DNA from: Hyphomonas pacifica
GTDB lineage: Bacteria > Pseudomonadota > Alphaproteobacteria > Caulobacterales > Hyphomonadaceae
Direction: 5' to 3'
Assembly (NCBI RefSeq): GCF_000682675.1
Contig: NZ_AWFA01000012.1
Span: 62,001 to 126,000, forward strand
DNA length: 64,000 bases
The position numbers were made by a program, and so were the translations under genes. Every line of letters starts with the position of its first letter. The first letter of the stretch is position 1. The notes under the pieces were generated by a model. That model was not told the origin of the DNA and ran no database searches. It saw only the letters and a program-made list of their open reading frames with translations. Positions 1-64,000 of this stretch are shown piece after piece.

Positions 1-202
1 CGGTGGTGAAATCCAGCTGACGGATGCCATGGCGCGTCAGATGGAAAGCCAGGATTTCTATGCGTATGAGTTTGACGGCAAGGAATATGATTGCGGCTCA
101 AAAGCCGGTTATTTCGAAGCCGTGCTTGCCCACGCACTGGACAATGAAGAGATTGCCGAGGATGCCAAGGCGCTTGTGAAGCAATATGCGGGTGAACTGT
201 AG
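1..202 (+). CDS. galU: UTP-glucose-1-phosphate uridylyltransferase, C-terminal fragment
   Basis: Only the last 66 codons are inside the window; the frame is open from base 2 and stops with TAG at 200-202. The segment begins with GGEIQLTDAMAR and continues with a YDCGSKAGYFEAVLAHAL stretch, both typical of the C-terminal half of bacterial GalU. GalU makes UDP-glucose from UTP and glucose-1-phosphate in the cytoplasm, a precursor for LPS core and exopolysaccharide. The stop is followed by 46 bases and then the dehydratase gene on the same strand. Assignment rests on these family motifs, since the nucleotide-binding N-terminus is out of view. Confidence 0.88.
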   Translation, partial: GGEIQLTDAMARQMESQDFYAYEFDGKEYDCGSKAGYFEAVLAHALDNEEIAEDAKALVKQYAGEL

Positions 203-248
203 CATAACGCCGCTTTTCATGACTTCGGAATGTGGCTAATCCGGCTAC

Positions 249-1238
249 ATGACCGAACGTAACCTTCCCGACTTCAATGACGTCGTCGCGGCGGAATCCC
301 GCGTGCGGGGTGTTGTCCGCGAAACCCCTGTTCTGAGCCATCCTGTATTGGATGAGCGGGCAGGGGCTACTGTTCTGGTAAAGGCTGAATGCCTGCAGGT
401 GACAGGCAGCTTCAAGATACGCGGCGCCATGAACCGGCTTTCGCAGATACCTGATAGTCAGCGAACGGCAGGTGTGGTCGCGTTTTCTTCAGGTAACCAT
501 GCCCAAGGCATTGCCCGTGCGGCAAGGCTGCTCGGGATGCCTGCACTGATCGTGATGCCGGAAGATGCCCCACAGATTAAGGTTGATGGTGTCAAGGCTG
601 ATGGCGGTGAGGTCCATCTGTATGATCGCAACGCGGAAAGCCGGGAGGAAATCTCCGCACGTATTGCAGCCGAGCGCGGCGCGGTACTGGTGCCAAGTTA
701 TGATGATCCGGATATTATAGCCGGGCAGGGCACGGCAGGCATGGAATTCGCGCGCCAGGCGGCAGCCTTTGGCGGGCCACTGGATCATCTGGTCTGTTGT
801 GCGGGTGGAGGCGGGCTGACGAGTGGTATTGCGCTTGCCATGGAAGGCCTGTCTCCAAACACCTCCATCTGGACGGCTGAGCCTGAGGGCCACGACGACT
901 GGGCGCGGTCTCTGGCGAGTGGAGAGCTTTGTCGCAATGCGCCTGGCACGCGCTCTATTTGCGATGCGATCCTGACGCCTTCGCCGGGGGAGAAATATAC
1001 TTTCGCGCTTGGTAAGCGCCTGTTCGCAGGCGGTATGGTTGTTTCTGACGATGAGGTGCGCGAGGCCATGCGTCTGGCCTTCCGCTATTTGAAGATCGTG
1101 GTTGAACCCGGTGGCGCGGCGGCTCTGGCGGCTGTCTTGCGCGGTGTTCCTGAAGGAATGAAGGGCAAACGTATAGGTGTTATGGCAACGGGCGGCAATG
1201 TCGATCCAGAAACCTATGCGGGTATAATTTCTCCTTGA
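249..1238 (+). CDS. PLP-dependent threonine/serine dehydratase
   Basis: A 329-residue fold-type II PLP enzyme. Lys56 lies in SFKIRGA and is the expected Schiff-base lysine. SGNHAQG follows about 25 residues later, and a glycine-rich phosphate-binding loop (CCAGGGGLTSG) lies in the middle. There is no C-terminal ACT regulatory domain, so it resembles the short catabolic threonine ammonia-lyase or serine racemase group rather than long biosynthetic IlvA. Expected chemistry is deamination of threonine or serine to the 2-oxo acid; sequence alone does not separate dehydratase from racemase. It sits between galU and the pilus operon with no obvious functional link. The ATG at 249 has only a weak ribosome binding site. 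Confidence 0.85.
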   Translation: MTERNLPDFNDVVAAESRVRGVVRETPVLSHPVLDERAGATVLVKAECLQVTGSFKIRGAMNRLSQIPDSQRTAGVVAFSSGNHAQGIARAARLLGMPALIVMPEDAPQIKVDGVKADGGEVHLYDRNAESREEISARIAAERGAVLVPSYDDPDIIAGQGTAGMEFARQAAAFGGPLDHLVCCAGGGGLTSGIALAMEGLSPNTSIWTAEPEGHDDWARSLASGELCRNAPGTRSICDAILTPSPGEKYTFALGKRLFAGGMVVSDDEVREAMRLAFRYLKIVVEPGGAAALAAVLRGVPEGMKGKRIGVMATGGNVDPETYAGIISP

Positions 1239-1335
1239 GGTGTATGCTCTATTGTCCAATCCAGGTTAACCCTGTGGTCTTAGACGTTTCGCTATGGTTA
1301 ACGCGCCGTTCTGCAAGCGGCGCAGATTTGCCTGT

Positions 1336-1352
1336 AGGTCTTCAAGAGACCT
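1336..1352. promoter_or_regulatory. Inverted repeat in the leader of the pilus operon
   Basis: A perfect 6-bp inverted repeat (AGGTCT, 5-base loop TCAAG, AGACCT) lies 66 bases upstream of cpaB in the 179-base gap after the dehydratase gene. No T-tract follows, so it does not look like an intrinsic terminator. It may be an operator or leader hairpin; the role is a guess. Confidence 0.3.
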
Positions 1353-1387
1353 TATAGGCTTCTGATTCATGATGAATGCTGATGAGA

Positions 1388-1400
1388 GCGCATAATGCGC
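1388..1400. promoter_or_regulatory. Palindrome just upstream of cpaB
   Basis: GCGCAT-A-ATGCGC is a perfect 13-base palindrome ending 17 bases before the cpaB ATG. It could be an operator or a hairpin overlapping the ribosome binding region. Function is not established. Confidence 0.3.
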
Positions 1401-1417
1401 AGTAGAGGGCATTCAGA

Positions 1418-2305
1418 ATGAAAGTGACTCCGCTTTTAAGTCTCGGACTGTCTGCCGTGCTGGGGATCGGTGCAGTCCTTCTGGGGCGGTATTATATGAC
1501 CGCTGACAATAATGACGCCGACGCGCAGCCGCAAATGGCTGCCGTCGAGATGGCAAGTGTGCTGGTTGCTGCTTCTGCAATTGAGCCGGGTGAGGAAGTG
1601 ACGAGTGCGCAGGTGCGTAGCGTCGAGTGGCCAACCAACGCTTTGCCGGAAGGTGTTTTGCGAGGCGCCGCAGATCTGGAAACCGTCCGTTATGCGCGAG
1701 GGCTGATCCTGCCGGGTGAGCCGATCATGGCAGCCAAGCTGGATGAGGCGAGCAACCTTCTCACGCTGGCCGCAGCCATAGAGCCGGGCATGCGTGCCGT
1801 AGCAATCACGGTACGGAGTGACACGGGCGTTGCCGGGTTTGTGCTACCGGGAGACCGCGTCGACGTGAACGAGTTTATTGAAAAAGAGCCTGGTAATACG
1901 GCCACTTATCAGGATGGCGATCAGGTGCGTGTTTCAGGCAAGATGATCGCGCGGCCTGTGCTGCGCAATGTCAAAGTGCTGGCTATAGACCAGACATTTG
2001 AGTCCAACATGGAAGGGGCTTTCCCATCCAACACTGTGACGCTGGAAGTCACACCCGAAGGCGCGCTCGCCCTGGGTGCAGCCGGTACGCAGGGCGCTTT
2101 GGGCCTGGCGCTGATCGGCCGTGCGGAAGAGGCGGATGTCGTGTCAGTGGTGAAGGCCGAGCCCAGGAAGACCATTGTGCGACGCAGCCCCAGCCGGTCC
2201 GTTACGCCGCGTACGACCAATGTTCGCGTCATTAATGGTGACAAGGAAACCCAGGTCGATGCGCCGGTTTCCAAGCCCAAAACCCTGACAGAGGAGGCGA
2301 GCTGA
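1418..2305 (+). CDS. cpaB: Flp pilus assembly protein CpaB (RcpC)
   Basis: A 295-residue protein of the CpaB/RcpC family, an inner-membrane or periplasmic component of Tad (type IVc) pilus secretion. Residues 7-30 are hydrophobic (signal anchor). A SAF-type domain follows, with VLVAASAIEPGEEVTSAQV at about 49-68, then the RcpC domain with AVAITVRSDTGVAGFVLPGDRVDV. The C-terminal 50 residues are basic and low in complexity. It opens an operon running to tadC; its TGA shares a base with the cpaC ATG, so translation is likely coupled. Two small inverted repeats lie in its leader. Confidence 0.93.
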   Translation: MKVTPLLSLGLSAVLGIGAVLLGRYYMTADNNDADAQPQMAAVEMASVLVAASAIEPGEEVTSAQVRSVEWPTNALPEGVLRGAADLETVRYARGLILPGEPIMAAKLDEASNLLTLAAAIEPGMRAVAITVRSDTGVAGFVLPGDRVDVNEFIEKEPGNTATYQDGDQVRVSGKMIARPVLRNVKVLAIDQTFESNMEGAFPSNTVTLEVTPEGALALGAAGTQGALGLALIGRAEEADVVSVVKAEPRKTIVRRSPSRSVTPRTTNVRVINGDKETQVDAPVSKPKTLTEEAS

Positions 2306-3594
2306 TGACTGGTCTGATCCGTATCGCTGCCTGTGCAGTATCCTGCGCAAGCCTGAGTTTGCCATCCTTTGCCTGGATAGAACGCACCTCCGCCCCAGAA
2401 GCGCAGGTGCTGGTGCTGGAAAAGGGACGCTCTACCGTTATTGAGGCAGATGAGGCGTTTGCCACTTTGGTGGTGGCAGATCCCGAAATTGCTGAAGCCA
2501 TGGCGACTTCCAACCGTTCTTTCTTTCTGCGCGGCAAGGTGCCGGGGTCTACAACGGTCCTGATTTATAATGGCGATGGCGAGATTTCCGAACTGATCGA
2601 CGTCGAGGTTGAGCTCAGTCTAGACGAACTTCGTAATGACCTTGGCAATCTTTTGCCCGGTGAAGATATATCCGTATACCCTGTTCATGATGGCGTGTTT
2701 CTGGACGGAAAGCTGACCACAGCTGCCGCAGCCGAGATGGCGGTGCAGCTGGCTGAGCGATATGTGCCGGGAGGTGTCGCCAATGGGCTGTCAGTCGGTC
2801 AGAGCCAGCAGGTGCTTCTGGAAGTGCGCTTTCTGGAAGCCAGTCGTACAGCGGTGAAGGAAATCGGCTTTGGCAACACAATTGATGCCAGAGATGTCTA
2901 TTCGTCCACAGATCCGGGGACAATTTCAGGCCTTGCTTCCAAGACGGTCGCGCTGTTCACGAATGTGGGAGGTGAAAACATTGATGTTCAGCTGCGCGCG
3001 CTTGAGGAAAAAGGCATAGTTCGTACACTGGCAGAGCCAAATCTGGTGGCGCTTTCCGGAGATACAGCCAGCTTCCTGGCAGGGGGCGAATTCCCTATTC
3101 CGGTCGCGAACAATAATGGCGAGATCACCATAGAGTTCAAAAAATTCGGTGTCAGCCTGGACTTTACCCCCACAGTGCTGGGGGACGGGCTGGTGAATTT
3201 GCGCGTAAGGCCGGAAGTGTCGCAACTGGACCGGTCTAACGGCATCCGCGCATCCAGCATCGAAATCCCCGGTATTTCTGTGCGCCGTGCCGACACAACG
3301 GTCGAGCTGCATGACGGGCAGGCCTTCGCCATCGCAGGATTATTGCAGAATGACTATTCCAATGATGTGCGGCAGACGCCCTGGCTGGGCAATGTGCCCG
3401 TGCTGGGCGCGCTGTTTTCTTCAAAGCGCTACCAGCGCAATGAGAGCGAACTGGTGATCATCATTATCCCGCGCATGGTGCAGCCAGCAGCGCATCCGGA
3501 ACTGCTCTCCAATCCTCTGCAAGCCTTCGCAGAGCCGAGCGATTCCGAATTGTTCCTGCTGAACAAGACAACCATACCGCCGGTCGTGAACTGA
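2305..3594 (+). CDS. cpaC: Outer-membrane secretin CpaC (RcpA)
   Basis: A 429-residue secretin forming the outer-membrane channel of the Tad pilus. It has an N-terminal signal peptide (about 1-23), a pilus-assembly N domain and BON-like segment (about 30-165), and a C-terminal secretin domain. Secretin motifs include VRTLAEPNLVALSGDTASFL and GGEFPIPV, and near the end LPVLGALFSSKRYQRNESELV-type sequence (here NVPVLGALFSSKRYQ). A GAGGAGG ribosome binding site lies in the end of cpaB, and the start overlaps the cpaB stop as TGATG. It would pair with the short CpaD-like lipoprotein encoded next. Confidence 0.94.
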   Translation: MTGLIRIAACAVSCASLSLPSFAWIERTSAPEAQVLVLEKGRSTVIEADEAFATLVVADPEIAEAMATSNRSFFLRGKVPGSTTVLIYNGDGEISELIDVEVELSLDELRNDLGNLLPGEDISVYPVHDGVFLDGKLTTAAAAEMAVQLAERYVPGGVANGLSVGQSQQVLLEVRFLEASRTAVKEIGFGNTIDARDVYSSTDPGTISGLASKTVALFTNVGGENIDVQLRALEEKGIVRTLAEPNLVALSGDTASFLAGGEFPIPVANNNGEITIEFKKFGVSLDFTPTVLGDGLVNLRVRPEVSQLDRSNGIRASSIEIPGISVRRADTTVELHDGQAFAIAGLLQNDYSNDVRQTPWLGNVPVLGALFSSKRYQRNESELVIIIIPRMVQPAAHPELLSNPLQAFAEPSDSELFLLNKTTIPPVVN

Positions 3595-3604
3595 GGATCG
3601 AGAG

Positions 3605-3874
3605 ATGAAAACCGTATCAAGAGCTTTGGGGCTAATCGCTGTCATCTGCCTGCCTGCCGCCTGCACCACGCAGGAGCAGCAGGAAGGCTATATTTTGGGT
3701 CAGGCGACCGCTGACAATATCGCCATACAGGCCGTTCGCGATGTTGTCCTGCCAAATTCAAAGGCCGTTGAAACCACATCCGGTGTTCGCGCCGCGCAAG
3801 CGGTAAAGGCGCTGAATGAAGGCAAGACGAAAGAACTTCGCCAGGCCTCGGCCAACGCCACGGGGGGCAGCTGA
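3605..3874 (+). CDS. Miniature CpaD-like pilus lipoprotein
   Basis: An 89-residue protein in the position normally held by cpaD, between the secretin and cpaE genes. Residues 1-20 form a lipoprotein signal with lipobox LPAAC, so Cys20 should be lipidated. The mature part is only about 70 residues. It contains ATADNIAIQAVRDVVLPN followed by RAAQAVKALNEGKT, which resembles the C-terminal third of CpaD (a conserved Ala-x-x-Asn block, a D-[LV]-V-x-P block, then a short Lys/Arg-Gly tail helix). Standard CpaD proteins are about 200 residues or more. I infer a signal peptide joined directly to the CpaD C-terminal segment. The stop overlaps the cpaE ATG (ATGA), so it is expressed with the operon. It could also be an unrelated small lipoprotein. 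Confidence 0.6.
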   Translation: MKTVSRALGLIAVICLPAACTTQEQQEGYILGQATADNIAIQAVRDVVLPNSKAVETTSGVRAAQAVKALNEGKTKELRQASANATGGS

Positions 3875-5088
3875 TGTCATCGGCTGCAAGAAAACTGGAT
3901 GGTGAAGGCAGGTCTGCACCCCTGCGTCAGATACCGGCAATTGCTGCCCTTGCGGGCCCAGCCTGTATGGCGCAGCTGCGCACGGTATGCCGCGATGTGA
4001 TTGACCTGTCGCAGATGGATCCCGCCAAGGCCGTGCAGGCATATGGCGGTGCGCTCTTGCTGCTGGAACATGGCGTTCCCGGTGTAGAGCAGATCGTGCT
4101 GGGCCTCGCGATGGAGAAACCGGACACCGCCGTGCTTATGGTTTCCGATAATCTGCCAGTACATATTGTTCGGGCCCTGATGAAGCTGGGCGCGTCAGAT
4201 ATTCTTCCGGTTTCCGCCCAAGCCTCAGACATTGTCGAGGCGGTCGAGAGACTTAAAGAAAGCGTAGAGGCCGTAGAGCGCGGTGGGGATGAGCGATCCT
4301 CTGCCGTCTGCTGGGCTTTTCGCGGCGCGGTCGGGGGCGCAGGCGTTACCACAATGGCGATCGAAAGTGCGTTTGCTATTGCCGAGAAAGTGCGCGGTGC
4401 AAAAGTCTGTCTTGTCGATCTGAACCTTGCAGATGGCATGACGAGTTCATTTCTGGAGGCTGTACCGAAACTGGACCTGCCTGCGTTGTCGGCCGCGCCA
4501 GAGCGTCTGGATGCGCGCCTGCTTGCCGCGTGGTGCTATCAGCATCCCGATGGCGTGTCCGTTATCACGGCGCCGCGTAACCCAGATGCCGATGAACTTG
4601 GAACTGAAGCGGCCATACTGCGCCTGCTGGATGTGGCTTGCGCTGAGTTTCAATATGTCCTGGTAGACATGCCGCGCCACATGATGCCCTGGACCAAGCC
4701 GGTTATGGGGGCCGTCGATGAGGCCGTTATAATCAGTGAGCTGACGGTACCCAGCCTTCATGCCGCGGCTGACATGGCGCGAGATGTGGACATTCTGCGC
4801 GGTGATGCCGGCAAGGCCAAGCTGGTTCTGAACCGGATGTTTCCGAAAAAGCGCTTCCGTGCGGAGTTTGCAGTCGACAAGGCTGAAAAAGCCATCGACC
4901 GGAAGATCGATGCGACGATTACGTCTGACTGGGACGCCGCCCGCACAGCTGTCAATCTGGGCAAACCCATTGCGGATGTGAAGCCTAAGAGCGCCCTGGT
5001 CGCCGATGTGGCGAGATTTGTGGATTTCCTGTTGCCTGAGGGCGTGGCGGCAGAGGCGAGCACAATAGGCAAAAGGCGCGCAAAATGA
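3874..5088 (+). CDS. cpaE: Pilus localisation ATPase-like protein CpaE (TadZ)
   Basis: A 404-residue MinD/ParA-like protein that in Caulobacter directs the Tad machinery to the pole. Residues about 30-130 look like the atypical receiver domain of CpaE. The P-loop-like region is GAVGGAGVTT at 151-160; it lacks both lysines of the deviant Walker A motif (KGGxGK). CLVDLNLADGMTSSFLE follows as the switch region. The start overlaps the CpaD-like stop and its own stop overlaps cpaF (ATGA at 5085). Loss of the lysines is seen in some TadZ proteins, so weak or no ATP hydrolysis is plausible but unproven. Confidence 0.92.
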   Translation: MSSAARKLDGEGRSAPLRQIPAIAALAGPACMAQLRTVCRDVIDLSQMDPAKAVQAYGGALLLLEHGVPGVEQIVLGLAMEKPDTAVLMVSDNLPVHIVRALMKLGASDILPVSAQASDIVEAVERLKESVEAVERGGDERSSAVCWAFRGAVGGAGVTTMAIESAFAIAEKVRGAKVCLVDLNLADGMTSSFLEAVPKLDLPALSAAPERLDARLLAAWCYQHPDGVSVITAPRNPDADELGTEAAILRLLDVACAEFQYVLVDMPRHMMPWTKPVMGAVDEAVIISELTVPSLHAAADMARDVDILRGDAGKAKLVLNRMFPKKRFRAEFAVDKAEKAIDRKIDATITSDWDAARTAVNLGKPIADVKPKSALVADVARFVDFLLPEGVAAEASTIGKRRAK

Positions 5089-6485
5089 GCCGATTTGGAT
5101 TCTCTGGCGGAGGTAGCAAACCTCAGGAGCCTGCCTCCCAAACGCTGCAAGTTACACCGGTTGCTTCGCCTAAACCTGTTCAGCCTGTGCCTGTTCCGTC
5201 AAATGACACGAAGGGCTTTGACCAGCTGGATGCGAAACTGCGTATCCATGCCAAGCTGATTGATGAACTGGATCTGTCTGCGCTGGACAAGCTGGATGAT
5301 GAGACCATGCGCCGACGCGTCCGCGCAATTGTGTCAGAGATCATCAAGAAGGAAGACATGGCCATGTCTGCTGCGGAGGAGACCAGCTTTGCCGATGCCG
5401 TGATGGACGAGATGACAGGGCTTGGGCCAATCGAACCTCTGCTCAAGGACGATTCCATCGCGGATATCCTGATCAATGGCTGCAATCAGGTATATGTCGA
5501 GCGCCATGGCAAGCTGCAGATCGCGCCCGTGCGCTTTGCGGACAATGACCATTTGCTGCGCATTGTGCAGCGGATTGTCTCTGCCGTGGGGCGGCGCGTG
5601 GATGAAAGCCAGCCGCTGGTCGATGCGCGTCTTCTGGATGGCAGCCGTGTTAATGCTGCAGTGTCTCCCATCGCTATTGATGGTCCGTTGGTTTCCATTC
5701 GGAAGTTCTCGAAATCTCCGCTGACCATGGAAAAACTGGTGGGTTTCGGTGCCATTCCGCAGCCTGTTGCAGACTTCATTCTGGGCGCTGTGAAGTGCCG
5801 CGCCTCAACGGTGATATCTGGCGGTACAGGCTCCGGCAAGACGACACTGCTGAATGCGCTATCTTCCGCGATCAGTCCGGATGAGCGTCTTATCACAATT
5901 GAAGATGCCGCTGAGCTTCAATTGCAACAGCCCCATGTCGCGCGCATGGAAACCCGTCCGCCGAATATTGAGGGTAAGGGCGAGATTCGCCAGAGGGAAC
6001 TGGTCAAGAACGCGCTGCGGATGCGTCCTGACCGGGTGATCCTGGGCGAGGTGCGCTCTGAAGAAGCGTTCGACATGCTTCAGGCCATGAATACGGGCCA
6101 TGAAGGTTCCATGGCCACGATCCACGCCAACAATCCGCGCGACGCGCTGACGCGCCTGGAGCAGATGGTGATGATGGGGGGAATGAAAATTTCTGAAGAG
6201 GCCATCCGTGGTCAGATAGCCTCTGCCGTAAACTTCATCGTTCAGGCGACACGCCTGTCGGATGGGTCGCGAAAAGTCGTGTCCATTGCTGAGATTACCG
6301 GTATGGAAGGCGCTGTTGTGCAGATGCAGGAGATCTTCCGGTTTGAGCGCACCGGTACCACCGATGACGGCAAGGTGCTCGGCCATTTCGCCGCGACCGG
6401 ACTTCGCCCGCAATTCCTGGATGAGATGGAACGCCGCGGCGTTCACCTGCCGCCAGGTCTGTTTGATCCTTCAACCCGTTTCTAA
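5085..6485 (+). CDS. cpaF: Tad pilus secretion ATPase CpaF (TadA)
   Basis: A 466-residue type II/IV secretion ATPase that powers Tad pilus assembly at the inner membrane. The N-terminal 45 residues are Pro-rich and variable, and an N-terminal domain runs to about residue 200. The ATPase core has Walker [10 protein letters not shown] at 246-254, [17 protein letters not shown], a Walker-B-like [16 protein letters not shown], and the His-box [16 protein letters not shown]. The gene is translationally coupled to cpaE by a 4-base overlap and followed 12 bases later by tadB. Confidence 0.97.
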
Positions 6486-6497
6486 GGCCCCACCAAC

Positions 6498-7481
6498 GTG
6501 CCCTCACTGCCTGATCTATCAAATATCAGCATGGTTCTGGTGATCCCTGCCGTCATGGCAGCAGGGGCAATTTTTCTTGCGATCCAGTCGGTGGTGGGGC
6601 TTGTCACGAATGCACAGACACACCGCATCGTGAACCGAAGGCTTCAATTCAAGGAACGCTTTGAAACCAGCAATGAGGCCATGATTGAGCTGCGCAAGAG
6701 TCGGGGCCTGGACAAGGATGGCAATCTGTCCATGCCGGTACGGTGGTTCAATCATCTGGCTGTGAGATCCGGTTTGCCCTTTCAGCCCGTGCGTTGGTTC
6801 GGTATGTCTGCTGTTGCAGGCCTCATAGCTGGGTTCGCCTATATGCGGTTTGTGGGCGGATGGCCGATTGCGGTCAGCATAGCCTTGGTCATTTTCATCA
6901 TGGGACCCATCATCGGGCTTAAGTTTGTGGCGGGCACACGCATGAAAAAGCTTTCCCAGCAATTGCCGGATGCGTTGCAGATTGTCTGCCGAAGCCTTGA
7001 GGCAGGCCACCCGGTTGCCACCGCCGTGGCGCTGGTGGCACGCGAAATGCCGGACCCGATCGGCACGGAATTCGGTATGGCAGCGGATGAAGTGTCTTAC
7101 GGTATGTCGCTGACCAATGCCGTACAGCGGATGGCGATCCGGGCAGGGGATCCCGATGTCGAACTTTTCTCGGCAACGGTGCGTCTGCAGGAACGTACAG
7201 GCGGCAATTTGTGTGAACTGTTGAAAGCCAACACCACGACCATCCGTGAACGTCAGACCATGCGCCTTAAAGTGAAGGCGGCTTCTTCAGAAGGACGTGT
7301 CTCTGCCATGATCCTGACAGCCGCGCCTTTTATGGTGATGGGGGCGATCCATGTGATGCGTCCGGAATTCTATGGCGAAGTGATCGACGATCCGCTGATC
7401 AGGATTGTGTTTCCCTTACTGTTCATCTGGATGGGCATTGGAAATCTGGTCATGCGCAAGATGATCAATTTCAAAATGTAG
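6498..7481 (+). CDS. tadB: Tad inner-membrane platform protein TadB
   Basis: A 327-residue membrane protein of the T2SF/TadB family, half of the inner-membrane platform on which CpaF acts. Hydrophobic helices lie near the N-terminus (about 12-35) and around 95-140, followed by a cytoplasmic T2SF domain with LPDALQIVCRSLEAGHPV, and a C-terminal pair of membrane segments (about 270-320). The start is a GTG at 6498 with no clear Shine-Dalgarno; an in-frame ATG at 6531 (residue 12) is an alternative. It lies between cpaF and tadC in the same operon. Confidence 0.94.
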   Translation: MPSLPDLSNISMVLVIPAVMAAGAIFLAIQSVVGLVTNAQTHRIVNRRLQFKERFETSNEAMIELRKSRGLDKDGNLSMPVRWFNHLAVRSGLPFQPVRWFGMSAVAGLIAGFAYMRFVGGWPIAVSIALVIFIMGPIIGLKFVAGTRMKKLSQQLPDALQIVCRSLEAGHPVATAVALVAREMPDPIGTEFGMAADEVSYGMSLTNAVQRMAIRAGDPDVELFSATVRLQERTGGNLCELLKANTTTIRERQTMRLKVKAASSEGRVSAMILTAAPFMVMGAIHVMRPEFYGEVIDDPLIRIVFPLLFIWMGIGNLVMRKMINFKM

Positions 7482-7494
7482 GGGGGAGACGTAG

Positions 7495-8415
7495 ATGAAC
7501 TTTTCTCTCACCACACTCATTCCTATCGTGATGCTGGCGCTAGCGGGATTCCTGGCCTTGCCTGCCATCCTGGCTTTCGTGCGCAGTTGGCGTGCCAAGG
7601 AAGACCTTGAGAGGCGACTTGAGCGCCGGCATTCCCGCCCAAGGGAAGACTCACCTCGCAATGAGAGCCGTATAGGCCGCGCGGTCATAGGCTTAGCAAA
7701 TAAGGCGACCCCCCAGAACGAAGAGGCGGTCAGCGCCGTACGCGGCAAGCTGAACAAGGCAGGGTTTACCGGGCCAAATGCCGTGGCACGTTATTACGTA
7801 GCCCGTCTTATCTGTCTGGGTGTGCCGCCGGTTATTCTGCTGATTGCGCTGCCATACATGAAACTCTCCAGCATGATGATCCTGATGATCAGCATTGGTC
7901 TGGTGATTATCGGCCTGTTGGCGCCGGACTTTTACCTCAACAAAAAGGCAAAGCAGCGCGAACAAATGTGCTCGACCGGGTTTCCGGACATGATGGATCT
8001 GATGGTGGCGTGCGTTGAGGCCGGGCTCAGCCTAGATGCCGCCGTGCAGCGGGTTGGGGAAGAGCTGGAAACGCGCCATCCCATCATTGCGGGCTACATG
8101 CGCACATTGTCTCTGGAACTAAGGGCGGGCAAAGCACGTAAGAATGCGTGGCGTGCATTTGCGGACCGGATGGCTATTGAGGAGGCTGGATCACTGGCCA
8201 CAATGCTGCGCCAAGCAGAAGAGATGGGGACAAGCCTGGGGCAAACCTTGCGAATATTTTCGGCCGATATGCGTCAACGCCGCATCCTTCTTGCGGAGGA
8301 AAAAGCTATGGCGTTGCCCGCGAAAATGACCCTGCCACTGATTTTCTTTGTGTTTCCTGTACTTCTGGGCGTGTTGACCCTGCCTGCCGTCGTGAAGATA
8401 CAAGGCATGTTTTAG
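7495..8415 (+). CDS. tadC: Tad inner-membrane platform protein TadC
   Basis: A 306-residue T2SF-family membrane protein, the partner of TadB. A first membrane segment lies at about 5-27, a basic cytoplasmic stretch at 30-70, two helices at about 100-145, the T2SF domain with GFPDMMDLMVACVEAGLSLD, and a final membrane helix at about 280-303. A strong GGGGGGA ribosome binding site (about 7481-7488) precedes the ATG. This is the last recognisable pilus gene; accA begins 48 bases further on, so tadD, TadE/F/G-type genes, pilin and prepilin peptidase must be elsewhere. Confidence 0.94.
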   Translation: MNFSLTTLIPIVMLALAGFLALPAILAFVRSWRAKEDLERRLERRHSRPREDSPRNESRIGRAVIGLANKATPQNEEAVSAVRGKLNKAGFTGPNAVARYYVARLICLGVPPVILLIALPYMKLSSMMILMISIGLVIIGLLAPDFYLNKKAKQREQMCSTGFPDMMDLMVACVEAGLSLDAAVQRVGEELETRHPIIAGYMRTLSLELRAGKARKNAWRAFADRMAIEEAGSLATMLRQAEEMGTSLGQTLRIFSADMRQRRILLAEEKAMALPAKMTLPLIFFVFPVLLGVLTLPAVVKIQGMF

Positions 8416-8429
8416 TGAAATCCTCGCTA

Positions 8430-8439
8430 GGCGAGTCAG
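8430..8439. repeat. 10-bp inverted repeat copy, left of accA
   Basis: GGCGAGTCAG here is the exact reverse complement of CTGACTCGCC at 10401-10410, right of thiL. In both copies a CTCGC-type half-site sits next to it, so each can form a small CTCGC/GCGAG hairpin without a T-tract. The match is short and may be chance. Confidence 0.25.
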
Positions 8440-8463
8440 TCTGGCATTGCTAACTATAGCCGC

Positions 8464-9423
8464 ATGAGCATGACATATCTCGACTTCGAAAAGCCCATTG
8501 CGGAGCTGGACGCGAAAATTTCCGAACTGGAGGCGCTTGCCGCCAGCAAGGATGGTCCGTCAATCAAGGACGAGCTGACAAAGCTGAAGGCCAAGTCCAC
8601 CAAACAACTTAAGGACCTTTACAAGGATCTGAGCGCATGGCGCAAAACCCAGGTAGCCCGGCATCCGGATCGTCCGCATTTCTCGGATTTTATTGAGAAC
8701 ATATTCGAGGACTTCGAAGAACTGGCTGGCGACCGCGTCTACGGCAATGACGACGCCATTGTCGGCGGCTTGGCCCGCTTCAAGGGGCGTCCGGTCGTGA
8801 TCATGGGCCACGAGAAGGGGCGCACCATAGAGAAGCGCCTGAAGCACAATTTCGGCATGGCGCACCCTGAAGGCTATCGCAAGGCCGTGCGTCTGATGGA
8901 TCTGGCCGAGAAGTTTGATCTGCCCGTGCTCAGCTTCCCGGATACGCAAGGCGCCTATCCCGGCAAGGGCGGTGAAGAGCGTGGACAGGCAGAAGCCATT
9001 GCCCGCGGCACCCAGCGCGGCCTGTCGCTGGGAGTTCCGTTCGTCACGCTGATCATTGGCGAAGGCATGTCTGGCGGCGCGATTGGCATCGCAGCGGCCA
9101 ACAAGGTGTTGATGATGGAGCATGCCATTTATTCCGTGATCTCTCCGGAAGGCTGCGCATCCATCCTGTATCGTGATGCCGGAAAGGCCAAGGATGCTGC
9201 TGAAGCGATGAAGATCACCGCGCCAGACCTTCTGAAAACGAAGGTCATCGATGATGTGGTGAAGGAGCCTGTCGGCGGCGCGCATCGCGATCCGAAACGG
9301 GCGATGGCGAATGCGGCGAAGGCTCTCGATGCGGCTCTGAAAGAGCTGGAAGGCATGAGCCCGGCTGAGCTGCGCACCCAACGCAAGGAGCGTTTCTACG
9401 CCATTGGCCGCGAAGGGCTGTAG
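8464..9423 (+). CDS. accA: Acetyl-CoA carboxylase carboxyltransferase subunit alpha
   Basis: A 319-residue protein, the normal length for AccA. With AccD it transfers carboxyl groups from carboxybiotin to acetyl-CoA, giving malonyl-CoA for fatty acid synthesis. It has the N-terminal coiled coil seen in AccA (about 8-60) and the crotonase-like carboxyltransferase core with FPDTQGAYPGKGGEERGQAE, EGMSGGAIGIAAANKVLMM and SPEGCASILYRDAGKA. It is followed 26 bases later by thiL. The unlinked position relative to accD or accBC is usual in Proteobacteria. Confidence 0.98.
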   Translation: MSMTYLDFEKPIAELDAKISELEALAASKDGPSIKDELTKLKAKSTKQLKDLYKDLSAWRKTQVARHPDRPHFSDFIENIFEDFEELAGDRVYGNDDAIVGGLARFKGRPVVIMGHEKGRTIEKRLKHNFGMAHPEGYRKAVRLMDLAEKFDLPVLSFPDTQGAYPGKGGEERGQAEAIARGTQRGLSLGVPFVTLIIGEGMSGGAIGIAAANKVLMMEHAIYSVISPEGCASILYRDAGKAKDAAEAMKITAPDLLKTKVIDDVVKEPVGGAHRDPKRAMANAAKALDAALKELEGMSPAELRTQRKERFYAIGREGL

Positions 9424-9449
9424 TGCCGTAGGCCCGCTGGCCTGACCAA

Positions 9450-10391
9450 ATGCCCGAGAAGGACTGGATCTCCAGCTATTTTGCCCCTCTGGCCCGGTCA
9501 TCCGGGGCGGCGGGACTCATGGATGATGTTGCGGAAATGACCCCCTCCGGCGACGCGCCTGTGGTCGTGACCGTTGATGCAATGGTGGAGGGCATTCACT
9601 TCCGCGCGGATGATCCTTTGGCATCTGTCGCACGGAAGCTGGTCCGAGTGAATGTTTCGGACATCTATTCTGCTGGGGCTTTGCCCACCGAAGCTCTGCT
9701 GACGCTCGGCTGGCCGGAGCAGCGACCGGAAGCTGAGCTGGCAGACTTCGCCACAGCCTTCGGGCACGAGCTGGCCGTACATGGTATCCAGTTGTTGGGC
9801 GGCGATACGGTGAAGGCACCTGCAGGCCTGTTTCTGTCTCTTACTCTGACGGGTGTTTGCCAGGGGGCGCGGCCAGTGCGCCGAAACGGGGCAAAGCCGG
9901 GGCAGGATGTGTGGCTGACAGGCCAGATCGGGGCGGCTTGTCTTGGCTTTGATGCGCTGGGTCGCGGCGATAAAGATGATCGCTGGGTCTATGCCTATCA
10001 AGAACCGCGCTTGCCTTATGCCGATATTGCCACTCTTGTGGCGCGCTATGCATCCGCCGCGATGGATGTTTCGGACGGACTGCTGGGGGACGCTGCTCAG
10101 ATGGCAAAAGCCTCCGGATGCGGGATTGAAATCAATCTCGAAAATATTTCTGTTGCCGGAAATTCCCGTGACCTGTCCGAAATTCTACGGCTCACAACAT
10201 GGGGAGATGACTATCAGATCCTGTTTTCAGCCGAAAAAAACAAGCGCGATGAAATTCTCTCGTTTGCCTCTGCCTCTGTAATGGACATTGGGGTTGTGGG
10301 TGAAATGGCTTCAGATTGCGGCCTGAAGGCCATCTGGAGGGGGGAGGCTGTTAACCTCCCAGAAACCCTCGGCTTTGAGCATGGCTGGTGA
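9450..10391 (+). CDS. thiL: Thiamine-monophosphate kinase
   Basis: A 313-residue member of the PurM/ThiL superfamily, phosphorylating thiamine monophosphate to thiamine diphosphate. Family features include the N-terminal DDVAEM segment with Asp pairs for Mg-ATP, TVDAMVEGIHF, NVSDIYSAGALPTEALLTLG, and GGDTVKAPAGLFLSLTLTG, followed by the C-terminal AMDVSDGLLGDAAQM block. In many alphaproteobacteria thiL follows nusB; here it lies between accA and hppA. The ATG at 9450 is 26 bases after accA, so it is probably cotranscribed. Confidence 0.96.
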   Translation: MPEKDWISSYFAPLARSSGAAGLMDDVAEMTPSGDAPVVVTVDAMVEGIHFRADDPLASVARKLVRVNVSDIYSAGALPTEALLTLGWPEQRPEAELADFATAFGHELAVHGIQLLGGDTVKAPAGLFLSLTLTGVCQGARPVRRNGAKPGQDVWLTGQIGAACLGFDALGRGDKDDRWVYAYQEPRLPYADIATLVARYASAAMDVSDGLLGDAAQMAKASGCGIEINLENISVAGNSRDLSEILRLTTWGDDYQILFSAEKNKRDEILSFASASVMDIGVVGEMASDCGLKAIWRGEAVNLPETLGFEHGW

Positions 10392-10400
10392 GGATCTGGG

Positions 10401-10410
10401 CTGACTCGCC
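10401..10410. repeat. 10-bp inverted repeat copy, right of thiL
   Basis: CTGACTCGCC is the exact reverse complement of the copy at 8430-8439, so the two flank accA-thiL in opposite orientation. It is followed by CTCTAAGCGAG, again giving a CTCGC/GCGAG dyad. Confidence 0.25.
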
Positions 10411-10462
10411 CTCTAAGCGAGCAATATTGCCTATAAGGAACGGGGCGGGCAGGTTAGATACC

Positions 10463-10468
10463 TATAAT
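10463..10468 (+). promoter_or_regulatory. Possible -10 element upstream of hppA
   Basis: A perfect TATAAT hexamer lies 66 bases upstream of the hppA ATG in the 143-base gap after thiL. No convincing TTGACA-like -35 is visible 17 bases upstream, so the promoter call is tentative. Confidence 0.3.
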
Positions 10469-10534
10469 AAGCAGTACATGATCAGGGTATAACCTGGCGT
10501 TGAAGTCTGTTTTTTCAGGGAGGAAACCTAACCC

Positions 10535-12688
10535 ATGTGGTATTATCTCGCTCTAGCAGCGGGCGTCTTGTCAGTCCTCTATGGCTGGCTTCAGATCAAT
10601 TCGATCATGAAGGCCCCGTCGGGTGATGCGCGAATGCGCGAAATCGCCCAAGCAATTCAGGAAGGCGCAAACGCCTATCTCGGCCGTCAATACCGGACCA
10701 TTGCCATTGTCGGCGTGGTCGTCGTGGTGCTTCTGGCCATCGCATTCCGCAACTGGCATGCGCCCCTCGGCTTTATCATTGGCGCTGTTCTTTCAGGCGC
10801 TGCTGGCTTTATCGGCATGAAAGTGTCTGTACAGGCAAACGTGCGCACGACGGAAGCCGCCAAGTCCGGTCTGAATGCCGGTCTCAAAATGGCGTTCAAA
10901 TCCGGTGCGATCACAGGCATGCTTGTTGTCGGCCTCGCGCTGCTGGGCATCGTGATCTATTACGGTCTGCTGACCAAGGTGGTTGGTCTCGACCTTGCGG
11001 TTGAGGGAGAAAAGCGCCAGATCATCGACTCTCTTGTCGCGCTCGGCTTCGGCGCCTCTCTGATCTCGATTTTTGCTCGTCTGGGCGGCGGTATCTTCAC
11101 CAAGGGTGCGGACGTTGGTGGCGACATGGTCGGCAAGGTCGAAGCAGGTATCCCGGAGGATGATCCACGCAACGCTGCCACGATTGCAGACAATGTGGGC
11201 GATAATGTTGGTGACTGTGCTGGCATGGCGGCTGACCTGTTCGAGACCTATGCCGTGACCTTGGTCGCGACCATGGTACTCGGCGCAATCTATTTTGCGG
11301 GCTCCAGCTATATCACCGAGATAATGCTGTTGCCGCTGGCGATTGCCGCAGTTTGCATTCTGACATCCATTGTCGGCACGTTCTTTGTGAACCTTGGCGC
11401 TGGCAAGACGGATGTCATGGGTGCGTTGTATAAGGGCCTGATCGTGACAGGTGTCTTGTCGATTGGCGGCCTGGCGCTGGCCATTGCGACCGTCATGCCG
11501 GCAGGTTTCGGTGTCATGGATGGTGCAGCGGCTGAACTGGGCCTGACCGGAGAAATCACTGGGCTAGACCTGTTCCTCTGCGGTGTGGCCGGTCTGGTCG
11601 TTACCGGGCTGATTGTTGTCATCACAGCTTACTATACCGAGACCAAGTATCGTCCGGTGCGCTCCATCGCACAGGCCTCTGAGTCCGGTCACGGCACGAA
11701 CGTGATTCAGGGTCTGGCAGTGTCGCTTGAGTCAACGGCGCTGCCGGCGCTAGTGATCATTGCGGGCATTATCCTGACCTATAATCTGGCTGGCCTGTTT
11801 GGTATCGCCATCGCAACCACGACCATGCTGGCGCTGGCCGGTATCATCGTCGCGCTGGATGCCTTCGGCCCGGTGACGGACAATGCAGGCGGGATTGCGG
11901 AGATGGCGGAGCTGCCATCAGAAGTGCGTGACACAACCGATGCGCTGGACGCAGTTGGCAACACGACCAAGGCCGTGACCAAGGGCTATGCCATTGGCTC
12001 AGCCGGCCTTGGCGCGCTCGTTCTGTTCGCAGCTTATTCGGAGGATCTCAAATACTTCTCGGCACTCGCCGTGGAGGGGGATTTTTTCTATAATGTCTCC
12101 GTCAACTTCTCGATTGCGAACCCCTATGTCGTGGTTGGCCTTCTGTTTGGCGGCCTGTTGCCCTTCCTGTTCGGCGGCATGTCCATGATGGCAGTCGGCC
12201 GTGCGGCGCAGGCTGTGGTTGAGGAAGTGCGCCGCCAGTTCCGCGAGATGCCCGGGATCATGAAAGGCGAAGTAAAGCCGGATTATGGCCGCGCCGTGGA
12301 CCTGCTAACCAAGGCCGCGATCAAGGAAATGATCGTGCCATCGCTGTTGCCGGTGCTGTCGCCTATTGTGCTGTTTGGTGTGATCTTCGTGATCGCAGGC
12401 AAAGGGGCCGCTTTGGCCGCCGTCGGTGCAATGCTGCTGGGTGTTATCGTGACGGGCCTGTTCGTGGCCATTTCGATGACCTCCGGTGGGGGCGCCTGGG
12501 ACAATGCCAAGAAGTACATTGAAGACGGCCATCATGGCGGCAAGGGCTCTGAAGCCCACAAGGCCGCTGTCACGGGCGATACGGTGGGCGATCCTTACAA
12601 GGATACCGCAGGTCCGGCCGTGAACCCGATGATCAAGATCACGAACATCGTGGCACTGCTTTTGCTGGCGGTTCTGGCCGGCCTGTAG
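10535..12688 (+). CDS. hppA: Proton-translocating membrane pyrophosphatase
   Basis: A 717-residue polytopic protein of the H+-PPase family, which couples pyrophosphate hydrolysis to proton export across the inner membrane. Catalytic and Mg-PPi-binding motifs are present: [40 protein letters not shown], and late in the protein [14 protein letters not shown] and [19 protein letters not shown]. The GNTTKA motif has Lys479, with Thr482 three residues later; the family literature associates this pair with K+-independent pumps (Ala-Ala in K+-dependent ones). An AGGGAGGA ribosome binding site precedes the ATG, and an intrinsic terminator follows the stop, so hppA ends its transcript. Confidence 0.97.
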
Positions 12689-12707
12689 GGGCCGTTTCCT
12701 TTCAGGG

Positions 12708-12740
12708 AGCCCCCGGTGCATTTGCGCCGGGGGCTTTTTT
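12708..12740 (+). terminator. Intrinsic terminator after hppA
   Basis: AGCCCCCGGTGC and GCGCCGGGGGCT pair around an ATTT loop (12 bp, one G-T pair) and are followed by TTTTTT. It begins 19 bases after the hppA stop, a classic rho-independent terminator separating hppA from katG. Confidence 0.93.
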
Positions 12741-12758
12741 GTTACCGAAAGTATTGAT

Positions 12759-12795
12759 ATAGAAAAATACTATATTTGGTTTGTAAGGTATCAAT
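12759..12795 (+). promoter_or_regulatory. OxyR-like binding site upstream of katG
   Basis: ATAG-N7-CTAT occurs exactly at 12759-12773, matching the half-element of the OxyR consensus (ATAG-N7-CTAT repeated after N7). After exactly seven bases a degraded second element, TTGT-N7-CAAT, occupies 12781-12795. It is 147 bases upstream of the chosen katG start, in an AT-rich stretch unlike the surrounding DNA. OxyR control of katG is well established in Proteobacteria; the assignment here is by pattern only, and no oxyR gene is in the window. Confidence 0.45.
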
Positions 12796-12855
12796 TAGTC
12801 CTATTCTCCTGCTTGGCGTATTGTCGCATAATCGCAGGACAAATCCGGACCATAA

Positions 12856-15150
<2,295 letters not shown>

Positions 15151-15177
15151 TCTGTCCTTGTGCTGAAATGTGAAGAC

Positions 15178-15207
15178 GGCGCTCCGGGAAACCGGGGCGC
15201 CCTTTTT
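15178..15207 (+). terminator. Intrinsic terminator after katG
   Basis: GGCGCTCCGG and CCGGGGCGCC pair (10 bp, one T-G) around a GAAA tetraloop, followed by CTTTTT. It lies 28 bases after the katG stop and touches the end of the convergent rsmA gene. There is no T-tract on the other strand, so it should act mainly on katG transcripts. Confidence 0.9.
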
Positions 15208-16048
15208 ATGACTTTATGAGAGAGGAGGCCATGCGCTGGAACTCTTCCTGCGTCAGCGTCTCGGCACGCGCGGTCGGGTCTATGTCTATGTCCTTCAACC
15301 ATTCAGCCGCCTTGATGCCGTGCCGTTTCGCGAGCGGCTTCAACGCCGCGCGCAGCATCTTGCGTCTTTGTCCGAAGGCTGCGCCGGCGACTTCTTCCAG
15401 CTTGGCCAGATGTGGATAGGCCTCACCTTCTGGTAGGGGATGCAATACAGCTACAGCGCTATCCACTTTTGGCGGTGGGCGGAAAGCGCCCGGTGGCAGG
15501 GTGAACGCCATGTGAGGTTTGGTTACGGCATGGGCCAGAACGGCAAGGCGCCCATAATGGTCTGTTCCCGGCGCAGCGCAGACACGCTCGGCCACTTCCT
15601 TCTGGAACATCAGCGCCATTTCCCCCCGCCATGGACCGGACTTCAGCCAGTTGATGAGCAACGGCGTTCCAACATTATACGGAAGATTTGCTATAATCAT
15701 GGCGGGCGTATCCGCGCCCAGATCTGCCAGCATGGCTTCCCACTTCACCTTGCGGGCATCCTTCAGAATTACGTGCAGGCGACCTTCGGCAAATTCTGGC
15801 CATGTCTTCAGTGCTTCGGCAAAGCGCTGATCCGCCTCTACAGCGATGACTTTGGCAGCGCCATTATCCAACAGGGCCCGCGTCAAGCCGCCGGGGCCGG
15901 GGCCAACTTCGATGACGGTGCGGCCTTCAACCGGCCCAGCCGCCATGGCTGTGCGGCGAAGAATATCCGGATCGAAGAGGAAGTGCTGGCCAAGCGCTTT
16001 TCTGGCGGTCGCCTGTGTCAGGCCGGGAGGTGTGTGTCCAGCGGTCAT
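15206..16048 (-). CDS. rsmA: 16S rRNA adenine dimethyltransferase RsmA (KsgA)
   Basis: A 280-residue SAM-dependent methyltransferase that dimethylates the two adjacent adenines (A1518/A1519 in E. coli numbering) near the 3' end of 16S rRNA. The N-terminal LGQHFLFDPDIL motif, the SAM-binding motif EVGPGPGGLT at 47-56, and the catalytic NLPYNVGTPL at 121-130 are all present, as is the C-terminal helical domain (FGQRRKMLRAAL). The start overlaps the pdxA stop by four bases. It is the last gene of an lptD-surA-pdxA-rsmA set and converges with katG. Confidence 0.98.
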   Translation of the reverse strand: MTAGHTPPGLTQATARKALGQHFLFDPDILRRTAMAAGPVEGRTVIEVGPGPGGLTRALLDNGAAKVIAVEADQRFAEALKTWPEFAEGRLHVILKDARKVKWEAMLADLGADTPAMIIANLPYNVGTPLLINWLKSGPWRGEMALMFQKEVAERVCAAPGTDHYGRLAVLAHAVTKPHMAFTLPPGAFRPPPKVDSAVAVLHPLPEGEAYPHLAKLEEVAGAAFGQRRKMLRAALKPLAKRHGIKAAEWLKDIDIDPTARAETLTQEEFQRMASSLIKS

Positions 16049-17052
16049 GCCGTTCTCTTGCGATTATCCGTCATCAGACGGGCTTGTTTGATGGCTGCGA
16101 TCAGGCTGTCAGGTCGCGCATTGCCTTGGGCGGCGGCGTCATAGCCTGTACCGTGATCGGGGCTGGTGCGGACGATAGGCAGGCCCAGCGTGCTGTTCAC
16201 GCCGCCCCAGAAATCCAGTGTCTTCACAGGGATCAGACCCTGGTCATGTGTCATGGCGATGATGGCATCGAAGCGGCCTGTCAGCGCCTCGGCGAAGACA
16301 GTATCAGCAGAGCGGGCATCGCTCATATTGATACCAACTGCGCGCAACTGCTCTGCAGCAGGATTAATAATGTCAATCTCTTCGCGGCCGATCGTGCCAC
16401 CCTCTCCTGCATGGGGGTTCAAACCGGTGAAGGCAATCTGGGGGTCGAAAATGCCAAAATCCTGCCGCATCGCCGTCGACACGATTTCCCCAAGTGAGAC
16501 CAGTGCGGGCGTCGTCAGAGCATCACAGGCTTCGCGCAGAGGCGCGTGAATCGTGGCAAGGGCTACCCGCAAGCCGCCACCTGTCAGCAGCATGACGGGC
16601 TGTGGGGGTGCCTCAGATTCTGAAGCGCATAGCGCAGCAATGAACTCAGTATGCCCTGGATGCTTGAAACCCGCTCCATACAGGAGGGCTTTATTGATGG
16701 GATTGGTGACAATGGCATCGGCCTGCCCGTCAAGACAGAGGGAGACGGCGGTCTCAATGGCAGCGATGATAGCCGGTGCGGTATCTGCATTCGGCTCGCC
16801 GAGGGCAGGAATGGGCATATTGGCCAGCGCCAGAACAGGCAGGGCCTTCCGGAATATGTCTGAGGCGTCGTCCGGATGGCTGATGACTTCTACCGCCATA
16901 TGCGGCGCATAAAGCTCCGGCGCGCCAATGACGAAGAAACTATGTTCAGGTGAATCGCGCAGCTGTTGCCACGCAGCCATGGTGATCTGTGGGCCAACCC
17001 CGGCAGGGTCGCCCATGGTCAAGGCAAGAGGTTTCGTCACGGTTTTGCTCAC
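16045..17052 (-). CDS. pdxA: 4-hydroxythreonine-4-phosphate dehydrogenase PdxA
   Basis: A 335-residue enzyme of pyridoxal 5'-phosphate biosynthesis (DXP-dependent route), oxidising 4-phosphohydroxy-L-threonine. It starts at a GTG, and the protein has MGDPAGVGP at 13-21. The three divalent-metal ligands expected from the E. coli enzyme are His169, His214 and His269, within TIHAPL, LNPHAGEGGT and MTHDQG; HPGHTEF at 131-137 is also conserved. The gene is translationally coupled to rsmA and lies 39 bases after surA. Confidence 0.97.
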   Translation of the reverse strand: MSKTVTKPLALTMGDPAGVGPQITMAAWQQLRDSPEHSFFVIGAPELYAPHMAVEVISHPDDASDIFRKALPVLALANMPIPALGEPNADTAPAIIAAIETAVSLCLDGQADAIVTNPINKALLYGAGFKHPGHTEFIAALCASESEAPPQPVMLLTGGGLRVALATIHAPLREACDALTTPALVSLGEIVSTAMRQDFGIFDPQIAFTGLNPHAGEGGTIGREEIDIINPAAEQLRAVGINMSDARSADTVFAEALTGRFDAIIAMTHDQGLIPVKTLDFWGGVNSTLGLPIVRTSPDHGTGYDAAAQGNARPDSLIAAIKQARLMTDNRKRTA

Positions 17053-17091
17053 GCCTGCGGTTTTGACCTAAACGCGAGGTGACGCAAGGCC

Positions 17092-18336
17092 CTAGCGATA
17101 GATAATCGTCGCTTCGCGGCGCAGGTCACGCAGTTCACGTTCGGAGATCATGTTGAGTTCCCGGTCTTTCAGGGAGTTCTTCATGTCCTCGCGCGATGGA
17201 AGGGCCTCAGCGCCATCTTCACGGCGGCAGACATACATTACGGCAAGCCCGCGGCCCGCAGAGAAGATCTCCGTTGGTTGGCCAACTTCCGTAGCCAGCA
17301 CTAGCGCTTTGCCTTCAGGGCCCAGTTCATCCACATCAATGTCCTTGAGGTCCGCATAGCGCAGATTGGATTTCGAGTTCGCGGTGCTCTGCACATCGTC
17401 GCAGGATTCAATCGTATCCAGGGCAGCTTTCAGGTCAGCTTCCGAGCCGTCTGTGACTTGAAGACGCTTCAGATCAACTTTTGTGGTCAGCTTTGCAGGT
17501 TCGCGCTTCGCCATAACATTCAGGATATAAACGCCATCAGCCACAGCAATCGGCTGTAGCAGAGCAGGCGGGGCGGACTCCTGAATGGCGCTTGCCAATT
17601 CAGGCTCAAGGTCTTCTGCCGTGATCCAGCCCATGTCACCGCCCGTTGCTGCAGTCGGGGCTGAGGAGATGCGCTGGGCGGCAATGCGGAAGTCCGCGCC
17701 CTGGTTAAGCTGTTCGATAATCGTGCCCGCTGCCTGAAGGGCCTGTTCCTTTGTTTCAGGGTCTGGTGCGTAGAGGAAAATTTCTGCGACGCGGTACTGA
17801 GTCTTTTTCAGGGAGCTGCGAAGACGTTCCATCTGGTCATCCACCTGATTATCGGAAATACGGATACGGCTGCCATAAAGGCCAGACATCACGCGGCTCC
17901 AAGCGATTTCGGCTTTCATCTGGTCTTCAAGGCTAGCCGGATTGACACCAGCTGACAGCAATTGCTGTTTCAGCTGCTCACCGGTCGCGCCGGACTGCCG
18001 AGCCATATCGTCCACGGCGCCATTGATGGCTTCGGGTTCAATCTCCATTTCGTACTCAGACGCTTTTTCAAGCTGCAGCCGCTCATCAATCAGCTGTTCC
18101 AGGGCTTGGCCGGTGATTTGCTGGATCTGCTCCTGGCTGGGCTGTTGCCCCCCGAAGCTGAGCAGCAGAAGACGCGCGCGTTGGCGAACGTCGGAATAGG
18201 AAATCGGCTGGTCGTTAACGATAGCTGCGATACCTTCAAGCGCCAAGCGTTCCTGGCTGCTGGCGTCCTGAGCCGCAGCGGTGCCTGTCAGGGACAGCGC
18301 AAAAACCGAGAGAGCGGCAAAGATCTGACGTACCAT
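17092..18336 (-). CDS. surA: Periplasmic chaperone / peptidyl-prolyl isomerase SurA
   Basis: A 414-residue secreted protein with a clear signal peptide (1-22, ending GTAAAQ). It has a SurA N-terminal chaperone domain (IAAIVNDQPISYSDVRQRAR onward), one recognisable parvulin domain (about 180-285, with TGGDMGWITAEDLEPELA), and a degenerate C-terminal region. E. coli SurA has two parvulin repeats, so this is the shorter one-domain arrangement often seen in alphaproteobacteria. It escorts outer-membrane proteins, LptD among them, and is encoded directly downstream of lptD. Confidence 0.93.
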   Translation of the reverse strand: MVRQIFAALSVFALSLTGTAAAQDASSQERLALEGIAAIVNDQPISYSDVRQRARLLLLSFGGQQPSQEQIQQITGQALEQLIDERLQLEKASEYEMEIEPEAINGAVDDMARQSGATGEQLKQQLLSAGVNPASLEDQMKAEIAWSRVMSGLYGSRIRISDNQVDDQMERLRSSLKKTQYRVAEIFLYAPDPETKEQALQAAGTIIEQLNQGADFRIAAQRISSAPTAATGGDMGWITAEDLEPELASAIQESAPPALLQPIAVADGVYILNVMAKREPAKLTTKVDLKRLQVTDGSEADLKAALDTIESCDDVQSTANSKSNLRYADLKDIDVDELGPEGKALVLATEVGQPTEIFSAGRGLAVMYVCRREDGAEALPSREDMKNSLKDRELNMISERELRDLRREATIIYR

Positions 18337-18496
18337 TTATGGCCTCCGTTGAGTGCCCCACCGGGCCCCATGGCGTACTGTTCAAGCGGACCATACAAGT
18401 CCTGTGGGCCTGCGCAACGTATCAGGGCAGTGCCCCCTGATATCTTACAGGAAATTAGGAAAAGCGCGGCAGGTCCAACGCGGCGGTTTGGTCGAA

Positions 18497-20716
18497 TCAA
18501 TCAAACTCGTTGGATCCGAAATCTCCGATTGTTTTCAGGGAGAAACGGATCATGAAATTTTCTTCCGGGCCCAATGTCCGGTCTCTGATTTCAGACCGTT
18601 CATAGACCAGCTCAAATCTGGAGCAATCATCCTCGAAAGCGATGCCATATTGCTGTTTCGCGTTAAGATTCTGCTCGATATCACGCAACTGACCGAAGAA
18701 GACCGAGTACTGGTCGGTAACTTGCACTTCGCCGCGTAGAAAAATGCCTTCACTCTGGCTTCCGACAGGGCTGATGCGGTTGCTGATTTTGTAATATTGG
18801 GCAATACCCCGAAACCTGTTGAAGCGTGTCGACACTGTAGTGTCTATCCGGTTCAAGTTGAGGTCGTCTTCATCAAGACGGGCTTTTGTGTCGACCCGGA
18901 ATGCACTGCCATAGCTGGCAGAGGCCGCAACAATCCAGTCCGATGTCGTGCCCTGCAGATTGCTTACAGCATCGAATTTGGGATCTGGTCTAGAGCGCCA
19001 GCGCCGCCCAACTGTCGTGCTGAGGTTCAGCCCATTCTTCCAGACTGCACGCGTTGTCAGTCCTGCAGAAAGTTTGCCGTCGCCCTCATAAAGATCGTAG
19101 GCGCCGAAACCATTCGCGTCATAGAGTGAAGACTCGTCGAACTCATAGAGCAAGCTGTCTTCGTTCGGGATGGCAGAGTCGTTGACGTTCGAGAGGCCCC
19201 AGGCAACCATCACGGCTGGCTCGACCGTAATGTCCACGCTCTCACCTGGCCGGATCATCGGATAAGCCAGCTGTGTGCCGATATTGCCAACGAAGCGGGA
19301 GACGTTTGCCTTGCCGGATACGTCCTTGTCCAGGGCGTAGTAGTCGCCTCGCGCTTCGGCGAAGGTTTTCAGCGTGAAACCGCCGGGCAAGATATTCAGA
19401 TCCGTCCAGTCGCCACCGAGGCTGACCCGGCGGGAATCTGCGCCGACGTCGCGGCTGAGGATCGCGCTGGAGGCATTGACACTCGCATAGCCAAATTTGC
19501 CTAAATCCCAGTATTTCTGACCAAAAAACACCGGCGTGGCTGTCGGGATTTCGCCGTCATCATCGGATGCACGCAGACCCTGAAACTTCAGTAAAGCGAC
19601 ATCGGTATAGTAATCATCGCCCTGTCCGACGAGGAAAAGCTGGGACAGCAAGCGGCGGGGTTGGTTCGAGTACAGGCCACGCTGCTTATCCTGCCCATTG
19701 ATGTCATACCGGCGATCATAAAGATCGTCAGACTGCTGCTCGACACCAAAGCCCCACTTCCAGTTATTGTTGATGGCGAACAAGCCGCTGCCATAGATAT
19801 GGCTGCGCCATGTGTCGTCGCCAAAGCGTTCCCCATCACTATCGAAGTCCTGCTCCTTGGTGAAGCTGGTATTGATGTTGACTGATCCGGAATAGAATTT
19901 CTTGCGGAAGTCCAATTCCAGCAGAGGATTCACATTCTGCGTGACCATCGGCGAAATGGTCATTTCAGAGGAATCAGATATCGCCCAGTAATAAGGCTGT
20001 TGGTAATACCAACCGAGTTTCGAGGACATCCCGGCGGACGGTATCAGCAAGCCAGACCGACGTTCGGAATTGGGGTCCGGGTGAGCAAGAAACGGGAAGT
20101 AAAACACCGGGATGCCTGCGACTTCGATGACCGCGTCACGATAGGACATCATCTGGCTTTCCTGATCCAGCACCGCGCGCCGGGCGCGAATGGACCAAGT
20201 TGGAGTTTTGTCTTTTTCACAGACAGGGCAGGCCGTATAGACGACCTGATCGAGGGCATCTACGCCATCCGCCTGTCGGATGGCAGAGTTTGCCGCGACC
20301 GTTGCGCCATCTGCGAGCCGGGCCGAGAAGCCTATGGCATAGCCATCCGCCAGCTTGGAATCGACCTCGATTTCATCAGCAAATTGCTGGCTGCCATCTG
20401 TATCAATAATTACGATATTGCCGGTTGCGCGGACACGGTCGGTTGTACGGTCATAGACCAGCTTGTCTGCACGCAGGATCCGGCCTTGATACAGCGCTTC
20501 TACATTGCCCTCTGCAACGAGTTTGTTTTCGTCGCGGATTTCGTAGACATAGTCTGCTTCCAGAACAACGCGTTCATCTTGCTCAGGAGCTGCTGCCCCG
20601 ACAGTGCTCTCTTGGGCGACAGCATACCATGGCAGGCAAGCCGCCATACCCAACGCAGCTGCAACATGATGCCATTTTGCCAAAACGCGTACCCTTACGA
20701 CTGTCCCTGCGCCCAT
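18497..20716 (-). CDS. lptD: LPS-assembly outer-membrane protein LptD
   Basis: A 739-residue protein that with LptE inserts lipopolysaccharide in the outer leaflet. The first about 35 residues form a signal sequence. Residues about 45-160 are the periplasmic OstA/LptA-like jellyroll (VLEADYVYEIRDENKLVAEG). Then comes a CPVCEKDKTPTWSIRARRA block and a large beta-barrel domain. Cys residues occur in the CPVC motif and near the C-terminus (DDCSRFELVY), so disulfide pairing is possible. The ATG at 20716 has GAAGGG upstream. It heads the lptD-surA-pdxA-rsmA group, the same order as in E. coli. Confidence 0.95.
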   Translation of the reverse strand: MGAGTVVRVRVLAKWHHVAAALGMAACLPWYAVAQESTVGAAAPEQDERVVLEADYVYEIRDENKLVAEGNVEALYQGRILRADKLVYDRTTDRVRATGNIVIIDTDGSQQFADEIEVDSKLADGYAIGFSARLADGATVAANSAIRQADGVDALDQVVYTACPVCEKDKTPTWSIRARRAVLDQESQMMSYRDAVIEVAGIPVFYFPFLAHPDPNSERRSGLLIPSAGMSSKLGWYYQQPYYWAISDSSEMTISPMVTQNVNPLLELDFRKKFYSGSVNINTSFTKEQDFDSDGERFGDDTWRSHIYGSGLFAINNNWKWGFGVEQQSDDLYDRRYDINGQDKQRGLYSNQPRRLLSQLFLVGQGDDYYTDVALLKFQGLRASDDDGEIPTATPVFFGQKYWDLGKFGYASVNASSAILSRDVGADSRRVSLGGDWTDLNILPGGFTLKTFAEARGDYYALDKDVSGKANVSRFVGNIGTQLAYPMIRPGESVDITVEPAVMVAWGLSNVNDSAIPNEDSLLYEFDESSLYDANGFGAYDLYEGDGKLSAGLTTRAVWKNGLNLSTTVGRRWRSRPDPKFDAVSNLQGTTSDWIVAASASYGSAFRVDTKARLDEDDLNLNRIDTTVSTRFNRFRGIAQYYKISNRISPVGSQSEGIFLRGEVQVTDQYSVFFGQLRDIEQNLNAKQQYGIAFEDDCSRFELVYERSEIRDRTLGPEENFMIRFSLKTIGDFGSNEFD

Positions 20717-20844
20717 GGGCGCCCTTCGTGCCGCGTGGGCACATGGTTTCCAGAAGGCTTAGAGAGGAAGGCGGGAATCGTCCAGCCATGAGGCGCTTAT
20801 GGCTGAATTTTCATATTTTTTAAGATGCAGCGATGACACATCCT

Positions 20845-21951
20845 TTAAAAGGCAAGCGATGCCAGACCTCCTGGCAGTGTCACGGCATCGCCTGATAGTT
20901 CCAACTCCATCAGAATCGCGGCGCATTGCGCGGGAGTTGCGCCAGCCGCTCGGGCAATCTCGTCAATGGGAATCGGGCTGGGTGAGAGGGCCTGGCGCAC
21001 TCTGTCCGTCAGGCCTTCCGGCAGGTCTTTTGCCGGTTCGCCTTCGTAAAGCGTTGTATCTGCGGCCATGCCGACAAAGGGCAGGCTTGAGAGCATTTCC
21101 AGAATGTCGTCTGCGTGACGTACCAATGTTGCGCCCTGACGGATCAGGCGATTGGTGCCGGCCGAACGAGGGTCCAGCGGAGAGCCTGGCACAGCCATCA
21201 CTTCACGGCCTTGTTCCCCGGCCATACGTGCGGAAATCAGCGAGCCGGACCGTTCTGCTGCCTCCACCACAACGACGCCTCTTGTGAGGCCTGTCACGAT
21301 GCGATTGCGACGGGGGAAATCCTGTGCCTTGGCGCGATACCCGAAGTGGCTTTCTGACAGGATCAGACCATTCGCGGCGATCTCGGCATAAAGGCGGTGG
21401 TGCTGGGGCGGATATATGTGATCGATCGCGCCGCCCAGCACGGCAATCGTGCCGGTTTTCAAGCTGGCGGCGTGCGCTTCGCCATCAATACCAAGGGCCA
21501 GACCGGAGACAATCACGAAGCCTGCCTTGCCGAGATCGCTCGCAATATCTCGCGCGAGTTTCTTGCCTGCCGCAGAAGCATTACGCGCGCCGACAATGGC
21601 GACGGTAGGTTTGCTGGCAAGGTCGATATTGCCGAGCGCTGTCAGAACGGGCGGAGGGGGATCTAGCGCCTTCAGCAATTGCGGATAGCCCGGCTCGCAA
21701 CTCGCGATGACGCGCGCGCCGTATCTCTCTGTTGCAGCGAGTTCGCGCTCGACCGCATCTTGCGCCGGCGGCACCAGTTCGCGGCCGGAGCGGCTCTTGC
21801 GGGTCAGCTCCGGCAGAGCCTCAAGCGCAGCGGCGGCTGATTTGTAGCGGTGTAGTAACTGAAAGAACGTGACCGGGCCGACATAGGGTGTTCTGGCCAG
21901 TCGCAGCCACGCCAGACGTTCCTGGTCTGTCAGTGGCCGTCCCGGTGTCAT
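20845..21951 (-). CDS. dprA: DNA-processing protein DprA
   Basis: A 368-residue DprA/Smf protein that loads RecA on incoming single-stranded DNA during transformation. The start is the ATG at 21951, which overlaps the plsY stop as ATGA; a further upstream extension would run far into plsY. The Rossmann-like core has VAIVGARNASAAGKK, SGLALGIDGEAHAASL and GGAIDHIYPPQHHRLY. A C-terminal winged-helix segment (IDEIARAAGATPAQCAAIL) matches the DprA DML1-like domain. The N-terminal SAM-like helical region is present. Confidence 0.95.
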   Translation of the reverse strand: MTPGRPLTDQERLAWLRLARTPYVGPVTFFQLLHRYKSAAAALEALPELTRKSRSGRELVPPAQDAVERELAATERYGARVIASCEPGYPQLLKALDPPPPVLTALGNIDLASKPTVAIVGARNASAAGKKLARDIASDLGKAGFVIVSGLALGIDGEAHAASLKTGTIAVLGGAIDHIYPPQHHRLYAEIAANGLILSESHFGYRAKAQDFPRRNRIVTGLTRGVVVVEAAERSGSLISARMAGEQGREVMAVPGSPLDPRSAGTNRLIRQGATLVRHADDILEMLSSLPFVGMAADTTLYEGEPAKDLPEGLTDRVRQALSPSPIPIDEIARAAGATPAQCAAILMELELSGDAVTLPGGLASLAF

Positions 21952-22565
21952 GCGTCCGGTGTGTCCTTCTTGGCACCGAAGCGAGGTTCCTGGCCCTTCA
22001 GCAAGCGGCCAAGATTGGCGCGGTGCGTCCAGAACACGAAGAGAGAGAGCAGGGCCAGGCCGCACAAGATGAACATATTACGTTCTCCGAGCATCCACGC
22101 ACCAGGCGGAACGAGCGCGGCTGCCGTCAGCGCGGCAAGCGAGGAAATGCGAGTCAGGGCAAACAGGCCGAGCCATATCGGCGCAGCGACGTAAAAGCCC
22201 GGCAGGGACACGAAGGGCAACAAGCCTGCATAGGTCGCGACGCCCTTGCCACCCTTGAAGCCCAGCCAGACGGGATAGCAATGTCCGACAAAGGCGAAGG
22301 CCCCGGCTACGAAACCGACTTCCCGGCTTGCCAGCAGGCCAAAGCCGAGAGCCAGAAGCCCCGCCTTGAGACTGTCGAGCAGCAGCGTGGCGAGCGCCAG
22401 ATCCTTGCGACCGGTGCGCAGAACATTGGTTGCGCCGATATTGCCGGAGCCGATCTGGCGAATGTCCCCCAGGCCTGCAGCCTTGGTGATCAGCAGTCCG
22501 AAGGGGATGGACCCTGCCAGATATCCGCAGATTGCTGCGAGTGGAAATGCCAGTGAGGCTCCCAT
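21948..22565 (-). CDS. plsY: Acyl-phosphate:glycerol-3-phosphate acyltransferase PlsY
   Basis: A 205-residue integral membrane protein that makes lysophosphatidic acid from acyl-phosphate and glycerol-3-phosphate, the first step of phospholipid synthesis. Conserved loops GSIPFGLLI, GSGNIGATNVLRTG and KGGKGVATYAG are present, with about five hydrophobic helices. It overlaps dprA by four bases; plsY-dprA adjacency is common in alphaproteobacteria. It lies 68 bases downstream of pyrC'. Confidence 0.97.
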   Translation of the reverse strand: MGASLAFPLAAICGYLAGSIPFGLLITKAAGLGDIRQIGSGNIGATNVLRTGRKDLALATLLLDSLKAGLLALGFGLLASREVGFVAGAFAFVGHCYPVWLGFKGGKGVATYAGLLPFVSLPGFYVAAPIWLGLFALTRISSLAALTAAALVPPGAWMLGERNMFILCGLALLSLFVFWTHRANLGRLLKGQEPRFGAKKDTPDA

Positions 22566-22633
22566 CCCATTCTCCTCAATTCCCGATTGAAAGCCTACGG
22601 ACGAAACGCCAGGCTAGCAAGAGTCTCGCATTC

Positions 22634-23914
22634 TTAACGTGTGAATACGCATTCGCCAGAAATGAAAGTCTGAATTACCCGTCCCTGCAGCCGGCGGCCA
22701 TCAAAGGGCGAGTTGGTCGAGCGGGAGCGAAGATACTCGCGTTCGCACAGCCATGGCTTGCCCGGATCGAACAGGATCAAGTCAGCCGGCGCGTCTTCCG
22801 CGAGGCGACCTTGGGGCAGGCCAATCATGTCTGCTGGGCCGCAGGTGATGGGTGCCAGCGCTTCCAGCAGGCTAAGCGGGCCATCATGGACAAGGCTGAG
22901 CAGGGCCGCGAGCGTGGTTTCCAAACCGGCGGCGCCAAAGCTGGCCTCCCCGAATGGCAGACGTTTCTCTTCCGGCGGCTGCGGATCATGGGCCGAGACG
23001 ACGGCATCAATCTCGCCTGCTTTCAGCGCCTGGATCATGGCGAGGCGCGTGTCCTCATCCCGGAAGGGCGGGTTCACTTTGCAATAGGTGAGATAGTCGC
23101 CGATATCGAGTTCATTGAAGAATAGCGTGTGAGCCGCGATCGTCGTGAACACATTCGCGCCTTCAGCTCGGGATTTCGCAACGAGTTCCAGCGTGCGCGG
23201 GGTTGATACCTGGTCCAGGATCAGTGTGCAGCCCGTGGTTTCGGCTAGCATCAGGTCTCGCGCGGCCCCGATCCATTCGGCCTCGCGGGGGATGCCTGCG
23301 AGGCCCTTGCGGGCGGCGAAAGCGCCGCCATTCATGACGCCTGAGCCCTTTAGGGCGCGGTCGTCCGGCCTAGACATGATGATAGCGCCCCGGCTGGCGG
23401 CATATGTCATGGCGCGCTTCAGAATGGAGGCATTCTGCAGCGGTTCGTCACCATTGGTGAACAGCACGGCACCGGCATCTGCCATAAGGCCGATCTCGGC
23501 CATGGCTTCGCCCTTGAGGCCTGTGGTCAGCGCGCCTGCCGGATAGATACGCGCCTTGGCGCTGGTCTTCGCTCGGTCCGAGATGAAGCGCACCAGCGCG
23601 ACATCGTCAATCACCGGCTTCGTATCCGGCATGACGACAAGGCTGGTCACCCCTCCTGCAACCGCGGCGCGAGATGCGGTCGCCAGGGTCTCTTTCTGCT
23701 CATCGCCTGGTTCACCTGTCTTGACGCGCAGATCAATCAGGCCGGGGGCAAGGCAGAGACCTGCAGCGTCCAGGCTTTCTTCTGCATTGGTATGGGGGCC
23801 TGTCGCGCCGGGTGTAATCGCGGTGATCTTGCCATCCTCGACCAGGACAGCGCCGGTCTCGTCAAGGCCTGTAGCCGGGTCCAGAAGGCGAGCATTATAG
23901 ATAGAGAGACTCAT
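22634..23914 (-). CDS. Inactive dihydroorotase homologue (PyrC'/PyrX)
   Basis: A full-length 426-residue class I dihydroorotase-like amidohydrolase. The catalytic signature is lost: the HxH of the usual PGxxDxHxHxR motif reads DLRVK here (residues 61-65), the TPHHL motif reads AAHTL, and the catalytic TDHAPH segment reads SAHDPQ (307-312), removing the metal ligands and the catalytic Asp. The structural motif [10 protein letters not shown] is retained. It overlaps pyrB by four bases. In Pseudomonas a similar non-catalytic pyrC' subunit is required to assemble aspartate transcarbamoylase; I infer the same role here. A genuine pyrC should exist elsewhere. Confidence 0.88.
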
Positions 23915-24858
23915 GGGCGGCCTCCTGCGAGAAGGTGGAGCACGGCCTCCCGCACAGCGACGCCCATCTCTACCTGTTCGGTAATGACAGAGCGTTCGCC
24001 ATCGGCAATCGCGCTTTCAATCTCGATGCCTCGGTTCATCGGTCCGGGGTGCATCACGATGGCGTCTTCTTTGGCGAGGGAGAAACGCTCCTGCGTCAGG
24101 CCGAAATAGCGGAAATATTCGCGGCGGCTGGGTAGGTAAGCTCCATCCATCCGTTCCAGCTGCAGGCGTAGCATCATCACGACATCCGCCCCCTGCAGGG
24201 CGGTGTCAAAATCTGACGTCGCAGAGGCCGCACCCCAGGTCTCCGTTCCTGATGGCAACAAGGTACGCGGCGCGCATAGGTGCACTTCCGCGCCGAGCAG
24301 ATGGAGCGCCTGAGTCGTCGAGCGGGCAACACGGGAGTGCGCGATATCTCCGCAGATCACAACTTTCAGGCCTTCGACCCGGCCTTTGTTACGTCGGATC
24401 GTCAGCGTATCCAGCAAGCCCTGTGTAGGGTGCTCATGCGTGCCGTCGCCGGCATTGATGACCGCGCAGTCGACCTTGCGAGACAGCAGTTTCGCGCCCC
24501 CGGAAGCCGAGTGGCGGACAACCAGCACATCCGGTTTCATGGCATTCAGCGTCATCGCCGTGTCGATCAGGGTCTCACCCTTTTTGACCGAAGACTGCGC
24601 GACCGGCATAGAGATGACATCCGCGCCAAGGCGGCGGGCGGCAATCTCGAAGCTGCTCATGGTGCGGGTGGAGTTCTCGAAAAACAGGTTCACCACCGTC
24701 TTTCCGGACAGGACCGGATCGGCGCGCTGGCCCGCCCGGGTCGCTTCCGCGTACTCATTGGCGAGATCCAGAATGTGAGTGATATCGAGCGGGTGAAGGC
24801 CTTCAATGCCTAACAGATGCTCGTGCTCGAAGGTGTAGTGATATGCCGCCTTGGTCAT
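23911..24858 (-). CDS. pyrB: Aspartate carbamoyltransferase catalytic subunit
   Basis: A 315-residue enzyme that condenses carbamoyl phosphate with aspartate in pyrimidine synthesis. The start at 24858 gives the normal family length; the open frame upstream overlaps the AEC transporter gene and looks non-coding. Carbamoyl-phosphate-binding STRT is at 63-66 (FFENSTRT), HPTQ lies in [14 protein letters not shown], and MHPGPMNRG is near the C-terminus. It is coupled by ATGA to the pyrC' gene. No pyrI regulatory subunit gene is adjacent, consistent with a class A type ATCase built from PyrB and PyrC'. Confidence 0.97.
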
Positions 24859-24914
24859 GGAGGCCCTTTCGATTTTCGGCGGTTTAGGCGCGATTCTGGC
24901 TTCGGGCAAGGCCC

Positions 24915-25829
24915 TCAACTGGTCAGAAGCAGATAAAGCCCAGGCATGGTGATCATGGCTAGCACAGTCTCCACAGCAATCAGGTTTGCTGCCAGGGGCG
25001 CGTCGCCGCCAAGTTCCTTGGCCAGAATGTAGGAACTGGTCGCGGTAGGCGTGGCGGCGCAGATCAGGGCGACGACCAGCGGCATGCCCGTCACACCCAG
25101 CAAGAAGCAAAAGCCAACCGCCAGCGCAGGCAGGCCGAGCAGTCTAACCAAAGACCAGCCAAATGTCCGCGGTCCAGCCCGACGCAGGGCAGACAGGTCT
25201 ACGCCCGCCCCGGCAGCCAGCAGGCCAAGCGCCAGCGCCGCGTCTCCCAGAATACGCAAACTATCATCCAGGAGACGCGGCAGGGAAATGCTGGCCGCAG
25301 CCAGCGCGAGGCCAAGGATACAGGCGATGACTATGGGATTTCTGATCAGCGCAACGAACGGGTTCGGCTTCGGTCCGTGCGGTTTTTCAGCATGAGAGAT
25401 CAGTGCGTAGACGGAGATAATATTGGCGGTCGGGATCATTACAGCGGCGGCAATAGTGACCAGTGCCAATCCCTGTTCCCCGAACAGAAGACTGCCGATG
25501 GAGAGGCCAATCATCGTGTTCCAGCGCACATTGGACTGTATGACTGAACCCACGGCCGGGCCGGGCATGTTTGGCATGAACCGCCCAAGCAAACCAAATG
25601 CACCCAGCGTAATCTGCGCCAGGATCAGCGCAGCGGCGAGCCCCCATGGCGCAGTCTCGAACGGGGCATTGGCCAGGGTCCGGACGATTAGGGCCGGGAA
25701 CAGGACGACATAGGACAGCCGCTCAATGGCCCGCCAGCTTTCAGTCGGGATCCATTTGCGGACAGACAGGATATGTCCGAGCGATACAATCGCGATGACG
25801 GGAAGCAGCGCATAGAGAAAGCCGCTCAT
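24915..25829 (-). CDS. AEC-family (auxin efflux carrier type) membrane transporter
   Basis: A 304-residue protein with about ten hydrophobic segments in two halves of five, as in the AEC/YfdV family of secondary transporters. The N-terminus [19 protein letters not shown] and the C-terminal [19 protein letters not shown] motif are characteristic. Substrate is unknown; bacterial relatives move organic acids such as malate or malonate. It overlaps ruvX by four bases, with ruvX upstream, and is followed by pyrB 56 bases later. Confidence 0.85.
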
Positions 25830-26284
25830 GGCAGCTGTGCCAGACTATGCATGGCATCCTTCAGGATGACCGCGGCGGCTGACGCATCGATTCGCTCGGC
25901 CCGTCGACGACGAGAGATATCGGCAGAGATCATGGTGCGTTCTGCTTCGGCGGTTGAGAGCCGCTCATCCTGAAACAGCAGGGGCACGTCGCGTTTTTGC
26001 AGAATGTGCCAGGCCATGGCGCGCACGGACTGGGCGCGGGGCCCCTCGCTGCCATCCATATTGAGGGGCAGGCCCATGACGAGCCCCACAGCCCGCCGGT
26101 CATCATAGATGTGGAACAGGCGGTCCAGAACAGGCGCCAGCTTCTTGCCGCGCGGAATGGTTTCTACAGGGCTCGCAATCATGCGCAGCGCATCGGCTGA
26201 GGCGACGCCCAGCGTCTTGGTGCCAGGGTCCAGCCCGAGTAGGGCGCCAGTGCGCGGAAAGTCTGCGAGATCAGTTACAGGCAT
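25826..26284 (-). CDS. ruvX: Putative pre-16S rRNA nuclease / Holliday-junction resolvase-like protein
   Basis: A 152-residue YqgF/RuvX protein with an RNase H-like fold. The first acidic residue lies in [15 protein letters not shown], the second in the central [15 protein letters not shown] region, and the third in [15 protein letters not shown]. It is an essential family involved in 16S rRNA 5' end maturation; a resolvase role was the original proposal. It is divergent from gatC, with 79 bases between them, and is translationally coupled to the AEC transporter. Confidence 0.94.
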
Positions 26285-26363
26285 TTGCAGCCCACATAGC
26301 GCCTTGAAGCGAGCTTGCCTATGGCGTATTCGAGCCGTTCAAATTGCCGGACTGGAGCCAGAC

Positions 26364-26651
26364 ATGAGTGTTACGAAGGATGATGTACGCAAGGTTGCCC
26401 GCCTGTCGCGTATCGCCGTGACCGAGGAACATGTGGAAGAACTGACCGGTGAGCTGAATGGCATCATGGGATGGATCGACCAGTTGAACGAAGTCAATGT
26501 CGAAGGTGTGGAACCAATGACCTCTGTCGTTGAGACCAAACTCCCCATGCGCGAAGACGTCGTTACCGATGGCAACATCCAGGATCAGGTTCTGGCAAAT
26601 GCGCCGCGCAGCGAAGACGGCTTCTTCGTCGTGCCGAAGGCAGTCGAATAG
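26364..26651 (+). CDS. gatC: Asp-tRNA(Asn)/Glu-tRNA(Gln) amidotransferase subunit C
   Basis: A 95-residue GatC. The start at 26364 is set by GGAG about seven bases upstream and by the family N-terminus (MSVTKDDVRKVARLSRIAV). The typical NVEGVEPMTSV and C-terminal NAPRSEDGFFVVPKAVE are present. GatC stabilises GatA in the GatCAB complex. It is separated from gatA by about 1 kb containing two genes on the other strand, an unusual arrangement. Confidence 0.97.
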   Translation: MSVTKDDVRKVARLSRIAVTEEHVEELTGELNGIMGWIDQLNEVNVEGVEPMTSVVETKLPMREDVVTDGNIQDQVLANAPRSEDGFFVVPKAVE

Positions 26652-26654
26652 ATC

Positions 26655-27053
26655 TCAGATCGCTTCTTCAGCGAACTCTTCATAATTGATCAGAATTTCG
26701 GTGCCGGCGGGGATATCCTGTCCCGCGCTGAGCGTGACTGTCTGTGCCTCGCCATCCACCTCGAAGACGGCATTCGCTTCCGGGCTGTGATTGCACATTG
26801 AGATCAGACCAAAGGCAACGGCCGCCCGCATCTTTCCGTCAGCATTTTCATCGACATAGAAAACATAGTGGTAGAGGCGCGTTTTCCGGACGGCTTCCGT
26901 GTCTTCCTCGTTCAGGATGAGAAGAGGGTAGACGGCGATTACCTGCCCCTTGGAAATGGAAACGGCCGCGAACAGGCCGCGACCGTGAAAAGGGGATTGG
27001 CGTACCTCAATCATGGAGGCCTGTATGTTGTCTGGCATGCTGTCTTGTAGCAT
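26655..27053 (-). CDS. SET-domain protein
   Basis: A 132-residue single-domain protein with SET motifs: SPFHGRGLFAAVSISKGQVI near the N-terminus, SMCNHSPEANAVFEV (the NHS cofactor-binding motif) and GTEILINYEEF at the C-terminus. SET proteins are usually SAM-dependent lysine methyltransferases; the bacterial substrate is unknown. The start is uncertain: ATG codons at 27053, 27038 and 27014 are in frame, and the last (MIEVRQSPFHGRG) matches the way related small SET proteins begin. Its stop is 3 bases from that of convergent gatC. Confidence 0.8.
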   Translation of the reverse strand: MLQDSMPDNIQASMIEVRQSPFHGRGLFAAVSISKGQVIAVYPLLILNEEDTEAVRKTRLYHYVFYVDENADGKMRAAVAFGLISMCNHSPEANAVFEVDGEAQTVTLSAGQDIPAGTEILINYEEFAEEAI

Positions 27054-27055
27054 GC
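27035..27055. promoter_or_regulatory. Inverted repeat over the start of the SET gene
   Basis: GCATGCT, a 7-base spacer, and AGCATGC form a perfect 7-bp dyad. It covers the two upstream ATG candidates of the SET gene (27053 and 27038). It could be an operator or an mRNA hairpin that makes the downstream ATG at 27014 the real start. Role inferred only. Confidence 0.35.
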
Positions 27056-27071
27056 CTGTAACGGGCGGCCA

Positions 27072-27527
27072 CTAGTCTTCTTGGGGCGCGCTCGAAGATT
27101 CTTCGACGTCAGCCTTTTCTGCATCCGGGTTCCATTTGTGGATGGATTTCACCGTACAACGCTGCGTGTCGAACGGGCTGCCGTCGCGTCCGCCCATTAT
27201 CTGAGTCGAGACGATGATGGCATCCATATCGCGCAGACAGCTACCGGTCGAATCTAGGCCAATTCTCATGGCATCATCCAGATTGGTGCAGACGCCCATT
27301 ACCTCGATCAGGTAATGATCGCGCCCTTCGCGAACGGTCAGCGTGTCACGGGTATTGTTGCCGAAACTGTCGATTGAGCTGGCAAAGCAGATGCGGTCGA
27401 CCTCTTCGCCGAGACGCGGATCATCGGCATATTTTGCGACACCGCGGGGTGTTTCTTCGCCTGCTGGTGTTGAAGCGCAGGCCGCCAGAAGAATGGGGGC
27501 TGCGAGTATGTAGAGTAGAGTGCGCAT
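27072..27527 (-). CDS. Predicted lipoprotein of unknown function
   Basis: A 151-residue protein with a lipoprotein signal (about residues 1-17, lipobox LLAAC). GAGG five bases before the ATG at 27527 supports this start over one 15 bases upstream. The mature part contains several Cys residues (RICFASS, GVCTNLDD, GSCLRDMD, QRCTVK), suggesting disulfides in the periplasm, and an acidic, Ser-rich tail. It resembles small alphaproteobacterial DUF6491-type lipoproteins, but I cannot give a function. It is divergent from gatA and follows it by 137 bases. Confidence 0.75.
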   Translation of the reverse strand: MRTLLYILAAPILLAACASTPAGEETPRGVAKYADDPRLGEEVDRICFASSIDSFGNNTRDTLTVREGRDHYLIEVMGVCTNLDDAMRIGLDSTGSCLRDMDAIIVSTQIMGGRDGSPFDTQRCTVKSIHKWNPDAEKADVEESSSAPQED

Positions 27528-27664
27528 GGAATCCTCACACATGATCTGATGTTGGAAAAAAGCCTGCTCCAGGCCGGTTCAACTGACAAGAAGGCTCACG
27601 GAGACTTGAACTTTCCCTGCAAGACGTCATAGCAAGCGGTCTGAATTCATAAAGAGCGTGCTCC

Positions 27665-29137
27665 ATGACCGAACTGACCAAGCTGACCCTTGCTGCTGCC
27701 CTGGATGGCCTGAAGGCCAAATCCTTTTCTGCGCGCGAGATAACGCAGGATTTCATCCAGGCAATCGAGCAATCGCGTGTCTTGAATGCCTATGTGGTCG
27801 AGACGCCTGAAAAGGCGCTGGCTATGGCGGATGCCTCCGATGCGCGCTTGGCCAAGGGCGAGGGCGGCAAGCTGGAAGGCGCGCCGCTCGGCATTAAGGA
27901 TTTGTACTGCACGGCCGGTGTGCGCACGACGGCGTGCAGCAACATTCTGGGCGAGTTCACACCGACCTATGAGTCGACCGTGACGCAGAACCTCTGGGAT
28001 CAGGGCGCCGTCATGCTCGGCAAGCTCAACATGGACGAGTTCGCCATGGGCTCATCCAACGAAACCTCCCGCTTCGGCCCGGTGGTAAATCCGTGGCGCC
28101 GTAAGGGAGACAATCGCGATCTGACACCGGGTGGCTCTTCCGGTGGCTCTGCGGCGGCGGTGGCGGGCGATCTTTGCCTCGCGGCGACAGCATCAGACAC
28201 GGGTGGTTCCATCCGCCAGCCCGCTGCCTTTACCGGCACAGTCGGCATCAAGCCGACCTATGGCCGGGCCAGCCGTTATGGCATGGTGGCGTTCGCCTCC
28301 TCGTTGGATCAGGCCGGTCCGATTTCCAAGACAGTGGAAGACAGCGCCATCCTGCTGGAAGCCATGTGCAGCCATGACCCGAAGGATTCCACATCCCTGA
28401 ACATCGAGACGCCGGACTGGCGCAGCGATGTGGCCAAGGGCGTCAAAGGCATGCGCATCGGCATTCCGAAGGAATATCGCATGGACGGCATGTCCGAGGA
28501 AATCGACAAGCTGTGGGATCAGGGCATCGAATGGCTGAAAGCCGCAGGTGCCGAGATTGTCGACATCAGCCTGCCGCATACGAAATACGCTCTGCCAGCC
28601 TACTATATCGTGGCACCGGCAGAGGCCTCTTCGAACCTCGCCCGCTATGACGGTATGCGTTATGGTGCCCGCGTCGATGGGGACAACCTGGCAGGCACCT
28701 ACGAAGCCACTCGCGCTGACGGTTTTGGCGCCGAAGTGCAGCGCCGCCTGATGATCGGCACCTATGTGCTCTCGTCCGGCTATTATGATGCCTATTACCT
28801 GCGCGCGCAAAAGGTTCGCACCAAAATCCTCAACGATTTTGTTGAAGCCTTTGAAAGCTGCGACGCGATCCTGACACCGACCTGCCCGTCACCGGCCTTT
28901 GCCTTTGGCGAGAAGAGCGGCGATCCGGTCGAGATGTACCTGAATGATGTCTTCACCGTGACAGCGAACCTGGCGGGCCTGCCAGGCATCTCCGTTCCGG
29001 CGGGCCTGTCTGCCGGTGGCCTACCGCTCGGTTTGCAGGTGATCGGCAAGGCGCTGGACGAGGCGGCGTGCTTCCGCGTCGGCGGCGAACTGGAACGTGC
29101 AGCCGGCTTCGTGGCAAAGCCTGAAAAGTGGTGGTAG
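27665..29137 (+). CDS. gatA: Asp-tRNA(Asn)/Glu-tRNA(Gln) amidotransferase subunit A
   Basis: A 490-residue amidase-signature enzyme supplying ammonia from glutamine for transamidation. The catalytic triad is Lys79 (GIKDLYC), Ser158 (PGGSSGGS) and nucleophile Ser182 (DTGGSIRQP). With GatB and GatC it converts Glu-tRNA(Gln) to Gln-tRNA(Gln) and Asp-tRNA(Asn) to Asn-tRNA(Asn). It has its own promoter region, since it lies downstream of a divergent lipoprotein gene. It is followed after 10 bases by a small membrane-protein gene. Confidence 0.98.
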
Positions 29138-29147
29138 TCTTCGGGGC

Positions 29148-29627
29148 ATGACCCGTTTTCTGACACTCTTCGGTATTCTGCTTGCCTTCAGTCTTGCCCT
29201 GATGTGGGGCATGATGGCGCAATATGGCTACAGCCTGTTTGCGCCAGAGATGCGCGGCATGTTGCTGGTCGCGTTTCTCGTGGCGGCCTATGTTGCTTTC
29301 CGTATCACGCGTATCCTCTCGCGCCGCAAACGTCGCAAGGAAGACGCGGGGCAGTCAGGTGGGCGGACGCAATCCAGCTTGTCCGGCATGTTCTCTGGCA
29401 AAAGCTCTGCGCAGGCCGCCCGTGAGGCGCGTCTTGCCGCGCGTCGCAAACAGCTGATCGAGGAAGGCAAGCTGGAGGATGATTCGCCTCCGCCGCCCGT
29501 GGTTGCCGACGAAGAGGATGCTGCCCCGGTGCGTGTCTCACAATCTGCGCCGATCAAGGACCGTATGGCCGCCCGTGCCGAACGCGTGCGCCGCGCCAAG
29601 GCCGCTGGCAAGCTGAGCGACGATTAG
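29148..29627 (+). CDS. Small membrane protein of unknown function
   Basis: A 159-residue protein. Two hydrophobic helices lie at about 4-22 and 35-53. A highly basic stretch (RILSRRKRRKED) and a charged, Ala/Arg-rich tail follow, with an apparent coiled or disordered character and a Pro run (PPPPVV). I do not recognise the family. The start at ATG 29148 sits 10 bases after gatA, suggesting cotranscription. Its TAG stop overlaps the TAA of the convergent gene at 29624. Confidence 0.7.
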   Translation: MTRFLTLFGILLAFSLALMWGMMAQYGYSLFAPEMRGMLLVAFLVAAYVAFRITRILSRRKRRKEDAGQSGGRTQSSLSGMFSGKSSAQAAREARLAARRKQLIEEGKLEDDSPPPPVVADEEDAAPVRVSQSAPIKDRMAARAERVRRAKAAGKLSDD

Positions 29628-30001
29628 GCGTTTGAGGGCATTAGCGCGCCAGCGCCCTGTCCTGCAGGTCGGACAACAATCTGCTCTGCCGTTTCTTCTG
29701 CTGCATTTCCGCCAGGTCCGCCCTGATCATCTTCATCATCCTCGTCACGATTTGTGATCCTCGACACAAACACGCCAATGCCGATGAGGCCGCCAATAGG
29801 TCCGCATTGCAGGATCATCGCAAGCGCCCAGATCCATGGCATCCCCAGATCCATGTTCTTTAGCGACAATAGCAGGCACATCAGCATGATGGTGCCCACA
29901 GCGACCCCAACCGAAAAGCCAAATATCAGATGCTTCAGGAAGCCCCGTACGACGGGCTTTTCTTCCTGGCTGGACGCATCCATCATCATTTTGAAGAGCA
30001 T
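29624..30001 (-). CDS. Small membrane protein with acidic tail, unknown function
   Basis: A 125-residue protein with two to three hydrophobic segments (about 25-47 and 55-80) and an acidic, Gly-rich cytoplasmic tail (RDEDDEDDQGG). I recognise no family. The ATG at 30001 is preceded by AAGGGG; a GTG at 30025 would add eight residues. It is convergent with the preceding membrane protein gene, sharing stop-codon bases, and divergent from gatB. Confidence 0.65.
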   Translation of the reverse strand: MLFKMMMDASSQEEKPVVRGFLKHLIFGFSVGVAVGTIMLMCLLLSLKNMDLGMPWIWALAMILQCGPIGGLIGIGVFVSRITNRDEDDEDDQGGPGGNAAEETAEQIVVRPAGQGAGALMPSNA

Positions 30002-30155
30002 TCTAGGGCCCCTTATTTCCTCCACATGCCTTAATATTCAACGAGATGTGACAAATTGGAAGGGGGCAGGTCAATCCAATGGGATTACCGGCTCGACAGT
30101 CAGGGGAGACGGCGGCTAGAAGAGCCGTTGAAACAGACTGTTAGCAGAGAAGAAT

Positions 30156-31667
30156 ATGTCAGCGCGCACACCGTATACGATCAAGGGCGAAACCGGCGAT
30201 TGGGAGCTTGTCATGGGCCTCGAAGTCCATGCCCAGGTTGCTTCCAATGCAAAGCTCTTTTCGGGCGCGTCCACGGCATTCGGTTCTGACCCGAACTGCA
30301 ACGTCTCCCTCGTCGATGCGGCGATGCCAGGCATGTTGCCAGTCATAAACAAATTTTGCGTTGAACAGGCGATTCGGACAGGCCTCGGCCTGAAAGCCCA
30401 GATCAACACCTGGAGCCGGTTTGACCGGAAGAATTATTTCTATCCCGACCTGCCGCAAGGCTATCAGATCAGCCAGTTTGCCCACCCTATTGTTGGTGAA
30501 GGCGAGATCGAAGTGGACGTTGAGCCTGCCCATGGCGGCGATGCCTATTCTTTTACGTGCCGCATCGAGCGTCTGCATTTGGAGCAGGATGCTGGTAAAT
30601 CTATCCACGATATGGACCCGAACTCTACCTATGTTGACCTGAACCGGTCCGGCGTCGCGCTGATGGAGATCGTCTCCAAGCCGGATGTCCGCACGCCTGC
30701 GGAAGCTGCGGCCTATGTGAAGAAGCTACGGGCCATCGTTATCGCGCTCGGCACGTGCGACGGTGACATGGACAAGGGCAATTTGCGCGCTGATGTGAAC
30801 GTATCCGTCTGCCGTCCGGGCCAATATGAGAAATTCCGCGAAACCGGTGATTTCAGCCATCTGGGCACGCGCTGCGAGCTGAAGAACATGAACTCCTTCC
30901 GCTTCATTCAGCAAGCGATCGAGTATGAAGCCCGCCGCCAGATCGAGATTCTGGAAGATGGCGGCGTTGTCGATCAGGAGACGCGCCTGTTCGACCCGGT
31001 GAAGGTCGAGACGCGGTCCATGCGCTCCAAGGAAGATGCGCATGATTACCGCTATTTCCCGGATCCGGACCTTCTGCCGCTAGAGTTCGAGCAAGCTTGG
31101 GTCGACGAGATCCGCGAGAGCCTGCCGGAACTGCCGGATGAGAAGCGCGCCCGCTTTGAGACCGATTACGGTCTGTCGCGCTACGATGCCGGCGTGCTCA
31201 GCGCGGATGCAGAGAAGGCTGACTTTTTCGAAGAAGTGGCCAAGGGGCGTGATCCGAAACTGGCCGCCAACTGGGTGACCCAGGAGCTGTTCGGCTATCT
31301 GAACAAACAAGATATGGAGCTGTCGGACAGCCCCGTTTCTGCTGCCAGCCTTGGTGGTCTGATTGAGTTGATCTCGAATGACACAATCAGCGGAAAGATC
31401 GCCAAAGACGTCTTTGTCCGGATGATTGAAGGGGAAGGCGAGGCGGCCGACATTGTCGAGAAGCACGGACTAAAGCAGGTGACGGATACTGGCGCCATCG
31501 AGAAGGTTGTCGACGAAATCATCGCGGCCAATCCGGAGCAGGTGGCACAGGTCAAGGAAAAGCCGAAGACGATGGGCTGGTTTGTCGGCCAGGTCATGAA
31601 GGCTTCCGGTGGCAAGGCCAACCCGAAAGCGGTCAATGACATCCTGAAGGCGAAGCTGGGCCTCTAG
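30156..31667 (+). CDS. gatB: Asp-tRNA(Asn)/Glu-tRNA(Gln) amidotransferase subunit B
   Basis: A 503-residue GatB, the subunit that binds the mischarged tRNA and phosphorylates the acyl group. Signature blocks are GLEVHAQV near residue 22, [20 protein letters not shown], and [17 protein letters not shown]-type sequence (here [17 protein letters not shown]). The C-terminal helical GatB/YqeY tRNA-binding domain (about 345-500) is complete. It is separated from gatA by two genes and from the luxR gene by only 9 bases, the latter convergent. Confidence 0.98.
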
Positions 31668-31676
31668 GGACCTGGT

Positions 31677-32411
31677 TTAATCCGGCAGGATAAGGCCGGA
31701 GCCTATTCCTTTCAGGACTGCCGTAATCCGGTTGTTTGCGTCGAGCTTCTTGAAGGCGCGGCGCAGGATCGTGTCGACGGTGTTTTCTGTAATGCTGAGC
31801 TTTTTAGCTATCGCGATGTTGGACAGGCCCGCTGCAACCAGCGTAAGGATTTCCGTTTCCCTGGGTGACAGGGGCTGTGCTGGCTCTCTCATTGGGAAAT
31901 CCGCAGAAAGCGCAATGAATGTGTTGTGCGTATACTGACACACGAGTTGCAGCTCAGCGATTTCCTGTACTTCCAGGTCAAGTGGCCCGGTCAGACTGCC
32001 AAGCCCGAAAAAGGCCATTGTGCCGATGGGGCCGAAGATTGGTATGGCCAGGCCATCTCTCAGTCCAACCTGCTTCAGTTCCTTCAGGAAGGCGCGCTGC
32101 TGCTTCGACAGTTTCATCCTGTCTTCGACATCAAACCAGTGAAAGGGGCGCGCCTCGGAACGTGCCTGGTTCAAGAGGGGGTCGAAGTCAGCATAGCGAT
32201 TTTTTAGGTATTTCTCTGCCCAGTCGACAGGGAAGGTCTGGTGTATAATCCCGTTCTCTATAGGCACCCTGCGCAGCTGTTCGGCCAGGATATGGTAAGA
32301 CGAAACATCTATACCATAGTGCCTGACAAGCTGATCAAATGAGCGAAATAACGCCTCAGTATCCTCAGTGTTTTCCGCTCTCTCGATGTAATCCTTGAGA
32401 GTTGTCCTCAC
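31677..32411 (-). CDS. Orphan LuxR-type acyl-homoserine-lactone-responsive regulator
   Basis: A 244-residue protein with an N-terminal autoinducer-binding domain (about 20-165) and a C-terminal LuxR HTH (LSPRETEILTLVAAGLSNIA, then TENTVDTILRRAFKKL). All nine positions invariant in TraR/LuxR proteins are present at a constant offset of 7 from TraR: Trp64, Tyr68, Asp77, Pro78, Trp92, Gly120, Glu185, Leu189 and Gly195. That supports true AHL binding rather than a plain NarL-type HTH. No luxI-type synthase is within the window, so it is a solo locally. The start is a GTG that lies in one arm of an inverted repeat. Confidence 0.88.
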   Translation of the reverse strand: MRTTLKDYIERAENTEDTEALFRSFDQLVRHYGIDVSSYHILAEQLRRVPIENGIIHQTFPVDWAEKYLKNRYADFDPLLNQARSEARPFHWFDVEDRMKLSKQQRAFLKELKQVGLRDGLAIPIFGPIGTMAFFGLGSLTGPLDLEVQEIAELQLVCQYTHNTFIALSADFPMREPAQPLSPRETEILTLVAAGLSNIAIAKKLSITENTVDTILRRAFKKLDANNRITAVLKGIGSGLILPD

Positions 32412-32433
32412 GCGTCCACCCTTATGTGAGGAC
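32404..32433 (-). promoter_or_regulatory. Inverted repeat enclosing the luxR-type start codon
   Basis: On the minus strand GTCCTCAC and GTGAGGAC pair perfectly (8 bp) around a 14-base loop. The second arm begins with the GTG start codon at 32411, and the loop carries an AAGGG ribosome binding site. In mRNA this would bury the start codon; in DNA it is a possible dimer operator. No close lux-box match is seen. Confidence 0.4.
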
Positions 32434-32442
32434 GCTTGTATA

Positions 32443-32456
32443 CCTCATTAACGAGG
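32443..32456. promoter_or_regulatory. Imperfect palindrome upstream of the luxR-type gene
   Basis: CCTCATTAACGAGG is a 14-base dyad with one mismatched pair, 31 bases upstream of the luxR GTG and just after the end of the HIT gene. It shares the CCTC/GAGG arms with the start-codon repeat and could be a regulator site. Confidence 0.3.
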
Positions 32457-32462
32457 ATTAAG

Positions 32463-32897
32463 CTACAATTTAGCTTTAATCCGCGTGGCGAGCTCACCCA
32501 ATACCTCGGTATCGGCCATCTCTCCGCTGGCATGACGGCCCAGATCCTTGCCTTCCCAGCGCGGAATTATGTGGAAGTGCAGATGGAACACGGTTTGCCC
32601 TGCTGCACTGCCATTGAACTGGGTCACGACCAGACCGTCCGGGGAGAGGCCTTGCTCCACGGCTTTCGCAACTGTCTGTACACGTCGCATGTATTCGCCA
32701 AGCTTGTCCGAGGGCATTTCCAGGAAGTTGCGCGCTTCAACGTCTTTCGGGATCACCAATGTATGCCCTTCAGACTGCGGAAAGACATCCATGAAAGCCA
32801 GAGCCACATCATCCTCGTACACTTTCACGCAGGGAATCTCTCCGCGGAGCATCTTGGCGAAGATATTGTCGGGGTCATAGGGTGCGTGCAGGGTCAT
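32463..32897 (-). CDS. HIT-family nucleotide-binding protein
   Basis: A 144-residue histidine-triad protein. The catalytic motif is HLHFHIIPR at about 102-110, and the N-terminal part has NIFAKMLRGEIPCVKVYEDD and GHTLVIPKDVEARNF. HIT proteins hydrolyse or transfer nucleotides, for example adenosine phosphoramidates. It lies 51 bases upstream of the luxR-type gene and 61 bases downstream of the FemAB-like gene on the same strand. Confidence 0.93.
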   Translation of the reverse strand: MTLHAPYDPDNIFAKMLRGEIPCVKVYEDDVALAFMDVFPQSEGHTLVIPKDVEARNFLEMPSDKLGEYMRRVQTVAKAVEQGLSPDGLVVTQFNGSAAGQTVFHLHFHIIPRWEGKDLGRHASGEMADTEVLGELATRIKAKL

Positions 32898-32958
32898 TGT
32901 TGAGGGAGTCCTTTCTATTGGGGGTAAAAGGTTACAATGCGTCTTAGCAAAATGGCCT

Positions 32959-34125
32959 TCATTGCTCGCCTTTCTTGAAAGGCGTGCGCTCGCTCAGATA
33001 TTCGATATCGGACTCCACAGCTTCGCGCTCGCGTTCAAGATAGTCCGCAACGGCATTGCGCAGGCCCGGGTGGGATATCCAGTGCGTTGAGTAAGTTGTT
33101 ACCGGCGCATAGCCGCGGGCCAGCTTGTGACCGCCTTGCGCGCCCGCCTCCACAAATTCCAGGCCGTGCGCGATGGCATAGTCAATGGCCTGATAATAGC
33201 AGGTCTCGAAATGCAGCATCGGTCTGTGCACGGTGCAGCCCCAATACCGTCCATAAAGTGTGTCTGAACCGATCAAGTTCATGGCGCCGCCAATCGGCAC
33301 GCCATTCTCCATCGCGAAGATAAACAGCAAATCGTCGCTCATTCGCTCGCGCAGCAGGGAGAAGGACTGGCGGGTCAGATAGGGTGAGCCCCACTTTCTG
33401 CTGCCGGTGTCCATGTAGAAGACAAAGAACGTGTCGAGATGATCCTCGGTGATCTCGTCCCCGCGCAGATGCACAAACTCAAGCCCCTGTTGAGCCTTTT
33501 GCCGCTCCTTGCGCAAATTTTTTCGCTTGGCAGAGGAAAGATCGCCCAGAAAATCCGTAAACGTATTATATCTTTTATTTTGCCAGTGGAACTGCTGGTC
33601 CGTGCGTAATAGTAAGCCGTTGCGTTCCATCATCTCTGCGTCTTCCTTTGGCAGGAAGTTAATATGCAGAGAGGAGAGTTCATTGCTCTCGGCCAGCTGT
33701 ATGGCGCCTGAGAGCAGGGCGGTCTTCAGGCGCGCTTCATCCGGGCCAGGCTCCACCAGAAACCGTCGACCCGTCACAGGCGTGAATGGCACCGCGCCTA
33801 GCAGTTTTGGGTAGTAGACTCCGCCGGCGCGTTCAAAGGCATCAGCCCAGGAATGGTCGAACACAAACTCTCCGCGTGAATGGCTCTTGCCATAGAGCGG
33901 CATGGCGGCTTTGAGTTTTCCGGAGGCATCTCGCAGCAAAATGTGGCGTGGCATCCAGCCCGTCGCGGCAGTGGCTGCGCCGGAGCTTTCCATGCTCTCC
34001 AGGAATTCCCACTTCAGGAACGGATCATAGCGGACGCCCTTCGGGTTCGCGACGGCATTCCATTCTTCGGGGCTGACATCGGCCAGCGCTGAAGCAAAAC
34101 TGATTTTCAGCGCGGTATCGTCCAT
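32959..34125 (-). CDS. GNAT/FemAB-like protein (peptidogalycan biosynthesis family)
   Basis: A 388-residue protein of the DUF482/FemAB-like GNAT family, conserved across Proteobacteria with no firm function. Typical features are the N-terminal HPLFLKWEFL-like region (here YDPFLKWEFLESMESSG), central ARKNLRKERQ-type segment (KRKNLRKERQKAQ), and C-terminal GRYWGCTVHRPMLHFETCYY and AGAQGGHKLARGY. FemAB-like folds transfer aminoacyl or acyl groups, so an acyltransferase role is an inference. It starts 9 bases after ugpQ. Confidence 0.85.
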   Translation of the reverse strand: MDDTALKISFASALADVSPEEWNAVANPKGVRYDPFLKWEFLESMESSGAATAATGWMPRHILLRDASGKLKAAMPLYGKSHSRGEFVFDHSWADAFERAGGVYYPKLLGAVPFTPVTGRRFLVEPGPDEARLKTALLSGAIQLAESNELSSLHINFLPKEDAEMMERNGLLLRTDQQFHWQNKRYNTFTDFLGDLSSAKRKNLRKERQKAQQGLEFVHLRGDEITEDHLDTFFVFYMDTGSRKWGSPYLTRQSFSLLRERMSDDLLFIFAMENGVPIGGAMNLIGSDTLYGRYWGCTVHRPMLHFETCYYQAIDYAIAHGLEFVEAGAQGGHKLARGYAPVTTYSTHWISHPGLRNAVADYLEREREAVESDIEYLSERTPFKKGEQ

Positions 34126-34134
34126 ACCCCGAAA

Positions 34135-34860
34135 CTAGGGCAAGGCGATGTCTGTGACCAGTGCTGGGGCGAGCAGTTCGAAGATGATTGCCGCTTTTTT
34201 ATCTGCGGCGTCCTGGGCTTCAGATTCTGTACGCACTGTCCATGTGACGCGCGGATAGTCCACAGGGATCAGCGCCGCCGCCTTGCTGATATCGGAGACA
34301 TTGACGGCCACATAGTCGATGCGGTCGACCACTGCGCGCTCGATGATGGTCTGGAAACTTTCAGTCCCAATCGTCTCGATGGGGCCAACGAGTTGTCCGC
34401 GCATCAAACCGTCCGGAAGGGCGCGCACACAGGATTCGGAAAAGCTCATCGCCGCCGCCAGACCTTTATGCGACAGCAGCATCTTTCCTGTCTTATGTGC
34501 CAATGCGACCGGGTTTGTATCCTTGTCGACCTTCATCTCGGTCAGCAGCGGCAGGTTGCGCGGCCATATATCCAACAATTCGCGGAAGGTTGGGATACGC
34601 GCCCCCAGAATAAGCGGTACGTCCTGCAGCTGTTCGCAGGACAGCTGGTTGATCTTGTCAGTCCGGTCGGAGAGGCGTGAGAGATCGCTATCGTGAAATA
34701 CGACGATCTCATTGTCTGCCGTCAGCCGAACATCAAATTCAATGCCCAGGCCAGCGTCGATTGCGGCCTGAAAAGCGGGGAGCGTGTTCTCCACACAGCC
34801 TGTGCCCCATAGCCCTCTATGAGCGTAGACATAGTCTGATAGGAAGAACCGCTCCGCCAT
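34135..34860 (-). CDS. ugpQ: Glycerophosphodiester phosphodiesterase
   Basis: A 241-residue GDPD TIM-barrel enzyme that hydrolyses glycerophosphodiesters to glycerol-3-phosphate and an alcohol. The catalytic HRG (YAHRGLWG), ENTLPAF, IEFDVRLTADNEIVVFHD with the metal-binding Glu-x-Asp and His-Asp pair are present at the N-terminus. There is no signal peptide, so it is likely cytoplasmic. Gene order RidA - GDPD - FemAB-like on one strand with tiny gaps (6 and 9 bases) suggests an operon. Confidence 0.92.
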   Translation of the reverse strand: MAERFFLSDYVYAHRGLWGTGCVENTLPAFQAAIDAGLGIEFDVRLTADNEIVVFHDSDLSRLSDRTDKINQLSCEQLQDVPLILGARIPTFRELLDIWPRNLPLLTEMKVDKDTNPVALAHKTGKMLLSHKGLAAAMSFSESCVRALPDGLMRGQLVGPIETIGTESFQTIIERAVVDRIDYVAVNVSDISKAAALIPVDYPRVTWTVRTESEAQDAADKKAAIIFELLAPALVTDIALP

Positions 34861-34866
34861 GTTTTC

Positions 34867-35328
34867 TTAGTCGGCAATCTCAAAGATACCGTCCACTTCG
34901 ACGGCCACGCCGAGAGGCAGTTCCGGACAGGAAACGGCCGAGCGCGCATGCTTGCCGGCATCGCCGAAGACTTCGGCCATCAGATCCGAACAGCCATTGA
35001 TGACTTGTGGAATGTCCGTGAAGCCGGGCGCAGCATTCACAAAGCCACCGAGTTTTACGACGCGCTTGATGCGGGACAGGTCACCCAGGGCTGCGTGGCA
35101 TTGCGAGATCAGATTGATGCCGCAAATACGCGCCGCTTGCTGGCCCGCGGACAGTTCCATGTTTTCACCCAGTCGGCCTTTGATGAGACCTTCCGAAGAT
35201 GCGCTAACTTGGCCGGACACAAACAGCAGGTTGCCCGTTTGTACATAGGCCACATAGGTGGCGACAGGTTTCATCGGCTCCGGCAGAACGATGCCGAGGG
35301 CGTCGAGGCGAGCTTCGGGTGTGGTCAT
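34867..35328 (-). CDS. RidA/YjgF-family protein
   Basis: A 153-residue RidA-family protein. The start at 35328 is fixed by an AAGGAG six bases upstream; a start 24 bases earlier has none. The conserved FVSGQVSASSEGLIKGRLGE and the GFTDIPQVINGCSDLM region are present, and the length matches the YjgH/RidA subgroup with N-terminal EARLDALGI. RidA itself deaminates reactive enamines or imines made by PLP enzymes; this longer subgroup is less characterised. Confidence 0.87.
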   Translation of the reverse strand: MTTPEARLDALGIVLPEPMKPVATYVAYVQTGNLLFVSGQVSASSEGLIKGRLGENMELSAGQQAARICGINLISQCHAALGDLSRIKRVVKLGGFVNAAPGFTDIPQVINGCSDLMAEVFGDAGKHARSAVSCPELPLGVAVEVDGIFEIAD

Positions 35329-35411
35329 GGAATACTCCTTGTTTGTATCCATGCGTCCCTAGCCCCTGCCTGCTGCGCTCGGCAAGGGTTGAGAGATTGA
35401 AAATGCGACTA

Positions 35412-36683
35412 TCAGGGTTGCAGCTTTTTCATGCGGGCTGCCCGGCCCGTGATTACGGCGTCTACGCCGAACTTTTCCCGTGCGATATCCGACGCACGCT
35501 CGGCCGCGGCGCGCTTGGCGATCAGCGGGTCCAGCAGGTCTGCGCCATCGGCCTTGTGATCAGACAGTTCCGACAGGCCGACCCCAATCAGACGATATCG
35601 CACACGTGCGCGTGTCTCCTTGGCCAACAGAACCCTGGCGGCCCTGAACACAGTTTGCGCTAGTTGTGTAGGTTCAGACAGGGATATCCGACGGGTCAGC
35701 GTACGGAAGTCGGCTGTCTTCAGTTTCAGGGTCACGACACTGCCATCCAGGCCGGTCTTTTTGGCGCGGTCAGCTGTCTTCACGCACAGTCGCCATAGCT
35801 GGTCCTCCAGCCAGGCGGCATCAGAAACATCTTCGCTAAATGTCGTTTCAGCGGAAACTGATTTGCGCTCTTCATCGATTCGTACAGGCCGGTTGTCGAT
35901 CCCGTGCGCCCGTTGTTTTAGCCACATGCCAGTATCGCCATAACGCGAAATTAGCGTTTTGACGTCGGCGCGGTGGATGTCTTCCACCAGATCGTAGCCA
36001 TCCAATTCGAGCTTTGCGGCCAGTTTCGGCCCAACACCATGCAGGAAGCCAATGGGCTTGGGCCCCAGCAGACTCTCGGCCTCTTCTACAGAAATGGCCG
36101 CAAATCCACGCGGTTTATCCAGTTCGCTGGCGGTTTTGGCGAGAAACTTGTTCACCGACAGGCCAATCGAGACGGTTACGCCGATATCCCGTTCAATCTC
36201 AGCCGCGAGGCGAGCAAGCGATGCTGCCGGAGGCGCGCCATGGACCGCTTCCGTTCCGGAAAGGTCCATATAAGCCTCATCGACAGAGACGGGCTGAACC
36301 AGCGGCGTAAGCGATTCCATCTTGGCTCGGATCTGTTGCGCTGCCTGACGATACTTTTCGCTATTTGGTCGGACCACGACCGCATCCGGACAGGCCTTGA
36401 GCGCCTTGAACATAGGCATAGCAGACCGCACGCCGTACAGACGTGCAATGTAGCAGCATGTGGCGACAACGCCGCGCTGTCCGCCGCCCACGATGACGGG
36501 CTTGTCTTTGAGGTCTGGCTTGTCTCGCTTCTCGATCGCCGCGAAGAAGGCATCGCAATCCATGTGGGCTATGGTGAGTGATCCGAGGGCAGGGTGCTGC
36601 AAAACGCGCCGCCCGTTGCATTTCGGGCAGACATCATGCGCCTCCTCGGCCATATGATAACATTCACGGCATAAGGTATACAT
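35412..36683 (-). CDS. dinB: DNA polymerase IV with N-terminal zinc ribbon
   Basis: A 423-residue Y-family translesion polymerase. Catalytic residues lie in IAHMDCDAFFAAIEKRD (Asp42) and VSVDEAYMDLSG. The little-finger domain follows (SVSAETTFSEDVSDAAWL). Ahead of the polymerase core the first 30 residues carry CREC and CPKC pairs (Cys5, Cys8, Cys19, Cys22), a likely zinc ribbon absent from E. coli DinB but seen in alphaproteobacterial homologues. It is divergent from divK with 137 bases between starts. No lexA box was recognised. Confidence 0.94.
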   Translation of the reverse strand: MYTLCRECYHMAEEAHDVCPKCNGRRVLQHPALGSLTIAHMDCDAFFAAIEKRDKPDLKDKPVIVGGGQRGVVATCCYIARLYGVRSAMPMFKALKACPDAVVVRPNSEKYRQAAQQIRAKMESLTPLVQPVSVDEAYMDLSGTEAVHGAPPAASLARLAAEIERDIGVTVSIGLSVNKFLAKTASELDKPRGFAAISVEEAESLLGPKPIGFLHGVGPKLAAKLELDGYDLVEDIHRADVKTLISRYGDTGMWLKQRAHGIDNRPVRIDEERKSVSAETTFSEDVSDAAWLEDQLWRLCVKTADRAKKTGLDGSVVTLKLKTADFRTLTRRISLSEPTQLAQTVFRAARVLLAKETRARVRYRLIGVGLSELSDHKADGADLLDPLIAKRAAAERASDIAREKFGVDAVITGRAARMKKLQP

Positions 36684-36820
36684 TTCAGGATGTTCTTGCC
36701 ATGTTCTTAGAATTCGAGCAATCGGTTCGACAGAAACTCGTAAACCCGTGTTAAGGAATTAGGGTGTAGCTGGAATTCAACTCCTCGAATCGCCCAGAAC
36801 CAAAGGCATCCGCAATCATC
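36684..36820. promoter_or_regulatory. Divergent intergenic region dinB/divK
   Basis: A 137-base region that must hold promoters for both genes. A GAATC site, fitting the CcrM methylation sequence GANTC, lies at 36787-36791, 29 bases before the divK ATG. A single TTAA occurs at 36751, but no TTAA-N7-TTAA CtrA box is seen. Confidence 0.4.
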
Positions 36821-37210
36821 ATGACTAAGACGCAAACCAGGAAAGTTCTGGTTGTTGAGGACAATGAACTCAACATGCGCCTGTTTTGCGACTTGCTGGA
36901 TGCCTATGGCTTTGAAACCTACCAGTGCCGTGACGGCGCAAAGGCCGTTGAGATTGCCCGCAGGGAACTGCCCGATCTCATCATTATGGATATCCAGCTG
37001 CCCGAAGTTTCCGGCTTGGATATTACGCGCTGGTTGAAAGATGATGACAAGGTCGCGCACATCCCGGTGCTGGCTGTCACCGCATTTGCCATGCGGGCAG
37101 ACGAACAGCGTGTGCGCGAAGCAGGATGCGAGGGATACCTCTCAAAGCCTATCCAGATATCAACTTTCATAAAGGCGGTTGAGGCATTGATGCCCAAGGA
37201 GGCGGCGTGA
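36821..37210 (+). CDS. divK: Single-domain response regulator DivK
   Basis: A 129-residue receiver-only protein. The phosphoacceptor is Asp57 (IIMDIQLPEVSG), acidic residues lie at 13-14 (VVEDNE), and Lys109 lies in YLSKPI. In Caulobacter DivK, controlled by PleC and DivJ, feeds into the CckA-CtrA cell-cycle pathway. The gene overlaps pleD by four bases, the classical divK-pleD pair, which supports the assignment over a generic CheY-like protein. Confidence 0.95.
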   Translation: MTKTQTRKVLVVEDNELNMRLFCDLLDAYGFETYQCRDGAKAVEIARRELPDLIIMDIQLPEVSGLDITRWLKDDDKVAHIPVLAVTAFAMRADEQRVREAGCEGYLSKPIQISTFIKAVEALMPKEAA

Positions 37211-38574
37211 GTGCCCGTATCCTCGTTGTTGATGATATCGAGGCCAACCGGCGTCTCCTGAAAGCTCGTCTGGAAGCCCAATACTACACTGTTTTGCTCG
37301 CTGAAAACGGTATGCAAGCCCTTGGCATGGCCAAGGAAGAACAGCCCGACATCATCCTGCTTGATGTCATGATGCCGGGCATGGATGGTTATGAAGTTTG
37401 CAAGCGCCTGAAGGCTGACAATCAGACCGCACACATTCCGGTCGTCATGGTTACGGCCCTGAATGACACTGAAGACCGTATTCGCGGCCTTGATGCGGGT
37501 GCCGAAGACTTTCTGACGAAGCCTTTTGAAGACTTTGCCCTGATGTCGCGCATCGGCGCGCTGACGCGCTATAACTCGGTTGCCGCTGAACTCCGTCAGC
37601 GCCAGGCGAGTGGCCTGAAAGACGAATTGAACGAAAACCTGCTGCAGAGAATTCGCGACAAGCCGGCCCGCGTCTTCGTGGTGGATGACAATCCGCGCAG
37701 CTCTGCCCGCATTGCCGACATGTTGAGATCCGGCGGCCATAATGCTGTTACACTGATTGAGGCAGGGGGGCTTTCAAACTTGGCAGAGCAGGGCGTTGAT
37801 ATCCTGCTGCTCTCAATGCTGAGCGACCGGTTTGATGCGCTTAAGCTTTGCGCGCATTTCAAATCCAATGAGGCCACCCGGTCCCTCTCAATACTTCTTC
37901 TGTGTGACCCGGAAGATCAGCAGCGTGCCGGCAAGGGGCTGGAGCTGGGCGCCAGTGATGTGATCTTCTCCCCGGTAGACCGGCAGGAATTGCTCGCCCG
38001 TGTCCGCACACAGGCTCGCCGCGCCCGCTATATCGACATGTTGAGAGAAAGGGTGGATCGCGGGCTGGAACTGTCGATCATTGATCAACTGACCGGACTC
38101 TACAATCGCCGCTTCATGATGAATCAGCTCGAATCCTTCATGAGGCGCGCCGTGATGGGGGGTGCACCTGTCTCTGTAATGATGGCGGATATCGACCATT
38201 TCAAATCGGTAAACGATACCTATGGCCACGATGCAGGCGACGAAGTGCTGGTGGAAGTTGCCAGACGTCTTAAATCCAATGTGCGGGCGCTGGACGTGGT
38301 TTGCCGGCCGGGCGGGGAGGAGTTCCTCGTCATCATGCCCGAAACCCCTGGAGACCTCGCCTGCGCCGCGGCTGAGCGTATTCGCCAGGCTGTTGCGGCC
38401 CAACCCTTCTCTGTAAACAAGGGAGAGCGCGAGATCAGCATCACAGTCAGTGCAGGCGTCGGCACTATCCTGGGACCGGATGATACCGTTTCCGATCTCA
38501 TCAAACGCGCTGACGTGGCGCTCTATCAGGCAAAGTCATCCGGTCGGAACCGCGTAGAGAATCAAGCTGCCTGA
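37207..38574 (+). CDS. pleD: Diguanylate cyclase response regulator PleD
   Basis: A 455-residue REC-REC-GGDEF protein making cyclic di-GMP. REC1 has Asp53 (LLDVMMPGMDG). REC2 (about 157-275) lacks the acceptor Asp and is the dimerisation adaptor seen in PleD. The GGDEF domain has GGEEF at 369-373, an active signature, with an inhibitory I-site R-A-L-D at 360-363, five residues before it. The start is a GTG overlapping the divK stop (GTGA). It drives the motile-to-sessile transition in Caulobacter. Confidence 0.96.
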   Translation: MSARILVVDDIEANRRLLKARLEAQYYTVLLAENGMQALGMAKEEQPDIILLDVMMPGMDGYEVCKRLKADNQTAHIPVVMVTALNDTEDRIRGLDAGAEDFLTKPFEDFALMSRIGALTRYNSVAAELRQRQASGLKDELNENLLQRIRDKPARVFVVDDNPRSSARIADMLRSGGHNAVTLIEAGGLSNLAEQGVDILLLSMLSDRFDALKLCAHFKSNEATRSLSILLLCDPEDQQRAGKGLELGASDVIFSPVDRQELLARVRTQARRARYIDMLRERVDRGLELSIIDQLTGLYNRRFMMNQLESFMRRAVMGGAPVSVMMADIDHFKSVNDTYGHDAGDEVLVEVARRLKSNVRALDVVCRPGGEEFLVIMPETPGDLACAAAERIRQAVAAQPFSVNKGEREISITVSAGVGTILGPDDTVSDLIKRADVALYQAKSSGRNRVENQAA

Positions 38575-38611
38575 TTGACTTCTGCCTGATACGGGCTCAG
38601 TGGGCCGCATC

Positions 38612-39838
38612 ATGACTGACCGGTTCGCGGCGTTTCGCCATTCCTCCTATCGCAGATACTTCCTGTCGCGCTTCCTGACATCTCTGGCAGCGCAGATTGT
38701 CTCTGTGGCTGTTGCCTGGCAGATGTATGACCTGACACAGAATGCAGCGCTGCTCGGCTGGATCGGACTGGTGCAGTTCTTGCCAGCCCTGCTGCTGGTC
38801 GTAGTGACCGGTGTGACCGCAGACAGGCTGGGACGCCGGAATGTCATGGGTGTTGCCGTGACGATGGAGCTCGCCTGCGCCGGATTCGTCCTGTTTCTCG
38901 CCATCACAGGCACGTTCCAGCCGGTCATCGTCCTTGGTACGCTGACAGTCTTTGGCATTGCGAGAGCCTTCTACACGCCTGCCTCGTCTAGCCTCGCGGT
39001 CAATCTGGTGCCGCGAGATGATTTCGCGAATGCTGTTGGCTGGATCGCCTCATCCTGGCAGGCGGCCTCTATCTTCGGTCCCGTCGCAGGCGGCTTGCTA
39101 TACGGCATCTATCATGGCGCGGCCTATGCTACGGCAGTTGTCCTGTTCGGCATTGCGGCTGTTCTGATCTTCTCCATTCCGAAGCCTGAGCAGCGCATCG
39201 AACGGGAGGCCACAAGCATGAGCACACTGCTGGGTGGCTTCAGCTATGTCCTGAAGCAGAAGATTGTTCTGGGCGCGATATCGCTGGATCTCTTTGCCGT
39301 ACTTCTGGGCGGAGCGGTGGCGCTGCTACCGGTTTATGCACGTGACATCCTGCATATCGGGGAAGAGGGGCTGGGCTTGCTGCGCGCAGCGCCAGGCATA
39401 GGCGCGCTGATCATGCTGGGCATTATCACGGCGTTCCCGATCAAGGATCATGCGGGAATCGTCCTGTTTATCTCGGTCGCTTTGTTCGGGCTGGCTACGG
39501 TCGTCTTCGGACATTCCACTGTCGCATGGCTGTCCATTCTGGCCCTGATGTGCGTTGGTGCGTTTGACATGGTATCAGTCTATATTCGCGAGGTGCTGTT
39601 GCAGCTCTGGACACCGGATCAGGTGCGCGGCCGGGTCAATGCCGTGAATTCCATTTTCCTGGGCGCGTCCAATGAATTGGGTGAAGCGCGGGCCGGCTTC
39701 ATGGCGGCCAAATGGGGCGCGGTATTTACCGTTGTAGCTGGTGGCTATGCCGCTGTTGGTATTGCCGCTGCATGGGCCTTCATGTTCCCCGGTATCCGCA
39801 AGACGCGAGACCTGCATCACGGGGCACCGGAAGAGTAG
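38612..39838 (+). CDS. MFS transporter, EntS-like (MFS_3)
   Basis: A 408-residue major facilitator protein with about twelve hydrophobic segments. The N-terminus FRHSSYRRYFLSRFLTSLA and the loop TADRLGRRNVM correspond to the MFS motif A region, as in the MFS_3 group that includes the enterobactin exporter EntS. The substrate is unknown. The ATG at 38612 is preferred to a GTG at 38600 by homology of the N-terminus. It lies 37 bases after pleD and is followed by a bidirectional terminator. Confidence 0.87.
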   Translation: MTDRFAAFRHSSYRRYFLSRFLTSLAAQIVSVAVAWQMYDLTQNAALLGWIGLVQFLPALLLVVVTGVTADRLGRRNVMGVAVTMELACAGFVLFLAITGTFQPVIVLGTLTVFGIARAFYTPASSSLAVNLVPRDDFANAVGWIASSWQAASIFGPVAGGLLYGIYHGAAYATAVVLFGIAAVLIFSIPKPEQRIEREATSMSTLLGGFSYVLKQKIVLGAISLDLFAVLLGGAVALLPVYARDILHIGEEGLGLLRAAPGIGALIMLGIITAFPIKDHAGIVLFISVALFGLATVVFGHSTVAWLSILALMCVGAFDMVSVYIREVLLQLWTPDQVRGRVNAVNSIFLGASNELGEARAGFMAAKWGAVFTVVAGGYAAVGIAAAWAFMFPGIRKTRDLHHGAPEE

Positions 39839-39845
39839 CGGGCAA

Positions 39846-39874
39846 CAAAAAACCCGCTCATTGAGCGGGTTTTC
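39846..39874. terminator. Bidirectional terminator between the MFS gene and rpmG
   Basis: AACCCGCTC and GAGCGGGTT form a 9-bp stem with an ATT loop. It is preceded by an A-run and followed by a T-run, so it can terminate both the MFS transcript and, on the other strand, the rpmG transcript. Confidence 0.92.
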
Positions 39875-39899
39875 TGAAATCTTCATAAAGAACAGGATC

Positions 39900-40067
39900 T
39901 TACTTGATCTTGCCTTCTTTGAATTCGACGTGCTTTTTGGCAACCGGATCGTATTTACGCTTGACCATTTTCTCGGTCATATTGCGCGGGTTTTTCTTCG
40001 TCACATAGAAGAAACCGGTGTCGGCCGTCGAGTTGAGGCGGATCTTGATGGTGGCTGGTTTGGCCAT
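39900..40067 (-). CDS. rpmG: 50S ribosomal protein L33
   Basis: A 55-residue ribosomal protein L33. The sequence starts [20 protein letters not shown] and ends VEFKEGKIK. It has [14 protein letters not shown] as the conserved core. It contains no cysteines, so it is the zinc-independent (C-minus) form. It runs opposite to the MFS gene and is the last gene of the topA-rnr-NUDIX group, with 84 bases between it and the NUDIX stop. Confidence 0.97.
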
Positions 40068-40151
40068 GACGAAAGCTCGCTTATGTTAGCGTCTGAAACT
40101 GGAAAGCGGCTTAATGGCGAGGTGCGGACCGGAAGTCAAGCGCCATTGCTG

Positions 40152-40895
40152 CTAGAGACGGTCGGAAGTGTGTCCGCTACGGGTCCATCGCAGGAACGGC
40201 GGGCCGCGTTGAAGGTCTGGTTTTTCCAGTCTTTCCTCGATTTCCCCGAGCATAAAGCGCGTTACATTGGGCAAATCCAGGTCCAGAGCGTCTTTCAGCG
40301 TCACCCATTGCAGGTCTGACAGTTCGGCACCATCGACCGGCGGGCGCTCATCAATCAGCGCCTCTTCGGCCTCCGCCATAAAGAATCGCGCATCGAATCG
40401 GCGCGGCCTGTAGGGCGGTGTGATCGCTCGACCGATAAAGGTTAGCGGGGAGAGATGCGGCGCGGCGTCCAGCGCGTGGAAGCGTTTCCAGCCTTTGACA
40501 TAAGTGTCCGGCATTTCTGCCTCACGGGCCACCAGCAGGCCGGTTTCTTCAAAGGTTTCGCGGATGGCTGTCAGGCCGAAAGCGCGGGGCTTGCGGCGCG
40601 TCTGGAGGCGCAGCTTGGCTTCCACTTCAGGCCGGAACTCGCAATAGGAGGTCGCCCGGCCATCCTCGGGGTCTACACGCCCGCCCGGAAAGACATATTT
40701 GTCCGGCATGAAGACATGCCCGCCAGAACGCTTGCCCATCAGTACGCGCGGGTGGGAGGCATCCCGGCGCACCAGAATCAGCGTTGCCGCATCTTTCGGG
40801 CGCGGGCTGCGCTTGCCGGTCTCGACGACATCGCCGTCATTTTCCTTGTCATAGGCTGATCCGATCAGACCAGTCTTCGGGGCAGTATCAGGCAT
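40152..40895 (-). CDS. NUDIX hydrolase
   Basis: A 247-residue NUDIX protein. The chosen ATG at 40895 is 4 bases past the rnr stop; a longer frame would overlap rnr. The Nudix box is recognisable as AIRETFEETGLLV (REtfEEtG), preceded by KYVFPGGRVDPEDGR. Such proteins hydrolyse nucleoside diphosphate derivatives; the substrate cannot be read from sequence. The position downstream of rnr is conserved in alphaproteobacteria. Confidence 0.9.
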   Translation of the reverse strand: MPDTAPKTGLIGSAYDKENDGDVVETGKRSPRPKDAATLILVRRDASHPRVLMGKRSGGHVFMPDKYVFPGGRVDPEDGRATSYCEFRPEVEAKLRLQTRRKPRAFGLTAIRETFEETGLLVAREAEMPDTYVKGWKRFHALDAAPHLSPLTFIGRAITPPYRPRRFDARFFMAEAEEALIDERPPVDGAELSDLQWVTLKDALDLDLPNVTRFMLGEIEERLEKPDLQRGPPFLRWTRSGHTSDRL

Positions 40896-40899
40896 AAAT

Positions 40900-43188
40900 C
40901 TACTTCTTGCGGCCACGCCGCTTGTGCTTGGGCAAGGTCTTCTTGCTGAATTTCGGTTTTCCACTCTGTTTGGACTGGATACGGCCCGGGCCGCCTCTGC
41001 GGGAGGGGGTATCTGTATCTGTCTTGCGGCGGGCCTCCCTTCGGCCCTTTGGGGCAGGCATGGGCTCTGATAGCATTTCCAGCAGCAGGCCGCCTTGCAG
41101 CGGCGTGACTTCCTTCAGACGCACCTTCACGATTTGGCCGAGGCCATAGGTCTTGCCGGAGCCGCGTGCATAGATCTGCATCGCAGCATCATCCAGTACC
41201 CAGTAATCGTCCGAGATAGACGAGATAGGCACGAAGCCATCTGCACCAGACCCGGCCAGTGCCACGAACAGGCCCGCGCCAGTTACACCGGTGATGCGGC
41301 CTTCAAACTCTGCGCCCACCCGGTCAGCCAGGAAGAGGGCAAGATAGCGGTCGGTCGCCTCGCGCTCTGCTGCCATGGAGCGACGCTCGGTGCCGGAAAT
41401 ATGCTCGGCAATCTCCTCCAGCCGCACTGACATGTCTTTCGACAAGCCATCCGGGCCGAGGTTCAGCGCTGCGATCAGCGCGCGGTGCACGATCAAATCG
41501 GCATAGCGGCGGATCGGAGAGGTGAAGTGGGCATAGCGCACAAGATTCAGGCCGAAATGGCCGAGATTCTCTTCGGAATAGATCGCCTGGGCCTGCGTGC
41601 GCAGCACCATCTGCGTGACCATCTGGTCATAATCACCGCCTTGAATATCTTTAAGCAGGCGGTTGAACTTTTCAGTCTGCGGACGCTCGCCCACATGCCA
41701 TTTCATGTCGATGGTCTGTAGGAATTCCGCAAAGGCCGCGATCTTTGCGTCGGTCGGCACATCGTGCACGCGATAAATCAGCGGGCTTTTCTGCTTCTCC
41801 AGCGTTTCGGCAGCGGCCACGTTTGCCTGGATCATGAACTCTTCGATAAGGCGGTGAGCCTCAAGGCGTTCCTTGGTGATGATGCCTTCAATCTCTCCGT
41901 CCTCGGAGAAGATGATACGGCGTTCCGGCAGGTCGAGGTCAAGCGGCGAGCGTTTGTCCCGCGCCTTCGCCACAGCGGCATACGCGCTCCAGAGCGGCTT
42001 CAGCACATCTTCCAGCATCTCGCCGGCCTTGCCGCCCGGCTTGCCGTCTATCGCGGCTTGAGCCTCCTGATAGGACAGCTTGGCGGCAGACTTCATCATG
42101 CCACGAATAAAACGATGAGAGCGCTTGGTGCCGGATTTGTCAAAGATCATCTCCACCGCCATGCAGCGGCGCAGTTCCCCTTCGCGCAGCGAGCATTCGT
42201 CCGCAGACAGCTCAAAAGGCAGCATCGGCACAACCCGGTCCGGGAAGTAGGTGGAGTTGCCGCGCTTCAGCGCCTCGCGGTCCAGCGGGGAATTCTCGGT
42301 CACGTAAGCCGCGACATCCGCAATCGCGACAATCACGCGCCAGCCATCGTCCAGCTGTTCTGCGAAGACGGCATCGTCATGGTCGCGCGCATCATGCGGG
42401 TCGATGGTGATCAGCGGAATTTGTGTCAGGTCTTCCCGCTCGGCCTTGGCCGGTTTCGGATCACGGGCCTGTTCCAGCGCGGCTTCCGGAAACTCGACCG
42501 GGATGTCATGCGCATGGATGGCCAGCAGGCTCGCCGAGCGCGGATCATCAATGTGGCCGATCACTTCGCGCACAATGCCCAGATTCGGGCCATACTGACG
42601 CCGGGCCTGGGGCTTGGGCACGGTGATGACGAGATCGCCATCTTCCGCGCCATTGCGGTCCGCTTCCTGGATCAGGAATTCGCGACGTTCCTTGCGGTTG
42701 GACGGGGTCACCTTGCCGCCGCGCGGGCCCTGCGAATACAGGCCGACAATCGAATTGCTCAGCCGCTTTTCCAGCACGGTCAGCGCGCGGGCCTGCCACA
42801 CGCCATCGACCAGCTTGATCTTGCAGAGGGCGCGGTCTCCTTCGCCGGGCTCGGTCACCTTGCCGCGCGGCTTGCCGGAGAGGCCCGTATAGATGATGTC
42901 CGGACCGAAGGGGCCATTGTCGCCGACGGCCTTGCCGATCAGGTCACCATTCTCGTCCTGATGGGTGAATTGTACCACGCCGGTGGGGGGCGGACGGTCG
43001 GCCTGGGCCCAGGCGCGTTTGCCTGTGCGTTCAAGGGTGCCGTCCTCCTCCAGTTCCTTCAGGATTTCACGCAAGGTGGCGCGGTCGCGGCCCTTCACTT
43101 TTAGGCCGCGCGCAATGTCCTGCTTCGTGGTGGCGTTCGGATGGTCCCGAATATAATCAAGGACCGTTTGCTTATCTGGAAAACTCAT
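40900..43188 (-). CDS. rnr: Ribonuclease R
   Basis: A 762-residue 3'-5' exoribonuclease. N-terminal winged-helix region (about 1-60), cold-shock domains, the RNB catalytic domain with DPHDARDHDDA at 263-273 (Asp ligands for Mg), a C-terminal S1 domain (about 630-715), and a basic Lys/Arg-rich tail ending KHKRRGRKK. It degrades structured RNA and takes part in tmRNA and rRNA quality control. It is followed 4 bases later by the NUDIX gene. Confidence 0.97.
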   Translation of the reverse strand: MSFPDKQTVLDYIRDHPNATTKQDIARGLKVKGRDRATLREILKELEEDGTLERTGKRAWAQADRPPPTGVVQFTHQDENGDLIGKAVGDNGPFGPDIIYTGLSGKPRGKVTEPGEGDRALCKIKLVDGVWQARALTVLEKRLSNSIVGLYSQGPRGGKVTPSNRKERREFLIQEADRNGAEDGDLVITVPKPQARRQYGPNLGIVREVIGHIDDPRSASLLAIHAHDIPVEFPEAALEQARDPKPAKAEREDLTQIPLITIDPHDARDHDDAVFAEQLDDGWRVIVAIADVAAYVTENSPLDREALKRGNSTYFPDRVVPMLPFELSADECSLREGELRRCMAVEMIFDKSGTKRSHRFIRGMMKSAAKLSYQEAQAAIDGKPGGKAGEMLEDVLKPLWSAYAAVAKARDKRSPLDLDLPERRIIFSEDGEIEGIITKERLEAHRLIEEFMIQANVAAAETLEKQKSPLIYRVHDVPTDAKIAAFAEFLQTIDMKWHVGERPQTEKFNRLLKDIQGGDYDQMVTQMVLRTQAQAIYSEENLGHFGLNLVRYAHFTSPIRRYADLIVHRALIAALNLGPDGLSKDMSVRLEEIAEHISGTERRSMAAEREATDRYLALFLADRVGAEFEGRITGVTGAGLFVALAGSGADGFVPISSISDDYWVLDDAAMQIYARGSGKTYGLGQIVKVRLKEVTPLQGGLLLEMLSEPMPAPKGRREARRKTDTDTPSRRGGPGRIQSKQSGKPKFSKKTLPKHKRRGRKK

Positions 43189-43246
43189 ACAGCCGCATAT
43201 AAGCGGACTCGCGTCAAATTGCGCGGGTTTTTACTGTATCTGCTTC

Positions 43247-45835
43247 TCAGTCTTCCTTTTTCGCGGCTGGTTTCTTCTTGGCAGGGGCCTTTTTCTTGGC
43301 GGCTGGCTTTTTAGCTGCAGCTTTCTTTGCCGGGGCTTTTTTCTTGCCGCCTTTGGTGGCTTTGGCGTTGATCAGCTCGATGGCCTGTTCCAGCGTCACG
43401 GTATCCGGCGTCATATCCTTGGGCAGGGTGGCGTTGGTCTTGCCATGCTTCACATAGGGGCCATAGCGGCCTTCGAAGACCTCAATCGCCCCGCCATCGG
43501 GGTGATCACCCAGGGATTTCAGCGCCGTTGCCGCCCCGCGGGCTGCGCCCTTGGCCTTCTTGTCCGCGATCAGCGTCACCGCATGGTTCAGGCCGATGGT
43601 GAAAACATCGTTCGGGTCTTTCAGGTTCGCATAGGTCTTGCCGTGCTGAACATAGGGGCCGAAGCGGCCGAAATTGGCGAGGATGGGCTCACCATCTTCA
43701 GGGTGTTTGCCGACTTCGCGGGGCAGGGAGAGCAGCTCCACGGCGCGGTCCAGCGTCAGGGCCTGCGGGTTTTCCTTCTCGGCTTTGGTCAGCGAGGCGC
43801 GTTTCGGCTTGTCGTCCGTCGCCATCTCGACATAGGGGCCAAAGCGGCCGGTCTTGAGGAAGACGGTCTCGCCCGTTTCCGGGTGGATGCCCAGTTCCTC
43901 ACCGTCGGGATTGATCGCGCTTTGCTCTCCGGTGGCGGAGAATTGCCGCGTATATTTGCACTCCGGATGGCGGGAGCAGCCAACAAAAGCGCCATAACGG
44001 CCGAGCTTCATCGACAGCTCGCCCTCTTTGCAGAGCGGGCACTGACGTGGATTCTCGACCGGGTTGCCATCGGCATCCTGGCGCGGGAACACATAGGCGC
44101 CGAGTTCTTCGTTCAGCACATCCAGCACTTCGGAAACGCGCAGATCTTTCGTCTGGTCGACGTCCGAGATGAATTGCTGCCAGAACTCCTTCAGGAAGGC
44201 TTTCCAGTCGAGCTTGCCGTCAGAGATGATGTCCAGCTTCTCTTCCAGGCCGGCGGTGAAGTCATACTCCACATAGCGCTGGAAGAAGTTCTCCAGGAAG
44301 GCCGTCACGAGGCGGCCCTTGTCCTCGGGGATCAGCTGTTTTTTCTCGAGACGCACATAGCCTCGGTCTTCCAGCGTCGACAGCGTCGAGGCGTAGGTCG
44401 ACGGACGGCCAATGCCCAGCTCTTCCAGCTTCTTGACCAGAGAGGCCTCGGTGTAACGTGGCGGCGGCGTGGTGAAGTGCTGAGTGGCGTCCGCCTTCAA
44501 TAGGTCGGCATGCTGGCCTTCCTGCATTTTCGGCAGGCGATTCTCGTCATCGTCGCTGTCTTCGCCTTCGTCGCGACCTTCCATATAGAGCTTGATATAG
44601 CCATCAAACACCAGAACCTGACCGGTCGCCCGCAGTACGGCGCGGCCATCCTTGGATGTCAGGTCAATGGTCGTGCGCTCGAATTGTGCCGTTTCCATCT
44701 GTGAGGCGACAGCGCGGCGCCAGACCAGCGTATAGAGCTTTTTCAGGTCTCCATCGCCGTGATACTCTTCAGGGCGCAGGTCGAAATTGGTCGGGCGGAT
44801 GGCTTCGTGAGCCTCTTGCGCATTCTTTGCCTTTGAGGAGTAACGGCGCGTCTTTTCCGGCAGGTAGCGCGCGCCATAGTTCGACTGTATCATGGATCGG
44901 GCCGCCGTATAGGCTTCCTCGGCCATGTTCACACCGTCGGTCCGCATATAGGTGATGCGGCCTTCCTCGTAGAGCTTCTGGGCGGCCTGCATGGTGCGCT
45001 TGGCGGTGAAGCCCAGCTTGCGGGAGGCTTCCTGCTGAAGCGTGGAGGTAATGAAAGGCGGCGGCGGGTTGCGCCTGACCGGCTTTGCCTCGACCGAGCT
45101 GACAGAATAGCCACCGCCACGCACGACCTCCAGCGCCTTGTCGGCATCGCCCTTGTTGCCGAGCGTGAATTTCTTCAGCGTCTCGCCGTCCAGGCTGTAG
45201 AGTCGGGTTTCAAAATCCGTACCGTCAGGTGCGCGCAGATTGGCCAGCACGTTCCAGTACTCTTCCGGCTTGAACAGTTCGATCTCGTTCTCGCGGTCGC
45301 AGACAATGCGCAGCGCAACGGATTGCACACGGCCAGCCGAGCGGCTGCCGGGCAGCTTGCGCCACAGCACCGGCGACAGGTTGAAGCCGACCAGATAGTC
45401 CAGCGCGCGGCGGGCAAGATAGGCGTCGACCAGTTCGGCATCGATCTGTCGGGGTTGCTCCATCGCAGCGGTCACGGCGCTCTTGGTTATGGCGTTGAAG
45501 ACGACGCGCTCGACCGGCGTGTCCTTCTTAAGGGCGCGGCGCTTGCGCAGGGCTTCAACCAGGTGCCAGGAAATTGCCTCTCCTTCGCGATCAGGGTCGG
45601 TCGCGAGGATAAGCGTGTCGGCTTCCTTCAGCGCAGAGGCGATCTCGGAGATTCGCTTGGAGGATTTTGAATCCGCTTCCCAGACCATCTCGAAATCATT
45701 CTCCGGATCTACTGATCCGTTTTTGGAAGGCAGGTCGCGGATATGGCCGTACGACGCCAGGACTTTATAGTCCTTGCCGAGGTATTTATTGATGGTTTTG
45801 GCCTTGGCGGGCGACTCGACGACAACAAGTTTCAT
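43247..45835 (-). CDS. topA: DNA topoisomerase I
   Basis: An 862-residue type IA topoisomerase relaxing negative supercoils. Toprim domain at the N-terminus (MKLVVVESPAKAKTINKYLG, and DPDREGEAISWH), nucleophilic Tyr296 in GRITYMRTDGVN. One four-cysteine zinc ribbon (CPLCKEGEL, then CSRHPEC) lies around residue 600. Three C-terminal repeat units with GRFGPYV or GRYGPYVKHGK motifs follow, and the protein ends in a Lys/Ala/Pro-rich tail. AGAGGT lies seven bases before the ATG. Confidence 0.98.
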   Translation of the reverse strand: MKLVVVESPAKAKTINKYLGKDYKVLASYGHIRDLPSKNGSVDPENDFEMVWEADSKSSKRISEIASALKEADTLILATDPDREGEAISWHLVEALRKRRALKKDTPVERVVFNAITKSAVTAAMEQPRQIDAELVDAYLARRALDYLVGFNLSPVLWRKLPGSRSAGRVQSVALRIVCDRENEIELFKPEEYWNVLANLRAPDGTDFETRLYSLDGETLKKFTLGNKGDADKALEVVRGGGYSVSSVEAKPVRRNPPPPFITSTLQQEASRKLGFTAKRTMQAAQKLYEEGRITYMRTDGVNMAEEAYTAARSMIQSNYGARYLPEKTRRYSSKAKNAQEAHEAIRPTNFDLRPEEYHGDGDLKKLYTLVWRRAVASQMETAQFERTTIDLTSKDGRAVLRATGQVLVFDGYIKLYMEGRDEGEDSDDDENRLPKMQEGQHADLLKADATQHFTTPPPRYTEASLVKKLEELGIGRPSTYASTLSTLEDRGYVRLEKKQLIPEDKGRLVTAFLENFFQRYVEYDFTAGLEEKLDIISDGKLDWKAFLKEFWQQFISDVDQTKDLRVSEVLDVLNEELGAYVFPRQDADGNPVENPRQCPLCKEGELSMKLGRYGAFVGCSRHPECKYTRQFSATGEQSAINPDGEELGIHPETGETVFLKTGRFGPYVEMATDDKPKRASLTKAEKENPQALTLDRAVELLSLPREVGKHPEDGEPILANFGRFGPYVQHGKTYANLKDPNDVFTIGLNHAVTLIADKKAKGAARGAATALKSLGDHPDGGAIEVFEGRYGPYVKHGKTNATLPKDMTPDTVTLEQAIELINAKATKGGKKKAPAKKAAAKKPAAKKKAPAKKKPAAKKED

Positions 45836-45902
45836 GCGCTTACCTCTTTAAGGCGGCGAGAGATGGGGGGCGGAGACGTCAGCTGTCAAGGCCGGGCTGT
45901 GT

Positions 45903-47024
45903 TCAACCGTCTTCCTTGTAGGCGATGTAGGTGAGAGTACAGAACAAAACAAACAGCGGCGGACTCCAAGCAGCCACTATAGGAGGCGCGGCACCGGTGG
46001 CCCCCAGGCTGGAAGAGAATTGGGTGAAGAAATACAGTCCCACAGCTGCAAGTGATCCTATGGCCAGCAGTTGGGAATTGCCTCCCATACGCTGAAGGCG
46101 AAGGCAAACCACCGCACCTATCAGGGCCATCGCCACGAACAGCGCGGGAAGGGCCATCAGCGCGCTGAGTTGCATCTTGTAACGCGAGGCATCTAGGCCC
46201 GCCGCCTGGGTCTGGCGCACGAAGTGGGGAAGATCCCAGAATCCGATTGTGTTCGGCGAGGCGAACTTGTCGAGCAGTGTGCTGGCATCAAGGGTTGTTG
46301 GAATGGCCAGATTGGCTTTGCGCTCGGTCGGCTGGTTCGGGATGTTTTCCACAACGCCTTCCAGCTGCCAGAAGCCATCGCGCAGGATCGCCCGGTCAGC
46401 ATCAATGCGTCGGGCAAATGCGAAATCATTTGTCGGGCGCCCATTGGCGTAGAGGCGCTCTTCTTGGATCATCTTTACATCCTGGAGGTTCACACCGCCT
46501 TCTTCGACGCGCTTGGCATGAATTACAATCTGGTTAGTCTCATCGCCCTGACGCAGCCATATGCCGGTATCGGAGACCGAAAGCGTGGGCTTGCCCTCAT
46601 TTAGCAGCCTGTCGCGGGTTATCTCGAAGGATTCCGTCAGGCGCGCGGCAAAGGGGTTCAAAACCATCATCGTGAACAGGCCCATCACCAGTCCTAGTCC
46701 GATAACCGGAGTTAGAAAGCGCCAGGCCGAGATGCCACTTGCGCGAATAATCGACAGTTCCGAACGGCGGTTGAGGCGGGTGAACGCCATCATCGAAGCC
46801 ACAAGCAAGGCAAAGGGTAGCGTCTGCTCGACAATCTGAGGCAGCTTCATCATGGAGAGTTGAAGCGCACCGAGAATGCTGAGCGAGACATCGCCGCCGA
46901 CGGTCCGCAGCTGCTCAACCACGTCGATCATCAGGATCGCCAGCAGTAGAATGCCCAGCACAAGAGCAAGCCCGGTCAGGCACTCTTTGAGAATGTAAAG
47001 CTGGATGCGGGAAAACAGGGGCAT
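45903..47024 (-). CDS. lptG: LPS export permease LptG
   Basis: A 373-residue YjgP/YjgQ-family inner-membrane protein. It has three hydrophobic helices near the N-terminus (about 10-110), a periplasmic beta-jellyroll (about 130-265) and three C-terminal helices. With LptF and LptB it forms the ABC transporter extracting LPS from the inner membrane. ATG at 47024 shares one base with the lptF stop (TGATG), so the two are coupled. Assigned to G rather than F by order and by its similarity in length; the two paralogues can be confused. Confidence 0.9.
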   Translation of the reverse strand: MPLFSRIQLYILKECLTGLALVLGILLLAILMIDVVEQLRTVGGDVSLSILGALQLSMMKLPQIVEQTLPFALLVASMMAFTRLNRRSELSIIRASGISAWRFLTPVIGLGLVMGLFTMMVLNPFAARLTESFEITRDRLLNEGKPTLSVSDTGIWLRQGDETNQIVIHAKRVEEGGVNLQDVKMIQEERLYANGRPTNDFAFARRIDADRAILRDGFWQLEGVVENIPNQPTERKANLAIPTTLDASTLLDKFASPNTIGFWDLPHFVRQTQAAGLDASRYKMQLSALMALPALFVAMALIGAVVCLRLQRMGGNSQLLAIGSLAAVGLYFFTQFSSSLGATGAAPPIVAAWSPPLFVLFCTLTYIAYKEDG

Positions 47025-48166
47025 CAGTTGGCCGCGCCTCCTGCGCCGCGGAACAGATCAATATGCGGGCGTTCGATTTTTCCCAGATGCCTGCCACGGG
47101 CGAAATAGATATAGCTGAGCGCACCAATTGCCGACAGTGGAGCCAGCCATTGCAGGATATTCAGTGCCGGGTCACTCGCCGCCTGAGACTGAAGGACAAG
47201 CTGCACAATCAGAACGCCAATGGCTCCGCCGGTCGCATAGCCGATCCGGCGACTATAGCCCTTCCGGCTGAAATCGCCGCCCAGCACAGCATAGATTGCC
47301 AGCAGGACCATGACGATATTCAGGAGCGGCGTGGTCAGGCGGCTATGAGCTTCTGCCAGGAAGGCATCCGCCTCTTTCAGTTCGAAATAATTGGTCCGGT
47401 CCACGAAAAAGAGTTCGTAGAGATATTTGTCAGAGGCCTTCAGCACGAGGTCTGACTCCTCTTTCATGAACTCGCTGAGATCGAACAAATATTGATCGAA
47501 TTCCAGAATGGAAAGCTGCTGGTTTTCGTCCAATTGCTGACTGGTTGCATCGCGCAGCAAAAGGGTTGGCTTGCCGTCCACTTCGATCAGCGCGGCGCTG
47601 CGGGCCAGAATGTCTGTCGGGTGCGCGGCATCAGTCATATCGGAGATCAGCACGCCTCTCAGTTCCCCGCCTACCTGTTCACGGGCATAGAAGGTCAGCC
47701 GGTCGCCATTGCTGGTGAATTGGCCAGGGCGGATCAGGGCGGCAGCCAGATCGGCCCGCGCTGTCGCCACCGTTTCCCGCATCGCACGTTGCGCCATAGG
47801 CTGGACCCACAAATTGACGGTCAGATGGGCAATTGCGCAGATGACGGCGAGGCGGATAAGCGGCGAGGCGACCTGCCAGCGGGTCATGCCAGCGGCTTGG
47901 GCCACAACGATCTCGCTGTCCTTGTGAATGCGGTTCAGAGACCAGACACTGGCCACAAACAAAGCGAGCGGCAGCAGCAGTGCAATGATCTGAGGCGCGC
48001 CGAGCATGACAATATAGAAATAAGTCAGCGCCGACTGTCGGTTCTCAAGAATCAGGTCGGTCCGTGAAAGGCCTTGAGCAAGCAAGGCAAGCATTGCCAG
48101 GCCGCCCACAATGATGACCACAGCCCTGAGGACTTCGAAAAATAGATATGTCTGGACTTTGGTCAT
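47024..48166 (-). CDS. lptF: LPS export permease LptF
   Basis: A 380-residue LptF. The start at 48166 (MTKVQTYLFFEVLRAV) fits the family; the open frame upstream runs into the divergent pepA region. Three N-terminal helices are seen at about 10-105, with SLNRIHKDSEIVVAQAAGMT as the coupling-helix region that contacts LptB. A periplasmic domain and three C-terminal helices follow. The stop overlaps the lptG start. Divergence from pepA is widely conserved in Proteobacteria. Confidence 0.92.
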   Translation of the reverse strand: MTKVQTYLFFEVLRAVVIIVGGLAMLALLAQGLSRTDLILENRQSALTYFYIVMLGAPQIIALLLPLALFVASVWSLNRIHKDSEIVVAQAAGMTRWQVASPLIRLAVICAIAHLTVNLWVQPMAQRAMRETVATARADLAAALIRPGQFTSNGDRLTFYAREQVGGELRGVLISDMTDAAHPTDILARSAALIEVDGKPTLLLRDATSQQLDENQQLSILEFDQYLFDLSEFMKEESDLVLKASDKYLYELFFVDRTNYFELKEADAFLAEAHSRLTTPLLNIVMVLLAIYAVLGGDFSRKGYSRRIGYATGGAIGVLIVQLVLQSQAASDPALNILQWLAPLSAIGALSYIYFARGRHLGKIERPHIDLFRGAGGAAN

Positions 48167-48282
48167 AATGCGTAAGGCAGGCTTTTCGCAGAATCCTTCA
48201 GAAACGGGTGATATTTCCCTAGCTAACGAGTTGCGCTGCGCGCGTCGACGTTTAGTTTCCGCTGCAAATGGAGAATCCGCAT

Positions 48283-49749
48283 ATGAAAATAACATTCGCA
48301 GACAATGCCAAAGCTGAGATCGTTGCCTTTATCGTTGATGAGGATGGCGGTTTGCCTGCTGCGGCCACTGATTTTGATAATGCCTCAGGTGGCCTTCTGG
48401 CAGAAGCCATGGAAGGCAGCCGCTTTTCCGGCAAGAAAGATCAGCAATCTCTCATCGTGATGCCTAAAGGCAGTGACACCCGCCGCGTTGTCCTGATCGG
48501 CGGAGGCAAGCTGGACAAGCGCGATGCCCGCGTTCTGGAGGGCCTGGGCGCCAATCTTTACAAGTCGCACTCCGGCAGCGGCTTCAAATCCATCGCCATT
48601 CATGCTGCTTCCGCTGAAGACGCAGCCCGCATGGCTGTCGGCGCGAAGCTCGCGGCCTATCGGTTTGACGACTATTTCACCAAGCTGAAAGACGATCAGA
48701 AGCCGACCGTTGAAAGCGTCACTTTCATCGTGGAGGATGTGGCTGCTGCCGAGAAAGCCTTCGAGCCGCTGAATGCTGGAGCTGAAGGCACCATTCTGGC
48801 ACGGACGCTGGTGAATTTGCCGCCGAACGATCTCTATCCGGCTGCCTTTGCAGACCGTCTGAAAGAAATGAGCGATCTGGGCGTAGAAGTCGAAGTGCTC
48901 GGCGAAGAGAAACTCGCCAAGCTGGGCATGAACGCCATGCTGGGCGTCGGCCAGGGCAGCGTCAAGGAAAGCCAGCTCGGCATCATGAAATGGATGGGCG
49001 GCACGGAAGGCGATGATCCGGTTATCCTGATCGGCAAGGGCGTCTGCTTCGATACCGGCGGCATCTCCCTGAAGCCGGGACCGGGCATGGAAGACATGCG
49101 CGGCGATATGGGCGGCGCAGCGGCTGTGACCGGCACCATCCGCGCGCTGGCCGAGCGCAAGGCGAAGGTCAATGTCATCGGCCTAGTTGGCCTGGTCGAG
49201 AACATGCCGGACGGAAACGCGATCCGTCCGGGCGACATTCTGAAGTCCGCCTCCGGCCAGACCATAGAAGTGCAGAACACAGACGCCGAAGGCCGCCTCG
49301 TTCTGTGCGATGTGCTCTGGTATGCGCAGGAGCATTTCAAGCCGAAAGCCATGGTTGATCTCGCTACACTGACTGGCGCAATCGTGATCTCTCTCGGCCA
49401 CCATCATGCCGGTCTGTTCACCGCGAGCGATGATCTTGCGGACGAACTGTCCAAGGCGGGCCAGACCGAAGGCGAGCGCGTCTGGCGCTTGCCGCTGGGC
49501 CCGGAATATGACGCGCTGCTGAAGTCAAAATTCGCGGATATGCGGAATATTGGCGGTCGCGCGGCTGGCTCCATCACAGCGGCGCAGTTCCTGAAGCGCT
49601 TCGTGAAGGAAGACGTGAAATGGGCGCACATCGACATTGCCGGTGTGGCCTGGGTTGAGGGTGAAAAAGCGGCCTTTGATGTCAGCTGGGCCTCCGGTTT
49701 TGGTCCGCGCCTGCTCGACCGCTGGATCGCTGACAATTACGAAAGCTGA
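48283..49749 (+). CDS. pepA: Leucyl aminopeptidase PepA
   Basis: A 488-residue M17 leucine aminopeptidase using two metal ions. Active-site motifs GKGVCFDTGGISLKPG and the family signature NTDAEGRLVL are present, with a variable N-terminal domain (1-165). ATG 48283 is preceded by GGAG at nine bases; an ATG 15 bases upstream is a weaker choice. PepA is also a DNA-binding protein in E. coli. It is divergent from lptF and followed 5 bases later by holC. Confidence 0.97.
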   Translation: MKITFADNAKAEIVAFIVDEDGGLPAAATDFDNASGGLLAEAMEGSRFSGKKDQQSLIVMPKGSDTRRVVLIGGGKLDKRDARVLEGLGANLYKSHSGSGFKSIAIHAASAEDAARMAVGAKLAAYRFDDYFTKLKDDQKPTVESVTFIVEDVAAAEKAFEPLNAGAEGTILARTLVNLPPNDLYPAAFADRLKEMSDLGVEVEVLGEEKLAKLGMNAMLGVGQGSVKESQLGIMKWMGGTEGDDPVILIGKGVCFDTGGISLKPGPGMEDMRGDMGGAAAVTGTIRALAERKAKVNVIGLVGLVENMPDGNAIRPGDILKSASGQTIEVQNTDAEGRLVLCDVLWYAQEHFKPKAMVDLATLTGAIVISLGHHHAGLFTASDDLADELSKAGQTEGERVWRLPLGPEYDALLKSKFADMRNIGGRAAGSITAAQFLKRFVKEDVKWAHIDIAGVAWVEGEKAAFDVSWASGFGPRLLDRWIADNYES

Positions 49750-49754
49750 TCGGC

Positions 49755-50228
49755 ATGACTGAGGCGCCAAAGCCGGAATGGTGGTTTTACCATCTCTCCC
49801 GCACCACGCTGGAGCAGGCTGCGGCGCCGCTCATGCAAAAATGCCTAGAGGTGGGCTGGCGGGTTCTGGCTGTCAGCCCGAATCCTGAGCGCCGCGCTGC
49901 GCTCGACGCCTTCCTGTGGACCTTTGACGAACGGACCTTCCTGCCGCACGGCCAGGCAGAAGCGCCAGGGCTCGACCCATCGCGCCAACCCATTCTGCTG
50001 ACCGACAAAGTGGAGAATGTGAACACCGCGAATGCGTTGTTCCTGATGGATGGGACGACGGCGCCGGTCGATGCGCCTTATACGCGCTGCATGGTCATGT
50101 TCGATGATGGCGACCATGACACGCGCAGCCTGGCCCGCCAGCAATTCAAGGCCGCCAAGGATGCCGGCCTCGTGACGCGCTATTTCCAGCAGACTGGAAG
50201 CGGTGGCTGGAAAGAGGCAGGCGTCTGA
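49755..50228 (+). CDS. holC: DNA polymerase III chi subunit
   Basis: A 157-residue HolC homologue, which links the clamp-loader to single-strand-binding protein. The N-terminal WWFYHLSRTTLEQAAAPLMQ and later DERTFLPHGQA fit the family. Adjacent to pepA, as in many Proteobacteria (pepA-holC). The pepA stop is only 5 bases away, so it is probably coexpressed. Confidence 0.93.
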   Translation: MTEAPKPEWWFYHLSRTTLEQAAAPLMQKCLEVGWRVLAVSPNPERRAALDAFLWTFDERTFLPHGQAEAPGLDPSRQPILLTDKVENVNTANALFLMDGTTAPVDAPYTRCMVMFDDGDHDTRSLARQQFKAAKDAGLVTRYFQQTGSGGWKEAGV

Positions 50229-50230
50229 GC

Positions 50231-50647
50231 GTGCCTGCCAAAATTTCCATCGGAGCCAGCAGCTTGTCCGCCGCAGAATTTGTTCGCCTACGGGCCGGCC
50301 TTGGATGGGGTGAGGTCTCTGAGGAAGACGCGGATCGTTCGCTCCGCGCAAGTTTGTTCCAGTGTACGGCGAGGGCGGGCGGCGAAGCCATCGGTTTCGG
50401 TCGTGTCGTGGGCGATGGCGTAATGTATTTCTACATTCAGGACATGATGATCCGGCCGGAGCATCAGGGCCACGGCATCGGGGCGAGTATCCTCGAAACC
50501 CTGCTTGGTCAGATCCGGGAAAAGGCTGGCAGCGGTGCCATGATTGGTCTTATGGCAGCGAAAGGGAAAGCGGGCTTCTACGAGAAATACGGCTTCGTTT
50601 CGCGGCCCAACGAGGCTTATGATCCCGGGATGATCCTGGTGCTCTAG
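50231..50647 (+). CDS. GNAT-family N-acetyltransferase
   Basis: A 138-residue single-domain GNAT protein. The acetyl-CoA-binding motif A region is IQDMMIRPEHQGHGIGASIL, followed by GFYEKYGFVSRP near the C-terminus. The substrate is unknown. The start is probably the GTG at 50231, three bases after the holC stop; no in-frame ATG lies near the start of the domain. It converges with the PhnA-like gene, the stops being 6 bases apart. Confidence 0.86.
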   Translation: MPAKISIGASSLSAAEFVRLRAGLGWGEVSEEDADRSLRASLFQCTARAGGEAIGFGRVVGDGVMYFYIQDMMIRPEHQGHGIGASILETLLGQIREKAGSGAMIGLMAAKGKAGFYEKYGFVSRPNEAYDPGMILVL

Positions 50648-50653
50648 TCGGCC

Positions 50654-50986
50654 CTAGGCCTTCTTCACGAATTCGGATTTCAGGCCCATCTGGCCGATAC
50701 CGTCAATCTTGCAGTCGATGTCGTGATCGCCATCGACGAGACGGATATTCTTCACCTTGGTGCCGCGCTTCACGACCTGGGACGAGCCCTTGATCTTCAG
50801 ATCCTTGATCACAACGACCGAGTCGCCATCGGCGAGCGGGTTGCCATTGGAGTCCCTGATGCCGCTGCCACTGTCTTCAGATTCGGTCGCGCTCCACTCA
50901 TGGGCGCATTCCGGGCATATCAGGAGCGCGCCGTCTTCATAGGTGAACTCGGAGCCACATTTGGGGCAGGGGGGAAGCGTGCTCAT
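50654..50986 (-). CDS. PhnA-like zinc-ribbon protein (YjdM)
   Basis: A 110-residue protein with an N-terminal zinc ribbon, CPKC and CPEC pairs (Cys7, Cys10, Cys24, Cys27), and the C-terminal PhnA domain: [20 protein letters not shown] and [20 protein letters not shown]. The family was named after the phosphonate operon but has no agreed function. The ATG at 50986 is preceded by AAGGA. It is divergent from ndk, with 144 bases between. Confidence 0.93.
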
Positions 50987-51130
50987 CCGCGAAATCCTTG
51001 AAACTGTTACAGGGATCGCCCTAGGCCGCCGAATCGATCTGCGCAAGAGCCGCCTTCCATGCTTGCCCCGGCGGGTGGGCCCGGTTATAGGCCCGCGAGA
51101 AACAGTTTCCCCCATAAACAGGAAGTCATC

Positions 51131-51553
51131 ATGGCTGTGCAGCGTACCTTTTCCATCATCAAGCCTGACGCCACCGAGCGTAACCTGACCGGCGCGATCA
51201 ATGCCGTCTTTGAAAAAGCTGGCCTGCGCATCATCGCCCAGCGCCGCATTCGCATGACGCAAGAGCAGGCAGAGCGCTTCTATGGCGTTCACCGTGAGCG
51301 TCCGTTCTTCGGCGAACTGGTTGAATTCATGACTTCCGGCCCGGTTGTCGTGCAGGTTCTGGAAGGCGAAAACGCCGTTGCCGCACACCGCGAAGTGATG
51401 GGCGCAACGAACCCGGCAGAAGCCGCTGACGGCACGGTCCGCAAACTGTTTGCGAAATCCATCGGCGAAAACTCGGTCCACGGTTCCGACTCCGAAGAGA
51501 ATGCTGCGATCGAGATCGCCCAGTTCTTCTCCGAAGCTGAAATCGTCGGCTAA
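51131..51553 (+). CDS. ndk: Nucleoside diphosphate kinase
   Basis: A 140-residue NDK that balances NTP pools by phosphate exchange. The N-terminus [18 protein letters not shown] contains the NDK substrate lysine. The active-site His lies in [17 protein letters not shown] (NxxHGSD), and the length is standard. An AGGAAG ribosome binding site precedes the ATG at 51131. It is monocistronic and ends at a strong terminator. Confidence 0.98.
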
Positions 51554-51586
51554 GGCACTCGGCCTTCGGGCTTGTGAGGTTTCCAA

Positions 51587-51616
51587 GGGGCTGCACCGGT
51601 TGGTGCAGCCCCTTTT
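51587..51616 (+). terminator. Intrinsic terminator after ndk
   Basis: GGGGCTGCACC and GGTGCAGCCCC form an 11-bp perfect stem with a 4-base loop, followed by TTTT. It begins 33 bases after the ndk stop. Confidence 0.95.
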
Positions 51617-51693
51617 GTTTTGCGCAGCACGTTTGGCCGGAGAGGCATGGCCTTCCAGATGATCTGGTTTAATTTCGATGAGATGAAGCCGGG

Positions 51694-52080
51694 TCAGGTA
51701 TCCGGCAATGGTAACCGAGTTTTCGGGATATGGGGAAGGCTGATTTCCAAGCAAGAGTGCACGACAGCCGAAGCCAGGCAGCGCGCCACAAGATCCAGCC
51801 AGGGCGCAAGCCATCCGTCGCTGAGCACCTCAGCCAGTCTGGCAAATGGCTTCAGCGGTTTCGAGGCCTGCACGCGACCCGAAAGATCATCCGAGAGTTG
51901 AATGATTCCAATGCGGCCATTCCACATCACGCCCCAAAGCATTTGAGAGCCGGGGCCGCCATTCTGCCGAAACCATGCCTTCAGGCGCAGAATGCGCAGA
52001 TAGATCAGCGGCCAGATGGGCAGCAGATACCAAGGCAGGCCCGGCATGGGAGAAAAGAGCGAGAAAGAAGGCATCGTCAT
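51694..52080 (-). CDS. Conserved-looking hypothetical protein, near purN
   Basis: A 128-residue protein I do not recognise. A Pro/Leu/Trp-rich hydrophobic N-terminus ([19 protein letters not shown]) could be membrane-associated. It is followed by a compact region with [20 protein letters not shown] and LSDDLSGRV. These look like a real protein rather than a chance frame, and codon use resembles the neighbours; the opposite strand also has an open frame of similar length. Start ATG 52080 or 52074. It lies 111 bases downstream of purN and is separated from it by a palindromic element. Confidence 0.5.
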
Positions 52081-52120
52081 CAGAGGCTAAAGGAGCGCTG
52101 TATGCGACGGACTTGGTAGG

Positions 52121-52172
52121 GCGATTTCCCCGTCCGCCCTTTAGGCACCTCGCCTTTGAATGGGGAAAGATA
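52121..52172. repeat. Palindromic intergenic element between purN and the hypothetical gene
   Basis: TTTCCCC (52125-52131) and GGGGAAA (52162-52168) are perfect 7-bp ends around a 30-base GC-rich core containing CCGCCC and GCACCTCGCC. This resembles the dispersed GC-rich palindromic elements (TCCCC...GGTGCC...GGGCGG...GGGG type) common in alphaproteobacterial intergenic DNA. Only one copy is in the window, so the repeat status is inferred from likeness to known families. Confidence 0.45.
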
Positions 52173-52191
52173 AGCGGGGGCTTGAAGACGC

Positions 52192-52782
52192 TTAAGCGCG
52201 CGCCTTGATCTCTGCGCAGGCCCTGGCCAGCGCTTCGGGGTAGAGGCTGTGTTCTTCCGGCAGGATGCGCGCAGCAAGGGTCTGTGCTGTGTCGCCGGGC
52301 AGGATGGGCACGTGGGCCTGCTGAATGACAGCGCCTTCATCGACGCCTGCAGTGACCCAGTGCACGCTGCAGCCAGCCTCGGCATCGCCCGCATCAATCG
52401 CACGCTGATGCGTGTCGAGGCCCTTGTATTTAGGCAGCAGGGACGGGTGGATATTGATCAGGCGGCCCGACCATTTTTCCACAAACCAGGGGGTCAGCAC
52501 GCGCATGAAACCGGCCAGCGCGATGATTTCAATTCCGGCGGCTTCCAGCCTGGCGTCCATTGCGCGCTCAAAGGCCACACGGTCCTTGCCGAAATCCTTG
52601 TGGTCGACGACAGCCGTCGCGACGCCTTCCGCTGTAGCGGTCTCAAGCCCGCCTGCATCCGGGCGGTTGGATAGGACCAAGACCGGCTTTGCCGGATAAG
52701 CCGGATCGCGCGCGGCTTCCAGCAGCGCCTTCATGTTGGAGCCGCGCCCGGAAATCAGGATAGCCAGATTGAGGCGCGTCAT
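52192..52782 (-). CDS. purN: Phosphoribosylglycinamide formyltransferase
   Basis: A 196-residue GAR transformylase, using 10-formyl-THF in de novo purine synthesis. [20 protein letters not shown] at the N-terminus, and the active-site [20 protein letters not shown] with the catalytic Asn/His pair, are present; the C-terminal catalytic Asp lies in the [15 protein letters not shown] block. The start overlaps the purM stop by four bases, the usual purMN pair. Confidence 0.97.
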
Positions 52783-53807
52783 CCGCCGACGAGATCCCCG
52801 AGGATGACGGGCTGCTCGCCGGCCTCTTTCAACTGGGAGATCACGGTGTCCACCTTGTCAGGCGCGGCCGCGAAAATCATGCCGATGCCCATATTGAAGG
52901 TGCGGTGCATCTCGTCCAACTCAACGCCGCCAGCTTCCTGAAGCCATTGGAAGACCGGCTTGGGTGTCCAGGCCGAACGGTCAATCCGGGGGGCGAGATG
53001 GTTCGGGCACATGCGCGGGGTGTTTTCGGTGATGCCGCCGCCGGTGATGTGGGCGAGGCCCTTGATCAGGTCCCCCTTGATCAGCGGCAGGGCTGCGTCG
53101 GAATAGAGGCGCGTTGGGGTGAGCAGTGCTTCGCCGAGGCTTTCATTCGAGAACGGAGAGGTCGAATCATATGACAGGCCTTCACGCTCCACGATACGGC
53201 GGATGAGGGAATAGCCATTGGAGTGAGGGCCGGACGAGGCGATGCCGATCAGCACGTCCCCCTCAGCCATGTCGCCCATGCGAGGCAGAACCTTTGCGCG
53301 GTCCACAGCGCCAACCACGAATCCTGCGAGATCATAATGGCCGGGCGGGTACATGCCGGGCATTTCCGCCGTTTCGCCGCCGACAAGCGCGCAGCCGGAC
53401 TGGCGGCAGCCTTCGGCGATGCCGGAAATGACCGCTTCCGCGATACCCGACTCAAGCTTTCCAGTCGCAAAATAATCAAGGAAAAACAGGGGTTCAGCGC
53501 CCTGTGCCAGCACATCATTGGCGCACATGGCAACGAGATCTATGCCGACTGTATTGTGAATGCCGGTCTCAAAAGCCAGCATCAGCTTTGTGCCGACGCC
53601 GTCCGTGCCGGAGACCAGGATCGGGTCTTCGTAGCCGGAGGCTTTCAGGTCAAACAGCGCGCCAAAGCCGCCGAGACCTCCCATGACACCAGCACGGGCG
53701 GTTGCTTTTGCCAGCGGGCCAATGGCCTCAACCAGCCTTTCTCCTGCCTCAATATCGACACCGGCATCGCGGTAGGAAAGGGGCGTTTTGGGCGTATCAC
53801 TCATCAT
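52779..53807 (-). CDS. purM: Phosphoribosylformylglycinamidine cyclo-ligase
   Basis: A 342-residue AIR synthetase, closing the imidazole ring in purine synthesis with ATP. Characteristic are [53 protein letters not shown] and [11 protein letters not shown]. It heads the purMN pair. It is divergent from the DUF2066 gene, with 103 bases between starts. Confidence 0.98.
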
Positions 53808-53910
53808 GACCTGCGCGTTAGCATGGGGAAAACGTCTCTGCCAGTGCCGCTTGCGGTTCCAGCTTCAGCCTGGGCTTGCTAAAAGAAATGCTACACGGAG
53901 GCCGTTGACC

Positions 53911-54930
53911 ATGATTCGTATTTTTCTCGCTTCGCTTTTCGTCGCGATTGCGTCTGGTTTCAGTGCGCATGCAGACACGCGTGATGTCTATACCGTCTCC
54001 AATATTGACGTGAATGAGGTGGCCGACAGCCTGATCCAGGCGCGTGAGAAGGCCATGGGCGCCGCGCGGACCAAGGGTGCGCGCATTCTGATAGATCGCA
54101 TCACCCTGCCGGAGGATCTGATCGCTGCAGGCGGCGTGCCGGTCGATTACGCGCTGGCTAACCGCCTCTCCGCTGCCGTTGATGTACAGGAAGAGACGGC
54201 CGGTGCCGGACGTTATCGCGGTACTCTGGCGGTTGTCTACAATCCGCGCATGGTACGTGCGCACCTGGATTCGCTGGGCGTGCCCTATGTCGACACGCAG
54301 GCCCCCATGGCACTTTTGGTGCCGCTGGCATCCAATGATGTACAGGAATATGCGTGGCGTGAAACGCTGGGTTCGAGCCGCAGCGAGACATTGTCGCCCT
54401 ACAAGACATCGAGTGGCGGTGGTTACACGCAATTCAGCGACTGGATGGCGCTGTCGCCCGAGGCTTCAGCGCTTGGCGCGCGGCGGGGCATCCTGGCTGA
54501 GCTTTCCGGCAGCGAGAATGCATGGCGCGTTACAGTGTCTGTTGTCACCACCGCCGGGACGGAAACCATCGGCACCACACCCTATGCGCAGACCATGGAC
54601 GGCGCCGTCGACGCCATGCTGAAACTGTTGGACGAGAACTGGAAGCGCAATTCGGTCATACGTAGTGGAGAGCGGACCGCTGCGGAGGCGAGTGTTCGCT
54701 ATACATCTCTGGCTGAATGGAACACGCTGCGCGGCGCGCTCGCGCGGTCTCCGTTCATCTCTGATCTAAAGATTGAGGCGATTGCCCGGGACGGCGCGCT
54801 TGTGGACTTTTCGTATGCAGGAGACCCGCCGCGGCTGCAGAATGATCTGCTTCAGCGCGGAGTGTCCCTGTCGCAGGATGAACATGGCTGGGTGCTGCGT
54901 TCGGCTGTATCTGCATCGGCCGGACAGTGA
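53911..54930 (+). CDS. DUF2066 exported protein
   Basis: A 339-residue protein with a cleavable signal peptide (1-22, AIASGFSAHA). It belongs to the DUF2066 family (YTVSNIDVNEVADSL, then AREKAMGAARTKGARILIDRI). The family has no assigned function; its conserved place next to purM and hdaA in alphaproteobacteria suggests a periplasmic housekeeping role. GGAG lies ten bases upstream of the ATG at 53911, and an upstream in-frame ATG would extend into the purM promoter region. Stop overlaps hdaA (GTGA). Confidence 0.88.
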   Translation: MIRIFLASLFVAIASGFSAHADTRDVYTVSNIDVNEVADSLIQAREKAMGAARTKGARILIDRITLPEDLIAAGGVPVDYALANRLSAAVDVQEETAGAGRYRGTLAVVYNPRMVRAHLDSLGVPYVDTQAPMALLVPLASNDVQEYAWRETLGSSRSETLSPYKTSSGGGYTQFSDWMALSPEASALGARRGILAELSGSENAWRVTVSVVTTAGTETIGTTPYAQTMDGAVDAMLKLLDENWKRNSVIRSGERTAAEASVRYTSLAEWNTLRGALARSPFISDLKIEAIARDGALVDFSYAGDPPRLQNDLLQRGVSLSQDEHGWVLRSAVSASAGQ

Positions 54931-55652
54931 GTAAGGGTGGCACGCATAAAGCCCCCACGCCAAGCCAGCTGAGCCTTGGATTTCCGGAGAGGCAGCTCAC
55001 GCTGGACTCCTTGCTGGTGACGGCCGCGAACGAGACGGCTGTCTCAATTCTGCGCGGGCCTGAGAGCTGGCCATTCCCGGTCGTGTGCGTGACCGCGCCC
55101 GCAAGGGCCGGGCTGACGGCGCTAGGCCGCGCCTGGTGTCAGAAGTTTGAAGGACGATTCTACTCCGCCCAGGAGTTCTCCCGCATGCGCGAAAAGGAGT
55201 TGTCGACGCTGGCTGGCACTTATGTTGTCATCGATGACGCAGATCAGGTGAAGAAGATGGACCGCCTGCTGACCCTGATCAACATGATCTCGGCGAATGC
55301 GGGCAGGGTTCTGCTGACGTCGCGGCGAAGCCCCGGCCAATGGCAAACCTCTTCCGCTGACCTCAAATCCCGCCTCAATGCCCTGCCTGTGATCGAGATT
55401 GATGATCCGGACGAGCCGATGCTGAAAGTGCGCCTGGAAATGGCTGCAAGGAAGCATTTTCTCAAACTTGATCCGGAGGTTGTTAAATATCTGGTGCCAA
55501 GACTGGATCTTTCCTATGAGGCAATCGAAACCTTTGCGGAAAAACTGAGCGAGCGGATCACATTGACTGGACGAGCCCCATCTGTCCCCCTGGCGCGGGA
55601 AGTGCTGGAGGAGCTTGGCTGGTCGGACCCGGATCAGAGGCCACTATTGTAG
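54927..55652 (+). CDS. hdaA: DnaA-regulating protein HdaA with degenerate P-loop
   Basis: A 241-residue DnaA-family AAA+ protein without the DnaA DNA-binding domain. Near the N-terminus QLSLGF (14-19) is a beta-clamp-binding motif typical of Hda. The Walker A position reads APARAGLT (57-64); the usual Gly-Lys-Thr is Gly62-Leu63-Thr64, so the lysine is missing. A Walker-B-like TYVVIDDAD and the sensor region SRRSPGQW are kept. Hda/HdaA, with the clamp, stimulates ATP hydrolysis on DnaA after initiation. The start is a GTG overlapping the DUF2066 stop. Context, before ppk, is the alphaproteobacterial norm. Confidence 0.9.
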
Positions 55653-55677
55653 TGCACACAGACACGGAGCAGACCTG

Positions 55678-57852
55678 ATGCCGGATGGGGCAACACAAAG
55701 CCTGAAACAACAGATGCAGTCGCCACAACGCTTCATCAATCGGGAACTGTCCTGGCTGGAGTTCAACCGCCGCGTTCTGGAGGAGGCCGCCAATCCGGAT
55801 CATCCGTTGCTGGAACGTCTGCGCTTTCTGTCGATCTCTGCAAGCAATCTCGATGAGTTTGAGATGGTGCGGTATGCGGGCCTGCGGGAGCAGGTGCGTG
55901 CAGGCGTCGTCAAGCCTAGCCAGGATGGCCTGACGCCAGCCCAGCAGGTTAGCCGAATTGAGCAGGCATCTCTGCAGCTGATTGCTGACCAGCAGGAGCG
56001 CTGGAAAAGCCTGAAGGAAGAAATGCATGTGGAGGGGATAGATGTCCTGGCTGTCAGTGAGCTGACCCGCAAGGACAAGACTGAACTCGATACCTATTTC
56101 CGGACCAATATCTTTCCGGTGCTGACGCCGCTGGCTGTGGATCCGGCCCACCCGTTTCCCTTCATTCCCAATCTCGGCTTCTCCGTTGCCATCAATCTGC
56201 TGTCGAAGCATGGTGGCGAGCAGCATGTCGGGATTATTCCTCTGCCTGCATTTGTGCGCCGCTTTATCCGGTTGCCGAATGGGCCAAAAAGCACGCTACG
56301 CTTCATTGCTCTGGAAGATGTTATCGGCATGTTCCTGGAGGAGCTGTTCCCAGGCTATGAGGAAAAGGACCGCTGCCTGTTCCGCGTGATCCGCGACAGT
56401 GATATCGAGATCGAGGAAGAAGCCGAAGACCTAATCCGGGAGTTCGAGGTTCTGCTGAAACAGCGTCGACGCGGACGTATTGTTCGTATACGGATGCAAT
56501 CCAGCGCGCCAACCGATCTGCGTGAACTGATCACGCGCGAAATTGGTGCCGAGCAGGATGATATCGTTCTCTATGATGGGATCCTCGGTATGGCGCAGCT
56601 ATCAGAGCTGATCGTGGATGACCGGCCTGATTTGCAATTCCCATCCTATGAGCCACGCTATCCGGAACGCATACGGGAAATGGGGGGCGACTGCTTCGCA
56701 GCGATCCGCGCGAAGGACATTCTTGTACATCATCCGTTTGAGACATTTGATGTGGTGGTGCAGTTCGTGCGACAGGCAGCGGCCGATCCGCAGGTCGTTG
56801 CCATCAAGCAGACACTCTATCGCACAACAAACAATTCCCCGATTGTTGCAGCGTTGATCGAGGCGGCCGAGGCTGGAAAGAATGTTACGGCGCTGGTCGA
56901 AATCAAGGCGCGCTTTGATGAAGAGGCAAATTTGCGCCTGGCGCGGGATCTGGAGCGTGCGGGCGTTCAGGTCGTGTACGGATTTATTGAGTACAAGACA
57001 CATGCCAAGGTGTCTCTGGTGGTGCGTCGTGAGGGGCAGGAGCTGCGCAGCTATACCCATTATGGGACCGGGAATTATCACCCAATCAATGCGCGTATCT
57101 ATACAGACCTTTCCCTGTTTACGGCAGACCCGGCGCTGGGGCGTGATGCGAACCGATTGTTCAATTTCGTGACAGCCTATCGCGAGCCGCCTGAAGTGGG
57201 TCCGGAACTTGAAAAGCTGTCCATGTCTCCGCTGAACTTGAAGGAAAAGCTAGTCACTTTGATTGAGGCTGAAGCGGCGAACGCCAAGAAAGGCAAGCCG
57301 AGCGGCATCTGGGCGAAAATGAACTCGTTGGTCGATGGGGAAGTCATTGATGCGCTTTACAAGGCCAGTCAGGCAGGTGTGCCGATCATCCTGGTGGTAC
57401 GTGGTATTTGCTGTCTGCGTCCCGGTGTTACCGGCATGTCGGAGAACATCTCTGTAAAGAGTATTGTGGGTCGGTTCTTGGAACATTCTCGGATCGTGTG
57501 CTTCGCAAACGGCGAATCTTTGCCGTCCCCGAACGCAAAGGTCTTTATCTCCTCAGCCGACTGGATGCCGCGTAATCTCAACCGCCGGGTTGAGGCGCTT
57601 GTGCCGATTGAGAACCCGACTGTTCACCGTCAGGTGATGAACCAGATCATGGTGGCCAATCTGAATGACGAACAGCAAAGCTGGATCATGAATGAGGATA
57701 GCGATTATTCGCGCGTGGAAACATCGGGCAACTCGAAACCGTTCTCTGCGCACACCTATTTCATGGATAATCCCAGTCTTTCCGGCCGGGGTAGCGCACT
57801 GGAAGTGAGCCTACCGCCGCGCCTGCAACCCAAGAAGGGTGCCATTAGCTGA
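55678..57852 (+). CDS. ppk: Polyphosphate kinase 1
   Basis: A 724-residue PPK1 that makes polyphosphate reversibly from ATP. ATG 55678 has GGAG eight bases upstream, and the family N-terminus [19 protein letters not shown] follows. The autophosphorylated His461 lies in [10 protein letters not shown], and the second catalytic His is in the C-terminal PLD-like half. It is coupled to ppx by a TGATG overlap, putting synthesis and degradation of polyphosphate in one transcript. Confidence 0.97.
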
Positions 57853-59330
57853 TGTTTCCGAAGTCGGAACGCGCCGCCATCATCGACATCGGATCAAACT
57901 CTGTTCGTCTGGTGATTTATGATGTGCTGGGGGCCTCTATTTTGCCGACCTTCAACGAAAAGGTCATGGCAGGATTGGGCCAGGGTCTGATGCGTACGGG
58001 GCATCTGTCTGTTGAGGGCAGAGAGGCTGCGATCCGGGCACTTGGCCGTTACCGCGCCATTCTGAAGGCATTAGGCCTGCGGAACTTCACGGCGGTGGCA
58101 ACGGCTGCTGTGCGGTCTGCGGAGGATGGGCCTGATTTCATCAAGACAGCGTCGCGGGTTCTAGGCCGCAAGATCCTGACGCTGTCCGGTGAAGACGAGG
58201 CACGTCTTTCTGCGCTGGGCGTGGAGGCGAGTTTCTACAAGTCCGAAGGCATTATCGGCGACCTTGGCGGCTCCAGTCTTGAGTTTAAGCGCGTCGGTGG
58301 CCGTTCTGCGCGGGGAGAGAGCCTGATGCTGGGCCCATTGTCCCTGGCCGAAGGCGATTTCGATCCCAAGGCCTTGCGCAAGACCATTCGTGCGGAACTG
58401 AAGAAATCCCGCGTGCTGGCCAGCGCCAGTGGTCGGTTCTACGCTGTGGGCGGCGCATGGCGGACCCTGGCGAAGTTGAACATGCAGCTGGAGAATTACG
58501 CGCTGCAGGTGCTGCAGGGCTATCAGATGACGGAGAGCCAGGTCTCCCGCGTAACGAAGGTCTGTCTCGATAGCCTGACCAATGCGGCCTCGCGGTCCAT
58601 GCTCGAAGCCATCGACAAGAGGCGGGCAAAACATCTGCCGATTGCCGCGATGTTGTTGCAGGAAATCCTGGCAATGAGTTCGCTGGAAGGGGTTAGTATA
58701 TCTTCCAGCGGTTTGAGAGAGGGGGTGCTGCGTGACCTGACCGGCACACCGACTGCCGACCCGCTGATGGATGGCGTGATTGCCTTTGCACGGCTGGATC
58801 ATAACCAGATCCAGTTCGGTCAGGCTGTGCATGATTTCATCGCACCAGCCCTCGCGCCGGAGCCGGACTTGTTCGGCTCCCCTGCAGCCGACAAGCGTAT
58901 CGAGCAGGCGGCCTGTATGATGGCCGACAGTGCCGGGCGCTTTCATCCTGATCACAGGTCAATCATGGCCTATGATCAGGCCCTCCGCGCGCCTTATTCC
59001 GGCCTTTCGCACAGCGAGCGCGCCCTGATCGCCTACGCCATTGGCTGCCGGTACGAGAAAGACTTCAAGCGTCCTGCCGAATATGAAGGCCTGACCACGC
59101 CTGAACAGGATGAGCGGGCACGCCAGATCGGCAGTGCGATGCGGCTGGGCGCCGTGTTTTCCGGGCGGTCCGGGCCCATCCTTCGCCGCGCCAAACTAGT
59201 GAGGCGTGGGGAAACACTGCAATTGCGTGTAAGCAAGGCTGATGAGGCCATGCTGTCGGATACGGTCCGTCGGCGGCTATCGCAGACGGCCAGCCAGCTG
59301 AACCTGAAACCGGATACGTCAATCGATTAG
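57852..59330 (+). CDS. ppx: Exopolyphosphatase / GppA-family phosphatase
   Basis: A 492-residue ASKHA-fold phosphatase. The N-terminal IDIGSNSVRLVIYDV and the phosphate-2 motif GDLGGSSLEFKRVGG are characteristic. Ppx removes terminal phosphates from polyphosphate; GppA-type members also hydrolyse pppGpp, and the two cannot be separated here. The ATG shares a base with the ppk stop. It converges with rnd, with 9 bases between the stops. Confidence 0.94.
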   Translation: MFPKSERAAIIDIGSNSVRLVIYDVLGASILPTFNEKVMAGLGQGLMRTGHLSVEGREAAIRALGRYRAILKALGLRNFTAVATAAVRSAEDGPDFIKTASRVLGRKILTLSGEDEARLSALGVEASFYKSEGIIGDLGGSSLEFKRVGGRSARGESLMLGPLSLAEGDFDPKALRKTIRAELKKSRVLASASGRFYAVGGAWRTLAKLNMQLENYALQVLQGYQMTESQVSRVTKVCLDSLTNAASRSMLEAIDKRRAKHLPIAAMLLQEILAMSSLEGVSISSSGLREGVLRDLTGTPTADPLMDGVIAFARLDHNQIQFGQAVHDFIAPALAPEPDLFGSPAADKRIEQAACMMADSAGRFHPDHRSIMAYDQALRAPYSGLSHSERALIAYAIGCRYEKDFKRPAEYEGLTTPEQDERARQIGSAMRLGAVFSGRSGPILRRAKLVRRGETLQLRVSKADEAMLSDTVRRRLSQTASQLNLKPDTSID

Positions 59331-59339
59331 GGTCTTGGC

Positions 59340-60506
59340 CTAGACGTCAAACAGGCGGACCTGGCCACCTTCAAAGGAAACGGCCAGCTTGCCGTTCAGC
59401 AGCGCTTGGGCCTTCTGGCCGAACATGTCATAGCGCCAGCCCTGCATCGCGGCGATGTCGCTGCTCGTCTCGCCGCGGGCAATGCGGTCGATATCGGCAG
59501 CATTGGCGATTAGACGTGGCACGACATTGTTTTCGTCCGATACGTGCTTCAGCAGCACTTTTAGAAGCTCAGGCGCACCTGCCGGGATCTGCGCATTTTG
59601 CGGGCGCTTTTCCATTTCCGGGGCGTAGGCGTCAGGATTTTCGATGGCATCGGCAACCGCTTCGATCAGGCCCTGACCATGCTTTGACCGGATGAAGCCA
59701 TTCGGCACGGCCCTCAGCTGGTTGAAATCCGCTTCGCTGCGTGGCTTTTGGCTGGCAATTTCCTGGATCGCGTCATCCTTCAGGATGCGACGACGGGGCT
59801 TGTCCAGCTCCTGCGCCAGGGATTCGCGCCAGGCCGCGACGGCGACGACAATGGCGGCGTAGTCTTTCTTTGGCTTGCGCAGCTTCAGGCGCTGCCAGGC
59901 ATTGTTCGGATCTGTGTCGTATTTTGCGGGATCTTCGAGATCCGCCATTTCTTCCCGGACCCAGCTCATGCGGCCGGTTTCTTCCAGTTCGTCGCGCATC
60001 TTGAGATAGGCGTCGCGCAAATGCGTGACATCACCAAGGGCGTAGACCAGCTGTTTCTGGCTCAGCGGGCGACGGGTCCAGTCCGTGAACTGGCTCGATT
60101 TGTCAATCTGACGCTTCAGGACACGCTGAACCAGATTGTCGTAGGAGATCGAATCACCAAGTCCGAGCGCCATTGCAGCGATCTGCGTATCGAAGACCGG
60201 ACCGGGGGGGTGGCCGATCAGGCGATTGAAGATTTCGATGTCCTGCCGCGCGGCATGAAACACCTTGATCCGGTTGTCTGCGGCAATCAGATCAAGGAAG
60301 GGCCCGATGTCCAGATCCTCGGCCAGTGGGTCAATCAGGCCTTCAACGCCGGGGGCAGAGGCCTGAACCAGACAGAGTTCCGGCCAATATGTTGTTTCCC
60401 GGTGAAATTCGGTGTCGACACAGATAAAGTCGGATTCAGCGAGCTTTCCGCACAGGTCTTCCAGCGCGGATTGCTCAGTAATGGGAGTCAGGGTGTTGTC
60501 AGTCAT
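59340..60506 (-). CDS. rnd: Ribonuclease D
   Basis: A 388-residue DEDD-family 3'-5' exonuclease processing tRNA precursors. ExoI motif FICVDTEFHRETTYWPELC, ExoII HAARQDIEIF, ExoIII YALGDVTHLRDAY (with Tyr and Asp) are present. An HRDC domain (about 205-290) and a C-terminal HRDC-like part follow. It is divergent from aspS with 97 bases between starts, the conserved rnd-aspS arrangement. Confidence 0.96.
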   Translation of the reverse strand: MTDNTLTPITEQSALEDLCGKLAESDFICVDTEFHRETTYWPELCLVQASAPGVEGLIDPLAEDLDIGPFLDLIAADNRIKVFHAARQDIEIFNRLIGHPPGPVFDTQIAAMALGLGDSISYDNLVQRVLKRQIDKSSQFTDWTRRPLSQKQLVYALGDVTHLRDAYLKMRDELEETGRMSWVREEMADLEDPAKYDTDPNNAWQRLKLRKPKKDYAAIVVAVAAWRESLAQELDKPRRRILKDDAIQEIASQKPRSEADFNQLRAVPNGFIRSKHGQGLIEAVADAIENPDAYAPEMEKRPQNAQIPAGAPELLKVLLKHVSDENNVVPRLIANAADIDRIARGETSSDIAAMQGWRYDMFGQKAQALLNGKLAVSFEGGQVRLFDV

Positions 60507-60603
60507 CGCGCGCTTGCGTATCGCATCGCCTTGACAATTGCGAGAGCTTGAATGCCTTTCGCGCCTTAAAATTATTGGACCGAATTTCCGGAGAGAGCAT
60601 CCG

Positions 60604-62436
60604 ATGCACGCCTATCGCACCCACACCTGCGGGGAGCTTCGCAAGTCCCATGTCGGGGAAACCGTTAAACTGTCTGGCTGGTTGCACCGCCGCCGGGACC
60701 ATGGCGGGGTGATGTTTATCGACCTGCGCGACCATTACGGGCTGACGCAGGTCGTCTTCAATCCGGGTTCTCCCGGTTTTGGGACGGTCGAGCGCCTGCG
60801 CGCGGAAAGCGTCATCACGCTGGAAGGCAAGGTCGTTGCTCGTGATGACAGCCTCGTCAACCCGAACCTCGCCACGGGCGAGATCGAAGTGGTTGCAGGC
60901 GAAGTTACCGTTCAGTCCGAAGCCGCCGAGCTGCCGCTGCCTGTGTTTGGGGAGCCGGACTATCCGGAAGAGATTCGCCTGAAGCACCGCTATCTGGATC
61001 TGCGGCGCGAGACGCTGCACAAGAACATGATCCTGCGCAGCCAGGTCATTGCTAGCCTGCGCCGCCGTATGCTGGAGCAAGGCTTCACCGAATATCAGAC
61101 ACCTATTCTGACAGCCTCCAGCCCGGAAGGCGCGCGGGACTTCCTGGTGCCGAGCCGTATTCACCCCGGTGAGTTCTACGCACTTCCGCAGGCGCCGCAG
61201 CAGTTCAAGCAGCTGCTAATGGTGTCCGGCTTTGACCGTTACTTCCAGATCGCGCCTTGCTTCCGTGACGAAGATGCGCGCGCTGACCGGTCTCCGGGCG
61301 AGTTCTATCAGCTCGATATTGAAATGAGCTTTGTCACGCAGGAAGACGTGTTCGGCGCGATCGAACCCGTCATGCGCGGCGTGTTCGACGAGTTTGCCAA
61401 CTGGGAAGGCAAGGGCCGTCGCGTGCCGGAAGGTCCGTTCCCGCGCATCCCGTATGCTGAAGCGATGGCAAAATATGGCTCCGACAAGCCAGACCTGCGC
61501 AACCCGATCGAACTGGCCGACGTTTCGGACTTCTTTGAGGACGACAGCAAGACCGGCTTTGGCATCTTTGCGAAGATCATTGCTGGCGGTGGCCGTGTGA
61601 TCGCGATCCCGGCGCCGAAAGCGGCGGCCGAGAAATCCCGCAAATTCTTCGATGAACTCGACAAATGGGCGAAGAAAGAGATGCAGGCCCCCGGCCTCGG
61701 CTATGCCCGCCTGAAGGAAGCTGATGGCGGTGGTGTGGACAGCCAGGACCCGGTTCTGAAGAATTTCGAGCCTGCCCATCTGGCCGCTCTGCTCGAAAAG
61801 CTGGGCCTTGGCGCTGGCGACGGCATATTCTTCTCTGCCGGCAAAAAAGGCGACGCCTACAAGCTCGCTGGGGCAGCGCGCACGAAGATTGGCGAGGAAT
61901 TGGAGCTGATCGAAGACGGCGTCTTCCGTCTCTGTTGGATTGTCGACTTCCCGATGTACGAGTGGGACGAAGAAAACAAGAAGATCGACTTCAGCCACAA
62001 CCCGTTCTCCATGCCGCAAGGCGGTATGGACGCGCTAATGGCCGCCAATACGGATGAAAAGCTGCTGGAGCTAAAGGCTTACCAGTATGACATTGTATGT
62101 AACGGTGTCGAGCTGTCCTCCGGCGCGATCCGGAACCACAGCCCGGAACTGATGCTGAAAGCATTTGAGCTGGCGGGCTATGGCGCTGACGTGGTTGAGA
62201 CGGAGTTTGGCGGCATGCTGAATGCGTTCCGCTATGGTGCGCCGCCGCACGGCGGTATTGCGCCGGGCGTTGACCGGATTGTCATGCTTCTGGCGGACGC
62301 AGAGAACATCCGCGACGTGACACTGTTTCCGATGAACCAGCAGGCCCGTGACCTGATGATGGGCGCGCCGAGCCCGGTGGACGAGCGTCAGCTGAAAGAG
62401 CTGAACATCCGGATGGCGCCGCAGCTCAAATCCTGA
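60604..62436 (+). CDS. aspS: Aspartyl-tRNA synthetase, probably non-discriminating
   Basis: A 610-residue bacterial-type class II AspRS. It has an N-terminal anticodon-binding OB fold, a catalytic core with motif 2 ([21 protein letters not shown]-like; here [16 protein letters not shown]), a GAD insertion domain (about 300-420), and motif 3 [20 protein letters not shown]. In the OB fold [11 protein letters not shown] has His33, where discriminating E. coli AspRS has Leu and the non-discriminating Pseudomonas enzyme has His. This fits with GatCAB making Asn-tRNA. GGAGAG precedes the ATG, and an intrinsic terminator follows the stop. Confidence 0.97.
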
Positions 62437-62460
62437 TTTCAGGTCTTGGAATAGTGGAAG

Positions 62461-62489
62461 AGGGCGGGATGTATGTTCCGCCCTTTTTT
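62461..62489 (+). terminator. Intrinsic terminator after aspS
   Basis: AGGGCGG and CCGCCCT form a 7-bp stem around a 10-base loop, followed by TTTTT. It lies 24 bases after the aspS stop and just before the end of the convergent pentapeptide-repeat gene. Confidence 0.85.
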
Positions 62490-62497
62490 CGTGCGCT

Positions 62498-63241
62498 CTA
62501 TTGCGCTGCGATCAGGGCAGGGCTGAGCGTTGGGATGGAGCAAAGGGGTAGGCTCAGCTCCTGAGGCAGGCGCGTACTTAGGGACACGCAGGCGCCTGTG
62601 AAATCTGCTGTTTCCACGCCAGCCATGTGGCTGAGGTCCGCGTCAATGAAGCGCACATCCTTGAAGGAGGCGCCATCCACGCGGGCATTGTTCAGACTGA
62701 CACCGGTCATGTTCGCGCCGTTAAAGATGGCCCCCGTCAGGATTCCATCATTCAGCCATGTGCCCGTCATATTGGCGCCTGAGAGGTCTGCCGTGTCGAG
62801 GCGTGCGCTGCTCATGTCCGAAGAGGCAAAGTTCGCACCGACGAGTAGAGCACCCTGCAGGCTGGTCCCTTGCATCGTGGCATTGCGGAACTCCGCCCCA
62901 GTCGCGCGAACGCCCTGCAGGCGGGCATTGGAGAGGATGGCTCCAGACAGTTTTGCCGATGTCAGGATAGCACCGCGCATGTCTGCGCCAGTCACCTTAG
63001 CCTGCTCGAAATTTGCGTTTCCAGCTTCAATACTGCGCATGAAAGAGTATTCGAAGTTTGCGCCTGCGTAATTTCCGCCTGTCAGGTCCCAGCCTGTGAG
63101 GTTTCGGCCCGACAAGTCACACTTGCCACAGGCACCGGCATAGCCTGGGGACCACGCAACAGCCTGGCCTTGCGCTGAGGCGTCTGGCGCGCTCACGGCG
63201 ATAGCCAGCATGGAGACGAGAGCGAAACCTGCACGGATCAT
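62498..63241 (-). CDS. Exported pentapeptide-repeat protein
   Basis: A 247-residue protein with a cleavable signal peptide (1-23, ending ASAQ). The rest, about 40-225, is mostly tandem pentapeptide repeats of the A(D/N)LSG type (DLSGRNLTGWDLTGG, GAILSNARLQG, ADLSGANMTG), which fold as a right-handed quadrilateral beta-helix. A CGKC pair (Cys38, Cys41) precedes the helix and two more Cys lie at the C-terminal end (GACVS, PLCSI), so disulfides in the periplasm are likely. Function is unknown. ATG 63241 is preferred over an upstream GTG at 63340 because it yields the signal peptide. It converges with aspS. Confidence 0.82.
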   Translation of the reverse strand: MIRAGFALVSMLAIAVSAPDASAQGQAVAWSPGYAGACGKCDLSGRNLTGWDLTGGNYAGANFEYSFMRSIEAGNANFEQAKVTGADMRGAILTSAKLSGAILSNARLQGVRATGAEFRNATMQGTSLQGALLVGANFASSDMSSARLDTADLSGANMTGTWLNDGILTGAIFNGANMTGVSLNNARVDGASFKDVRFIDADLSHMAGVETADFTGACVSLSTRLPQELSLPLCSIPTLSPALIAAQ

Positions 63242-63381
63242 GCTATTTGAATATCGCGTTGTTTTGTCACTCCAAACTGAACAAACAGTAAGAACTGACA
63301 AAATAGCTCCAAGTGTTGCAATTGCGCCATGGTGGATCACGCTGCGTAAAGTGCGCCAGGCATCTGCATCAGCAACAGTAG

Positions 63382-63424
63382 AAAGGCGCGGATACTCAAT
63401 TGCGGAACAGTAATGAGCGCCTTT
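63382..63424 (-). terminator. Possible terminator-like inverted repeat after nrdJ
   Basis: AAAGGCGC and GCGCCTTT form a perfect 8-bp dyad around 27 bases; read on the minus strand it starts in the nrdJ stop codon and ends with CTTTCT. The loop is long, so efficiency is doubtful. Confidence 0.35.
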
Positions 63425-64000
63425 ATTCGATCGTCTGGCGAACTTCTTCGCCGCACGTATCGCATTCTACATCGCCCTCATCGCTGATCTGAAAGAGTGT
63501 GAAGCTGCCGCATGCCGGGCAGGCCTCCGTGAGGTATTCAGGCATACTCTGCTCTTCGGACTCGGCTTCTTCCTCGGTCAACTTTTCTTCGCGCTTCTTG
63601 TCCAGGATCACGATATTGTCTGGCAATTGCCCCCGCGAGAAACCGCGGGAAATGATCTGCGCGGCTTCTTCCGTAAAGGCGGCAGGCTGGCGGGTGGCAT
63701 CGCCTTCGCCCCGTCCCAGGCCGTCATGGGTGACGTCCACTTCCGCCAGATCATCCCGCCCGAGATAGGACACGGCCAGTTCACGGAAGATATAATCCAG
63801 AATTGAGGTGGCCTTCGTGATGCGGTCATTACCCGTAACAGCCCCGGCGGGCTCGAAGCGAGTGAAAACAAAGGCGTCTACATATTCTTCCAAGGGCACG
63901 CCATATTGCAGGCCGATGGAGGTCGCGATGGCGAAATTGTTCATAAGGCTCCGGAACGCGGCGCCTTCCTTGTGCATGTCCAGAAAGATCTCACCGAGCG
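63423..64000 (-). CDS. nrdJ: B12-dependent ribonucleotide reductase, C-terminal fragment
   Basis: The last 192 codons of a class II (adenosylcobalamin-dependent) ribonucleotide reductase; the gene runs off the right edge. The visible frame opens with [20 protein letters not shown] and continues with [20 protein letters not shown], both highly conserved near the C-terminus of NrdJ. The tail holds a zinc ribbon, CPACGSF and CDTCGEE, which in this family helps re-reduce the active site. NrdJ reduces ribonucleotides with or without oxygen, given B12. The stop TAA is at 63423. Confidence 0.93.

Follow-up and report, generated by a model that had tools for sequence, protein, structure and literature searches.

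The window analyzed in this study, which is the whole stretch of 64,000 nucleotides from the genome of Hyphomonas pacifica, contained a Tad locus, whose genes and subregions with coordinates below were located on the forward strand. The locus included cpaB of the alignment subcomplex (1418..2305; TIGR03177, E 1.2e-59), the secretin gene cpaC (2305..3594, 429 aa; PF00263, E 2.1e-44), a gene encoding a CpaE/TadZ-like ATPase (3874..5088), the motor ATPase gene cpaF (5085..6485; PF00437 (T2SSE), E 5.3e-61, and TIGR03819, E 1.4e-101, the latter under its cut-off), and the platform protein genes tadB (6498..7481) and tadC (7495..8415), both assigned based on PF00482 (T2SSF) and position. The cpaE/tadZ-like gene was identified by its position and by matches to the TadZ_N, BcsQ, and Ssd profiles, all under the cut-offs. 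An accA-like gene, named by eye, came next after tadC. Based on the trees described below, CpaC belonged to a secretin clade with short CpaDs. Additionally, the locus-2 CpaC of Hyphomonas (window 3540-3594; L116-L120) ended without the short C-terminal G(Y/H/F)xx sequence of many other CpaCs.

In the slot between cpaC and cpaE, an intact open reading frame with an ATG start encoded a protein of 89 residues (3605..3874), referred to here as mini CpaD. It started 10 bases after the cpaC stop, a gap too small to hold residual sequence from a longer CpaD, and its TGA shared one base with the cpaE ATG (TGATG). The protein began with a signal peptide and the lipobox LPAAC (3605..3664), read by eye from the sequence, in which Cys20 is encoded at 3662-3664 and the proline at three places before the Cys is unusual. 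The lipobox Cys, followed by 69 residues in this protein, was kept in all 24 Hyphomonas copies, and in every copy the 11th residue after it was the start of a core motif, LGxAxxxNIxxQ (residues 31-42; 3695..3733). In the alignments, this motif was the counterpart of GCxxxxNLAAM in CpaD, and it lay within the first helix of both structural models, at low confidence in the mini CpaD. A second block, SGVRAAxAVKALNEGK (residues 59-77; 3779..3835), corresponded to the RRxVILEKFRSGE block of CpaD and to the second modelled helix.

A search of 41 genomes identified the mini CpaD, uninterrupted by stop codons, in all but one of the 25 Hyphomonas genomes (24 genomes, E <=5e-19), while the 16 genomes of other genera of the order yielded seven weak matches (E ~0.009 or worse) and nine no match. 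The sole Hyphomonas genome lacking the gene, G021 (93% complete), also lacked this CpaC; its CpaC matches showed at most 40% identity to this CpaC, and the best of them was located on the contig of its canonical locus. In all 14 genome pairs compared, dN of the mini CpaD was well below dS (ratio ~0.01-0.22, with some dS values saturated), and the mature core had changed less than the signal peptide in 13 of the 14. The mini CpaD is a real gene under purifying selection. The reading frame, its presence across the genus, and the dN values confirmed the claim of the first-pass annotation that an 89-residue lipoprotein lies between cpaC and cpaE. An assembly artefact or a recent deletion was ruled out because the same arrangement was repeated in other genomes.

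Similarity of the mini CpaD to the C-terminal block of CpaD

The first-pass annotation had proposed that this protein is a CpaD restricted to its C-terminal segment and that a profile search of the single protein would reveal it. The direct search did not do so: the 89-residue protein matched no Pfam or NCBIfam family even at E 10, and the curated cut-off of PF09476 was not reached. The restriction to the C-terminal segment was supported by profile-profile comparison with relatives from other genera. When signal peptides were retained, hhalign paired the signal peptides of the Hyphomonas copies and CpaD and not the module; therefore, mature parts were used in later profile comparisons other than that of the 41 short proteins below. 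The mature parts of the 24 Hyphomonas copies alone aligned over 49 ungapped columns with the last block of CpaD at a probability of 17.3%, and none of 300 column shuffles matched the observed score (best 18.4 vs 24.9). Likewise, none of 300 column shuffles matched the score of the mini CpaD against short CpaDs.

The match became strong because bridging sequences from other genera were added. A profile of 41 short proteins (24 from Hyphomonas and 17 from other genera), compared with 19 full CpaDs, gave a probability of 95.8% (E 6.6e-9), with 63 columns aligned to residues 148-219 of a CpaD that is 236 residues long; this comparison kept the signal peptides, so that its first few columns align the signal-peptide end with CpaD. 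A profile built from the mature parts of 20 short proteins of other genera, omitting L104 and L076 of the same family, recovered all 24 Hyphomonas copies at 16.0-36.9 bits (28.5 for the H. pacifica copy), with the best of 4800 shuffles at 11.5 bits. The same profile aligned in the last 40% of all 29 full CpaDs, of which 26 outscored every one of 2900 shuffled tails (at most 9.6 bits) and three fell within the shuffle range. With ten short proteins of families f2-f5, the H. pacifica copy scored 24.2 bits against at most 12.0 for shuffles, and with the eight f4 proteins alone it did no better than shuffles (9.5 vs 9.6 bits).

Slot and lipobox were the initial criteria for choosing the short proteins from other genera, which were then labelled with profiles containing them, at a permissive cut-off (E up to 1) and, in several cases, with a start codon chosen downstream of the longest frame. 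The leave-one-out comparison, in which close kin were removed as well, was an independent check of these labels: all 21 short proteins beat 300 of their own shuffles, L076 narrowly (10.9 vs 9.8). Among nine proteins searched against PF09476, L104 passed, three ran under the cut-off, and five, including the H. pacifica copy, gave no CpaD match. Taken together, these comparisons support the mini CpaD as a homologue of the C-terminal block of CpaD.

The lack of any Pfam or NCBIfam match and the 17.3% of the Hyphomonas-only profile would also be expected of an unrelated small lipoprotein with a chance likeness to CpaD in an alanine-rich helical stretch. We regard this explanation as highly improbable and close to refuted, since none of 4800 residue shuffles and none of 300 column shuffles reproduced the match, and since relatives in the same slot bridge to CpaD, with the slot protein L104 passing the Pfam cut-off. 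The 95.8% profile match and the leave-one-out results led to the same rejection.

The mini CpaD shares with the CpaD of the Caulobacter Tad pilus (PF09476) the slot after cpaC, the lipobox, and the C-terminal helix-linker-helix block. Unlike CpaD, which has 225 residues in C. crescentus and 236 in the canonical copy of the same genome (with a chosen start), the 89-residue protein has no OmpA-like domain, no conserved Cys pair, and no match to PF09476 on its own. The model of the full CpaD from the same genome had an OmpA-like core at residues 47-149, mostly at high confidence, and beyond it lower-confidence helices spanning 175-184, 188-191, and 200-213; the 69 residues past the Cys of the mini CpaD are too few for such a core. 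In Foldseek, the best four matches of the full CpaD model were domains that are OmpA-like or bind peptidoglycan (E 1.5e-3 at best, with a probability of 1.00); none reached E 0.001, and unrelated hydrolases followed from rank 5. The model of the mini CpaD was poor (pLDDT 61.9, pTM 0.23) and contained helices at 24-43 and 59-71 after the signal peptide, so that the helix-linker-helix order common to both models is of low confidence on the mini CpaD side. In all 29 full CpaDs, one Cys preceded the GC motif and its partner lay within the motif; this pair was absent from all 24 Hyphomonas mini CpaDs, which had no Cys beyond that of the lipobox. Sequence searches of solved structures gave no useful match for the short form (best E 0.16, over the N-terminal 54 positions) and only a weak match to Pal for the full CpaD (E 0.046).

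Short CpaDs in a separate clade of Tad secretins

When this CpaC was searched in 200 genomes of the order, 117 had a match at E 1e-60, and the best-matching loci of other genera were taken for comparison; many of them carried a short lipoprotein in the same cpaC-cpaE slot. A tree of 90 CpaCs, in which L050 and L121 are from the same genome, was split with full support into 36 rows (34 with full CpaD and two with short CpaD) and 54 rows, of which 33 had a short CpaD, 10 a core motif in the CpaC tail (nine by a strict pattern and L135, "none" by that pattern, recounted by hand), 11 neither, and none a full CpaD. Most of the rows with full CpaD came via a search for the CpaD family, so their pairing with canonical CpaC is partly built in, whereas the rows with short CpaD were collected by CpaC similarity, so their pairing is not.

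A wider CpaC search at E 1e-75 covered 289 genomes of the class and gave a match in 32. The 28 class loci examined outside Hyphomonas comprised 17 with full CpaD, six with short CpaD, three with none, and two without an assigned state (L151 and L164); two further class genomes gave no locus. A second tree of 85 rows, which omits 33 of the 90 earlier rows and includes the two class rows without a state, showed the same split: 49 rows without full CpaD (27 short, 10 with the tail motif, 11 neither, and one without an assigned state) against 36 rows in which the C-terminus-only proteins L104, L145, L162, and L169 were placed among full CpaDs. The positions of these four were moderately supported, with L104 and L145 on long branches. 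The linkage of cpaC, the mini CpaD, and cpaE held in the loci examined.

These results demonstrate that short CpaDs mark a separate clade of Tad secretins and that the mini CpaD belongs to a short-CpaD type that is widespread. The first-pass annotation had described one odd gene cut down from CpaD; the short form stands, its singularity does not, and, as the CpaC trees are unrooted, "cut to" may misstate the direction of change in this clade. A second type of Tad secretin is thereby defined, whose CpaD is missed by the Pfam model, the short proteins of the clade that were searched against it running under its cut-off or giving no CpaD match. As a separate observation, L081, L089, and L093 contained three genes between the short CpaD and cpaE that were TadG/TadE/TadF-like by eye, and Hyphomonas has none there.

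In g12, a sister genus of the same family, cpaE directly followed cpaC in all 15 CpaCs examined, leaving no cpaD gene in the slot; the genomes G048 and G070, with no CpaC match at the search threshold, are outside these 15. Ten of them (L078, L080, L082, L083, L084, L092, L098, L099, L135, and L136) had (F/L)GxAVxxNIxxQ, or a motif closely resembling it, in the C-terminal tail, and the five lacking it formed one nested group. The g12 tails (e.g., L092 and L099) and the mini CpaD have in common the core motif, the Tad locus, and the secretin clade, but the motif lies within the secretin chain in the former and the mini CpaD is a separate gene. When these ten tails, selected for showing the motif, were compared by profile with short CpaDs, the result was 93.5%, and none of 300 column shuffles matched the score (best 16.8 vs 33.5). 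Singly, six tails scored 7.6-13.9 bits and the rest less or nothing, several of them within noise since shuffles reached 11.5 and unrelated frames ~9 bits; only the first part of the module was recognisable in the tails. The view that CpaCs with no following cpaD are plain losses was dropped after the motif was found in some tails, as confirmed for g12 and not for f2: six f2 CpaCs of the clade and three f27 genomes had neither a short CpaD gene nor the tail motif.

Outside the clade, C-terminus-only CpaDs matched PF09476 only between positions 131 and 200. The slot protein L104 (genome G193, 125 aa) passed at positions 131-198 of the 200-position profile with 53.5 bits (cut-off 31.1). The two other proteins over the cut-off, L169 (G324, 153 aa) and L145 (G193), in which no lipobox was seen, account for scores of 69.0 and 35.4 bits, and L162 (G242, 119 aa) was just under it with 28.4. 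The mini CpaD resembles these four proteins in matching only the C-terminal part of CpaD, but they match PF09476 directly and retain the kind of Cys pair found in full CpaD (counted in L104, and read from the sequences in L169, L162, and L145), and their CpaCs are on the full-CpaD side of the secretin tree. The genome G193 (4.0 Mb, scored 100% complete) harbored at least four Tad secretin loci (L102, L103, L104, and L145), with Flp genes near at least three Tad loci, and could serve as a natural test case. It contained no full-length CpaD over the Pfam cut-off and only C-terminal CpaDs.

Full-length CpaD was identified in 24 of the 25 short-CpaD genomes tested, the exception being G193. In H. 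pacifica, it was located at G000:C45 in a distinct canonical Tad locus together with Flp, prepilin peptidase, and TadE-type genes. A full-length cpaD elsewhere in the genome, combined with an unrelated lipoprotein in the slot, had been foreseen in the first-pass annotation as speaking against its claim; the former was found and the latter was not borne out. The full-length CpaDs in those genomes could serve in trans, and 11 of the 54 clade CpaCs have neither form, as would suit a homologue that is idle in secretin assembly, with the canonical CpaD serving both secretins and the short copy having drifted to another use. We consider this quite improbable in view of the purifying selection on the mini CpaD, its linkage to cpaC and cpaE in the loci examined, its absence together with the locus in G021, and the occurrence of only C-terminal CpaDs in G193.

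Putative role of the mini CpaD at the secretin

The available part of a study on C. crescentus (PMC13170226) describes CpaD as required for Tad biogenesis and as an essential outer-membrane partner of the Tad secretin, with a predicted N-terminal OmpA-like fold able to bind peptidoglycan. There, CpaD was modelled as a dodecamer fitting a spoke-like belt around the CpaC barrel; the part touching the barrel is not spelled out in that portion of the text. The short forms and the motif in the CpaC tail suggest that the belt contact is made by the C-terminal block. If so, the mini CpaD would be a lipid-anchored belt unit without the peptidoglycan arm.

The best explanation, which we consider probable, is that the gene product is a short form of CpaD. 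This lipoprotein of the outer membrane would comprise a lipid anchor, a spacer of ~10 residues, and the helix-linker-helix module from the CpaD C-terminus, which would bind the CpaC barrel and help the secretin. Binding of the mini CpaD to CpaC is what we infer from the sequence comparisons. The core motif starts 11 residues past the putative lipid-bearing Cys; therefore, the module would have to sit near the membrane. Its binding site may lie on the outer surface of the CpaC barrel, close to the inner face of the outer membrane, probably with one copy per secretin subunit, and this binding would help the secretin to assemble or to remain in the outer membrane. The grip on peptidoglycan, which full CpaD is thought to add via its OmpA-like domain, would be missing in this Tad system.

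A small lipoprotein encoded next to the secretin, whose motif starts 11 residues past the Cys in every one of the 24 Hyphomonas copies, could also be a CpaD C-terminal homologue acting as a pilotin or transient chaperone, which would escort the secretin to the outer membrane and not form a permanent belt. TadD of P. aeruginosa is described in PMC13170226 as the pilotin of its secretin, and the TadD/CpaO pilotin and RcpB are likewise small proteins linked to Tad secretins, a likeness drawn from their descriptions in PMC13170226 and PMC10934763. However, the TadD orthologue CpaO is described in PMC13170226 as an alpha-helix-rich horseshoe, apparently unlike the mini CpaD, whose mature part of 69 residues was modelled at low confidence as two helices. 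In addition, a motif inside the secretin chain, as in g12, is more readily explained by a resident component than by a transient escort. We therefore regard the pilotin as unlikely and favor the short CpaD as a resident partner of CpaC.

With less confidence than for the short CpaD itself, we find it plausible that CpaD is a two-part protein, whose C-terminal helix-linker-helix would be a portable secretin-binding module, found joined to a domain that binds peptidoglycan, carried by itself on a lipid anchor, or present as its core motif in the secretin tail. The Tad machines with short CpaD would then represent a distinct architectural type that lacks CpaD-borne peptidoglycan anchoring. We hypothesize, as did the first-pass annotation, that the mini CpaD shows which part of CpaD is needed. 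The short natural forms and the CpaC motif suggest that secretin binding resides in a single block of ~50 residues, and the OmpA-like domain would be a separable peptidoglycan anchor, a division of labour that could be tested with short constructs. The 11 of 54 clade CpaCs with neither CpaD nor tail motif indicate that the module is not always needed. According to PMC10934763, P. aeruginosa has no cpaD homologue and assembles Flp pili nonetheless, in agreement with our observation that CpaD is absent from some Tad systems. No account of short CpaDs was found in a literature search on CpaD/CpaC/Tad, short or truncated CpaD, and the Hyphomonas pilus, with preprints and most subscription journals outside its scope.

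In profile searches of the H. pacifica genome, the contig of the window gave no match for Flp, prepilin peptidase, or TadE-type genes, so that any pilus made by this locus may use parts taken from other loci. An Flp pilin gene (L131:9895-10074, G000:C1), with no Tad genes seen around it, was located on a contig different from those of both Tad loci and is a candidate pilin for the window locus. In addition, five more relatives of the CpaF ATPase (32-36% identity) were identified on G000:C6, C57, C35, C16, and C53, two of them with one in-frame stop.
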